Positions 1 through 64,000 of a DNA stretch of 64,000 bases are shown here, piece by piece. Numbering within the stretch: the first letter of the stretch is position 1; each line of letters begins with the position of its first letter. The position numbers were made by a program, and so were the translations under genes. The stretch covers positions 38,763,554 through 38,827,553 of the forward strand of contig OX485803.1 of NCBI GenBank assembly GCA_950295325.1, read 5' to 3'. The notes below the pieces were generated by a model. The model searched no databases, had not been told where the DNA came from, and worked only from the letters and a program-made list of their open reading frames with translations. Origin of the DNA: Polytrichum commune (Eukaryota > Streptophyta > Polytrichopsida > Polytrichales > Polytrichaceae).

Positions 1-2633
1 TGAATCGGCCCTCAACCCCATAGGGGGGCTTTTTTTATTGGAGCCACTTCATCCACGATATCTTGGATGGATGATTTTACTTGAGTGCCACGAATCCCCA
101 GCCCCTGTGCACTCACGTATACTCGTACATGTTTAGTACAGTGCACCCCCTAAGATTTGAGTATATTTAGACAACCCGCTTGTCCAAAAATAATAGGGGA
201 TGTACACTTGTGGGGACATAAACATCAAACAACAACCACAATTTCGAATGTTTATATTCCATGCTCACTTAACCACCATATATGTGTACTTTTGCGATCT
301 AATTTACATCATATTGACAGTTAGAATTGTCCATAATTCATCCACATATCCAAATATACCTAAAAACTAGTCATTTGTGGCTTACTTCAACGATTATCAT
401 GTATACTACTACTTCTAGTAGAATTCAAAAGCACGTGTAGATAGTCACAATGGCCACTTGCCCTCAGGGCAATCTCATATAATACGTTTGCTCAATGCCA
501 AGTCAAGGAAATGGTATATGTGGTCTTTCTTTTGTATTAAATTTGTAGAGGACAATGAATGTGATTTGCTTTATGTTGTCTGAATATTTATGAATTTATT
601 GTGAAATCCACATATCCAGAAATCATGGCATGCATGGGGGAGGCAAGTGTGTTTGTAATACTACAAGTGCATTTTTATCAAATTATTATAATATTAATGA
701 AAAAACACAAATTCATTGATATAATCATACACCAAATTCTTGGATGGGTGGGGGGAGGCATGGGCAAAAACAATTGTAGGGAACTACGTGTAATTTAGCA
801 TGGATGGATAAGAATTGAGGAATGGATGAAATCACTTGTGAAATTATCACCCTAAATGGCTTCTAGATCATGCTGTTATTATTTGATGTCTTTAGAAGAG
901 CTTCAACCCAATAAACAAGGCTCATAGTAAATAATGCACTTTAAGGGCTATGGGGAATTGGAGCCTTTTCTTATGTATAAAAAATATAAGGTAGGATTGA
1001 CTAAATCATTCAATAATTTAGAAATACCCATAGGGTGCTAATAGTCACAACAATTTATCATTATTATGAAAATTAGTATGCCGTATAATCCATTGTAGTA
1101 GATAAATAACCCTCCATAGAATATTGAGTTATCACTTATTTTAAGAGGAAATGCACCCCCCCCTCCCTGGAGATCAAAATACACAATGTTCTCCTACTAA
1201 ATGAACATGAAGGCTCGATCTTGAAGGATGCTATGCTCCCTTCTTCTCAGTATTTTATAATACTTATAGTATTTAATAGTTGGGAGAGCCAAAAACCACA
1301 CTCATAAAACAAGTTAACACATTTTGACATATGTGTGTGTTAGCAAGTTTTACCACTGTGTAGCATCTAAGCGCCTATTGGTTGTATTTTAGTTGAAGCG
1401 CAATGGCAGGAGAGGGATGATCCCAAATATAGGTTGGCATGAATAACTTACAAGAGATGCTATACCTCTAATCATAGCCACAAACTTTGGCATAAACTTG
1501 ATACGGATTTACATGGAATGGCCATGGAACAGGTGCTATTGCATTTTGGTCGGAGGTGCTCAATTTTGAAAGTGCAATTGACATCCATTTATTTCTTAAA
1601 ATATAACCAAAAAAAAATCTTAATGGATGGGAGATGATCATTCCATGGGACAATGATTCTCACAAGGTTCTCACTCCAAATCACAAGTTCATGTCGTGTT
1701 AATCTCAAATTCTATATTACAATATTATTGTGTCATGCAACATAAGTTAAAGAAGAACACAGTCTTGAAGAAGGCCTTCAAATAAAGAATATATGGAAGC
1801 CACTAAATTGCATGTAAATGATGCAATTTGAAATGGTTGGAGCATAGTTCATTTGATTTACATGACAATTAACTTTTGGAGTACATGTGGTCATTGCCAA
1901 CGTAGTTGAAGCTTTTGGTTCACTATTAGGTTATCGGGGAGGGGGGAGGGGGGTCATTGTATATGTATGGTATTATGTGGGTGTACATAAGGGTATGTGA
2001 AATGTTGGCTTACAAAGTATACATATGGGAGGGGTATTGTTCTATCTAGTTTTGTGTAAATGCAAAAGGTACTACGAAATTTGAGTGTGAGACAAGTATA
2101 CCCTAAGGTCCCTTTAAGGTTTCTCACAAACAATGTATAGTTCAACCAAAATAATACCTTATACTCCGCAAAGTTCATATGTGCTAATCCACAAGGAAAT
2201 ACTTGTCATCCCCCCTATGTCATGCTTTCATGACATTGTTATATATTGGAAAAAAACTAATTTATAAGCATACATCCATAAATTGTCAACCTTTTTTCCT
2301 CAATAGCTGAACACTATTGGGTTAGGTAAAGCACTATTGTGTTCAAAGTGTTTGTAATAAATGTTTGTACCTTAGTTGTGCTTTGGTATGTCCTCCTATG
2401 GGTTGGGGAGAGAGAGAGAGGGGATTATCATATAAAAACGTAACTCTCATCCATCCAACATTAAAACTTGACCCGTATAGGTTTGTTGCCGATACATCAC
2501 AAATGACACTAAGTAGACTAATTGAAGGTCTTCAAAGCTAATTCCGATGTCAAATCAACCAAAAAAAATGTGACCTCTAGGATGCTCACTATTTAAAGGC
2601 TTTCATGTTGGATAAATGAGAGGTACGCTTGCG

Positions 2634-2638
<5 letters not shown>

Positions 2639-2702
<64 letters not shown>
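2639..2702. repeat. (CT)n microsatellite
   Basis: About 32 uninterrupted CT dinucleotides. The Ser-Leu repeat frame across it is only a by-product of the repeat. Confidence 0.95.
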
Positions 2703-2705
<3 letters not shown>

Positions 2706-3713
2706 TTGGGGTAAACACATGCACGAGTGGTTAATATATTTACTCCAATTAAACCATCACCACTGGAATAAGAGAGATTACAAAGGGGAAATGGAAAAAA
2801 GGGAAGGAGCTAGGGAAGGGGGGGGGGTGGGATTTGGGCAGACCAACCCATACACTTGTTCCTTGTTGGATGCCCAAACTCGTGCCTTCAAAAAACCAAT
2901 GTACGGGCTGGTTCGCCCCAACCGAGGGATGGGATACCCGAAGAGGGCTCCCATCCTGTTTCATCTTTACATGTGTTGGAATGCATCTACTCCCTGCAAA
3001 GGGTGAAGTAGTATTACATCCAAAACCATTACCCTGGGGTATGGCCAAGGATGTCCTACGAACAGACACTCTATTCACTCCGGCCCCTCCCTAGAGAGAC
3101 CGGAGTTCTTCTTCTTCTTCTTCTTATGTTGGAATGCAGTTTCCACGTGGGATACAAGCGGGTCTTAGTCAATTTGGTGTGGGAACAGGAAACTCTCTAC
3201 TACGGTAGTGGGCCCCAACAACACCATAACTACAAATCCGGAGCTGACGGGGCACGCCGGAGGGAATGGGGGGGGGGGGTTGGCCCCTTCAATGAGAAAT
3301 ACACCCCCCCCCCCAACCCCAATTGCATTGCATATATATACATACACAGAGGCCAGACTGACTTGAAGCTACATTGTAGGGCAGGGCATTCAATCAACAA
3401 CAATAAGAAGTTGAAAGAGTAAACCCTTTGAAAGGCAAGGCAGGCAGGCAGGCAGGGGGGCCTTTAGATTCTCTGGCAGTTCAGGAATGTGTGAGGGAGG
3501 TCTGGCAATGAGAGATAAAACCCTTTCCTCTTGTTCCTGTATGCATGCATGTAAGTAAGTAAAGTATGTAAGCAGCAGCAGCAGCAGCTGCTTCAATTGA
3601 GTCAGTTTCGGAGTCCCAACACCCACTTGCGTCCAAACCCAATCTCCTTGTGCTGCAGGGATCGGAGGAGAATTGTTGACCGAACTTTGACAATCTGTCT
3701 TTAGCCCCTAAAG

Positions 3714-3743
3714 CCCCCCCCCCCCCCCCCCCAAAAAAAAAAA
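3714..3743. repeat. C(19)-A(11) homopolymer junction
   Basis: A run of 19 C is followed directly by 11 A. Length in such runs is unreliable in any sequencing method. Confidence 0.9.
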
Positions 3744-5599
3744 TGGCCCCATGAAAGTGCATCCCATTACAACTACTTATGAAGAGGAAAAGTGTAAGGA
3801 GGTGGAATGACATCGGTTTTGAAGTTTGGAAAGCTAAAAGGCTAATTAATGGGACTGAAAGTACATCGTGATGGTTTCGAACTTGCCACTTCTGTAGCGT
3901 GGCGGAGTGCGGTAGCCTCTGTGAGATAGAGGCTACTATCAACTTGTTGGTCCGGTTGAAGGAAAGACTTGAGACTGCTTAACATTGTTATCTCTAGTGG
4001 GGTTGTATAGGGGACACTCCGACACAAAAGTGTGTGCCTCGTCTTCAACTGCATTCCCAGTTGCCTGTTGGTGGACTTGATAGGATGTTCGGATGACATT
4101 TTTATAGAGTTGAGATTGTTTGCATACAACTTTAGATGTCCATGTAAGGTAGTTGCACCTATTCCTAACATTATTTTTGGGCGAGTTTTGGGTGCTTGAG
4201 AATGATTTGATTTACTTATGTGCCAACTATCTCCTTTAATTTGCCTTTTAAAGTGTACCCAAAATCCATGTGGCTCGTGATAAGTTGTAAGCTTCGAGTC
4301 GGTCTAGAAGTGCCGCCAACAAGTAATATAACCATTATCACCATACGTTGACAACTTTCTTAAGACAATCACATCTGTAATCAACATTTTGGAAAATTAT
4401 GGTTTAGAATTTATGTAAGAGATTGAGATTTTTTTCTCCTTTTTTTCCTTTTTAAACGTGTTGCATGGTTTATTGATTCACTTGTAAAGGCTAAACCCAC
4501 TCAACACATGTAGTTTAGAAAGGTTTAAACTGGCAATACTATTACCCTACCTATGTTGGAACCTCCACTTGCTTGCCTTTCCCATGGTGTGCTACGGAGG
4601 CACAAACTTGTTGAGGTTATTCTATGCCTTCGTATTTCTGTTGATTTTGAAACCATACCATAACATCTAGTATGACTCCATAATATACTTAACTATGGGT
4701 GTTCATAATATGTCCTAAACCAATATAGGTGCACCTACATCATAAGACAAACCGACCTTTGAAATGATGTGAGTGAGGATCTTGTGAAGGATTGTCAATA
4801 AAAATGCTAGTTTTTGCCCTAACAAACAAAACATTTATATGTAAAAATGTATGACAACTTTGCATTGGAGAGAGGAAGTACACACATGGCGATGTACATG
4901 TACCACACCTTCATGTGAGCGTCAACACCCATGTGTCAAAATAGATCATTTTGGCCACTTTCAAAATAGGCACCTCAAATAAAGACATTTATGATTTTAA
5001 GCACGGTAAGTGGCATAATAGTGACCAAATGGATTCTAAGTTATTGAACTATGGAGTGCATCATTCAACACATGTGGATTTGATGTACTTGAGGATTTAA
5101 AGAACGAAATTATTCGTCTAGCAATACTTTGGATCTAGTGGTCAAATAAACAATGATTTAAACCCCAAAGTTTCATCTTATATGTAAAAGATGTTGTCAT
5201 GTGCCAGTTTAATTATTTTGTGCAACCCTTGATTTGTTTGACTAGGAATTCCCATTGGTATAGAAAGTATATAGTATACTATTTTAATTGAATGGGACAT
5301 GGATGTAGTAAACCATTTTTTAGGTTTTGAAATTTGGGGATTTGGACAATGTATGGCATTGTTGTTTGGAATATTAATAAAAATAAATTCAATCAAATAA
5401 TTTTCCAAAAATTCAACCTCTTGATTTATGCTTAGTCTGATCAAAGTGTTAAATCTTACTTGTGAGGATAACTTAAGATCCATGGCAACCATAGAAGGAG
5501 GTAGGCTAGGAAACTACCCCAATAGGGTCATGTGTGATTCAATTTATGCTCTCTCTCTCTCTCTTTCTCTCATGGGGTTCCTAACGTTTTCACCTTCAA

Positions 5600-5700
5600 C
5601 TTACATGGTTGTCACAAAGGTAAGTGGGCTTAATTTGGTCACTTTTCTTAATTGGACACCTTAAGCTAGATGTGTGTGGTTAGGTATAGGTTTAAAGGAC
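5600..5700 (+). repeat. Dispersed repeat family A, copy 1 (partial)
   Basis: This segment shares the phrases 'gtgggcttaat.tggtca', 'tcttaat.ggacacct' and 'tgtgtggttaggt' with the better copies at 17.43-17.62 kb and 56.34-56.53 kb. It is degenerate and partial. Confidence 0.4.
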
Positions 5701-6895
5701 ATGGAACTATATTCTCAAAGTTTATTAACTACTCTACACTCAAAAGTCATCACAATTGACAAAGCCTATGTATTCAATTGAAATATTCAAAGCATATGCA
5801 CTTCACATAGCAATTTTTCCACATTGTTGGCATGCTTTGTGGGTCCAAAAACTATAAAAAGCTACGAGCGAATAATGGCCCCTAACACTCGTATTCAAGT
5901 TGAATACAAATTTATGTAGTGACTAGTTATGTTTATGAGGGTAGGTGTCTTGACTCTTGTTGCTCGTGATTTGACTTTGCATGGGTGTAGTAGGTTGTTG
6001 CCCCCAAAACTAGGAGGTAGCCTAGCTAGCCATGCAGTGGTTGTTTCCCACCATGCATGTCAATCACCATAACCAAACATGAGAGGTCCGATTCTCAATC
6101 CAAATTATGCTAACAATTCAACATACATTTGTCAATGCAACAAAAATAGGTAAATTGAAGTACATAAATATGATCAACAAAGGATGGAGACAAGAAAAAA
6201 AAACTTGGGGTTTGTGATGTCCATGTAAACTCATCCATTGTGGATGAAGGGCTTTAATAATAACAATTTCCCTTTCCCTATAGGTTAAGGGTTGATTCGT
6301 TCCAACTGAACCTCACTACACCACTCTTTGGGTGTTTGATGCTAATCCTGAAATCGAATCGTCTAAAATTGTCACCTCCAAACTATATAATAAAGTTAAT
6401 TGAAAAATCATCTAAAGTGGGGACCAACTCAAGTTTTTTTAAAATGGAATCTCCCATATTTGCCACTTCCAACACTTGTGTTAGCAACCTAAAATCTCTA
6501 TGGTAGGGCAACAAACTTGGAGAAAAATTTGAGTTCTCTCTTAAGTTTGATTCTATTTGAGGAGCATATCTAAGTGAGAAGATTCTTATGTAGTTATATA
6601 AAGATAAAACATGTCGACGCCTGAAACTCAAAGAAGCCCTCCAAGACACTATGGTTACACTCAAACAAAAGACCATTGAGACGATTCGACCCCAATTGAT
6701 CCCCAAACTTTTTGATTGACTTGAATAGTTACCTACATTCTCACCTCCCCAATGGGACGAGTTTGTGTGAAACACCATGAACTCCCAACCAAGCAAAAGC
6801 TCACCACATAACATTGCATCATACAAATGTGCCCCATTCTGTTACTTAAATGAATGATCAGACACCCATATTGTATGTGAGTGGGATGTGGTTTA

Positions 6896-7289
6896 GGGCC
6901 GGTTTACACTATGGTGGAGAAGGCCTCCGGTCGGTCAAGAATGCTTGGCCAAGACATGGTTATATGAGGCAAATGGTGGATGTGCCAGAGAAGAATTAAA
7001 GGCAACAAAATATTTTTATTGAGTTGGGCTTCTCCAGAGGAGGAGTTTCTTGTCCGGCCTCTTGAGGTCGGACAAGAAACTCCTCCTCCGGAGAAGCCCA
7101 ACTCCAAAAAGTGCCGCCCTGTAGGCGGCCATGTCATTTTATCATCCATGAGAAAAGTTCACCACCATTGTTTTCTTCACCTAGTGTAAACACCCACCGG
7201 TCAAGAGTTGCATTTTCGACCAATCACAATTGAGAAATGCCCTTTTTTTCATGACCGGTGGACTTCTCCACCGTAGTGTAAACCGGCCC
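6896..7289. mobile_element. PIF/Harbinger (Tourist-type) MITE
   Basis: A 394-bp element bounded by inverted repeats beginning GGGCCGGTTTACACTA at the left and its complement at the right, with about 40 bp of arm similarity. It is flanked on each side by the trinucleotide TTA (6,893-6,895 and 7,290-7,292), the target duplication typical of PIF/Harbinger elements. It has no transposase, so it is non-autonomous. The centre (about 7,019-7,106) is a second, nearly perfect hairpin. Confidence 0.85.
7019..7106. repeat. Perfect-arm hairpin inside the MITE
   Basis: Two arms of about 36 nt pair almost perfectly around a loop of about 12 nt centred near 7,062. The left arm includes GAGGAGTTTCTTGTCCG and the right arm CGGACAAGAAACTCCTC. 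Confidence 0.85.
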
Positions 7290-7309
7290 TTAGTGTGGCT
7301 TCAAGAACG

Positions 7310-7425
7310 GAATTCAAGTGCCTAAAAAGACGTGTGCTCATAAGCGATTGGAGTGCATGCTCAAAACGTACTAGTCATTCTAATCTCAATAGTGAACATA
7401 ATTGGGAGAACCTATATACGACTAT
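7310..7425 (+). repeat. Dispersed repeat family A, copy 2
   Basis: It shares 'gattggagtgcatgctcaaaa' -like sequence and 'caatagtgaacataattggg' with the other family A copies. It begins just outside the 3' end of the Harbinger MITE. Confidence 0.55.
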
Positions 7426-8069
7426 ATGAAATGAGCACAAGAATCTTCTCATTGGGGAGTAGCGGTAGGGGGTCCAACAGCAGTTACATATATATATATA
7501 TATATATCATGAACGGGCAGCTGGGAAATTGGCAGAAGCCAAGTTCCTATTAAAAGGTGCCTGGCAAGCCCACACACCTGTGTTTTTGGTGGTGTCCTCC
7601 GGGCAGCCCGGACCATATGAGGAAGTAAATTTCAAATTAATTATAAAACTCATATTCAAGGGGAAACAAATTGGGGGTGTGCTACTAGTACTAGGGACCA
7701 CACTGAGCACTTCTAACTTAGGCATCTGGCTATTTTAATATTTTTATTATATTATATTTTTATTTTATTGTGGATCAGAGGATTTATCTTTTTTATTCAG
7801 GTATTGTAGGGATTCCTTTCTAGAATCTGGGCGGACGAGAAACGTCGGCCGGTCGTTGGCGGCGGCGGCGAGCGTCCAAAACGGCTCCCAGGGAAGGACG
7901 GAAAGTGGCTGGCACCCCAACGGATTTAGAACGACTTTTGTCGTCCGTTCATGCCGCCGACAGTCGTTGAAAAGCGTGCCCTCCTTCCCCAGGAGATTGG
8001 GGACGCACTTGAGCGGTTGATGGGTCGTAAAATGGTTACTTCTCCAACGTCCCGGGAGAGAGGTTTAGG

Positions 8070-9130
8070 GCATAAATGGTCGAGATCCTAGTGTTTCCAA
8101 ATGCCACCGCTTACATGTTGTTCACATCTTTCGGTTTTTCTTTACTAATTTGAGGTATATTGTATAAATTTCTTCAAAATGATCGCGTAATTTTTCAATA
8201 GTCTTGAACTTCAACTGGTCATTTAACTAGTTGTTGGTGCTTTGCGTTCATTGTGCTTCTTGTAGGATATGCAACACGCTCTAAGTTTTGTACGAGATGA
8301 TGGGTTCACTTAGAAAATGCACATCGAGGATACAACCACTTTCCTCAAGAAAATCGGAGGTCATAAGAATGTTTTACTCATTATCGAAGTGAAGAATATC
8401 ATGCTCATTAAATAATGTTCATATAGGGCCTCCCCAATTATGTTCACTATTGAGTCTAGTTTGGTTATCACATTTTGAGCATGTAGTCCATTCTTTTTTT
8501 GTTTTGGAAAACATGTCTTTTTGGTATCCGTTCTTGGAGCCACACGTGATCGCATAGCACTCAAATAGAGGTGTTTGATTACGATAAGTAACCACATTAG
8601 GCATGTCTACATTCTTGCTTCCATTATGGTATAATGAATGCCACAAATTATGTTGGAAAGAGACTATGCCCTTCAACCCGAAGTTTCTTGGGGCTGAACC
8701 ACATGTTCAAGCACCTCATGCTCGTTCAATAAATGGTCATGTCGTACATCATGGTCCAACAATTTTTTGAGCAAAGTTCTCAATGATTTGTATGATCTCT
8801 CATCATTGGGAATAATTATTCCCTCCACCTGAAGTTTCTTAGAGGTGAATCACACATTCAAATACACCAATCATATTCAACAAAGGTCACGATCTAACAT
8901 TTTTGCTCCAAAGCTCTTTGACGATGTGCATAATCTTCTTGCATTGGGAAGGGATTAGGCCCTCTACCCAAAGCTTGTTAGGGTGAATTCGTATTCAAAC
9001 ACTTTCAATCTTGTTTAGAAAACGAGATATAGTCAAACAAATTATTAGCAAAATTGTCAACAATGTGAACAATCTCTTTCCGATTTTTTTGGGCTACATA
9101 TTGGTCGTTGGGTGGAACTTGGTTACGTAG
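8070..9130 (+). repeat. Repeat block related to BAHD intron 1
   Basis: The start (about 8,075-8,270) aligns with the first intron of the BAHD gene (about 54,440-54,660), sharing for example 'cttacatgttg..cacatctttcgg' and 'ggtttttctttact'. The end (about 8,940-9,125) resembles intron bases 54,700-54,860. In between are three degenerate copies of a unit of about 130-150 bp ('aagtttctt.g.ggtgaa.cacacattcaa') and an inverted family A repeat. No BAHD exon lies beside it. Confidence 0.5.
8427..8610 (-). repeat. Dispersed repeat family A, copy 3
   Basis: Good match to the copy at 62.80-62.97 kb in the same orientation, sharing 'tatgttcactattgag' -like sequence, 'aacatgtctttttggtatcc' and the closing 'attaggcatgt'. 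It is antisense to the copies at 17.4 and 56.3 kb. Confidence 0.7.
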
Positions 9131-11165
9131 CCAAACAAAAATGTATAGGGGTCAATTTTGGGTAAGGGTCACAATTAGGATTACTTACCATAATTACGTC
9201 CAAGGGCCCAACTTGTAGAGAGTGATTTATTGCATACGCACCACCTTCTCATTCATTAAGATAAAATCCTTGAAATACTGTGCAACATGGAAGTTATTAC
9301 TTTTAGATGATTCGACACTGGAATAGCTCTAAAGGCCCCAAATTAGTCCAGTCCAAGTCATTTGAAATAAATAGGCCACAAACCTATGAGGGGTCAATTT
9401 TTATTTTGGATTTATGAGAAGCAGGTGCCCTCATATGTGACTCTCCTTGACTTGTTACTTTTATTACAAGAGGGAAAAAATACATGTTGTTTGACAACGT
9501 GAAAAACATCCCAATTAACATGCATATGGTTAGTCGCCAATAAGACGCTACAAGGATCACGGGTCGTTGTCATTACTTCTTTGCCACTACACAGGTAGTT
9601 TTAGGTATCAAAATCTATTATTATCATCTTTTATTTAGATGTCTAAAATCTACCTTGTAGTAGCAAGAAGTACACTAAAAAGGATATTTAGTGTTAGATA
9701 CACTAAATACGAACGCATACATTAAATGTCCATAACCCTATGAAAGCAAGTAACATTAAACGTGAACTCAAACACTAAATATCAACTGTGGTAGTATGTG
9801 GAAGTTACATGTTTGAATTTAGTCTTAGTAAGGAAATGAAAGAAAGTTACAATGATAAATGGAGAGAGATCAACGACCATGAAGGTGGGGCGCCCTGTGC
9901 CCTTAGGTTGCCAGTGGCATGCAGCCTGGCACACACTGTCGATGCATGCTATTAGCTAAGGACGAAGCTATCTCCAAATCCAGTTGATTATGGTTTCACC
10001 TTCCTTTCCTCCCAAAAAAATACCATTCATTAGCCCTAAAATCCCAAGTCCAATGAAATCTGTGCTTCACATGAAAGGAGGTGACAGTAGGGAAAACATC
10101 AACACATTTATGTCTAACACTAATTGTTAAGAAATTAAGAATTAGTGTTGAGCAGGGTAGAGTGATAACAACATCACATATAATCAAACACTAAATACCC
10201 TTTGTAGTGTAGTGACAATGATTCGTGATCCTTGTAATGAGAGGCATGTGAATTCATTTGTGAAATGATGTTCATTCGCCGTCGCTCTAGTAGCGGATCT
10301 TGAAGGTTGGGTGGCATCTACTTTTCAAGTGTTGGTTGAGAGATATTCATCGGATGCGTTGTGTTGATTTCCCAATCAATACTATTACCTGTGTGGAATC
10401 ATTTGTGAAATTATTTATTCGGCTTCAATGTCTCAAGGACTTCATACATGTGACCCTCAATTCATATAATTGAAGTGTTGGGTGTTCATTGATGCCTATA
10501 GTGGAGGAGTTGCCATTGCCACAATACAAATTGCTATGTTATATGTGCTCTCAAAATTCCAAAATATACAAGAGAATAGTCCATGCGTATTAATAGCAAG
10601 GAATTATCGTGTGAAGCTCACGATATCTCCTCTTTTGCCACCGCATGTTCCTCCCAACATTATTTTATAGAAAGTGGAGGCATAACAATCACCACCGCGT
10701 CCCACCACATCATCTTCTTACATTGGTCAATGTAGATTTAGAGTGACCAAAACAAAAAAGGCACTCTATTTTTCTTGTAAGAATATAGTATCTCTTCAAC
10801 CTTGGTCAAACCTCATTTAGTGCTAGAAAGTGCTCTTTGAGTCATAACAATTCATGTTGTACATTGAACTTTACATGGTTCTTTTAATTGATATATGTGG
10901 ATTATTGACTTACACGTTTTGGTATAATAAGAACTAAGTGGCACTGTAGTGGTGGTGCCTCCACTAATGTAATTTTAAGGCCCCAAGTTCCTTTACTTGG
11001 GGATTAGAAATTTGAGGGAGATGTGGTGACAACGTTAGATATGCCCTTATGAAAAGAGTCTAGCAATATAAAAGGTTTGACCGATGCAAAGGACCCTCTA
11101 TGTATGGATACAAAACTAAAGTGGCCTCTTTGTTGTGGTCCCTCCAAATGTACGTTGACCTATTT

Positions 11166-11184
11166 GGGGGGGGGGGGGGGGGGG
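11166..11184. repeat. G(19) homopolymer
   Basis: An uninterrupted run of G in otherwise AT-rich sequence. Confidence 0.9.
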
Positions 11185-12608
11185 AGTTGTGATGGGATGC
11201 GGCACTGGTGATCATTGTGCCTCTACTCCCTCTAAAGTAGTGTTGGAGGGATATGTGGTGGTTGCAGTGGAGATACTCTTGCTTGAGAAGAGATACTCAT
11301 TGGACAAGTTGTGTTGAATTCTTAGGGGTGAATGTTCATAACACCTACTCAGGGGGAAGAACAAACTCGGAGAGGGGGAAGGTGAAAATGTTGATTACTA
11401 TTGTAGAAACCCGGAGATTGTTATTTGAAGCTGGAATAACCCCTAATTTGGGGTCATGGGCCTCAAAGCAGAACCTAAATTTGGCTGAAATTCGAACAAG
11501 CAACCAATCTATAAGAGGCACGGTTTTACCATTACCCTCTTGGCAGGTGCTATGCAACTAAACCTATTTCCCAGTCAGCAGGAACGAGACGACACAGTAA
11601 TTATACCAACACATGAATGATGGAAAATTAAGAATAGGATGGTCAACTCTTGTTGTATCTCCTAGGAGTTCGGGTAAGAGTGTTTATAACGGTGGGTTTA
11701 TCAAAAAGCATTGACCAGTAAGTATAACTTAAGTTGGTTGAAACTTGAAAGGTGCTGCTCTCCCAACACAATTGCCCTGGATTTGATGCAGATAACTTAA
11801 TTTACCTTCAAACTGCTGTGCACCATTACCATAGCCTGAAAAGTGAAGCAACCATTTGAAACGGCACCAAATTGGGACATTAACACACTAGCTTTTCACA
11901 ATGAGACCAGTGCAGCAGGTTGTGTAAAGGCCAAGTTTATGCTCAGAATAACATGGTCAGGTATGCATGCATACATGTGTGCATGTATATATATAGATAG
12001 ACAGATATATATATATATATAAAGGTTATGTGCAGAGATGATGGTGCCTCCTCTGGAAAAGATTTAAGAGGTGCAGGAAAGTTGATGAAATAATTGAGTG
12101 AGTGTTTCAAGATATATATGCCTCGCGAGTTCCGTCCCCACTTACAACCTGCCTTGACCGTAAACCCTTATTGTGCATACTCGAGTGTAAGCCCTGACTC
12201 CTGGGCTCCTGGCTCCTGGCTCCCCCTGTCAAACTAAGCATGTCCAGGGGTGTCCTTACCTGGGCAATTTTCTATGTTTTTCCCTGCATTCTTCTCCTTT
12301 CTGCGGACAGTGCAGGGATCAGGGACTACGAAAAGTTAGCGGTAGAGTAAATGGGCTCGATGGGCCTGGCTTCCGTGGAGAGAGTGCTATTAATTTCAGC
12401 ATTTTCCTGAAGTTTAAGTTTAGGCAGGAGCCTCAGAGTAGTACATGATGCACCAAAAGTCCAAAAAGGATGACATGCTTATTTCATATTGAAAAACTGC
12501 AGCACTTGGTCACTCTCAGACAAGTATTAGGTGGGTTATAATTGTGTTGTGGGTCAGTGCACAGAGGCCCAAATAGCTACAATAAGTACCTAACTTTTAT
12601 AAGTACTG

Positions 12609-12623
12609 CCCCCCCCCCCCCCT

Positions 12624-12660
<37 letters not shown>
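12609..12660. repeat. C(14) plus (TC)n microsatellite
   Basis: A run of 14 C followed by about 18 TC dinucleotides with one interruption. Confidence 0.9.
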
Positions 12661-13155
12661 GTGGCCCATCAACGAAGTAATATGATGTGCATATATAACA
12701 AAGCAAATCCAAGAGCTCACTGTACTATTGTGTCCTCAAAAGGAGTTGTACCATTTTACTGAAATTGCCACCTTGCAGTGAACAAACAACTCACTTTCTC
12801 CAATGCAACATGAGGTAGTTACTGTCTAAAAAGCAAGGAGATGTACTTGACGGTGACCTCATAAACAACACTACAAGGCACTTTGCATGTGGCAAGACCA
12901 AGTCAGGAAAGAACTTGAATACCATACTCTGGGCCCTATTCAATTCACTCCATACTCGGACAGGACATAGGAGACATGTACAGGAAAGTACACACTCCTG
13001 AGCTACAAAACCTACTCTTCGAGAAGGGAGAATTTATCTTGAGAGGACTGGTCAAAGTAGGATATGCAAAAATCTATATATGGACAGCTTTGCCCTTATC
13101 AAAAGTCACTGCATACTTTGAATGTGAAGGGTGGAAATGATCACAAAAGACTTGT

Positions 13156-16100
13156 CTACATTTGTGTGATCTTCACATTGTCGAGGTCTTCTTCATCTCC
13201 CCATTTGGACGGGTTCCTCCAACCACCTCTGAAGACTGCCAGTGCAGTCCCACCCATCAAGAATTCAAGTTCCTCCTCCGATAAGAAGGCCTCTGCTGAG
13301 CTTACTGGTGGTAGTACCTGCCAGGCTTTTGCATATCCACACTCGGCTGCGACAAAGGGGAAGTCACTGCAACAAAGAGGTGATAATTAGTTGACAAGAG
13401 CTTGGAAATTTTACATTAAATCATACTGTATTGCTAGTGCTGTTTGAAGTGCATGCAAGTGGAAATGCTTTACCTTCCCCACATGAGATGATTGGCACCA
13501 AATGAGTCACGTAATTGCTTCAGTAATGGCCATGTATCCTTGTATGGAAACGTCTCCCTTGAGACCCGAAAGAATGCACTCAACTTCACATAAACCTGAC
13601 ACACAAACACAGAGGATTGTTCAGTTTACCTGCAGCTAAAATCACTTCATATATTGTGCAGTGGAAACAGGCTACAACAGAATATGGGTCAAGGGCTTAA
13701 TAGCAGAGTGAGGTATTGTCAGTTACGCTGCTAGAATGTAAGTGTGAAAATCCTTGTACACAATCAACAATGTAACACAATTATTAATATTAAATTATCC
13801 TTGGTGGAGGATTTCCAGTCATTCCTCAGCAGTACTCAAATAAAAATTTTAGATTACCACAATACCGCTTCTACTGGAAGACACCAACCTGTCTGTACAG
13901 CCCTAACATATACTATTAGATGTCACAAAAACAATGGACCATGATAGACGAATATTCTGGAATCAATTATATTCATACTTTTGATTGTGACGTGATGCTC
14001 CAATTCTTCAGAGTCTCAGAATTGTGATATTCAATTCCTTTCTCGTGATTCTAGCATATCTGGCACAACTCATCTGCAGCCTTCAACACCTCCTGTGTTG
14101 CTCATGCAACTTGCTAGGAAACAGAATTTTTTTAAGAATACATATGGAGAATTAGTAAAGGCACTTTGGTCAGCATGTAGAGGGGAGCATACCTGTGGAT
14201 ATTTTGACAAATTTAGTAGTCGAGTCCATGCTTCTGTCTCCTCGTCATTCCTGCAAAAACAGCATGAGAATTTCAATGACCACCACTTGGATATGTTTGG
14301 CTTTCCTAATGTGTTAGGGTAGACATCACCCAACACATTAGTCTGGAGTTCCTGACTCAGATCAATATATCTCTGAAGGAAACTAGAAAGAGTGGTTCAT
14401 GTTACACAACATCCAATCATTACTCAAAACACTTGACCCTTGCAAAACAGACTCAAGCCTTGAAGCTTGAAATTGCAGGTAGTAATAAGCCTCCACAATT
14501 TCGTTTTCCTGGTGGACATAATGAAGGCAGCTCGTCATTCATTTGTAGGTGCTTGCTACTGAATGAACAGGCAGTGGCTTACAGAGGAGGTTTGCAAAAG
14601 CCAAGATGGTCCATTAGAACTGTTGTTGATGGAAACTCTGTGCAAAGCTCTTCAATCTCATCAATGTGCAACATGAGGCCCTGAATACACCCAAATGTGG
14701 TAAAGTGATCAGCCAACCCCTGAACTCCAAGAGACCAAAAACTGGCACGTCAATAAGCACTTCAACTGTTTCAAAATTATAAATTGTCTCCAAAGTTGCT
14801 GACCTCTGTACTCTGTAGGAAAATGCTTTGATAAACTTTCATACGTGCAGGTTTGAGAAAACCCAAGGGAGAACTGGAACCTTGAAGCACATGAAGCCAA
14901 CTGGAACTTCAAGCTCTCCAGCCTTGGCAAACATTGCCTTGCCAACATCATTTGTCATCTGGTCATCATGTCATGCTCCTTGTTTTAGTACATGGCCATC
15001 AGATTTCTCAATCTTTAAAAATCTTGCCACAATTATGGTACATCCTAATTGACAAAGATTAGAATTACGGACATACCTTTTGTCCAGAAGGCCAGAGATA
15101 TGGGTTGAATCTGACCCCATTGTAGCCCTCCTGTAGAAGTCAACAGTCGTGATGAGTGGTGATCAAGGGCTTCCTTCCCTGTGCAAAGAAGCAGCTAGTA
15201 AATGTACCCTTTCCTCTATAAGAAGACCAAAATAGACTTCACACCACGCACCATATACCTATAAGATTGAGTGAGTTGAAGGTGAAGTACCTCTTCCACA
15301 AGTCGTTCAAGCTCCTTTACCCCACCACCTCCCTCAGTTGGGTCCGCCAGACACATGCCCAAAAACTTACCCGGATACTTCTGTAGGATGCTTTTCACGT
15401 ATCATATGCAACAAAAAAGAAAAAAAAATGAGTAGAAAGAAATAGTCCAAATCAATTGACTTGTCAAACATTCTACAACTTCAGACTGCTAAACCTGAAA
15501 TCTTGCAAGGTACAAAGAGGTCATCTCATCTGATAAATAGCTGTGTGGTCATAAATTGATTGATGATATCAATTGCATCAAGTGTCAAACCCTGGAGTGG
15601 AGCTAGCACTTTTGCAGAATAAGTATCTCTCAGACACAATACCTGGAGACATAAGAATGATCAAACTTGTGATTGATAGGTTGAATAATAACAGCACCAT
15701 CTACTCCTGCCCCTGCCATGCACTGCAAAGGATATAAGCACACCCTCTCATGTATTTTGCAGTTTACCCTTTACCAATACTCCTCCAGGTCTACAGTAAG
15801 AGCAACACCAGCTATCTATATGGAAGCCTACAAAGATCAAACCCCGCAGTTTGTCACAGATCATAGATGTGCTCTTTAAAGAAAAATATGCTTTGCATAT
15901 TCTAAATATCTGGAAGGTCACTCATGTTTCTTCCAGAAATCTACAGATGCTGTTAAGTAGGACTTCTCACAGGATAGAGACACCCAGCATGAGGATGTTG
16001 AGAAACAGCAATATTAGATTTACAGACTAAAAGATTGTCCATCTGAATAAAATATGGAATTCAGTTAGCGAGTTTGCTGTCAATATCATACTTTCAACAA

Positions 16101-18518
16101 ATCTTCAGCACTGCCCACAAGAGTTGGTTCTTGTCCTGGAAAATAAGGAAACCTGTCGGCCTGTGAACCCCAAGGCAGAAAGATATCAGAAAAGAGAAGG
16201 ATAGGACTCAGTTTGATACTCCTTGAATCAAGTACATATCAGAATTGTGCCTGTCATCATGGATTGGGTAGGCCCTAAAGTCAAGACGAGAGCCTAACTT
16301 TCAGGTATTACACATATTCATGATGAATTAAACATCCCAAGTAAATTACAAGAAATTACATTCTGTGTATTCTCTTCCTATTTCAACTCTCCTAAGCCTA
16401 TGTTCGAGCCCTGTTAATCCTAATCCATAGTACAAAAATTCAGCTCATCACATACTAATCTACAGTAGTTAGAACTCCTTCCCCTACTTTGGCATGAGTG
16501 ATGTGGCAATCCTACATAACATTGCCCTTCCATTCTGGATAAGCCAAAATAAAAGTGGAGACAGTATGACATGATACACGTCACCTCTTCTAGTGAAGCC
16601 CACACATGCAGATGGCTGTCAATTTTTTTCAACTTGGGAGTCATTTGCTCTCCTTCCTTAAAAGCAGTTGACCCTCGAGCTTTCATTTGCTGCAAGCTCC
16701 GCCTCCTGAGTATCATACAGCGACACAGTAAGCTCTATATCCAACATGTCAATCGAGCCTTCCTGTGCCGATCAATACCTTCTACAAATTAGCAACTTAC
16801 ATTGCTGATAAGATGAAAATTACCCACCAAATGACTGCCCTTAGGATCACTTGGCCCTAAATGGCAGTAATAGCAAAAATGCAGACAATCATATGTGATT
16901 TTCGCCTTCCGGCATTGCTGTCACTTCCTCGGCTATAGCAAGCTACTGGTTTCGAGTCGCTTAGCCGAGGAAGTGACAGCAATGCTGACTGGTTTTGAGT
17001 CAAGGAACTTTCGCCATTGAAAGTGTAACCCACAGGTCTACTGCCAATATATAATTCTCCACCCCTTACATAAAATGTAGTAGAAATTAAAATGGCAGTA
17101 CCTAACACTTCAAGCTCATCGTCAGGCTGATGGGAAGAATTGGATATCTGATGAATGTTCCCGAGATCCACAAACAAGACTACCTTTTCTGTGAGTTACA
17201 ATATCCAAATTACGACTTTGAAACATGCAGAAACCGACTCTTAAACTATTCCCAGCCGTACATGGTACTTCGCACAAACTCACTAAGGACTACGTAATAC
17301 ACTCACGAAACTCCGAATTTCACAGTGTGACTTTCCCGGTATCGAATGATATCTCAGTGGACTACGTATCATCATTTCACAGCAACCTTGCACCTGCAGC
17401 ATAGTTATGCGTGATTTGCTAAGGTAAACGTGCCTAATTCAGCTATTATCTTAATCGGACAACTATATTTAAGCGACGAGTGGTTAGGTATCATTCTAAG
17501 AACAGTCACCAAAAACACATGTATTCAAAAGAGATTGGACTACGTGCTCAATGTTTGTTGTGCTCAAAATTTGTTATCCACTCTAGGTTCAATAGTCAAT
17601 ATAATTGAAGGTCAACCCAGTTGTTTTATTTATGGCTCCAGCACTTTTGACTTTCAAAAATCGTAGCAGCAACAGGGGGAGGTCAGAAAACTCCATAGAT
17701 TGTTGCTAAAATTCAATTCGAATTCATAGATCCAAGGAAAAACCTAACTCTGGATAACCAAGTAAGAGAATCATGGCAACCAGCAATTAACTATTTAAGA
17801 CACGTTTACCTTATGCATCCCCAATTCTTGATCAAATGAATCGTAACTCTGTAATCCAAGTTAAGAATCATGGCAAACAGAATAAAAAAAACTAACCATT
17901 TCACACATGTTTACCTTATGCATCCCCAATTCTTGATAAAATGGATCCTGTCTCTGAAATCCAATTTGATGATCAGGCAAACAATGGAAACTAACCATTT
18001 AAGACACGCTTACCTTAATCCACAATTCTTGATCAAATGGAACAGGGAAATGACACTGACCTCCGCAGGAAGATGAGTGCCGCTGCAGCTGACAGAGCGA
18101 GAAGGGCCCGAAATGGCAACACTCTCCTGCTTCTGTATGCTGATTTCGCAACATGTGCTGCTATGGGCGATGCTTTGCTCCGTGCCCTTGCAGAGCAAGC
18201 GATTCTATTAACAGCACCACAGCTACTCCCACTCGAGAACCAAGCTTTTCTGGAATCCCGAATATTTATCAGAAAGGGGTTAACCGAGTTGTTCAAGCTC
18301 GATTTGGATGCTCGCAACGAAACAGACAACGAGCCAGCTATGGCATATACCGCATTCGAATTGCGATGATGACTAGGCAATCTCAATCCTGGCGAGAAAG
18401 GAATCGTTGAAACCAGAGAATTTTTCTGAAGCGGAATTAGCGAGTCATTTTGGTAAAAAATGCGGGATGTATGTGGTAACGAGTGCGGGAGCAAAGGGAA
18501 TGCTGCCAAGGGCGCCAT
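13156..18518 (-). CDS. Amidohydrolase family protein (TIM-barrel metal-dependent hydrolase), 11 exons
   Basis: Spliced model, 482 residues: 18518-18061, 16705-16585, 16160-16092, 15722-15643, 15390-15291, 15130-15077, 14958-14881, 14680-14583, 14250-14193, 13595-13474, 13366-13156. Every junction has GT/AG and every phase agrees, which strongly supports it. Family signatures of the amidohydrolase-2 type (2-pyrone-4,6-dicarboxylate hydrolase-like) are present: DSHLHVW (residues 182-188, metal-binding HxH), FPYFPGQEPTL, QPINH (230-234), RFNPYLWPSG, DHLGFCKPP (344 on) and SDFPF (413-417). The N-terminal 150 residues are Ser- and Arg-rich and end in a hydrophobic stretch LPFRALLALSAAAALIFLR (134-152) followed by arginines, which suggests an organelle-targeting region or a membrane anchor. 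The substrate is unknown. I chose the ATG at 18518; an in-frame ATG at 18626 would add 36 residues. Confidence 0.9.
16912..16985. repeat. 24-bp perfect stem-loop in intron 1
   Basis: The arm GCATTGCTGTCACTTCCTC plus the next five bases is repeated as an exact reverse complement after a loop of about 26 nt. It lies in the first intron of the amidohydrolase gene. Confidence 0.85.
17430..17620 (+). repeat. Dispersed repeat family A, copy 4
   Basis: It contains 'aaagagattggactacgtg' and 'caatagtcaatataattga', shared with copies at 56.34 kb (same strand) and 8.43 and 62.8 kb (opposite strand). It lies in intron 1 of the amidohydrolase gene. Sequence downstream to about 18.03 kb continues to match the SDR intron at 62.6-63.0 kb in inverted orientation. 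Confidence 0.65.
17750..18035 (-). repeat. Three tandem units each carrying a splice-donor-like site
   Basis: Read on the minus strand, a unit of about 90-110 bp recurs three times, each with 'atcaagaattg.ggat...aag' followed by 'gtaa.c.tgt' and 'aatggttag'. The units lie immediately downstream of the donor I use for exon 1 (18061) of the amidohydrolase gene, so the intron begins with several alternative donor-like sites. Confidence 0.7.
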
Positions 18519-19540
18519 CCGCCATAGCCAGCTTCTTTCCCTGCGAGCCCTAGAATACCATGAGTCTCCCTTTGGAAATGGAGGTCCAAACGAGGTCCGT
18601 AATTGAGGTCCGTAACTGAGATCCAAACGAGGTCCAAACGAGGCCCATGTACTCGGGCTCCATAAACTTTACATTTATTTGCTTTCTACTTTTTTCCTAT
18701 TTCCTAGTTTATTGGCTCTGTCTGTAGGACAGAGACTATGCATCAACTTCTTCGTTTCAAGAGCAAATTTCCTAACCACTTTGTGTTCACACTTGGACGT
18801 TATTTGTTCTTATTATTTTTGGTCCACTTTATGTAATGTGGATGTTCACTATAGTTTTTATATATACATAAGTGCTCCCTAAAATGCATTGAAAGAAATC
18901 TAGTTAACTATAGCTATTTCGGTAGTTCTTGATTATTTATTTAAAAAATTTCGGGTGATAAATGAGTAGCTTCAATTCTTGACCCGTATTTGAGAAGAAG
19001 GTGCACAAAATCCAAGAAAGGTTTGGTATAGTGAATAGCCATGGATTGGCATGAGCAAAGTAATCAGCTACAATTGTAGTCTTTCATAGCAAAGGACATA
19101 GCCTCACGGTTCTACCGTTTTCTTGTTTGGATGCTCAATACCTAACTTAACCCCTCAAGGCTGCAGTGAAATCTTCCCAAAATTGCCTATGGTAAGTGGT
19201 CTTAAATAGACAATTTTTCTCTTCGAACCTACTTCTTGTACGATTTGAGACGCACAATTAGTGCAAGATGATTAGCAAATTCAAATCGTGCATGTAGTCA
19301 CTTTCCTTGTAATTTTTGGAGCTCATATGAAATTTATTTTCATTGTCGAAGTGTAGATTCTATGAGTTTACAAATAATTATATGTATTGTTGCAATCGGT
19401 TTGACTACTACTTCTAGAATAGTTAGAAAATTTTGAACATAGAGTCCAATGTATTTTTAGTACATGTGTTTTAGGTGCATGTCCTTATACTTACATCCAA
19501 CCACACATCAATCAAATAAAGACATCCATTTGAGAAATAA
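18519..19540. other. 5' flank of the amidohydrolase gene
   Basis: No gene is seen. At 18,580-18,650 the phrase 'gaggtccgta' / 'gaggtccaaacga' is repeated in tandem just upstream of the start. The rest is AT-rich sequence running up to the LTR-like repeats. Confidence 0.5.
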
Positions 19541-19544
19541 GTCG

Positions 19545-20088
19545 TGTAAATAGCGATTGTGTATCATTGCAGCTTGAGTACCAATCATCACTAACAAACA
19601 ACATTAAAACATAGCCAAGTCACACATAAATAACACACATCGATAGAAAAGGAAGAGAGTCAAACCCGTGCAAAAGCTCTAATTCTCTCTTCAAATGTAC
19701 ACAATGAGTCAAGCTATCTCTCACTCCACTATGAAAGAATCCAATAATATAAGAAAGGGGAGAAAAACCCAAGATTTATTGCAAAAACATGCAATCTTCA
19801 CCTCACACAAGCTTTCTCCACACACTCACTCACAAGACTTGACTTGGCAAGAATGCCAAACTAAGGAGGAGGCTCTTCATTTAGGAGCCTTCCTCTCCAC
19901 ATCTAAGATTCATTCATTCAAATCTAAATGAATGAAGCCCAATGGATAAGGTACGGCCATCGACACCACATACCGTGACAATTGTAGTGTAAATAACGAT
20001 CGTGTATCACTGTAGCTCGAGTACCAACCATTACTAACAAACAACACTAAAATATAGCCAAGTCACACATAAACAACATACCTCGACA
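19545..20088 (-). repeat. 3' LTR candidate with a duplicated end
   Basis: In element orientation the LTR would start TGTCGAGGTATG at 20,088, directly after a purine-rich tract, and run about 445 bp to about 19,645. A further copy of its first about 100 bp follows at 19,545-19,640, giving an A-U-A arrangement as in an LTR-LTR tandem. The middle part matches 29,168-29,508. Confidence 0.55.
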
Positions 20089-20100
20089 TGTTCCCCCTCA
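20089..20100 (-). promoter_or_regulatory. Polypurine-tract-like sequence
   Basis: On the minus strand TGAGGGGGAACA immediately precedes the proposed LTR start TGTCGAGG. This is the position expected for a plus-strand primer of an LTR retrotransposon. Confidence 0.5.
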
Positions 20101-20378
20101 ATTGACTATAGAATCCCGCCAAGCAGCTAGGACCAATGTCAATAAAAAAGATATGGATAATGAAGAATTGCTCCGCAATCAACTATACTAGTATGGTGAA
20201 CGTTATTCTAAAAAACTGTAGGCTGGGTGCAGTGTGAGCTCCATCTTTAATCGCCTCTGATGTTTGGCCATCATATTCTAAAGAATTAATTCCACCGTCT
20301 CATGTTCGATTGCGCCTCTAAGCTATGACTCATCATTTTCCATTTTGGCATGCATAACATGGTGAAAGCCACACATGA

Positions 20379-20640
20379 TCATTGAATATGACTGATGGAA
20401 ACACCAAATATTGAAGATCCTTGACAGCGATGATAACTCCACTGTCCAGCTGGTAGAGAAATCAAGGGTGGCCTCAAGCATGCCATGTGCCAACTACGTT
20501 GACACAGATCACATAAGAACATAGTAGCCGCTTCTTTTTTCTCTCCATACACAAAATACGAAAGACCCTTTGGCACGACGGCCAGTTCATGATGAATTGT
20601 ACCCTCGATGAGTAGATGACATGGGGCACAATTTTTGGAA
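20379..20640 (-). pseudogene. C-terminal PHD-finger-like domain of the gypsy polyprotein
   Basis: The frame contains CDLCQRSWHMACLRPPL followed by LPAGQWSYHRC. This fits the second half of a PHD finger (C-x2-C-x4-H-x2-C, then W-x-C-x2-C) with the penultimate Cys changed to Tyr. Upstream, the position of the first Cys pair reads YFVYGEKK, so both of those are also Tyr. Such a module at the end of integrase may read chromatin marks and guide integration. Here three of eight zinc ligands are lost by Cys-to-Tyr changes. Confidence 0.65.
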
Positions 20641-20699
20641 TACTCACGACATTCCCGGCCATCCTTGCCTTTCAACAATAACAAACCACTCGGCAAGCA

Positions 20700-21620
20700 C
20701 ATAATCCCCTTGTCGGAATCTCCCCAACTGAGGTTGGTAAGCACCACTGCGAATGCATGCATAACGCAATGTGTCACAGAGCTGAGCAATGAACAAATTC
20801 TCCATGGCCATAGGTATGGCCCTCTCGAATAATTGAGCCCACTCCTGCAAACATTATGCCCAAATGTTTAGGGTCATCCAAGCCTACAATAGAAACTAGT
20901 TTTTTCCCAAATAAAACTCGAGAGTATAGGCTCACATTCATACAACAACTGATACAGGCTGTAGGACGCCAAATAGGCATGCCTACTAAATCGACAACCC
21001 ATAACAATATAATGCAACATAAGGTCCCAATCCTGGTGGCTCCCCCAAAGTAATCCATACTTCCTCAAGCCACGTTTGATGTTTGAACAACCCGTTCAGC
21101 CAGACCATCTGCCTTTGGATGATCCGGAGAGGTGGTGTGGTGATTTATGACCGCCTTAGTACACAACTCCTCAAAAACACCGAAGAACTCCATCCCTTAG
21201 TCCGTCAATACCTCAGCTGGTGCTTCAAAACGTGCCAACACACGATCCAAAAAGGCGGCCGTGACCAACTCTGTAGAGTTTTGGGGTAGAGCAACAAGCT
21301 CAACCCATTTGCTAAAATGCTCCACATCACCAACATGTACTTTGCTCCACGTGGTGTGACAACCAACGGTCCTGCAAAGTCCAGCAACCAACGGTAACCC
21401 AATCTCATGATAGGTAAGGGTTGTAACTGAGGTGACAAAGTGTTAAAGTTAGACCTAACCCAGTCACAACCTTCACACCTCCCGACATAAGTAGCCACCT
21501 GTTGATACATGCCAGTCCACCAATATTGGCCACGCAACATTGAATTTGTCATGCGTATGCCAAAATGGCCAAGATCCTTGTGCACTTGTCGCACCAAGGA
21601 GGCCCTCTGATCCGGCCTAG
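20700..21620 (-). pseudogene. Integrase domain, decayed
   Basis: Visible parts are an HHCC-like N-terminus (HKDLGHFG ... GRCEGCDWV), the core segment LLDFAGPLVVTPRG with the first catalytic Asp, LVTAAFLDRVLARFEAPAEVLTD with the second Asp at 21,204-21,206, a segment reading ADGLAERVVQT with the probable catalytic Glu near 21,090-21,110, and a C-terminal part (ERAIPMAMENLFIAQ). The codon after the second Asp is TAA where Gln is usual in this family. Stops and frameshifts divide the domain. Confidence 0.8.
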
Positions 21621-21899
21621 GGACAATACGCCTTGTCCCATCCAGTCACAATCGATATAATAAACTGTTCTCCCAACGGAACCTTGCTATTCAATATCCG
21701 ATCCTATCTTTTTCCATTGCCGAGGTAGACGAAAGAAAGGTCCCCCGCTGAAGCTTATGCAATACGGGAAGATCCTCCTATGTATCTGCAATAGCTTGAG
21801 GTCGATCAGTCTCATCATCCGAGCCATATATTGGAACCTCAACAGCCGCACCAGAAAATAAAGTGAGGTAAGCAATCGCCTACCACCCTGAACAAGCTT

Positions 21900-22470
21900 T
21901 CGATCACAATCTCCATGCCACCTGGCCCCGGTCAAGTCCTCAATCAAAGGACTTGGATTGCGTGAGAGTCTGTCTACATCCAGGTTGGTAATCCCAGCAT
22001 GGTACACCACCTCAAAGTCATACTCCTGGAGCAATAAAACCCACCTGGTGAGCTTGCTATTAAGCTTATCCGACTCCATGAGCCACCATAACGGCTGATG
22101 GTCAGTCACCAAAGTAAAACGTTGATCATAAAGATATGGCCGGAAATGGACAATAGTCTACACTGCCGCCAATGTTTCTCCCTCATAGGACGAATAATTG
22201 GCCTCCGCCGTGTTGTTGCTTCGCGAAGCGTAAGCAACAACATACTCTCAGCCAAAGTCATCATTCTGAGTGAGGAGTGCTCCCAAACCCAATGAACTCC
22301 AATCCGTATGCAACTGGAAAGATTTGGAGACATCCGGACGTCGAAGTACTAGAGCCGCACCCAAAATTTGTTTCAATATTTCAAATTCATGTTGTTGTTT
22401 ACGATCCCAAGTCCAAAGTTGGTTCTTGCTCATGAGAGTTGTGAGAGGCTTGGCGATCAAGCTAAGGTCA
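21900..22470 (-). pseudogene. RNase H domain, decayed
   Basis: FQLHTDWSSLGLGALLTQ marks the start of a Ty3-type RNase H domain (usually with Asp-Ala-Ser), and VTDHQPLWWL with DFEVVYHAGITNLDVDRLSRN marks its end. It follows the reverse transcriptase directly, as in Ty3/gypsy pol, and is broken by at least one frame change near 22.11-22.25 kb. Confidence 0.8.
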
Positions 22471-22479
22471 TGACGAATC

Positions 22480-23310
22480 GACCATAGTAATTCACCAAGC
22501 CCAAGAAAGCACGAAGTTTTAGAACATCGACCGATGTCGGGATCTTCTGCAAAACATCCACCTTAACTTACTGCACCCAAAGACCTCCTAGCATAATCAT
22601 ATGACCTAGATATGCTAGTCGGTCATAAAAAAAAACTTGCGCTTGTCATGGTACAAACGCAATCCCTACTACCGCAACCACTCAAAAACGGTTTGCAAAT
22701 GCTTTACATGTTCTTGTAGTGTTTTGCTGAAAATGATCACATCATCAATGTAACATTGCGCAAAGGACAAGCTAGAGAAAACTTGGTGCATCACTCTCTG
22801 AAACTCAGCAGGTGCATTCTTGAGGCCAAATGAAAGAAACTTCCAATGATACAGCTGATCCTTCCCATCCTGATCAATTCCCCAGAATGCGGTTTTTACT
22901 CGATCTCCCGCAAGTAATGGAAGCTAGTGATAGTCGGATCTCAAATCTAGGGTGCTAAAGACTTGAGAAAATCCGATCGCATTGAACAACTCCTCGGGGA
23001 TTGGCATGGGATACCAATCCGACTTGGTCTTCCGATTAACTGGACGGTAATCCCTGCACATCCGCTTCTCCGTCCAATTGCCAAATATATCCTTTTTCGA
23101 TGGCATAACCATAGTACAAATATACTCCCCGTTGGAAAGTTTGATTAGCATTGCTGCCAAGAGCTCTCGGCAACAAGCCTGAACGCCAATCCGCTCGGAA
23201 ACACTGAGCCTATAAGATCTCCAAAAAATTGGATGGTTGTCCTCCAATTGAATGTGGAAGGGTTTTCCTTTATAACTTTCAAGATCTTGAAGGCTAAAAG
23301 CAAAACACCT
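22480..23310 (-). pseudogene. Reverse transcriptase domain, decayed
   Basis: The N-terminal fingers read MCRDYRPVNRKTKSDWYPMP and STLDLRSDYH, and the catalytic box is C-Y-I-D-D at 22,741-22,755. The order RT then RNase H then integrase identifies Ty3/gypsy. An in-frame stop near 22,924 separates the fingers from the palm. Confidence 0.88.
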
Positions 23311-23819
23311 ACAGTACGAGAAAATAAACACTCGTACTTTCTGTGCCTCAACACCAATGAGATGAGGGCCTAATTCCAATGGCCAATCATCAAATTATGT
23401 GGTCTCCCTCTCCACCTAAGGAGAATCACTTGATGCTAGCACATACTCTAATTGTTGTTGAGAGGATGGAGCATTAACCATGCCCCCAACCTCAGTGCTA
23501 GCAATAGAGTTTGTCCTCTCTTCATCACCACCAATATGTGATGATGAAGCCACCACCGGAGGTGAGAAAGCCAAAGCAATATAAACCCGTTGAACTTAGA
23601 ACTCCTCCATCACCTGCTGCTCAAATCAAAAGATTCGTTCGACTTCTCCAACCATGACCTCAATTCCCTCCTTCATAGATGTGGACTGTTGTGGTCCCTA
23701 ACCAGAGTCCTTTACCTCCAGAGACCACAACTGGTCACTATGATGTCGTTGCAATGCAAGGCATAAATCAACAGTCCACACCATGGTATGAAAATCCATG
23801 GTTTTGTCCAACACAAAAC

Positions 23820-24760
23820 GTCATTGGCCCTCAAAAAGACCAGGAACTGCGATGGTGCCAGTGCAGAATCCCATGGCAGGCTCTCGTTCGTCAGCTAATA
23901 ATTTGGTATGGGTTTTGGTACGAGCAGCCCACACCATACCCAACCTTTGATCACAGAATGCAAATGACTTTGGAAACGTCATAAAAATAAGGAAGGCCCT
24001 CCGTGGTGTCCCCACTTTGTTGACCAATGCCAACATGAGTAAATCATCTCGAACAACCAGTAAAGAGGTCCGGTTCGGATCCAAGATGTCATCCACTTTC
24101 TGATTAAAAAGTGGAAGCACTGTAGAAAATGTTGTAGCTAAAGTGGATAACGGTGCAAGGTTGGTCCAAATCCACCTAGGCCGGTGGAAATAAGAACCAA
24201 GGCGCGCGACATCCACAAAAATGGGATTTCCAATGTGTTGACAAACATAATATTGGCCTTCCAACACCTTGGCTCGAGAGTCTCCCAACAAAAGAACATT
24301 CTCGAAGATATACCATGGAGGGGAAGGTTAGTGAGCAAACCACCACTGCATGAGCCGGATGAGGTCCCATAATAGACTAGACATGGGATCCTCTAGACCT
24401 CGGCCTGCTCCAATACGTGAATGGCCCTGGCATGGCCATCCCGCGATCACCATATCCACCGGACCCAAGTGTTGTAAGTCTACCTCACTGATAAGTGTAA
24501 CATCACGAGGGAGAGGTGCAAAACACCCACGAATGGCAGTCGGGTGTAACTGCTATGAGTATAACACCATTAACTGGTGGAAATGATGACACTTGACTGT
24601 TGTCCACATAAACATACCGTCGAATAGTGAGGCCAGCCTCCAACATGGCCGCCAATTTTGTTTTGATGCCCCCAAACACTTCCACCAAAGTAATCTCCTT
24701 GTCCGGCGGGTGCCACAAAATGGGGTGTGCCAACGCCAATGGTCTATCCGGTATGACCGG
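23820..24760 (-). pseudogene. Cytosine-5 DNA methyltransferase domain inside gypsy pol, decayed
   Basis: Motifs appear in canonical C5-methyltransferase order: motif I ITLVEVFGGI (24,665-24,694, SAM binding), motif IV DMVIAGWPCQGHS with the catalytic Cys in W-P-C-Q at 24,427-24,438, motif VI FENV (Glu-Asn-Val at 24,295-24,303), motif VIII-like GSYFHRPRWIWTNL (about 24,155-24,195), and a motif IX-like ADEREPAMGFCTGT near 23,850-23,890. The domain lies between protease and reverse transcriptase, where ordinary Ty3 elements have only a short linker. Stops and frame changes show it is inactive in this copy. It would methylate cytosine in DNA, perhaps the element's own. Confidence 0.82.
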
Positions 24761-25059
24761 TGTTGTAGAACCTAGAGAGAGAGGATAATGTCCTCACATT
24801 GCTGGAGTAGCTCTGTGTAATCACACCAAGGAGGAAAAGACACACCAATGCACTATGAGGTGCCATCTCTCGTTGATCCTCAACACTCCCCATAAATGCC
24901 AATGACTCCTCCAATAATGCAGAACCATAGGGCAATGTGTCAATAAAAATACCACACCCAAAAATCATGGATAATGGTGTTATGATAGCGGCAGCCATGA
25001 ATGCCATAGGAATAAGTTCCTTACGGCCATCCCCAGCCGACCAACATGGTCGGATCCAG

Positions 25060-25520
25060 ACCTCCTCAGTCTAGTTGTCCAAACAAAAACCGAGAGGGTA
25101 AAATGCTTGCTGACCAACTAAAATGTTGTAGTTGGTCGCCTCTGTGACTGCACATCTGAGAAGAAGAGGTGCGGGTGGATCTCCAGGCTAGCTTCACTCG
25201 GAAGCTAAGTTGTAGTGGCTCTCGAGTATATATCCAATGGCCCGCTCCACGTGGCCAATGGATGTGACAATGGTAAATGGGCAAGGAGCTAAGTCGTCGG
25301 CCGTCAATCACAATTCTTGCGCAAGCTTTTTGCATATCATAACAAGTTGTACCCCTGAATCCATCATCACATTGGGGAGCAACTCAAATAGTGTTGCCTC
25401 TAGCCCGACCGACCACCAAAATGCCAGAATCATTTACCATACGTACGATGCCAGGTTGAATGCCTTGACGCTTGTGAGTAGGTCGTGCAGCTCCATCTGA
25501 GAAATAGGCTAGGCCCGCGG
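25060..25520 (-). pseudogene. Retroviral-type aspartic protease domain, decayed
   Basis: LLPNVMMDSGVQLVMI contains the D-S-G catalytic triplet at 25,353-25,361, followed by TSIGHVERAIGYI-like sequence split across frames. The position between gag and the rest of pol fits a Ty3/gypsy protease. Confidence 0.6.
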
Positions 25521-25869
25521 AGGTTGGTGAATCATAAGATGAGATTGGCTCTTGGCCATCCGAGGCGTGTGTGTCAAAAGTAGCAATGGCTTCCGCTGCA
25601 AGCCTCGTAAGTCGTCTAGCCGCTTCCTCAAGATCCTTCGTGGTAGGAAGGTCAGTGGTGGCTTAAACCAAAGTCAGAGAAGACGAGGGTGTTTTTCTTT
25701 CCAAAATCCTACCTACTAGGTGAAAAATCTTAGCTGGTTGGATGCCGGATAACGACCACTCCATCGCTGTGAACAAAATTGTGTGCAACACTTTGGATAC
25801 TAAAGTGTGCACCATGTCGATCGTCGGGTTCAAAGCCTCTAAGCTTGAATTATGATCATTAATAGATTG

Positions 25870-27250
25870 AACAACATCCGCCAATCAAAAAAAAAAATGA
25901 CAGACGTGTTTGCCCAATTTGATCTGGGGGACCGTTATCCCGAGCTCGTAAGTTGTCCACACACTGCTATGTGGTCGAAGACGTGGTTCGTCACACGGAT
26001 TGAGCACATGTCACCGTTGCGGAACTCACCATCTCCCCTGAAGCTCCGAACATATAATAATCCGGAATGAAAGAACTAGCCTTAGCTTCAGAAGAAGACG
26101 GGGAGTCCAAAATTTGGCTGGATAACGCCAAATTTTTGAATCTCTCCTCCAAGGCGCCAAACTTCGCCTCCAACGCATTTTCTTGTTCGGAAGAAAACCG
26201 TTTGTCTGGATGGAGAGTGAAGCAGTTCTCCACTGTGTGATTGTTCCGCCCACAATGAGAACATTTCAACTGCTTATATAAATGATTATCCGCCCCCTTC
26301 GTCGAATTATTAGCGGAAACAACTGGATTCCGCTTCAGATTACCTACGGTTTGAATTTGTCTTTGCTTCGAAGGACAATCATTTTTAGCGTGGTTCGCTT
26401 GTCCACAAGACCAACAATACAAGGTCTTGTCCACCTCTGCCTCCGCCAATCGTGCAACCACAATCGAAACCTTCCGGAATTTGCTATAATCCACTAGCAA
26501 GGACACCAAATCAATGACATCGTGTTGAGACAAGGCACGATCACACTGCTTCACAACGGTGAAAGCCTTGGCAAGTGTCACCCAACCACCATAATATATG
26601 ATGATTCTGGTTAGAACTAAGTCAATGAGGCATTTGTCAATCTTTGACAAAAAAACCTTCACCGACTAGCTTTCCGGGAAAACACCTCCAGATTCCTTGA
26701 CAATCTCGCCAACCTCGTTGACATGGTACGATGTGGGTCATTTTTCTCTCGCTGGAGGTCTTGGATCCGCTGCATTTAATTCCGACGGAAACCTTTATAT
26801 TCCTCCTCCAAATGGATCTTGAATTCCTGCAGAGGATTAAAATTAGGCGGAGCCCCCTAAAGAGGCTAATGTCGCATATATAGCCTAGGCCTAGCAGGAG
26901 AGTAGGAAGATCGGGCTCAACGTACTCGCGGATGCGGAAGAAATTTTTTTTTTCCTTAGGTTCATTAGGAACAGCTATTTGCACGTCCACTACAAACACG
27001 TTCTCCGCTTGCTCTGTCTTCACTATAGGAGGGGTTAATAAACTAGAAGTTGTACTCTCCTTCAACGCGGAAACCAACTCCACTCGAGTCTTCTAATACC
27101 GCTTCACCTAGCGTAGCTCCATCCAATGAACGTCCCTTCATTGCTCATAAGTTTGGAGCGCTTCGTGCTCCAAATATTGGGGCAAAAACTCTAACGCACA
27201 CCAGTCATCAAAACTGGTATTGCGTTGACGTTTCTCCTGCATCCACGCCC
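25870..27250 (-). pseudogene. Gag with two CCHC zinc knuckles
   Basis: Two retroviral-type knuckles are visible: CWSCGQANHAKNDC (26,375-26,416) and CSHCGRNNHTVENC (26,222-26,263), both C-x2-C-x4-H-x4-C, which bind the element's RNA. Upstream sequence (26,637-27,083) is a charged capsid-like region. A Glu-rich segment EARFGALEERFKNLAL-like follows the knuckles. At least one frame break near 26,640 interrupts it. Confidence 0.75.
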
Positions 27251-29160
27251 TAAACCAAATTTTCCAATCTTACATGGAAATGGTTTTTATTCAATTGGAA
27301 AACCAGTCTCGGCCTTCACATGACATTTTCTCCTCCACATTGTCAAAGATCCCTACTCAAAGGAATTGAGACCGAATGACAGTCCTTTACGCCGAAGTAG
27401 GCTGAAAAGCCTCATTGGGTGCTACCACTAGTTCAAAGTCGGAGAGCTCCGATGATCGATCTTCCGATGCTCCTCGAGATGACGAAGGATAATGTTGGCT
27501 CCAAGTCGTAACCATAAATTCACAATAAATATGGTGATTTGAGTCAACAACCTACACTATTTCAGTGTCAATTAACAATAAATCAATCAATCAATCAAAA
27601 AAACAACTTGCACATGCAATCAACACCAATCTTATGGTCTGTTGATCATTATTTTAGCCTCACCATGAGGAAATACAAGCACCGCCCACTTGGTGCACAC
27701 GCAAGGGTCCTGTTGGTCATTACTCCGACCTCACCCCCACAATAACGCATCACAAACTAGTACAGCACAAAATGAGACAATGTTGGTAACGTCCACCAAC
27801 ACAGCTCGCCACGGAAGAAGGTATTACAACGAAATACGGAAAACAATGCAAAAACAATAATGGATTCTCTTCTTCAAACAACAAATAAACAAAATTCAAA
27901 TTGACCGCGCCCAACCGGCACTTGCCTGCGGTTGGTGGTCAAGCGTAAAATACCCTTGTTGCCGTGGAAAAAAAATTGACATATAAGTACATCTCTCATT
28001 TCCACTATAACATAAAAGCTCCCTACTACAACAGTCCCCCGGAATTTGTGTTGCTAAACACAATTCGATCTTAACAAGTATGTTGTTAAGTCGAATGGTG
28101 ATTTTATATGCCACACAACTCTTAATAGCAATTTTTCGACAATCCCATACACATACCCCTAAATGAATCCCAACGCCCATAATTTGCCCCCAAGAAATAA
28201 CTATATGATTGTTTAATTTTTTTCCCCTTATTTTTTTCTTTTAAGCAAAAGAAAATGAAAATCTCATCTTATGCCAAGTACCTCGCCCCAATCCGATGTG
28301 GTAGAAGAATAAGCCAATTGCACATTCACTGCAATTCCACTTCCTCGGCGTGTTCCCGAATGCTCCCGCAAACTTTTCTTACGATACTTGTTTCTTTCAC
28401 AACCCAAATACCCTAAGTTCTCATAAGGTACTTATGAATGGCGGCATCGGATTGTCGCAAATCTCCGCATTTCCATTCTTGATGTCCCTCCAATATATAC
28501 TTTTGATTTTAATTTGTTTTGTTGTTGTTGTTTTTTGGGGGGTAATTAACCCTCTTAAGTATGGGGTTAAGGAAAATAAAAACAGCAGGGACTAAGGGGG
28601 TAGGGGTATGGGGTAGGTTGGGCTAGGGTGAGGGGCTAAGGGTTGGGACTAGGGGGCTGGGGGCTAGGTGCTAGGTGCTAGGGCTAGGGGGGTAGGGGTA
28701 GGGGTAGGTGGGGGTGGAGGTGGAGGAAGGGGAGGAAGAAGGAGGGGGGACCTGCCATGGCGTGCCGCAAATTGACGTTGCGTGCCGCTGGCATACCTGA
28801 AGAAACAGGAGCTCTCGGAGGAGCTTCTCCGCCTCTCCTCTTCTCTCGTTTTTTTTTTGTTTAAATTTGTTTTTGAATGAAATTGAATTTGAATCGGAAT
28901 CAAGAATGTTCTTCACAAGCTTAATGATATGAATGCAGGCTTATAAACCAACATATAACAAGAAATTCCATAGATAATTCAATAATTCATCACCACAATT
29001 CACTTTGATGTGGCATTCACAAGCAAACATTCTTCTTCTTCTGGCTTTGCAAATCCGTGGTGTTCTTGTTCCGACATTCCGCAACCTCACCACTCCTTAT
29101 CCTCACACCTTCCTTTGCGTGTTATATTTCAAGAATAAAGAAAAAAAAATGACGCATTCT
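27251..29160. other. Probable gypsy leader plus G-rich tract
   Basis: No gene can be supported. The first part is likely the untranslated leader of the gypsy element. At 28,590-28,750 there is a strongly G-rich strand with many GGGG and GGGCTAGGG-like blocks. Confidence 0.4.
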
Positions 29161-29167
29161 TGCCAAG

Positions 29168-29508
29168 TGAGAAGGAAGAGAGTCAAACCCTTGCAAGAAC
29201 TCTAATTCTCTCTTCAAATGCACACAATGAGTCAAGCTAATTCTCACTCCACCACGGGAGAATCCAAGAATATAAGAAAAATGAGAAGAACCTAAAAATT
29301 ATTGCAAAAACATGCAATCTTCATCTCACACAAGCTCTCTTCATACACTCGCTCATAAGACTTGACTTGGCAAGAATGCTAAGCCAATGAGGAGGCTCCT
29401 CACTTGGGAGCCTTCCTCTCCATAACTAAGATTCAACCATCCAAATCTAAATGGATGAAGCCCAACGGATAAGATGCGGCCACCAACGCCGCATACCGTG
29501 ACATATCA
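29168..29508 (-). repeat. 5' LTR candidate (partial)
   Basis: Direct copy of 19,650-19,977: both contain 'gaaggaagagagtcaaacc' or a close variant, 'attgcaaaaacatgcaatct', and end 'gcataccgtgaca' or a close variant. The first about 100 bp of the LTR (element orientation) is missing here, where the sequence runs into the Harbinger-like element at 29,521. Confidence 0.6.
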
Positions 29509-29520
29509 TAAATTAACTTA

Positions 29521-30913
29521 GGCCATCTCCACCGTTCCCCCCAACGGCCACGCCAACGGCAGGTGGCCGGGGCGGGTCCCGGTACAACCGCCATCGCCCT
29601 CCCGGCAACCCTAAACCCACTGCCGGTCATGCCATCCCAGGTGCCTTGGACGACAGCTTGGTGTGCAATTTTTCCACCCTCCAAAACTTGGATTTTTTAG
29701 TCTGACACTGTTGGAGGTTTTGTCAATGACTGGTCGGAGGGAACAAGGTGGTGGAATGGGATCACCGGAAGGGGGGCCAGCAAAAGGTCCAATAAAAATG
29801 TATATTAAATATAAAAGAAATATATTAAAGTAAAAGAACATAAAGTAAAAACATCATATATACAAATGTTAAGTATAACATAACTCATAATTATTTAATT
29901 TAATATTTTAAATGATTTCAATTACTAAATAATTGAACGCTATCATGGTAATTTTTAAATAACCTCAAATTTAGCTTAAATTAAGAGAATAATAGAACAG
30001 CCAAACACCTATAGGTATGTGTTGGTTTTTGTCATTGTCAAGATAAGAATGCTTTGCGTGCAATTTTATATAAAATAAAATAAAATAATATAATGATGTG
30101 ACTAATGTAACCAATACCCTACCGAGGTATTAGTCACATTAGTCACAACGTTATAAAATCTTGCACAACTCTCACACCGTGAGGCTTAACTTTGTTACAA
30201 TTTTTGGTATAGTTGCCACATTAGAGAAGGTTCAATTGTGCAAATTTTTATGGTCATTTGATATTGTGACATATTGTAATGAATTTTTTATTTTTTATTT
30301 GCTTTAAATTCAATTTGAAATTGAGAAATCGTTAAAATGGTCTAGTACATGTTGGAGTGTGTTGGTTTTGGTCATGGTAATGATAGGAATGTTTCACATG
30401 CAAATTCATATACAATACAATAAGATTAGAGATGATTGTATAATGATGTGACTAATGTGTCTAATACCCTGCCGAGGTATTAGTCACATTAATCACAACA
30501 TTATAAAATCTTGCACAACTCTCATATCTTGAGGCCTAAAAATATGCTAAAGATGTTTTGAAATTTATGGCTAGCCAAGGTTCCCAGATTTTCGACACTC
30601 AGGTTTTGTTAGGAATGGGAAAAATCCATGACAAACTCATGGGAATTGGTGTTGGACATTTAACATCACTAAAACAATGTGACATTAGAAGGGGCGGAGA
30701 GGAAGGTGTAGGAAAGGGGGTGGAGGATGGTGGAAAGCACAAGGAAGGGGGCCTTGTCAGTGACCCCCCTCCGCAGTCCGCCACATGTGCGGTTGGCGGG
30801 CCGCTGCCCGGGCCCGCTGGCAAAGAACACGGGAGCTGCCTCGGCACAGTGGCCGGCCCACGCCATCCAGACCCTCCCCCCGTTGGCGTTGGGGGGATTG
30901 GGTGGCGATGCCC
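29521..30913. mobile_element. Harbinger-type non-autonomous element, about 1.39 kb
   Basis: The left end reads GGCCATCTCCACCG and the right end, reversed, GGGCATCGCCACC; both continue into 'CCCCCCAACG'. TTA flanks both sides (29,518-29,520 and 30,914-30,916). The ends are GC-rich and the middle AT-rich. No transposase is seen. The middle carries a direct repeat of about 175 bp (30,020-30,195 and 30,357-30,540). Confidence 0.7.
30020..30540 (+). repeat. Direct repeat pair with internal palindromes
   Basis: Copies start 'tgtgttggtttt' at about 30,020 and 30,360 and end 'cttgcacaactctca' plus 'gaggc' at about 30,185 and 30,535. Each copy contains a palindrome around 'ataccct.ccgaggtat' with arms of about 25 nt. 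Confidence 0.8.
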
Positions 30914-30916
30914 TTA

Positions 30917-33410
30917 GGCACATCTATCTTTCATTAATTCAATCCTACTTAGCATCTTATTAATGAAAAACAACCTTTTGCAAGACTTTGATGTTGGCAA
31001 GTTGCCTTCCAACAGAGGCCCTCAAAAAGAAGGCACTCTAAACTTTCATTGGTTTACGACTAATTTTGGATGAATATTGGTTTTATAAATAAGCGAATTC
31101 CATGATATCGATACACAATGTCAATAATGATATCAAAGAACCTAGTTGACCGATATTGAAATTATAAAACCAACCAAATATTGATATTAAGAGGGCCTCA
31201 TTAAAAATTTACTTCGTTTTTACCATCATGATACCATATTGAAACTATAATAGTTTAGATTGAGATAGAAGTGCCCAATTCCAATACATGTATTATGCTC
31301 CAAAATGGACAACCGCATCCTTCAAAATGCAAATTAGTGATATTATTACTCTAATGACAAAAATGAGGCTCATATTTTGAGAGAGTAAAGAAGTGAATGC
31401 TTGACATTAGCCATTGGCCTATGTCACCACTTCAGATTGCTAACAGACCTTGACTTTCAAAATTCATGACTAAATTTTTTTATTATACGACATCATGATC
31501 TTATGACATAACATTATTTTGATCCATAACATTGTTATGTGGGACTGACAATATTCCTTGATATTTCCCATATTTTATTTGAATGTGGGAAATATCAAGG
31601 AATATTATGTGGAATATTGTCAGTCCCACATAACATTGTTACGGATTTGAATAATGTTTCGGAACTCAAATATATCAGTATTCTAATGTATTTGTTTGTT
31701 ATCATTTTGTATATGAAGTGTTTTGAACTTGATATTGATCTAAAGCGCTCAAAGTTTACATTACAATCACTTATACCTTAGCACTCATTTGTGCCGAATA
31801 TTTGAGAGTGTCTACTATACAACAAAGGTGTGGTAGTGGTGGTGGTGTGGCCAATGCTCCACATCTTGACATCATTCACATAACACACAACCCCCCATCC
31901 GCGCAAAAACAACTTGTGGTAAAAATAAAAGACCAAAAAAGAAAAAAGAACAAAGAAAAGAAAAAGTCTCAAAAACAAAACAAAGCATGTTTGTGGGGGA
32001 GGTAGGCAACCCCACATGTTACTTTGGGCTGGGGCATGACACATCCTAGGGGACAACCCTTGAAGCAAGGGTGGCGGTGTCCCCTACCATTTCATTAATA
32101 GTGGGGGACACTCATTCTTATGCTATTCTCATGCCCTTTATTTGGTAGAACTCATCAAATTTTAGACCTTGGCTAGTTATGAAATGAATTGGGTCTTACC
32201 TGCCAATTATGCAATGGGAAAGGCCATTGTATGCCAAAATTGTGTATAGTATCAATATAAGCCCATTTCAAAAGAGTGTAACTCTTTTATAATACATGTC
32301 GATGAGTGTTAGGTTTTATTAAGTTAGCGTTGATTGTGTACAAATACACTATGTATTGTATAGAAAAACATACAATGCATAAATATGCATCACTTGATAT
32401 GTTTTTACAACGTCTAATATTAAGCATCCCTCACTAGTAAATGCTAGGAACCGAGCAGGGGTAGTGCCCAATTTGCCACATGTTCACCTATCGAACCCAC
32501 CTTACTAGGCTCACCCTCTAGGCTCCTCTAGGCTCACTAGGTGGCAAAATGGGCCCATCTATGGATGTTATCTAGTACGGAAGGTGGAGGGATTACATTA
32601 AAATGATGTGTCATATCCACACCCATGTCAACCCTTTATTGTGCAATAAGCTCCTATTAGGCTCCTCTAGGCTTCTTTGAAAAAGAGAAGCCAACATGGA
32701 GCCACTTCATGTCTTCATCCCCACTCGGCATGGAGATTCTTTGATGTTTTAAGAGTAGATAAGTGCAAGTCTTGTTTAATTTCGTTTTAATTCGAAGGAG
32801 AATGATGCTCTGAGAGTTTTTTTGAAGCTCATTGAAGGTCACTAAGACTTGAAGGACGAAGCAATTTTTCATGGCCATGCAATGCAAGATCGGAGATCAT
32901 TAGTATTGTGGGCACCACCTTGAACTGAACATGTTTCAAGCTCATTGCCTTCAAGCTCATTGTGAGAGACACTCATCATCCGCATGACTACATCCAAATA
33001 CGAAAATATGAATTCTCGCATATGTGTAGTATCTATCTATCTATCTATGTAAATGAGGGTCCTCATTCATCTAATTTTAGAAAAATCACTAACTACCCCA
33101 AATTGAGAACTTCGACTTTGTTATTGTTGAATCTTCTCAAATTTTGTTCAAACGAAGAGATTTTCTTTGTAGATCATCATAAAGGAGTTGGTTTCCACAT
33201 AGAATGGATGATCATAAAATATATTGGTAGTAGTGGATTGAATTGCCCTCTATATCAAGGGTGGCACGAGTGTTTTAAAATCATTGAAATTCATCCTTTG
33301 GCAATTAAGCGTCAAAGTGATGTGTCATATGCATGGGTGCATAAGATGGTTGTGCCCTGGCCCCATACTCTCATTTGACAAGTGACCATACTTAAGATTT
33401 TACCATGCGA
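30917..33410. other. AT-rich region without genes
   Basis: No coding region can be supported. It includes the 115-nt hairpin at 31,527-31,641 and a short array of 'aggctcctctaggct' phrases near 32,500-32,670. Confidence 0.5.
31527..31641. repeat. Long near-perfect hairpin (about 115 nt)
   Basis: An outer arm of 31 nt (taacattgttatgtgggact and on) pairs with its reverse complement at the right with one small mismatch cluster. An inner arm 'ccttgatatttccca' pairs with 'tgggaaatatcaagg'. It could be a small MITE or a hairpin transcript. Confidence 0.8.
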
Positions 33411-33429
33411 TGGCAGCTGACAATTCATG

Positions 33430-34790
33430 CCCAGAACCTTTGATCCTCGAAACCTGGAAACTTGTTTGGAACTTGTATTCCAAGCAATCAATCTGTTAGA
33501 CGAAGTTGGGGCCTTGAGCCTCAGATGATGAACGCAAGATTCTTAAGTTCTGGAGCATCTTTGGAATTCGGTACACGCTAGACCCACAGTGAGAAGGAGT
33601 TGAAGAGCTAGCGCTGGCTGAAACTGGGTTTTGGGCTTTCTCTCCCGAATCTGAGAGAGACGATCGAATTAGCTCCAGATGCGTGTACCCATACGCATTA
33701 ACGGTGCATGAAAGTCGAGGCTTGTGAGGCAACTACCTAAGTAGTGGTCGACTGGGTTTTGGGACGACATTGGATTTTGGGCTTCCTGTAATTCCTCAGC
33801 TGGAGGCATCATCTGAGCTCCACATTTTGACATTCTAGACAAAGAAATTAGGGTTTGGGCTAACTTCTGTCCTCCTTCCCATAGAACATCGAAGCTCCTG
33901 CAGATGAGGCCCCTGGCTTGCGCAACAAGCCCATGATCTTCTCAACTTGGAGCTAGGAGAAGATTTGGAGGTAGAAGAAGAAGAAGAAGAAGAAGAAGTT
34001 GGGTTTTGGACTACATCAGCCTCACCATCCTCGTGTACGAGGAATCTGAATCTGAAGGCGAGGGGGGCCACCATCACCATCACCATTGTGACTTGCCAGT
34101 CGTAGTGCGTGTGTTGGAGGAGTTGTTGGCGGAGGTGCTGGTGGAGTTTTACCCCCTGGCAGGCCACTTGGTGAAGGGACCCCAGGGGTATCCCGAGGTC
34201 CAGTGCGACTGAACGACGAGGGAGCAGTGTTCAAGATTGAAGCCCTCATATGAGTTTCATTTTGAAGGGCTCTCAAATTTCAGCTCTTCAGTTGAAGGAT
34301 TGTATCGAATCCAAGACGTCAATCTAAGAATGTAGAGATGAAATACACAACTCATATTAAACTTGTGCATGAATTATATAGGTACATGTTTCTAGTACAA
34401 TGTGAAGAATTAAGAATCAACCATCTAACTCCACTTCTTGTAGTGACAATGCCCTACGCTTGTTGGTTCTTGTGGTGGGCAAATTATATTGAGGACTTCA
34501 AGTGACGTTTTCAATTTCAATTTCGGGTTGTTTTGAGAGAGGTATATTTTGAAGGGCCAAATCGTGTCTGAAGGGCATTGAAGACTTCAATCTTGAACAT
34601 TGTGTGGGAGCAATCTTCACGGAGGCAGTGGCAGAGGAGACATTAGAAGAGGCGGGGGGGGGGGGGGGTGAAAGCTCTCCCTTGAGTCACATGCATGGAT
34701 GTTGCTGGGTTGGGTGACGAAACTTGCTTCCCGTGTGAGAAACATGACAAGCTTCCTACCCTTATTGTTCAAGTAGGTATTCATCATCAT
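33430..34790 (+). pseudogene. BAHD acyltransferase pseudogene (leader and exon 1 remnant)
   Basis: Leader sequence from about 33,430 ('ttctggagcatcttt', 'gatcgaattagctccagatgc') matches the leader of the intact BAHD gene at about 52,420 onward. Exon-like sequence at about 34,010-34,210 encodes LEELLAEVLVEFYPLAG and LVKGPQGYPEVQCD, nearly identical to the intact gene, then hits a TGA. After an insertion of about 370 bp, exon homology resumes at about 34,595-34,776 (GAIFTEAVAEETLEEA, then a G(16) run and frame changes) and stops at the same splice position 'gttcaa/gtag'. It cannot make an enzyme. Confidence 0.85.
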
Positions 34791-36815
34791 CAAAGGATCC
34801 ATGTTATGACATGGGAGAAGTGAAGCATTTGCATGCGACATGGCTCAAGTGCAAACTTGTGATTGCAATGGGTGGTGCAAGGAGGCCAAAGAGGGCATAG
34901 ACTGGGCACCAACTTCCAAGATTTGTGATACAATGCTCAAAGATTAGTTGGGTGGCATTCCCTCCCCACAATGAAATCCTTGAAATTAGTGCAATGCTCC
35001 ATAACAATCATGATAGTTTTACAAAGAGAGAGAGATCCAACAACGATGACCCAAGATTAAGTTATCAACTGGTTGGGTCGCATTCCTTCTTTTCCAAAAA
35101 TGACTCAAACCTCTTTGAAAGTGTTACAACACTTCATGAACTATTTTTTGTCAGCAATCCATGGGTTGAGAGGCTTCTAACTACAAATAGGGGAACGGGT
35201 GGACCTGGCCGAGTGGTGGTTGGCTACAACCCCACGAACCAGTTCCACCCAATATCCATTATCTAATGTTGTTTTCATCAGCAAGAGATTGAGCAAAGCA
35301 TATAAAATTGGTGACACTAAATACAATATTTAGTGTAGTACGTACCCCTCTCCCATGCCACAAATAGTTAACCTTTGAAAAACTAAAAACAAACAAAGAA
35401 ACAAAGAAAGTATCGCTTCAATACGAACTAAAGTAAGTTGGGATGATAGTATTTGTAAACTTATTCATAAGAATTGTCATTAGAAAAGTTATCACAATGA
35501 CATAAAATGCAATATGATAATAGATACAATATTTAGTGTAATGCCAATTAAGTGTTGATTAGGAGACTTAACAAGACTACAAAGTATAATTTCTGGTTGT
35601 TACAAGAGACACCATTTGCCTCCTTTTTGGACCCCTATGAAACCTTGATTTGTTAGCACTAGTATCCCTCTTTCTTGTCAAAAAGTTTAAGCAAATAGAA
35701 AAAGAAAAAAAAAAGAAAAGGGATCAAAGTTGTGAAAAAATAAAATATATCATGTCACATGACCTAATTGCAAACTTGTGATTGCACAAGTGCAAAGGAG
35801 ATGGCCTCTTCAAGAAGGTTAAGTTCTTAGTGCCTAAGCGAGCATATCTTGGTCACCTATTTGAGAGTAACATGTGCCATAGTCACCTGTTGACCCTTTT
35901 CAAAGAGGGCCCCTTCTTCAAGATTTTAGAGAGCTCAACATTTGCATCTAATGCGTGCCTCCATTTGGTCTTCAAATAGATTGACTTCAAATCCTTGATT
36001 ATCAAATTTGAAACGGCAACATTGAATATGATCAAAAAATAGTTAATTTGTGAAGCAAGGTTGTTCCTAATGTATATTAGAGCACCTATATTTAATTGAT
36101 GTACTCCTTGACATCCAAGAGATACATGTAGTGAATTTTAAAGCATAAAAATTAAACAAATAAATTTAATTATACATTATGAGATTTTAGGTCAAGAATA
36201 GAGACATATATGTAAGGTAAATGCTTAATCTACAAAATGCTTAATATGTGGATTCTTATTTAGGAAAGTGATAAGTTTGTTGTCTCCATTACTTCATTCT
36301 TCTAGAAACTTTGCAAATGATGAGCTTCTTCTAACAACTTTTCAAAACATCATGCAACACTTCATGTTGAGTGCATGCACAAAATACCTAGTAAAACTAA
36401 TGTAATTTGTAATTTCAGTGGACTTCCATTCCAAACTCCTTCAAAATACTCAAAATTTGTAACGAGCTTTGTTGCATACACCAATTGTATGGATATATAT
36501 GTTCTTTGATTCTTTACTCACAACTTTCTCTTAGAATTATCGTTTACAAGAAGTGACCTTTGTTTAATAACCAATCTAGTTTCTATCAAAAAACCGTGGG
36601 CAATTAGGGGTTCAATTTTTGTGCACACAACTACCTTCGAACATTGACTAACCTACTTGGATCATGATGTCGCTTTCCCTTCTTAAACATCCAAGTGTCA
36701 CAATGACTATATAACCTACTTGAAATTGAATTTTCCCTACTCACTACAAACAACTATCCACATGTTGGTTCAAGTTCACATGCAAGCGACGTGTCCTCAC
36801 CATGTTTTCCATAGT
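34790..36815 (+). pseudogene. Remnant of intron 1 of the BAHD pseudogene
   Basis: Scattered collinear matches to intron 1 of the intact gene include 'tcaagtgcaaacttgtgattgca' -like sequence (34,840, 35,770 versus 55,705) and 'caactatccacatg...gttcaagttcac.tgcaag.gatgtgtcct'-like sequence (36,750-36,805 versus 55,925-55,975). A segment at 34,930-35,270 matches 54,850-55,180 in inverted orientation. The similarity ends about 150 bp before the MULE. Confidence 0.6.
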
Positions 36816-36968
36816 TAGACAAACCACGAATCATCGTGAAACTAGTTTCTTTAAAACCTTTTTCCTTTGCTTCTAGTACCCCCTTTCAAGAACCCCATGA
36901 TACATAGTTAGCCATGAAATAGTCAAAGTCCACTCTAATATACTAGGAAAATGGTGCACCGATGTTGA

Positions 36969-37043
36969 GGGGGGACGTTAAGTACCCCCCCACGAACTTA
37001 TAGGGGGCACCTGCAGAAAATGTGCAGGGCTGCCCGGTGACGG
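36969..37043 (+). repeat. MULE left terminal inverted repeat
   Basis: It pairs with 52,263-52,332. The best-matched core is acgaacttatagggggcacc (about 36,992-37,011), followed by a further match around 'ctgcccg.tga'. Confidence 0.88.
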
Positions 37044-37261
37044 GGTGACCGGTCGTGCCGGTCATTCGCGGACGCGTATGGATGACAGTGCGTACAGGAG
37101 TTCTATAGTGTAAACAATACATCGTATACATAACATCGTATACATGACGTCGAATATAGGACGACGTATACAACACAACATATACAGGACTGCATATACA
37201 GGGCATCACATACAGGACATCGTATACATGACATAGTATACATGACACACTGAATTGAACT

Positions 37262-37530
37262 TGTCTAAGGAGAACATAGGGACATGGATGTGCACAACAT
37301 AGGGACATTTATTAGCACAACATAGGGACATGGATGTGCACAACATAGGGACATTTATTAGCACAACATAGGGACATGGATGTGCACAACATAGGGACAT
37401 TTATAAGCACAACATAGGGATATTTACTAGCACAACATAGGAACATGCACGTGCACAACATAGGGACATGCATGTGCACAACATAGGGACATTTACTAGC
37501 ACAACATAGGGTCATGTATGTGCACAACAT
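37262..37530. repeat. Tandem minisatellite, unit about 27 bp
   Basis: Units of the form 'gcacaacatagggacat' plus a variable 'ttattag' or 'ggatgt' segment recur about ten times just inside the left end of the MULE. Confidence 0.9.
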
Positions 37531-37539
37531 ATTGTCCTT

Positions 37540-39210
37540 TCACAAGTAGAACATGGACACATTTATTTGCACAACGTATTGTCCTTCCTCACGTAGAACA
37601 TGATCATATTTATAAGTGTAGAAAATTCACTTATTTGAACGTGGAACATGGAAGCCTTATTCATGTAGGACATTGACACTTCTTCGACGTAGAACATGGA
37701 CACATTCGCAATGAACAACAGGGGCTTATCCCCAACGTTGAGTATATACTTGATCGTAGAACATGAACTCATGTCCAACGTAGAACATATGCACTTCATT
37801 ATAGTAGGACATGGACTCTGTTTGATTGTGGAACATGGACAATGCTTTATTGTGGAACATGGACACTGCTTGATTGTAAAACATGGACACTGCTTTATTG
37901 TGGAACATGCACTCATATTGGTTGTGGAACATGGACATTGCTTTATTATGGAACATGCACTCTTATTGGTTGTGGAACATGGACACTGCTTAATTGTGGA
38001 ATATAGACACTGCTTTATTATGGAACATGCACTCATATTAGTTGTGAAATATGCACTCTTATTGGTTGTGGAACATGGACACTGCTTAATTGTGGAATAT
38101 AGACACTGTTTTATTATGGAACATGCACTCATATTGGTTGTGAAATATGCACTCTTATTGGTTGTGGAACATGGACACTGCTTAATTGTGGAATATAGAC
38201 ACTGCTTTATTATGGAACATGCACTCATATTGGTTGTGAAATATGCACTCTTATTGGTTGTGGAACATGGACACTGCTTAATTGTGGAATATAGACACTG
38301 CTTTATTATGGAATATAGACACTGCTTTATTGTGGAATATAGACACTGCACTCATATTGGTTGTGAAATATGCACTCATATTGGTTGTGAAATATGCACT
38401 CTTATTGGTTGTGGAACATGGACACTTCTTTATTATGGAACATGGACTCTGCTTTATTGTTGAAAATGAACTTTCGTTTATTGTGGAACATGCACTCTTT
38501 TTGGTTGTGGAACATGGACACTGCTTTATTGTGGAACATGCACTCATATTGGTTGTGGAACATGCACTTTTATTGGTTGTGGAACATGGACACTGCTTTA
38601 TTGTGGAACATGGACTCTGCTTCATTGTTGAAAATAGACTCTGGTTTATTGTGGAACATGCATTTTTTTTGTTGTGGAACATGGACTCTGGTTTATTGTG
38701 GAACATAGACACTGTTTGATTATAGAACATGGATATTATTGGTTGTGAAACATGCACTGTTATTGGTTGTAGAACATAGACACTGCAATATTGTGGAGCA
38801 TGGACTCTGCTTGATTGTTGAAAATGAACTCTGTTTAATTGTGGAACATGTACTCTTATTGGTTGTGGAACATGCACTCTTATTGGTTGTGGAACATAGA
38901 CTCTGGTTTATTATGAAACATGCAATTTTATTGGTTGTGGAACATAGACAATGTTTTATTGTGGAACATGGACACTGCTTGATTGTGGAATATGGATGGA
39001 CTCTGCTTTATTGTGGAACATGCACTCTTATTGGTTGTAAAACATGGACTCTGCTTTATTGTGGAACATGCAATTTTTTTGGTTGTGGAACATGGAGTCA
39101 TCTCCAACGTAGACCAAATGCATTTTATTATAGTGGAATATGGACACTGCTTCATTGTCGAACACGAACTCATATCCAACATAAAACAAGTGAGACATTG
39201 ACACCTTCTT
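37540..39210. repeat. GAACATGGACACTG satellite array with 96-bp higher-order repeat
   Basis: About 1.7 kb of diverged units of about 27-33 bp with the core 'ttgtggaacatggacactgc'. Between 37,981 and about 38,300 a higher-order unit of exactly 96 bp recurs (starts at 37,981, 38,077, 38,173 and 38,269). Because 96 is divisible by 3, long open frames arise on both strands. These are repeat artefacts rather than genes. Confidence 0.92.
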
Positions 39211-39234
39211 CAAGTGGAACAAGTTTCCTATTTA

Positions 39235-39400
39235 ACGTTCTACGCGACTACTGTGCTGTGCATATCAGTTCCACGCCATTGATGCACTACTGTTCTGCTG
39301 TCCTGTAGATAGCAGTTTCACGTGACTGCAATTCTGTAGATAGTAGTTTCACGCGACTGCAGTCCTGTACCTAGAAGTTCGACGCGACTGCTGTCTTGCT
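39235..39400. repeat. Short tandem units of about 37 bp
   Basis: The phrase 'cacgcgactgca.tcctgtaga' recurs four to five times with divergence, just after the satellite array. Confidence 0.7.
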
Positions 39401-40139
39401 GAAGGGATGTCGTACGCACATGCTCTGTAATGATAGCTGCAGCTTTCATGACGACTTGATTTCACTGAAGTGATTGTTTAGGATTATTATGTAGGGTTTA
39501 GACGCCATTGGATTGTCGAAAGCAAGTTGAATCATTTTCATTAGAGCTTGCTGTGTTTAGGGGAAGTGTTGTGAGGGTTTCATTCGTGAAAGGGTGGATT
39601 TCCTTTTGAGTAGGAATGTGCGAAATTTATGAGCTGGTGTGTGTTCGGCGAGTGTCGACAGAATTTCGTAGAGTCGAATGAGTTAGAATCTGAGCGTTCT
39701 TGAGTGAGATTCAAAAAGGTTGCAAGTGATACTCGAAAGGTTTTTGCGGCATTCGAAGGGTTTTGAGTGCTAATCGATTGGAGTCCAATAACTGCTCCTG
39801 GTTGTTGTTGTGGCAGTTATTATTGTGGCAGTTTATGTCCACGGCCGTTCATGGACTCTTCATAGCAAGTTCATTAGCGACATTCTGTAGAATTTTATTA
39901 GGGTTTCCAGTTTTGCTTCTTTGCAGAATCTTCATTTCCTTATCGCACATTTAATGACATCATATTATGAAAGCGTGCGAGGTTTAGGGTTCGCTTATTT
40001 TCAAGTGTAGTATTTAGTGTTTTTTGTACACAATTTCATCATCATACCCGAACGCATTAATGGCGACAACCGAAGGAACAAGAGCATCCAAAGTGACTAG
40101 GAACAAGGCCGGGGCGAAACTTCTTCCAGAGGCGCTTTG

Positions 40140-41125
40140 TCGCAACCCTTGCTAGGTCCCTTAACAATCTTGCCAATTTTCGTTTCTAGCAAAGGTTACG
40201 AGCGCTAACCCTTCGCATTCCGCCATGCTAATGGATAGCTCCTCTTACCCCGGACCAATAGTTCATAGGAGGGAACCAACCCTCATACTTTGCTTTCGGG
40301 ACTCACCCCTTAATCGGTAACCCATTCCTAGATGTGGACTTCCATCCATGGAAGTCCAATCCCTTGTTGATCATCGCATTGCCGGAGCAACACTACAACA
40401 ACCCGAAGCATACTAGGCAACTATGGCCTCACAATGGGCCAATGCCCATGGAGGCCTTGCCGTTCGGCCTCGGGTGGGTGAGGCCACACCACCTCACCCA
40501 TATAAGCCTCTAGGACTCTACACGGAGCCCCTACCCCACCGCCAACCAACCTCTTGTCTCTCTACCAAGAGTTGGGGCCAAGTGGACATTTTCCCTTAGC
40601 TGCTGGGCCTAGAACCCCCCTAGCAGCTTCAGACCATCATAACTTCCTTGTATGATGTCTGATCATAACAACCAACCACTCCATCCTCATCTACGCTTCA
40701 CGTAGATGCCGATGGACTCCTCGTTTGCCCCATTCGGGCAAGTCTTGAGGAAGTTATGCCTGTTTGAACCTTGGCAGTCCCGGGAATCACTCCCAGGCAC
40801 TGCTGTACCAGGGCGCTGTCCCGGGACAGCACCCCACTCAAATGGCCATAACTCCTAGCTCACACCTCCAATTGAGGTGATCTTGAGCATTCTAGAATCA
40901 CCACGCCATGAGCTACGCATAGCTCATGGCCTCACCCTCATGCCTCCTAGTCTTTGTGGGTGGGAGGCGTTCCCAACGCCCGGGGCCCTCACCCACACTA
41001 GGATCACTTGGGCCCTCTCACCAACGGCGCCACAAGTCCCGGATGTCACTCCGGGGTCCCCCTTGTGCCCATGGTGTTTCGGGCACTCCTCATGGAGAGG
41101 TGCGCGACACGTTTGCTGTGGGTTT
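40140..41125. mobile_element. LTR-like insertion in the 5' part of the Ulp1 gene
   Basis: About 1 kb of distinct, GC-richer sequence separates the ATG-containing exon (40,062-40,145) from the next coding piece (41,110 on). It has a TATA-like 'cccatataagcc' near 40,500 and no open frame of note, as in a solo LTR. I cannot fix its ends or a target duplication. Confidence 0.35.
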
Positions 41126-41309
41126 GCAAGTCTTCGAAGATGAAGACATGATAAAGTCCTTGGGGAGGCACAAATTCGTCCAATTGAGCATACATGGTAC
41201 GCAAGGCTAGCAACAAGGGGTAAACATTCTTTCACATAACTTGTTGTGTTGTTTTTCCTTAGAATTTTTCTGTATTGTTGGTTACATATTTGCATACACA
41301 ACAATATGT

Positions 41310-41818
41310 TAAATTTTCTCAGAACTTTCTTCTCTTGCATCAGTTTTAGGTATTAAACATGTCTTGTTTTTCTATCAGAATTTTCTTCCCTCGCATCAGT
41401 TTTAGGTATTAAACATGTCATGTTTTTCTATCAGAACTTTCTTCCCTCCCATCAGTTTTAGGAAATTAACATGTCATGTTTTTCTATCAGAACTTTCTTC
41501 CCTCCCATTAGTTTTAGGAAATTAACATGTCCTATTTTTCTATCAGAACTTTCTTCCCTCCCAACAGTTTTAGGAATTTAACATGTCATGTTTTCCTATC
41601 AGAACTTTCTTCCCTCCCATCAGTTTTAGGAATTTAACATGTCATGTTTTCCTATCAGAATTTTCTTTCCTCCTATCAGTTATGCATATTAAACAGGTCT
41701 TGTTTTGCTCACATGCATTTATTCCCACCCATCAGTTCTGCATATTAAACAGGCTATGTTTTGTTCACATGCATTTATTCCCTCCCATCAGTTCTGCATA
41801 TTAAACAGATATTGTTTT
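41310..41818. repeat. 56-bp tandem repeat before the Ulp1 coding region
   Basis: Units containing 'ttaacatgtcatgttttt', 'ctatcagaactttcttccct' and 'catcagttttagga' recur with a 56-bp period about eight times. The array ends in 'gttttgcag', which I take as the acceptor before the zinc-finger exon. Confidence 0.9.
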
Positions 41819-44800
41819 GCAGGTGTTTGCTGGTCGGCGAACCTGGCAGGCGAGGGACAAGGTTAAAATGGCCAACAACAGGTACAGGTTCAATTGTATT
41901 TATTGCAATGAGTCACACAAGGATAAAAACACTGTCTCTTACCATAGGATGTTTAACCTATGTAAGAGCTACACGGGAGAGAAGCCACTCAAGATGTATC
42001 CAACCTGGGAGCCAAGCAATCATGGAGAGAAGCATAGGATTGCACAGAAATTCAACAAGGTTTCCTCGCCACATGGGTCGCACTCCCACTCCCCATCGCA
42101 GTTTCCTCCGCCTCTGGAATTGGAGTCCAATCCAGTGGGCAGTATATCATTGGTGGCTGCCGATGCAAAACATGGTGTTCCATCCAGAAAACGCAAGCTA
42201 CCAACACGAGGACGCCTGTTCCTATCATTGGCTGTAGAACTCGCAGCATTGGTGTGGACGCCCCTCCCTCATCACCACCCCGCAAGGCGCAAAACCTTGC
42301 AGTGAAGGGACCGCCCAGAGTACCCAAGTCACCCTCTGCCAATAAACGACTACCGAAGAACAAGATGTTGTCTCACAGGATTTGTATATCCTCCAGCGAA
42401 GAGGAGCTGAATTCGGGCACATCGCCAAGCGAGTCCGACTCCACATCAAAGGAGGCGACTCCAAATTCACAGAACAATGGTCATAGGCACTTCCGTGTTG
42501 TGAAGCACGAGCATGGACATCGTGCGCAGCCTTCGCAGTTGCGCTCTGAACATATCCAACCACAGGTTCAGCAGACTAAACTTATTCGAGCTACGACTTC
42601 GCACGATGGTGTACTTTTGAATCCTGCCATAGACATAGACATTGTTCCGCAAACAGTACCTGTGACGGACATTGTTCTGCAAACCGAGCCTCCGCGGGAA
42701 GATGCTATTCCCCTTGTTGTTGCCCAGCCGTCGACTGAACCTGTCCAACCTATCCCCATATCGCGGGAGGAGTGCAAACAACATGCGTACGAGGAGGCAA
42801 CAGTTCTTTTCCATGCGCCTAAAAAGATTACACGGCCTCCAGAACCAGTGCCAGTCGATGGTCTCTATGTGCTTATCAACGAGACTGACGATTACTGGGT
42901 GCCAAAAAGTCTCTTAGGTGACCCGGATGGCTGCATGCAATACCTCCAGAAACAATTGGAAGATGGCTCTATTGGTAATCACATTGGAGCTGCATTTGGG
43001 CAATGGTACCTGTATGGCAATAATCAGGTATTGTGTTTTAATGTCATGTTCTTCAGTTTTGAATGTGCTCTATCATCTCATGTTCTACCAGAGCAGATTG
43101 GCTGCACAATATTATGTTCTTCCGGTGTATACATTGCAGAAGAACCTTGGAGAACATAGCAAATTTTTGGACAAAATAAATGCGCAGGTCAGGGTTTTTA
43201 AGAGCAATTCCGATGTGAACGTGTATGAAGAGCTCAGAAACCTGAAAGACTATCTTCATTATCGCATCGAACAAAGGGAGTACGATGAGAAGGTTGCTGC
43301 CGCCAAGGTCAACTTAGAGAATTTTAGAAGAAATCACGTCGAAGACGCGTTACGAAAATTTGACAGCGCTGTGAAAGAGAAGGAGGAGGAGTCCAAGTGG
43401 AAATGGTCACCGTTGTACCAGCTATTCAGAAAGTGGCCTCTAAAAAATTTCAAGGCTGGCCCATGGGACCACACAGAACAGGAGTGGCTGGAGATGTCAG
43501 CTGTTCTGCTGGAGAACACGAAGACCGAGCCTCTGTCACTTGAGCGTGAGTGCCCGCATGTTTTGAGAGCATTTTTGTACTTGGTCAGAAATCATACGTG
43601 TTTCAGTCGTCCAATTTCACACCCAACTAGAGGTCTCCACGAGGAATACATATTGGAGCTTGCTCGAGACACAGTCCAGTCAGTCGCCTTGACGACAATT
43701 GCCCAGAACATCCCTATAACAGGTTGGAGTACTTTCCCCGGCATCGAGAGTGCCGCAGAACACATTGATGTCCTATTCACAGACGTTGCAGCTCTGCTTG
43801 GACACGAACCATCAGGGCAAATGGTTGTGGTTAAGAAAATGGAGTCCTTCATTGGTAGGATCGCGCAACGAGCCATCGCAGACATGGTCCGCATGCACCG
43901 TGAAAGTGAGCTTGCTGACATGTGGTTCAGTGTCGACGTCGGAGAGCAACGCCAAGCGAAGTGTAGCGAGGTATGTCCTGAGTCTTGTTCATCTAACAAT
44001 CACCCTCGGGGTTTAGCATGTTCTTCACTATGACGATTGGGAGTTAATTGGAACATGATATGTATAACAATACATTTTGAATATTAAATGTAAAACAATA
44101 TAGTAATATATAGTGCAAAACAATACTGGTAAAACAACATACAATGGCCAAAGTAAGTGAAGGATATGTGGCGTAGGTTCTGTGTTTATCAATGGTCTTC
44201 CGCGAGGACGTTGACATAGGAACATTGACATTGGGTGACCTGCACAAAAAGAGCCCCTGCGTGCAGATGCGGGGGAAGGATATAATACAGAGCTTGCAAT
44301 ATGTAAGGTCCACCCAATTGCGGTTGTTCAATTGTGGACTGGGAGTGGAGGAAACAACAGATGACATTGCCCCTGACCTACATTGCATGAGGGCGTTGTT
44401 GTTCGAAGAGGTGGCGATGCCGATGGAAAAATCATCTCGATCAACACTGGGGTTCGGGGGTGAAGTACATGAGGCCATGAGTTTGGAGAGTTTGGACTCA
44501 ATACCTATGCACATGGATTTCGATGGCGTCGACCGCATCAGCACGCAGGACCTCTCCCTAACACAGCTTAGTTCTGAGATGCAGAACACGCCATTAAGGT
44601 TCGTGTCTCATACCACACCCTTATCAGCCTATGAGTTCAATTAAGCACCTTCCACCTATGCCTTTTGCTAAATGGTCAACACAAGACCGTGGTTTTACAG
44701 GACGCCGTCTCACACACTTGCAATAGGGCCTCCGGATGGCAGGACAATGGTTTCTCCAGCACGGAGGTTGAACCTTGAGGACACTACCCCTACTGGTTGC

Positions 44801-46715
44801 ACCCACAACAAACCATTGGACTCATCTGGAGGCTCGTAGGACGTTGGTGCTGCAGCGGACGAAATAGGCGCACTTTTCAATGACGCCTACAAAGCGGTCG
44901 AGAACATGGGTGAAGTTTCGACGGCGACAAAGGATGCATCCACTTCAACTCGCACTGCGTGCCCGGTAGTATCAGAGGTGGAGGAACATGTTGAGCCAGT
45001 GAAGGTCAGCTCCCGTCCTATCCAGCCTAAGTAGGACAGAACTTTGGACGACACCCTGGGCAGTACAACACAAAAATCGGATGGAAGGTAACTTTTATGT
45101 AGTGTTAATGATGCAGAACATAATATTCATACCGTCCTTTCATGTTGCTGGCTACGAGACTAATACATGGAGCTGTGTTCTGCAGACTTGAGGAACTTGT
45201 GGACACCATCGTTTCTGAAGCAGGTGGGAAGAAAGTTGCAAGTTTTGAGTTTCTGTATCGTGGTGAGAATTTGAGTCTACAGTGGTCAAAAATCATGGGG
45301 AGTTGAGTAACTACATGATGGAATGGATTAGGGCGTGGCTGAATCCCCAACTTGAGAATGTAAAGTGTCACGTTTGCAGTCCTTATCTTCTAAACCTGCT
45401 CGTAGCGCATCTTCAGGAGCAAGGAAAAGACACCTTAGAGGTATATGTAGCCTTCATACATGACAAGTATGGAGCCCTTCCAACGCAGAACATAAACACT
45501 TTAATAGTTCCTTATACCTGCGGAAAACATTGGACGGTTTACATAGTAGGGGAACACGGGTTCTTCCATCTCGATTCCTTGGTAGGGTCAGGTCTCCATT
45601 CCGACACCAGAATTGAAACAAGACTCGGAAAGTTGTGGGCTGCGTGGAGTGGCAATGATACCGATGTTGATATGTGGACTGCTGTTAGCTCGTCCCGTCA
45701 GTGGGTACAAGCAATTGTGCCACAACAAAATTCTAGCTGGGCTTGCGGGTTCTACATGTTGAAGAATATCATGGAATATACAAAGAGCGTGAGAGATAGA
45801 CCCCTTACATTGTGTGAGGTAATTGAGTCTTAGACCTCTTCGAACACCTAAATATGCATAGAGAATACGCAGATGAATAATAGATCATGAAAAGTTTAAA
45901 TATAATACTACCACAATGAATGTCCTGCTGTTCTTCAACAAATGTTCTAAGGATGTTTGTGTTGTTGCAGGGATTCGCGTTGAACTATAGTAGGACAGAG
46001 ACATTGCGTACAAGGAAGGTCGTGAGGAATGCGTTGATCGATGTGATAGAGAATGGACGGCACCGCTCCACGGACTGGAATGTGAAAATTGTACTCCAGA
46101 CAGCACCACGACGAAGACCTCCGGCGAAACGACATCGCAGAGTAAGGCTCAAGGTCGGACCTCGGAAAGTAGTCGACAGGAGTTAGGTTGTATTTTTTAC
46201 ATGTGTAACATGTTGTAAAATGGATTTATAGTTTCCATTACATTGTACAACATCAAATAATGTGTAGTCATGTAGAACATGATACACAGAACATGATACA
46301 AAGAACACTCGAAGGTCAAAGACCATCTGTACTGCTTTCAATAGCAACCATTTTGATATAAAGCAATGGCATTTCATAAGACCATATGTGATGTGGAATG
46401 TGGGGGCACTACTAGAAAATCATGACCAAATCAACAAAAAATCAACAGATCTTTGTAACCGATTTCACTGATTTTTGAATTTTTGTAAAAATCAACAGTT
46501 TACTGCCTACATTTTTGTTGATTAGAATAGTACAATGACCAAATCAACAAAATTTTAGTAAATATGGAATCTTTTTGGAATATTCCAGGATCTATTGGAA
46601 TATTGTAAAATCTTTTTAATTTTTTGCAATTTATGGACTTGTAAGTGTATGGGTATGGAAATAATTACGAACTCAAAGGTGCGTAAATATTATAAATATT
46701 ATATTAGTTGATAGT

Positions 46716-46910
46716 TATAAATATATAAATATATAAATATATAAATATATAAATATATAAATATATAAATATATAAATATATAAATATATAAATATATAA
46801 ATATATAAATATATAAATATATAAATATATAAATATATAAATATATAAATATATAAATATATAAATATATAAATATATAAATATATAAATATATAAATAT
46901 ATAAATATAT
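46716..46910. repeat. (ATAAATAT)n 8-bp satellite
   Basis: About 24 near-perfect copies of an 8-bp unit. Confidence 0.95.
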
Positions 46911-46934
46911 ATGAATTAATATGTATATAATATA

Positions 46935-47280
46935 TGTAACATATCATATATATATATATATATATAATATATATGTATATAATATATATGTATATAATAT
47001 ATATGTATATATATATGTATATAATATATATGTATATTATATATGTATATAATATATATGTATATTATATATGTATATTATATATATGTATATTATATAT
47101 GTGTATATAATATATGTAACATATATGTATACATTTACAGTAAATATATACCGTATATATTTACAGTAAATATATATAGTATATATACAGTATATATACA
47201 GTATATAATTACTGTAATTATATAATGTATATAATTACTGTAATTATATACTGTATATATTTACTGTAAATATATACATC
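46935..47280. repeat. Complex TA-rich satellite
   Basis: Variants of 'atatatgtatataat' and then 'atatatttacagtaa' follow the 8-bp array, with many self-complementary segments. Confidence 0.85.
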
Positions 47281-47346
47281 AAGTAGGTTGTAAAGAGAAA
47301 ATAGTGGCCTTATTCTTGAAAGGTTTAAAACACTCCATTTATATCA

Positions 47347-47556
47347 TGTGTGATGTGATGACCTAGTGGTTAAGGCACATGTGTGGGTGTCACTAGGTGC
47401 AAGGTTCGATTCCCGTGGCCGACACCTTCGGCCTTGGCCTTGCCACCTAGGTGAGTGGTAGGTAGTCTATACTTGTAGACGAGGTATAGGTTGAGGGTTA
47501 TTTGGTAGGGGTTAGGAATTTAGATCTGCCATTTATTTATTTTTTATTTTTTAATG
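47347..47556 (+). mobile_element. tRNA-derived SINE (Au-like)
   Basis: It has an A-box-like ACCTAGTGGTTAAGG (47,361-47,375) and a B box GGTTCGATTCCC (47,403-47,414), spaced as in a tRNA-derived RNA polymerase III promoter. A non-tRNA body and a T-rich tail ('atttatttattttttatttttt') follow. It lacks a tRNA cloverleaf and CCA end, so it is a SINE and not a tRNA gene. Confidence 0.75.
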
Positions 47557-47582
47557 TTATATATATATATATATATATATAT
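47557..47582. repeat. (AT)n microsatellite
   Basis: About 13 AT dinucleotides directly after the SINE tail. Confidence 0.9.
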
Positions 47583-48132
47583 ACTGAATAAAAAAATAAG
47601 TTTAAAAAAAAAATCTTTTTGTGACCATATCAACAAAAAAAATTAACAAAATTGTGTTACATCATGTCCAGGTCAACGCGTCCTAAGTAACAACCGCGAC
47701 CAACGCCTTTCTGTTGATCCGGACGCAGAATTTTCTACTAGTGGGGGGGTGTGGTTAGATGGGATCACTTGAAAGGGATTGGAGCAGTCATGATGAAAAC
47801 GCATGAAACCCAGAAACAGTCGATGTGCAGTAGAAGAAGTGTAGAACAGGGGATGGGCAGGACAAATGGCGCGTGATCAACAAATGGTGCAGAACAGGAC
47901 ACAATGGGCAGGATAGGCGAGTTACAGTACAACAAGGAAAATAAGCTTAGGTATGTCGTAACCAGAACATGAATCACCCTACTACACCTAGATATGGTAC
48001 TTAGGAATAACCATTTTATTGTTAACACATAACTTTGCATACAGAAATAAAAACTATTACAATTAAGAACTAACTGTGTATTGCATTACAAATATGCAGA
48101 TAATGTAGATTATTGTTCACCCTTAAACCCTA

Positions 48133-51100
48133 TCATTTGGAGCTGGAAAGCTTTCTCCTTGGCAACGGGAACTCCAGGAAACTCCTCCGGCATTTTAAAG
48201 AGTTGTCGCCTGCCCTCTCTGGAAACGAGGTTGTCGTAGGAGTCAATGGCATCCGTGTAACACCTTGTGCAATAAGTTGGTTTTGCTTGCCCCGAATGTG
48301 CCTAAGGCCAGCGATCAAGTTAGTTTGTAGAACAGGATGTTGCTCAGCCTTGAGTGCAAGGGTGGCGTAAATGTCGTGCGTAGTTGCGGCAGTAGGTGCT
48401 TGTGAAGAACTCTCTTGGGAAAGGGGAGTCGAATTGAAGGAGTCATTATGGGTAAACTGAGAAGATAACTGCGAGGGGTTCTGTTCGTCGTCCACAGTCA
48501 CAGGGTCCACAGGAGTTAGAGTGATGTGATCTTCGTCAACATCAATTTGCAGAACATTGTCTTGCACCACAAGTTCAACTTGGATTGGCGTGTCGACGTC
48601 TTCCGGAACATGGATTTGAGTAGTCTGTTGTGACAGTCCTGCGTAGCAACGCGCAATTGGAGTGTCGCGCTGAGTTCCATGTCGTGTACCAGCTTCACGA
48701 ACTATGGCACCATCTTCAATTCCAGGGTGGAGCATCTTGAAGACTTTAATGGTATGCTTGCAAATCATGCCCTCTTTGGCGACGGGGCAGTCGCATTGTG
48801 CCCATTCAGAGTCCAGACATTTGATGGTCCACACCTTCGGGCGGTTGTTTACAGACCCCACATATGCAACATCCTCGTCCAAACAAATGAGGATGTTACT
48901 GTCAGGTATGTCGTTGGCTCCCATAATTGCAGATGCAACAATACCCTCTTGTTTCTTGTTGCGTATATATCCGTATGCTTTGCATTGGACACTGTACCAG
49001 TAATGAGTCAAAACGTCACCGTTAGATGATAAATAAGCCAATCCATGTGCCTACCCACAAATCTTTCTTTGGCAGAGTTTAGAACACTCTTCAAATTGCC
49101 GTGGTAGGATTCAATAGCCGCGTTAGTGTTCTGTCCTGCATGTGGTATCTGTCGCGCTCCAACGCACCACATTGGTGTCTTGGCTCGCCAAACATCGTTC
49201 ATGTATCTCATGAACGCACTCGCCAATGGACGAGTGTTAGATATATTGTCAAGTTGGTCGAGGGCCCAGTCGATAGGATCATCGTCAACCTTGCAACCTT
49301 TTCCGTACATTATGTCGCCGAGCATTTGAAGAACAGTGTTGCGTTCTGCAACGCTTGAAATTTTCTTGATGGCGTTCTCTGCCCATGACTTCCTGACATG
49401 CCACAAGCACAGGAAAATTTTGGCTTGCGGCCACACCATGCTGCGCGAGAGACAAAACAGCAGATTATGAGCTCACATGATGAACATTGAGGAAAATACC
49501 TGTAACAGTGAAGAATTAATAATTAACACCAATATGCAATGCAGGACACTGCATTACATATTGGGGTGAGACTACAAAGTAAAAGTTGCAGAACATACAA
49601 TAACTGCTTACCCAAGTGTGTTAATTTTAGCCTGAGCATTGTCAACGATAATAGAGGATGGTAACCAATCATTTTTTAACCCTTGAACCCTGTCATGTAG
49701 CGCTTGAAGAACTGGGCGGAGATCTTGTTCACGTGTCCGCGAAATGACAAAGAAAGCCACTAGTATGCCATTTCTCCAATCATCGAACACCATGACAGTG
49801 TAGAGTGGGTACTATAGAAACAATGAACATCATTGTTAGCATAGGGCATAACATGGTTGAAACAAATTGACTGGCAGTATGAGAAAATCATCACAGAACA
49901 TGACGACGAAGATGAAGGACATGGACATTAGCTTACCTTAGTCTGCCTGGTACCAAACGTGGCGTCAATGGAAAGAGCGTTGTTGTGACCGAAGTTTGCC
50001 ATCATTTCAAGTTGCCATTCAGTTTGTATGCCTATGGTGAAAGGTGAGTCGTCCTGTGTTTGAGAATTAAGGTCCAGTAGCGAGTGCTCTTGGTAGTAGA
50101 ACACGATGTCTGGATTCTCTGCTGCCCACATACGGACGCTAATCGGGTCGGACGGATGTTTCTCCCACAGGTCTTCAGCCCTCTTTCGACATATGTTTCT
50201 GACGTCGGACGACAACAAGAATGTGTCGCACGTCACCACTCCATTAGACACGGCAAGCTCACGAACCTCTTTGGTGTGTTGTTGCATGATTTGGGCAGGA
50301 AATAACCCATAGGCATGCATTTCAGCAATTTTTTGTTTCATTTCAGTTGAAAGACCAACACTGAGCGCATATCTAAATCCACCGATCATGGTGCCGTGAC
50401 AGTGTTCTCCAGCTTTATTCAAGTGTTCTGCATTTTCATAAATTAGCAAACACAACGAGTGGTCCAGATAGGGCTTCTTCGCAAGAAAACAACATTGGCA
50501 CCCTTGCTTTCTTGAGTTGCCCGCATATGTCTTGCCAATGCGCGCAACCTTTGGACGGGTTGATTTGCTCACTGCGAAAGACTCGTATTCCGGTACTACC
50601 TTCTTACATTGTTTTTTCTTCTGCAACATCTTCTGTTTTTTTTTTTTTTGTAGATTTCAGTAGAGCTTGCATATCATGTGCAAGAATATCACTCCTATCT
50701 TCGGGGCCAAAATTGCACCTGTATCTGCAATGGCAATGGAAGAACACATGTATTGAATATGTATCATTTTATATGTACATATTTGCAGGACATGGAATCC
50801 ATACACCCTCATGAACAGTAAGGACAATGTACTGCAAATTGTGGAGTGTAGAATGAAATGCATAAGTTTGATATTTGGTTGCTGAGCACATTATGACAAG
50901 CAGAACATGAATAGTGTGTGGTTTCAAATTCAGAGCAGGCAGTAGGTCAAACCTCAGTACAATTGCAGGACTGTGTGCACGAGGTGTTCGCAAGGAGTTT
51001 GGCAAGTTAACACGCACGATTTCCTTGGTGAAATTGCAGGGAAATTGAGGATGTTGTTGCTCGTCTTTAATGAAATCATCAAGTCTCTCCCACAATATTA

Positions 51101-51362
51101 CAGCTAGCTTAGAGGTTTTCTGTATCCCTTGACCTTGAGTAACGTGGTTGGTCCACACCAAGTCGTCCATACCAAATGCACCTGGAGGAGGATTTTGAAC
51201 TCTCTCTCTCAACGAAATTATAAAATCAGCCTGCATTGCACGAAATGTTGCAGGAGCGATTTGTGGGATGTCATCATCGCAATCTACACTGGATTGAGGA
51301 TTTGACAAATTGCGGGGGAAATGGGTGGTCGCCTTCTCTTGCACAGAATTTCGGGAGGCCAT
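48133..51362 (-). pseudogene. MULE transposase (MuDR-type, DDE plus SWIM), two frame breaks
   Basis: Exons 51362-50953, 50724-49937, 49811-49612, 49440-48133; all four join in phase with GT/AG. Catalytic residues are present: Asp in ALSIDATFGT (49,964-49,966), Asp in SIIVDNAQA (49,641-49,643), Glu in NAAIESYHG (49,110-49,112), plus LCLWHVRKSW. A SWIM zinc finger CDC...CKH lies at about 48,752-48,795. The N-terminal half carries a FAR1/WRKY-GCM1-like Cys/His region (CQCCFLAKKPY...HCHG). Two breaks prevent a continuous frame: an A(14) tract in exon 2 (50,636-50,649) is off by one, and one base is missing near 49,020 in exon 4. Either real decay or assembly errors would explain this. It would cut the terminal repeats to move the element. 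Confidence 0.85.
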
Positions 51363-51375
51363 TTCGATGAATACG

Positions 51376-51815
51376 AATGTGATGAGGGAGGGGATGTGTC
51401 ATTGTAAGGTGAAGGCGATGAAGAAAAATTGAGCAGTACCCAACTACTTTGAACAGCAGAACTGGAAACGAGGGAGGGGATGTGTCCTTGCAAGGTGAAG
51501 GCGATGAAGAAAATTTGAGCAGTACCCAACTACTTCGAATAGCAGAACTGGAAACGAGGGAGGGGATGTATCCTTGCAAGGTGAAGACGATGAAGAAAAT
51601 TTGAGCAGTACCCAACTGCTTCGAACAACAGAACTGGAAACGAGGGAGGGGATGTGTCCTTGCAAGGTGAAGAGGATGAAGAAAATTTGAGCAATACCCA
51701 ACTGCTTCGAATAACAAAACTAGAAACGAGGGAGGGGATGTGTCCTTGCAAGGTGAAGGCGATGAAGAAACTTTGAGCAGTACCCAACTACTTCGAATAG
51801 CAGAACTGGAAACGA
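51376..51815. repeat. 86-bp tandem repeat upstream of the transposase
   Basis: Five copies of an 86-bp unit ('gaaacgagggaggggatgtg', 'tccttgcaaggtgaaggcga', 'tgaagaaaatttgagcagta'). It lies directly upstream of the transposase ATG and may be its promoter region. Confidence 0.93.
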
Positions 51816-52262
51816 GGAGCAAAGAACTCAAAATCTGAAAACACGAGCACAAATGACGAAACCCTAAACCATCACACACTATGCAAAGAAATGTGTGGTC
51901 TGCGTTCCAAGACCCTTAAATCCTAGATCCAAAAATCACTCCATTCGCATACCTGTAGAGCATGTTCTGTATAGGTAGATATATAGGAACACTCCATCGC
52001 AGATCTGCAGAGCATGTACTGTATATGTACATATGCAGAACTGGGTCTGGGTGTACAGATCTGGGTATACAAAACAATAGATGCAGAACTGGATATACAA
52101 TACCCTATACTTGTAACATTGTGTATATAACATTGTATGTATAAATATATAAGGATCTTAGTATATGTCAATGTCGTGTACTAAATCCTAGCTACACAGG
52201 TCTGGAGGACGCCTTCAACGCGGACGTGGAGTGGAGTGGATGGACGGCTGGACACTGCTGAC

Positions 52263-52332
52263 GTCACTTCACGGGCAGTCCTTACATGTCAGAGGTGCCC
52301 CCTATAAGTTCGTGAGGTATTTAACGTCCTCC
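52263..52332 (-). repeat. MULE right terminal inverted repeat
   Basis: Reverse complement of the left end; the matched core 'ggtgccccctataagttcgt' is at about 52,294-52,313. Confidence 0.88.
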
Positions 52333-52333
52333 A

Positions 52334-52390
52334 GCCCTGCATCTGCATCCCGGATAATAAAGCGGGGATGCCGATGCAGATGCAGGGCCA
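52334..52390. repeat. Palindrome adjoining the MULE right end
   Basis: 'ccctgcatctgcatc' at about 52,334-52,348 pairs with 'gatgcagatgcaggg' at about 52,373-52,387. It is immediately outside the transposon end. Confidence 0.8.
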
Positions 52391-52409
52391 CTGGCCTTGC
52401 CCTAACCTC

Positions 52410-53907
52410 TAATCCTCAAAGCTCGGAACTTGTGAGGCATCGGTGGATGGTTTCAGAGCTATCGATCAGAATCTAGGCGAGGTTGCAGGGACTTTGAGTC
52501 CTCAGATGACGAACACGAGATTTTCAGGTTCTGGAGCATCTTTTGAAATCGGTGCACGCCAACATAGACCGACATTGTGACGGAGTACGTTGAAGAGGAA
52601 GCGCTGGCCAACATTGGTTTTTTGAGTTCGCAAGAGGATCGAATTAGCTCCAGATGCATTCGTCCGTGCACATTGTCGAGACTTTGAAGTAGCAATCCTT
52701 AAAAGTTAAGGCAACTAGCGAGTGATCGACTGGGCATTTGAGCTGGGCGACATTGGATTTCGGGCATCCTCTACTTCCTCTTGCAGCACTGGCACTCGAG
52801 CTCCAGATGGTGAGCTCAACCTAGGTTTTGACGTTCTGGAATTTAGACAGGTCGTCTTCGCAATTCGGTGGTCGTGAGTGGTGGTCAGGTGGACAGTAGG
52901 ACGGTTCTGATTTGAAGAGTCTTGGTGAATTTGATTTGATTTTCTTTGGGCTAATAATCATCTTCATCCTTCTGAGAGACTATCGATTCAAGTTCCAGAC
53001 GGGTCCGTGCGCATGATTGCGATGGTTTTGAAGAAGTTGTTGTTCTGGACAGTCGGGGCTTGTGAGGCAGACCGACTGGGTTTTTGAGGTGGGTGAAACT
53101 GGATTGGATTAGGCTTCCTTTATTTCCTTCGAGGCACCATCCGAACTTCAGATGTGCTCCAGATGGTGAGCTTCACATTTTGACGTTCTGGTGTCTGGGG
53201 AGTTCAGTAGTCATGAGTTGTGGTTGAAATGACATCTTGGAGTTGCAATCCTAGAAAGTCGGGGCTTGTAAGGCACCTACCTAGAAATGCGGAGGGTAAG
53301 ACACTACACGTGCCCACAGCATTGACCTTAATCAGTGTAGCCAGTGACGAATGGGTTCAATTTGAGCTTTGCGAGTTTAAATTTCGGGCTTCCTCTAATT
53401 CCTCTTGCGGCATCAGCCGGGCTCAAGATTTTGACATTCTGGATATATCTTTGAATTTCGGTGTTCGTGAGTCGTGGTTCGATGGTAGTGACAGCTTTGA
53501 TTTGAAAAGTGGTGGCCGGAGTAGGGATTTGAGCTAGCAGCTCGAATCTCCTGCAGATGAGCCCCCGAAGCCTCTGATCTTCTCAACTCGGAACTAGAAT
53601 TCGGAGGTGGGCGAAGAATTAGTTGAGGGTTTAGTGGGCATGATCACGGGACACAGCTCCAAATGGCAGCAAATGCAAGGGACACAGCTCCACTTTTGCT
53701 CTTTGGAGTTCAGTACCTAGTCGCGAGCCATGGTTCGATGGTAGTGACAGATTTAATCTGAAAAATGCTGGCCTAAGTTGGGGTTTGGGCTAACATCAAA
53801 TGTCCTGCAGTTTACCCCCCCGAATTGCGCAGCAAGCCTCTGATCTTCTCAGCTTGGAGCTGGGCGGGGCGAAGATTGGGCATCATCACAGGACATAATA
53901 GCTCCAA
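52410..53907 (+). promoter_or_regulatory. BAHD 5' leader and promoter region with internal duplications
   Basis: Homologous to the leader of the BAHD pseudogene from about 33,430. It contains several diverged copies of a module with 'tcctctaattcctcttg.ggcat' (about 52,770, 53,120, 53,395) and two copies of 'tctcagcttggagct...ggcatcatcacaggacata' type sequence (about 53,580-53,690 and 53,850-53,930). The second copy runs into the start codon, so an 'aaatggca.caaatgcaa' start-like segment also occurs near 53,660. Confidence 0.6.
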
Positions 53908-56900
53908 ATGGCAACAAATGCAAGCGACATAGCTCCTCCGCCGTTACGATGCATCAGCAAGAAAACATCCCTGGTACGCCCCGTATCCCCCTCACCAGCC
54001 AAAGGCACAACCATCCCGCTCACCGTCGTGGACCGCATCAGCAACGGCATCTTCACACCCGCCATCCTCCTGTACTCGGAACCAGAAGATGGCCACTATC
54101 ATCAGCGTGATTTCCCGGCCGCAGTGCGCAAGCTGGAGGAGTCGTTGGCGGAGGTGCTGGTGGAGTTTTACCCTCTGGCGGGCCGCCTGGTGAAGGGAGC
54201 CCAGGGGGTTCCTGAGGTTCGCTGCGACGATGCGGGAGCCATCTTCACGGAGGCGGTGGCGGAGGAGACGTTCGAAGAGGCGGGCGGCATGGATGCTCTC
54301 CCTCGCGTCACGGGCATGGACGCCACTGGGCTCGGCGACAGACCTCGCTTCTCAATTCATGAGCATGACGAACTTCCCATCCTTGTCGTTCAGGTAAACA
54401 AGTGCTCAGCATCAGTGGCCGGGGAGATTTTCAAACATAGTCGGTCAAAATCTAATGTTTTCAAGTCCAGCCGGTTACATGTTGTGATCTTTCGGTTTTT
54501 CTTTACTGATGTGAAGTATACACTCCATAGATACATCTAAGCTGCTCGGTAATTTTCCTGAAGTCTTGATCTTCAAGTGGTTATTTCTCAAACCTAACCG
54601 GGTCATCTGTAACTGAGCGGTCGGTTCTCTCCGTTCATTGCTCATCATCATTGTCGCTTATGGAATTCTCTTTTTTTTAGCACATACTTTACGTGCCCCG
54701 ATTTTCTTAGGGCGAACCATTAGGGTGCATTCAAGCACATCCACCTCGTTTAGAAAATTATGTTCAATTGTCCAAACATATTGTTTATGATGTTCGTCAA
54801 TGATGTGTGTAATCTCTTTCTCTTATCGAAATTACGTTAGATAGTGGGCATTGGATGGAACCATTCGTAGACTTGTTGTTGTGGCCACCCACCATTTGGT
54901 CAGGTCCATCCAATGCCCATTATCTAGTACTTCGATGGTGGTCATCCACTGTTCAGCCAAGTCCACCCAATGCATGTTGTCTAGTACAAAACCTATACTC
55001 CGATAGTTTTGGGACCACCCACCGCACGGCCAGGTCTACGCAATGCCCGTTATCTAGTTCAAAACCTATACTACGATGGTTTGTAAACGTAGTTTTTGGA
55101 GTATTGCACCACTTTCAAAGAGAATTGAGTCGCTGCAGAAAGGAGGGAATGCGACCCAACCAGCTGATAACCTAAGCTTTTGTACTCATTGTTCTCTCTG
55201 TCTCTGTCTCTCTGCAAAACCTATCCCAGGATTGTTCTGGAGCATTGTACGAATTTTGAGCATATCATTGCACAAAAGAGGGAATGTGACCCAGCCAAGC
55301 TCATAACCTAGTCTTTGTTGTGATGGCAAATCCTGGAAGTTGGTTTGCTGTTACAGAGGCACATGCCTAGTTTCTGTACCACTTTTGAAGAGGATTGCAT
55401 TGCAGATAAGAGGGAATGTGACCCAGTCAGTTGACAACAAAAGATTGGTTGCTATCATAACCCTGGGAAGCTGGTTTGCTGTTACAGAGGCCCATGGGAA
55501 GTAGTACGTATTGCTAATGAATCAACAAGAAAACCGAGTGTAGTTGTTTAACAACCACAATTTATCTCCTCCTAGGGTCTCCCATCAAAACCTGATTCAT
55601 TAGCATTACGTACCCTCTCCCATGCCAAGAATATTTTGGCAAAAGGAAAGAAAACACAGGATCTACCTCATCACAAAAGCGAAGTATTCCCAAGCCACAT
55701 TGCTCAAGTGCAAGCTTATGATTGCACTAGTGCAAATAATAAGTACTCTTGACAAATTTCTTTTAGGTGTACACACAATCATCTTCCTCTTCTCAAGCAC
55801 CTAAGTGTTGTGTTACTAACCAACTTGATGGTTGTTTTCCATGTTTCAAACATCTAAATGTTGTGGAGTCTAACCTGTTGTGGAGTCTAACCTGTTTTGA
55901 AGTCATTTTCTCGACCTGCTACATGCAACTATCCACATGACAATTCAAGTTCACCTGCAAGTGATGTGTCCTCCCCATGGTTCACATGACCCATTAGATC
56001 AACTATCAACAAAAGATTTTATTTGTTCATGTTTCCCCACATTTCTCTTTGTGTCCCACATCTCACATTGGGATCCCATGCTAGTGTCTACTCCATGTTG
56101 AGGTGATGGTGCTATTTTAATTTGAAGTTGAATTTTGGGGTTATTTTCTTCTCATTTCTATGACACCCTTGTAGGTTACATTGTTTAGGTGTGGAGCAAT
56201 CACACTAGCTGTAAATTGGCATCATCATGTTGCGGATGGCACCTCTGGGACGAATTTCCTTAAGGCTTGGTCTGAAATTGCCCAAGGACAACCCATCTCC
56301 TCTCTTCCTGATCACAGGTAAGTTATGGTTAATTTACCACCTCAATGTAACATCAGTGGGCTTAATATGGTCATTTATCCTAATCAAACACCTACATTTG
56401 AGAAGTGTGTGGTTTAGGCGTGGATCTAGGAATGGACACCACAAGGAAACGTCTTTAAAAGAGATTGGATTGCATGCTCAAATTTATTAACTATATTGTG
56501 GAATCACTAGTCAACATAATTAATGGGGGGGGGGGCTCATATGATTGTTCACAAAGAAAGAGAATCTATATTTTGATAGTGAGCAAGACATTTATACAAG
56601 GCTCTAAAACAATGAGGAAAATGGCTACAACCTCAAACTTGATGTGTCAATTGCCTCATATTAATTATGTCTATAATATCCTATGAAAAGTGAGTGTAGA
56701 GGTAATGGTGTTTCTTTTTGGCCCACTATCTAACGTGACCCCATTCTTGGTGCACCCAACCCCATAAGCATTTACAAGTTCAATAACATCAACCAAATAG
56801 AGCAAAGTCACTGAGGGTTATGGAAGCTAGGAAGAAGGTTAGGAGGATTGGGTTGGGAACCTATTAGCTCATGTGGACTTTCCTTGAACACTCAAGGCCA

Positions 56901-58662
56901 TCGAAAGTGATTGAAGAATGTGTTGAACAATCAAGGCCGTCAATATAATATTTCTTGTGCTAACCAACAGTTGCACATCATATATATTTTTGGGTTATTT
57001 CATATATACCTTCTTATATGTCTTTGTTCCTTCAAACGCAAACATAATCTTGGAACTTTATTTGAACTTACTCAAACACAATGTATATGAGGGCAAAGAA
57101 GAACCCAATGGATGCGTACGGTAATAAGGAATGGAAACGGATGAGAGAATGTTAAAGATGAGGAAGAGGAAAGCAGGAAGGGAAGATGGAGGGAGGTAGG
57201 GATGGAAGGTGGATTCTAAGTGTTCTTGTTAGACAATTTTTGTATCCGTTTGTCTAATGACGTGGCACCTCGATCCACACACAAAACCTCTCTATATATT
57301 CATGGGACATTGTCAAGGGGGTCCATGATTGAAAGCATACTAGATGAAATATGACAAGCAGAGCCCAACATTTTCCTTTTTAATTGCACCCATACCCAGA
57401 CCATGCCCATCAGCAGTGACCTATGCCCACCCATGCCCACCCATAGCATGACATGTGCGCACCCATGCCCACCCATGCCCACCCATGCCCACACATAGCA
57501 TGACATGTGCCCACCCATGCCCACCCATGCTATTCAAATTGCGCCCATGTATTCAAAAATTGTGTAATGTGTATTGTGTAATGTGTAATGTGTCTTGTAT
57601 GATTGTGTAATTGTGCCCCACCCATGCCCACCCATGCCCACCCATTATAATATCAAACCCATGCCCACCCATGAACAATAATATCGCAGTCATGCCCACC
57701 CATGCCCACCCATGAACAATAATATCGTAGCCATGCCCACCCATGCCCACCCATGAACAATAATATTGCACCCATGCCCACCCAAAAGGTGGGTATGGGC
57801 ATGGGCATGGGTATGGGCACCCAATGTAGGGCTATGATGACAAGTAGAGCTGAAATTTATTGGAGATGTCGGCTCAATTGATTGTTTGCAATTGTTCGTT
57901 TGCAGACGCTCTTTGCTAGCAGGCCGAAATCCTCCCAAGCTTCCAGAGACCGAACCCCCCGAATACAAAGTGCTTCCGGAAGTCGAACTAGGTGATAGCA
58001 CTCCCACTATGTCCGAGGAAGTGACGTTTTCGTTCACGAAAGAGGAAATCTTGCAGTTGAAGGAGCAAGCGACGGAGGGGAACACCCTTGGCCCTTTCAC
58101 GTCGGCGGAATGCATATCGGCTCATCTATGGAGGGCAATCACAAAAGCAAGAGGGTTTAGTAGGGAAGACACCACTAACCTCTACTCCGTCATCAATGGA
58201 AGGAAGAGGATGGAAGGCTTCCCTCTCGCTTACTTTGGCAATTGTGTTTTTCTAAGGAGATGCGTTTGCTCCATGGGCGATTTGTTGGATAAGCCATTTG
58301 GGGAGGTGGTTGCGATGGTTCATGATGCGATAACTAGTTGCACCGACGAGTACGCGAGGTCGTTTGTGGATTGGGTGGAGGACGTGGGCCCTTCCAAGGT
58401 CGGCTTGCGAGATGGGGAGACCTTCGCTTCACACCACTTCCAGCCCACGTTCTGGACGCAATTCCCGATCTACGATCTGGACTTTGGGTTTGGGAAGCTG
58501 ACGTACGGGGGTCGGAACAGCCAGCGAGTCGGGGGCTCTAGTTTCGCGGCGGTGTTGCCTACGGCTGCAAGAGATGGGTCTGTGAGGGGGATCATGTTCT
58601 GCCAACCAGAGGCAGCTGCAACTCTACGGGACATATTGAAACCGCAAAACACAAATTCTTAA
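53908..58662 (+). CDS. BAHD acyltransferase (hydroxycinnamoyltransferase-like), 3 exons
   Basis: Exons 53908-54393, 56175-56317, 57906-58662; phases agree and the product is 461 residues, the normal BAHD length. The small middle exon carries the catalytic HHHVADG (H179-D183 as HxxxD). The last exon carries YDLDFGFG (residues 402-406), a variant of the structural DFGWG motif with Phe for Trp. Other family landmarks: LVRPVSPSPAK at the N-terminus, VEFYPLAGRLVKG, PILVVQ/VTLFRCGAITLAV across intron 1, and PDHRRSLLAGRNPP across intron 2. These cytosolic enzymes transfer acyl groups from acyl-CoA to alcohols or amines; HCT and related phenolic or polyamine acyltransferases are the nearest idea, but substrate cannot be read. 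A broken duplicate lies at 33.4 kb. The introns carry repeats. Confidence 0.93.
54845..55445. repeat. Diverged repeats in BAHD intron 1
   Basis: Two families: copies of 'gg.caggtccatccaatgcccattatctagt' type sequence at about 54,845-55,065, and three copies of 'agagggaatgtgacccag.cag.tgataac' type sequence at about 55,135, 55,270 and 55,410. The block at 34,930-35,270 matches part of this in inverted orientation. Confidence 0.7.
56343..56530 (+). repeat. Dispersed repeat family A, copy 5
   Basis: It contains 'gtgggcttaatatggtcatt', 'atcctaatcaaacacctaca', 'aaaagagattggattgcatg' and 'agtcaacataatta'. It is the best plus-strand copy and begins 26 bp after the splice donor of BAHD exon 2. Confidence 0.7.
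57409..57830. repeat. CCCATGCCCACC minisatellite in BAHD intron 2
   Basis: Two blocks (about 57,409-57,530 and 57,614-57,830) of 'acccatgccc' units, the second with a longer unit of about 57 bp including 'atgaacaataatatcg'. Between them is a 'gtgtaatgtgt' repeat. It ends about 75 bp before the exon 3 acceptor. Confidence 0.9.
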
Positions 58663-61600
58663 AAACTGTATCTTGTAGCTCCAATTGAGTCAACATTGGT
58701 GTTGGGAGTCAACGATTTGTTCGGGTGATTCTATAACGTTGGGGTGTTCACAAGCATTTTGACATGGCCTTGGAAAAGAAATGAAAAATGTGAGAGCCAT
58801 ACTTACTTCTACTTGTGGCTTGGCTTGATGCATAATCCCCTACAATAAATTTGACACTCTTGAGCTAAGTGTCACCATTGATAAGTCACATTGAGAATGG
58901 CCAGGGTACAAACCATAACCTAGTGCTTTTCTTTTCTGGATTAGAAGATTGGGTTAGCACTTGAAAGTACATGCAAAGTTTATGTGAACTACTTTCACTT
59001 TTTAGTTGAAGTTGTAAAGATGTGGAAGGTTTGTGAGTTTGCTGTGTGTGTTCCTCCACAAACAGAATAGATGTACACCTGCATAATGAAAAAAACACAA
59101 CCTTCAACGGCATAGCTCCAATTGCTGCATACTATTTGTAATATTGCTACAGGTGTTATGATATTCATACATCCTACATCTAAGTTTCCTCCACTTTAGA
59201 GAGTGAGATATGTCATGTCTTTCTCTTGAAAAGACATGAATCCATGAACTATGAGTTATCATTGTTTCATTAGCCATGTCAGAATTGACCCTCTCTAAAA
59301 TTTTCATTTTCACCAGTTATATTCATTATACTGGGCAAATATGTGACCAAACTTTCAAATAGATATTGAGTATATGTGGTCACCATTGTTACATATGATT
59401 GTACTCTATTTTCTTTTCTTGTAACTCGTTTCTCCTTCTTCTTATTCTAAATATAGATTTGTGATGAGGCAAAAGAAAGTGAAAATAGGGATTGATATTT
59501 GGTGAGGGCTTGTACACGTAGTTAAGTCACCCTTCGTTTATGTTTAATTTTGTTGAAAATCAAATGCAGTAGGAGGTAAGCTAGTTCATCATTGGAGTGA
59601 CAAAATATTTGATTGTTTGGATGAAAGAATTATAAAAGACTCAAATGAAAATAATTAGAATTTCCTCACAAGTTCATTTTAATTTTTTTTTAATAAGTTG
59701 ATAAAACAAACAAAGACAACACGGCATTGTATTTAGTTTGCTGCTCTTACATCAAATGTTTATTTTTTCAAAATTGCATTCACACAACTCCAAAATTTTG
59801 CAATTTTTTTGGTCTTGTAATGAATAATTGATGAACAAGGGCCATTGCAACAATACTTGTATATATTGTCAAAACCCTCGACCACCACTCCCATACACAC
59901 CCCAAACCCATCGACCTCGGTTTTTGGTCCTTGGTCATTCATAGGGACCACCTTCAACATGAGGCAATAGCATTTGTCCCTTTTCCTTGCTTTATAAACT
60001 CATCAAGGTGACATATCCCTCATTCACATCAACACTATGAGGTTTGGCTCTCTTTCTCTCTCGCACTCCAACTTTGGAAGCTCTTTATATTATACCAAGA
60101 CTAGCTTTCACATTTGAAACAATGTTTTCGAGGAGGAGGCTTATAGCCTCTTCCCGAAATGCCGCCCTTTGGGGTGGCCACGTCACCTCAAATTTTTTTC
60201 AAACAACATGAAAATGAGGCTTTCATGATGTGATTGGCTATATAAGTTACCCCTTTTATTTCAATAGTGTGGATTTTGGAATCAGTAGTGTCATGATGAA
60301 TAGAGTGGACCACATGGATCAACCATGTTAATTTTGTGTGTGTCATGATTAGTAGTAAGTAAACTGAATGTGGGGAAAATCCAAAAATACTACGTGACAT
60401 AATGTTAGTCCCACAAAATAAGCGTGTGTATTAGAATAATTTTATGAGGAACAATAGTCAATGACATACCTCTGTGACCCTTCAAGCTAGGTCTTTGTCA
60501 GATCGGGAGTCCTATTGGCCCAGGGCACATGGGCACCGGGGGGCCTCAAAATCCGCTTGGCTTACGCCAAGTGGCCCCCCACGGTTGGCCGGTGGGGGGG
60601 CGGTCAGGCCCACCGTGGGGTGGCTGACGCGCCAGGCTGGGCGGTCCCGCCCACGCCCACCGCCACCCAGCCCCCCGCTCGGATGATTGAAATTTGGATG
60701 AAAATTCACTTAGGAAGTGGTAGTATTGTAACATTGTAAATCTATAAAGTTCAATGCTTTTCACAAGGAATGACAAATAATGCAAGGTTTACATTTGGTG
60801 TTGGTGACATTACACAGGTGGTTTACAATTAGTATTGAGCAAGACATATTGAATTGGTGACACTAAATACAATAAATATTTAGTGCACCAAATGTAGGTT
60901 AGTGTATAGGTGAATGCATTGTATCAATAGTCAACATCAATCATAGTAAAAAGAACATACCTATGGGTATCACAACTGTGGTACCAATCATGTATTGATA
61001 TTTGATGTGTATGTCAAGACGAACAAATATTTTATGTACCCAACTTATTCTTTGGGTCAATACCATCCTAGTCCATATTAATATTACGGAGACTTTACCT
61101 AGAGGTGGAAATTTTTGCATCATAAAATATAGATTTGACTGATATCAAAACCACAAATACCATCAAATATCCATATCTTACTAGTATTATACAACACTTA
61201 ACCCTCATTATGGATACCCAAAGGCTATAAAAATAAGACAATATCAGACCAACACTAGATACTATCAATGTTAACTACATTGATTATCCCAATTAGTAAG
61301 TGTTACTATTCAGGGTTATGCAGTGCTATAATTATTTAATGGAAAGGTAATATTCTACTAAGAAAAGCCATTCTTGCTCAATAACGTTTGAAAAACCTAT
61401 TGACCTTTCGTTAGTAAAAATTGAACTTCTAAATAAGACGTTATTGCATTGCGTAATTCCAAATAGTAACACACACTAAATGGGGAGAATCGGTGTAGTA
61501 CATAAATGAATGCATGGTATATAGACAATGTCAATAACAATTTCATCAAAGAACATATCCAATTTTTTTGATATGTTGATTCAAATTTCAATATTTCTTT

Positions 61601-61697
61601 AATTGATCTCAAGTGTTGAAACGAAACTTCCAATGTAAAATTGCGGTTAGGGTAATTACCAGAGAAATTTCCCTTAAAGGAATTCCCCGTGGCTGAT
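58663..61697. other. Intergenic region between BAHD and SDR genes
   Basis: No gene is supported. The first part probably includes the BAHD 3' untranslated region. A GC-rich patch of about 200 bp lies at 60,490-60,690 ('ggggggcctcaaaatccgct', 'cggttggccggtgg') within AT-rich surroundings and may be a decayed transposon end. Confidence 0.5.
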
Positions 61698-62138
61698 GGG
61701 GGCGGACCCCCTCGGCACTAGGCGCTCCTCGTTTGTGAGGAGCTGCCGCTGCCCGGCTGCCCCCGAGACTCTGTCTGCTGCAGAGTTTGCTGCCTGACTC
61801 TGCCCGGCTCAAAAATCCCTATTAAAAATTCAAATCATCAAATTTCTAATTCTACATTAATCCTTTCATGAGCTTAATTAACTTATAATTTGAAACAAGT
61901 TCAAAGTCTCACCTTTGAAGGGTTTAAACTTGTTTCAAATTGTTAGTTAATTAAGCTCATGGAAAGATTAATGTAGAAATAAAAATCTGATGATTTGAAT
62001 TTGAAATAGGAACTTTTGGGCCGGGCAGAGTCTCGGGCAGTCGGGCAGCAGACAGAGTCGAGGGGGCAGCAGAGTCTCGGGCAGCCGGCAGCTCCTCACA
62101 AACGAGCAGCGCCTAGTGCCGAGGGGCGGACCCGTCCC
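61698..62138. repeat. Long inverted repeat (foldback), arms about 200 bp
   Basis: The outer GC-rich parts pair ('ggcactaggcgctcctcgtt' with 'aacgagcagcgcctagtgcc', 'cccggctgccc' with 'gggcagccgg'). The inner AT-rich parts pair as well ('tcatgagcttaattaac' with 'gttaattaagctcatg', 'gaaacaagtt' with 'aacttgtttc') around a loop centred near 61,915. It lies about 95 bp upstream of the SDR start codon. Confidence 0.88.
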
Positions 62139-62233
62139 TATCCAACGACCGATGAATTTCGTCGCTCCTCGTGCATTCGCATTCGCTGGAGGAGGATAGT
62201 AGTTGTTGTTGCGAATTCCGGTGCACTCTCGCC

Positions 62234-64000
62234 ATGGGATCGAACAAGAAGGTCGCCATTGTGACTGGAGCCAACACCGGAATCGGAAGGTGCAATTTGC
62301 GCTTCATTTGCTGTTTTTTTTGAGTATTTTTGACCCCCTGTTTCACGATTTAGTGAGAATGTTTCTCCGGTTTCCTTTCTTTGACGCCTTCTATTACGTT
62401 CCGGAGCGAGGTCATGATAACAAAGAATGAAATTAAGCAAGAAATTAATCAAGAAAGAAATTCATTTTCAGTGGAGGCGGGATTTTATTGCATTGAATTC
62501 GAAGAAACATTCGCCCCTGGTATTGACGGGAATTATCTGAGCCTGACGAGAACAGTCTTCCCTTCGTGTTCGCGATTCTAAATCACGTCGAATCTGAAAG
62601 TAGGTTTTTGCAATGACCATAAGGTAAACGTGTCTTAAATGATTAGTTTTTGTTGTTTGCTATGATTCTCAGCTTGATTTTAAGAGTTAGGGATTTTTCT
62701 TGGATTCGAAAATGTGATAGGAGATTTTAGCAACATTCTATGGATTTTTTTGAACACCCTTGTTGTTGCGGGAGCCATAAAACGAGCTTGTTGGCCGCCC
62801 AAATATGTTGACTATTGAGCCTAACTGGTTAACAAATTTTGAGCACGTAGTACAATTTTTTAAACACATGTCTTTTTGGTATCCTACTTAGCGCCACACA
62901 TAGCCACAAACCACTCAAATGTAGGTGACCATTTAGGATAAGTGATTGAATTAGGCATGTTTACCTTAACTGAATATTTTGAGAGGGAGAGTACATACTT
63001 AGACCCTGAGTCAAACGTTGTGGTGCACTTGTAGAGTCTCATGTTGAGCACTTTCACCTTGTTTTGATTGTATTCCGGAAGAAATGGCCCCTCTTTAGTG
63101 TTTTTGCCAGATTACTGTTTAATCGAAGTTGATGTTAGGTGCACAATGTATTTACTGTCCTCAATTCCCACCGTCTCAATTTGGTGTTGTACCGATGTAC
63201 CTGAATCTTTTACGATAAGCTGAAATAAAATTCCTTGCAGCAGTTTCTACATAACCCATCAACTGACGTTCCAGGGACTTCTGTCAGCTTCATGACACAA
63301 GAAAGTGAACAGCGAAGTCCTGATGAACTCTTCCATTCTGAGGTCTCACAGAAGTTATTTGGTTGTGGTATTCATGAAGAATCAGAATATAGCATTGTGG
63401 AAGTCATTGAAGTCATTGAAGTCTTATACAATGGAATAATTATCATTGGTTGGTGATGGAAGCACGGGCAGATTACAAAGGAATTGGTTAATCTAAGTCC
63501 TTCACCATCTGTGGAAAGCCACAGAATTCCCAAATTTAGAAGACGGTTTTTTGATTGGAAAGATGTCCTAAGTAACATCTGCAGGGAACTGCCACTGATT
63601 CCATTGATTGCCACTAATCAGGCACTAAACAGGCTTTGGCTAAAGTGGAAAATTTCGGCTTGTTTGTGTATCAGAGAAACAGCACTTTCTCTGGCAAAAG
63701 ATGGCATGAAGGTTTTTATGACTTGTAGGAGCGCTGACAAGGGTCTTGATGCCGCCTCGTACATCCGTGAGGTGCTTAAATATTTCTGCTACTTGCATGA
63801 CCTCACAGTTTTTTTTTATGATTTCTTCAGTTGGTTATAATATATGACCATAATATCACTTTATTTTTTCTTAAAGGTTGAGCTTGACGTGGACTAGTGC
63901 AACCTACAGACGGTTTACTACCAATCAATGCATTCATCGAATTTTCTGACCGTTGCCAACGTTGATTCTGCAGTCTTGCCCAGGGGCAGATGTGGAGGTT
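62234..64000 (+). CDS. Short-chain dehydrogenase/reductase, 5' part, runs off the window
   Basis: Exon 1 (62,234-62,289) encodes MGSNKKVAIVTGANTGIGR with the NAD(P)-binding TGxxxGxG motif. Exon 2 (63,675-63,771) continues in phase with ETALSLAKDGMKVFMTCR, the second beta strand and the Arg typical of NADPH-preferring classical SDRs. A third exon seems to begin at 63,877 with VELDVD, where the family has the D-L/V-S/D motif, but the next codon is TAG (63,895). Either the gene is damaged, or the base is wrong, or that exon is skipped. The catalytic Ser-Tyr-Lys region would lie outside the window. Intron 1 is 1.39 kb and holds a family A repeat. Confidence 0.75.
62605..62970 (-). repeat. Dispersed repeat family A, copy 6, with donor-like edge
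   Basis: Starts 'aaggtaaacgtgtcttaaat' at about 62,620 and continues through 'ctattgagcctaactggtta', 'aacacatgtctttttggtat' to 'attaggcatgtttacctta'. It matches 17,430-18,035 on the opposite strand over several hundred bases, and also 8,427-8,610. Confidence 0.7.

Follow-up and report, generated by a model that had tools for sequence, protein, structure and literature searches.

A DNMT3-like methyltransferase on the Gag side of a Gypsy-type retrotransposon family with split repeats in the moss Polytrichum commune

Transposons in plants are silenced through cytosine methylation, which makes an element with a cytosine methyltransferase (MTase) gene of its own a paradox. The capture of MTases by retrotransposons as such is already known, and the closest precedent for the element described here is KnitGypsy-Dnmt3 of the charophyte Klebsormidium nitens (de Mendoza et al. 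2018, PMC5890265). According to the available text of that paper, KnitGypsy-Dnmt3 combines Gypsy enzymes with an intronless DNMT3-type MTase without the DRM rearrangement, bears DIRS-type A-coding-B-A-B terminal repeats despite its Gypsy enzymes, and keeps its MTase under purifying selection; the moss element resembles it in all these respects. SymbioDIRS-Dnmt3 of dinoflagellates is a further retroelement in which a DNMT3-like enzyme is combined with A-coding-B-A-B repeats (PMC5890265), but it differs from the moss element in having a tyrosine recombinase for an integrase and in belonging to another retroelement class and another host lineage. A later paper, citing the 2018 work, mentions streptophyte and dinoflagellate retrotransposons of the Copia and DIRS types that contain DNMT3s (PMC12344493). 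Dinoflagellate retroelement DNMT3s were able to methylate CG in yeast; no activity was seen there with the Gypsy DNMT3 of K. nitens, a result that the authors regard as inconclusive (PMC5890265). According to the available text of a 2019 opinion article, land plants, such as tracheophytes, have no methylase-encoding transposons, and the article argues from their loss (PMC6338049). In the accessible parts of the open-licence literature, including PMC5784723 and PMC9033089, we found no report of an MTase-bearing retrotransposon in bryophytes.

We analyzed a 64,000-nucleotide stretch of P. commune DNA (the window). Repeat layout and comparison with other copies delimited a decayed element of ~10 kb with Gypsy enzymes, and the first-pass annotation, which had proposed a Gypsy element with a C5 MTase between protease and reverse transcriptase (RT), was right about the domain order:

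19541-29503, minus: whole decayed element, from the start of A1 to the end of B2 (repeat layout, copy comparison)
29169-29503, minus: repeat A1, 5' end, starting TGTCACGG (335 bp, 86.6% identical to A2)
25192-27527, minus: Gag region, split over several frames (tblastn with ORF1 aa 3-780 of copy L070; overlaps the protease piece)
26375-26422, minus: zinc-knuckle string, upstream of the MTase and within the Gag region (PF00098, E 2e-4)
24843-25370, minus: aspartic protease region (tblastn, L070 ORF1 aa 722-895, 73% identity)
23745-24694, minus: C5-cytosine MTase domain, frameshifted and with stops (PF00145, motif positions, copies; lower end approximate)
24331-24552, minus: 74-aa stop-free stretch of the MTase (PF00145 on its own, E 9.4e-9)
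23452-23454, minus: codon CAA where other copies carry the putatively leaky TAG (comparison of the TAG-CAA-YYA motif with copies)
22460-23454, minus: RT region (tblastn, L070 ORF2 aa 1-331; RVT_1, E 6.1e-16, in 22669-22923)
21885-22508, minus: RNase H region (tblastn, L070 ORF2 aa 316-523)
20870-21900, minus: integrase region, H2C2 zinc site and core (H2C2, E 7.7e-15, in 21205-21645; tblastn)
20424-20540, minus: PHD finger, end of ORF2 (PF00628, E 1.7e-6, in fragment 20379-20867)
19981-20088, minus: repeat B1 (repeat family D3, repeat layout)
19646-19980, minus: repeat A2 (repeat comparison with A1)
19541-19645, minus: repeat B2, 3' end of the element (repeat layout)

In Pfam searches the MTase was flanked on the same strand by the zinc knuckle upstream and by RVT_1 and the integrase H2C2 domain downstream. 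With the PHD finger beside the MTase, one element holds a chromatin-reader-like and a methyltransferase domain.

The five C5-MTase motifs that had been noted, in the correct order and on the strand of the pol domains, were all located by string search on the minus strand together with a sixth string; the numbers I-X are those that we take these strings to represent:

24694-24665, minus: ITLVEVFGGI, motif I
24441-24418, minus: GWPCQGHS, motif IV
24306-24295, minus: FENV, motif VI
24195-24157, minus: SYFHRPRWIWTNL, motif VIII
23889-23866, minus: EREPAMGF, motif IX
23799-23770, minus: motif X-like string

The extent originally given to the block, 23820-24760, covers motifs I-IX, and the domain runs on past that start to ~23745. 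Because ITLVEVFGGI lies in a frame different from that of the remaining motifs, the window MTase is frameshifted and, with further stops present, the block is not open as a whole. None of its three open fragments of >80 aa had a Pfam match, and a 168-aa fragment gave none when retested. The profile check that had been suggested nevertheless succeeded with the 74-aa stretch alone, and the whole domain, translated across the breaks, matched PF00145 with an E value of 5.6e-10 and had DNMT3A as its top PDB match (2.2e-10). The motif order I-IV-VI-VIII-IX-X, with a Pro-Cys catalytic motif and without the DRM rearrangement, is that of a DNMT3-like C5-cytosine MTase, and both sequence and fold are closest to DNMT3 among solved structures. 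The domain has a DNMT3 fold and is a DNMT3-like C5-cytosine enzyme, with methyl transfer to DNA as its putative activity.

The window copy is dead and old. Its A1/A2 pair is 86.6% identical (K2P 0.153), and when sites at which copies L070 and L063 agree were used as the reference, the share of sites with C changed to T was 18.6% in CG, 18.7% in CHG and 12.4% in CHH context, with A to G at 3.9%. This excess marks the copy as methylated and silenced and does not indicate the responsible enzyme; host methylation suffices for an excess in all contexts, and no enzyme of the element is required.

We then turned to the family in the same genome (408 Mb, 64 contigs searched). The 976-bp MTase block of the window recurred nearly end to end in at least 39 other places at 82-86% identity (40 of 256 candidates scored, the window itself included, so that the counts are lower bounds), which bears out the expectation that other copies of the element would carry it. 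A PF00145 profile search gave at least 123 scored matches among 353 candidates, not each confirmed as a copy of the element; the open frame around at least 19 of the matches was 1300 aa long or longer, and 18 of these 19 had no stop inside the match. Twenty copies (L062-L081) were fetched, picked mostly for long open frames and therefore not a fair sample of intactness. In these, ORF1 encodes Gag, aspartic protease and MTase and is open up to 1386 aa, and ORF2 encodes RT, RNase H, integrase and the PHD finger, lies in the same frame after one stop, and measures 1047-1048 aa where open. The Pfam order in ORF2 of L068 is RVT_1, RT_RNaseH, Integrase_H2C2 and rve, and the protease matches of this copy fall under Pfam's own cut-off. 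The RT-RNase H-integrase order with a DDE integrase is that of Ty3/Gypsy elements. The family comprises two subfamilies, whose MTase proteins are ~62% identical.

The ends of the element are A1, at the 5' side, and B2, which closes the B1-A2-B2 block at the 3' side; the repeat units are bounded by TGTC...GACA, and GC separates B1 from A2 in several copies. A simple LTR element was ruled out by these split direct repeats (A1...B1-A2-B2), as no identical LTRs stand directly at both ends. The plan A1-ORFs-B1-A2-B2 is that of DIRS/PAT elements, which have a tyrosine recombinase in place of the integrase and are not known to make a target-site duplication. A DIRS/PAT element was ruled out in turn by the DDE integrase and by a perfect 4-bp target duplication in all seven copies with both ends examined (for L064, counted after shifting the end two bases to GACA). 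The moss element combines the DIRS/PAT repeat plan with a DDE integrase. No target duplication was seen at the ends of the window copy. A1/A2 pairs, some of them clipped by the end of the stretch, were located in 14 of the 20 copies; 12 are 98.6-100% identical, with L064 at 97.9% and L081 at 93.0%, and the family was mobile in the recent past.

At the ORF1/ORF2 junction the stop is TAG, and the six bases after it read CAA-TTA, CAA-TCA or CAA-CCA. A search of the element strand found TAG-CAA-YYA in 19 of 20 copies, a single time in each 9.9-kb stretch and always at the junction; both subfamilies have it, and in 15 of 20 copies it is also the stop that closes the open frame. The decayed copy L081 lacks it. 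The readthrough signal of tobacco mosaic virus is UAG-CAR-YYA, and rice RIRE2, a plant gypsy element, has been named a candidate for stop-codon readthrough with no mention of a methyltransferase in the text available (PMC2754532). Judged by the junction context, the stop is probably leaky, with readthrough itself putative, and the MTase is encoded on its Gag side. In K. nitens, by contrast, the MTase belongs to a Pol polyprotein ORF as far as the wording goes, and the accessible text of PMC5890265 contains neither the term 'readthrough' nor a mention of a PHD finger in KnitGypsy-Dnmt3, such as stands at the integrase end of the moss element. One of the checks suggested at the outset was whether younger copies have an open fusion of pol and MTase. 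Open frames do exist in such copies, but the MTase forms the C-terminal end of the Gag-protease ORF, one in-frame TAG ahead of RT, and fusion to pol would arise only after readthrough.

Nei-Gojobori estimates for nine MTase pairs pointed to constraint on the domain. The dN/dS ratio was 0.26 for L063/L070 (38 nonsynonymous and 42 synonymous differences), 0.27 for L064/L070 and 0.35 for L063/L064. Between subfamilies it was 0.15 and 0.17, values that are saturated because dS is near 2. Four close pairs of subfamily I, with few differences, gave 0.63-1.21, as is expected after insertion, and these give constraint no support. For RT, dN/dS between subfamilies was 0.04, and dN was 0.06 against 0.30 for the MTase, which evolves faster; the MTase is therefore constrained, less tightly than RT. 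In L063/L070, dS was 0.39 in Gag versus 0.09 in RT and 0.02 in integrase, which suggests recombination between copies, as if ORF2 had been exchanged.

Two homologue searches listed 78 and 60 sequences, 138 in all; the second scored only the 7995 candidates with the most shared words, and its final two rows are weak. Plant names were attached to entries from Marchantia (P0102, P0103, P0108, P0110, P0112), Calypogeia (P0035, P0098) and Sphagnum (P0048, MTase only and left out of the tree), and no vascular plant appeared among the organism-named rows of the 138 listed. The MTase stood alone in 74 homologues, after Gag/protease and/or before RT in 47, and beside integrase or after RNase H in 17, one of which (P0044) is probably a deletion product. 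Marchantia entries include open Gag-protease-MTase frames, and a Calypogeia entry has protease-MTase. Together with the moss frames, these contradict the 2019 statement (PMC6338049) for bryophytes. The trait, not known to the first-pass annotation as a common one in land plants, is a family feature that liverwort entries share. Three relatives (P0116, P0127, P0129), whose hosts we would guess to be green algae, have the order RT-RNase H-MTase-integrase-PHD in one long ORF; the PHD finger occurs with both MTase positions. As far as the open-licence literature shows, the bryophyte hosts, the Gag-side position before the leaky stop, the adjacent PHD finger and this second position in relatives are new; the land-plant hosts and the second position also set the moss element and its relatives apart from KnitGypsy-Dnmt3.

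The phylogeny proposed at the outset was run in part, on 64 hand-chosen rows (45 retroelement, 10 plant DNMT3 and 9 dcm-like MTases), with DRM, CMT, MET1, K. nitens and dinoflagellate sequences outside the sampling and a human fragment and P0111 removed for their long branches. The retroelement MTases, the moss copies among them, formed one side of a branch (100/100), and plant DNMT3s formed a separate group (100/99). The land-plant DNMT3 with DUF3444 (Physcomitrium, Marchantia and the host gene L096) shares the C5-MTase domain and the unrearranged motif order with the moss element, but it lies in that separate group and is apparently a multi-exon host gene. The host gene is closest to Physcomitrium and Ceratodon (75%), which marks the host as a moss, and seems multi-exon because its matches fall in pieces at different places and frames. 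A recent capture from the host's own DNMT3 was ruled out by the tree, in which that gene is represented by plant DNMT3s including the two nearest to it. We also rejected a bacterial origin: the sole bacterial name among the 138 belongs to P0004, a 2.4-kb contig of an 'Obscuribacterales' MAG that falls together with moss copy L068 in the tree and is most simply explained as mis-binned plant DNA. Viral-contig matches (53 loci, 27-61% identity, mostly motifs I-VI or shorter) were judged phage-type from the listing alone and set aside. The RNase H-MTase-integrase type formed one clade (100/99). An RT tree of 12 rows, all MTase-bearing, also separated these two types, though its support of 92/94 falls short of the starred level and P0116 and P0127 have long branches. 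These groupings fit one capture and one later move within the element, on a tree that does not itself infer the root; two captures from related donors would be the alternative.

The reading that we prefer, at a probability of roughly 55%, starts from the domain order, repeat layout, 4-bp duplications, leaky-stop context, young open copies, MTase constraint and grouping with retroelement MTases, and takes the window as an old dead copy of a moss family with Gypsy enzymes and split repeats whose DNMT3-like MTase, ending the Gag-protease ORF, would methylate the element's own cDNA. Lying ahead of the leaky stop, the MTase would be made at the level of Gag, so that each particle would contain it; RT, RNase H, integrase and the PHD finger would be made only through readthrough. 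The enzyme would act on newly made double-stranded cDNA, either prior to integration or in the course of it, and an inserted copy would therefore already carry marks resembling host heterochromatin; the benefit may be protection from DNA sensing or editing, or a low-cost state tolerated by the host. The RNA would be read from inside A1 to inside B2, and the internal B1-A2 junction could serve as the template that rebuilds both complete A...B ends. More tentatively, one ancient retrotransposon lineage of DNMT3-like enzymes may extend from green algae to mosses and liverworts, having moved once inside the element between the protease/RT and RNase H/integrase sites, with Gag-level production through a leaky stop and particles that pre-methylate cDNA as a self-encoded epigenetic disguise. 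Given the recent moss copies, the question of why an element keeps an MTase is testable in bryophytes, and host DNMT mutants exist in Physcomitrium (PMC6453930).

The enzyme might instead act mainly on host chromatin, with the Gag-level MTase in the nucleus and the PHD finger of the integrase reading chromatin, and alter methylation at insertion sites or in competing elements. Its DNMT3-like fold and the PHD finger at the integrase end, in the family as well as in relatives of other architecture, would suit such a target; however, K. nitens, which bears such elements, has a land-plant-like methylome according to the available text of PMC5890265, and we consider this rather unlikely.

Less likely again, the domain might be retained because it binds nucleic acid or has a structural role within Gag, with methylation secondary or absent. 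Its attachment to Gag-protease before the leaky stop and its faster change than RT would agree with this, as would the motif patterns, of which IX and X were each present in only 15 of the 20 open segments and failed in five; the misses trace partly to early-ending segments (L062, L064, L065) and partly to variants. Against it, patterns IV, VI and VIII were present in 20 of 20 and motif I in 19, and the strings GWPCQ, E-N-V/I and HRPRW occur in the open segments of all 20 copies, GWPCQGHS having also served to orient the segments. In aligned relatives, the motif IV Pro and the motif VI Glu are invariant and the Cys is invariant or nearly so.

That the substrate is RNA, either packaged genomic RNA or primer, as with DNMT2-type enzymes, is improbable. 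In its favour, RNA would share the particle with the enzyme, and PMC5890265 brings up RNA in connection with the LINE enzyme described there; the affinity to DNMT3 among solved structures, in a comparison without a separate DNMT2, speaks against it. Chance motifs or an unrelated gene inserted into one copy, as the broken frames of the window copy might suggest, are refuted by the PF00145 match in a single frame, the 39 other nearly full-length matches and the open Gag-protease-MTase frames in the same genome and in liverwort entries.

Outside the element, the window contains an open frame at 57841-58662 that matches the Transferase family (PF02458, E 1.1e-28), presumably of BAHD type and likely a host gene or gene remnant. 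Two open frames on the minus strand at 48133-50656 are perhaps a transposase remnant; the first has no Pfam match and carries what we take to be a SWIM-like zinc motif. Two overlapping open frames at 42038-44033 (373 and 371 aa) are also without a Pfam match. A minisatellite of ~1.9 kb at 37273-39144 consists of 23- and 24-bp units and leaves frames of 256-262 aa open on each strand, and a tandem array at 51384-51817 has five copies of an 86-bp unit with 93% matches.
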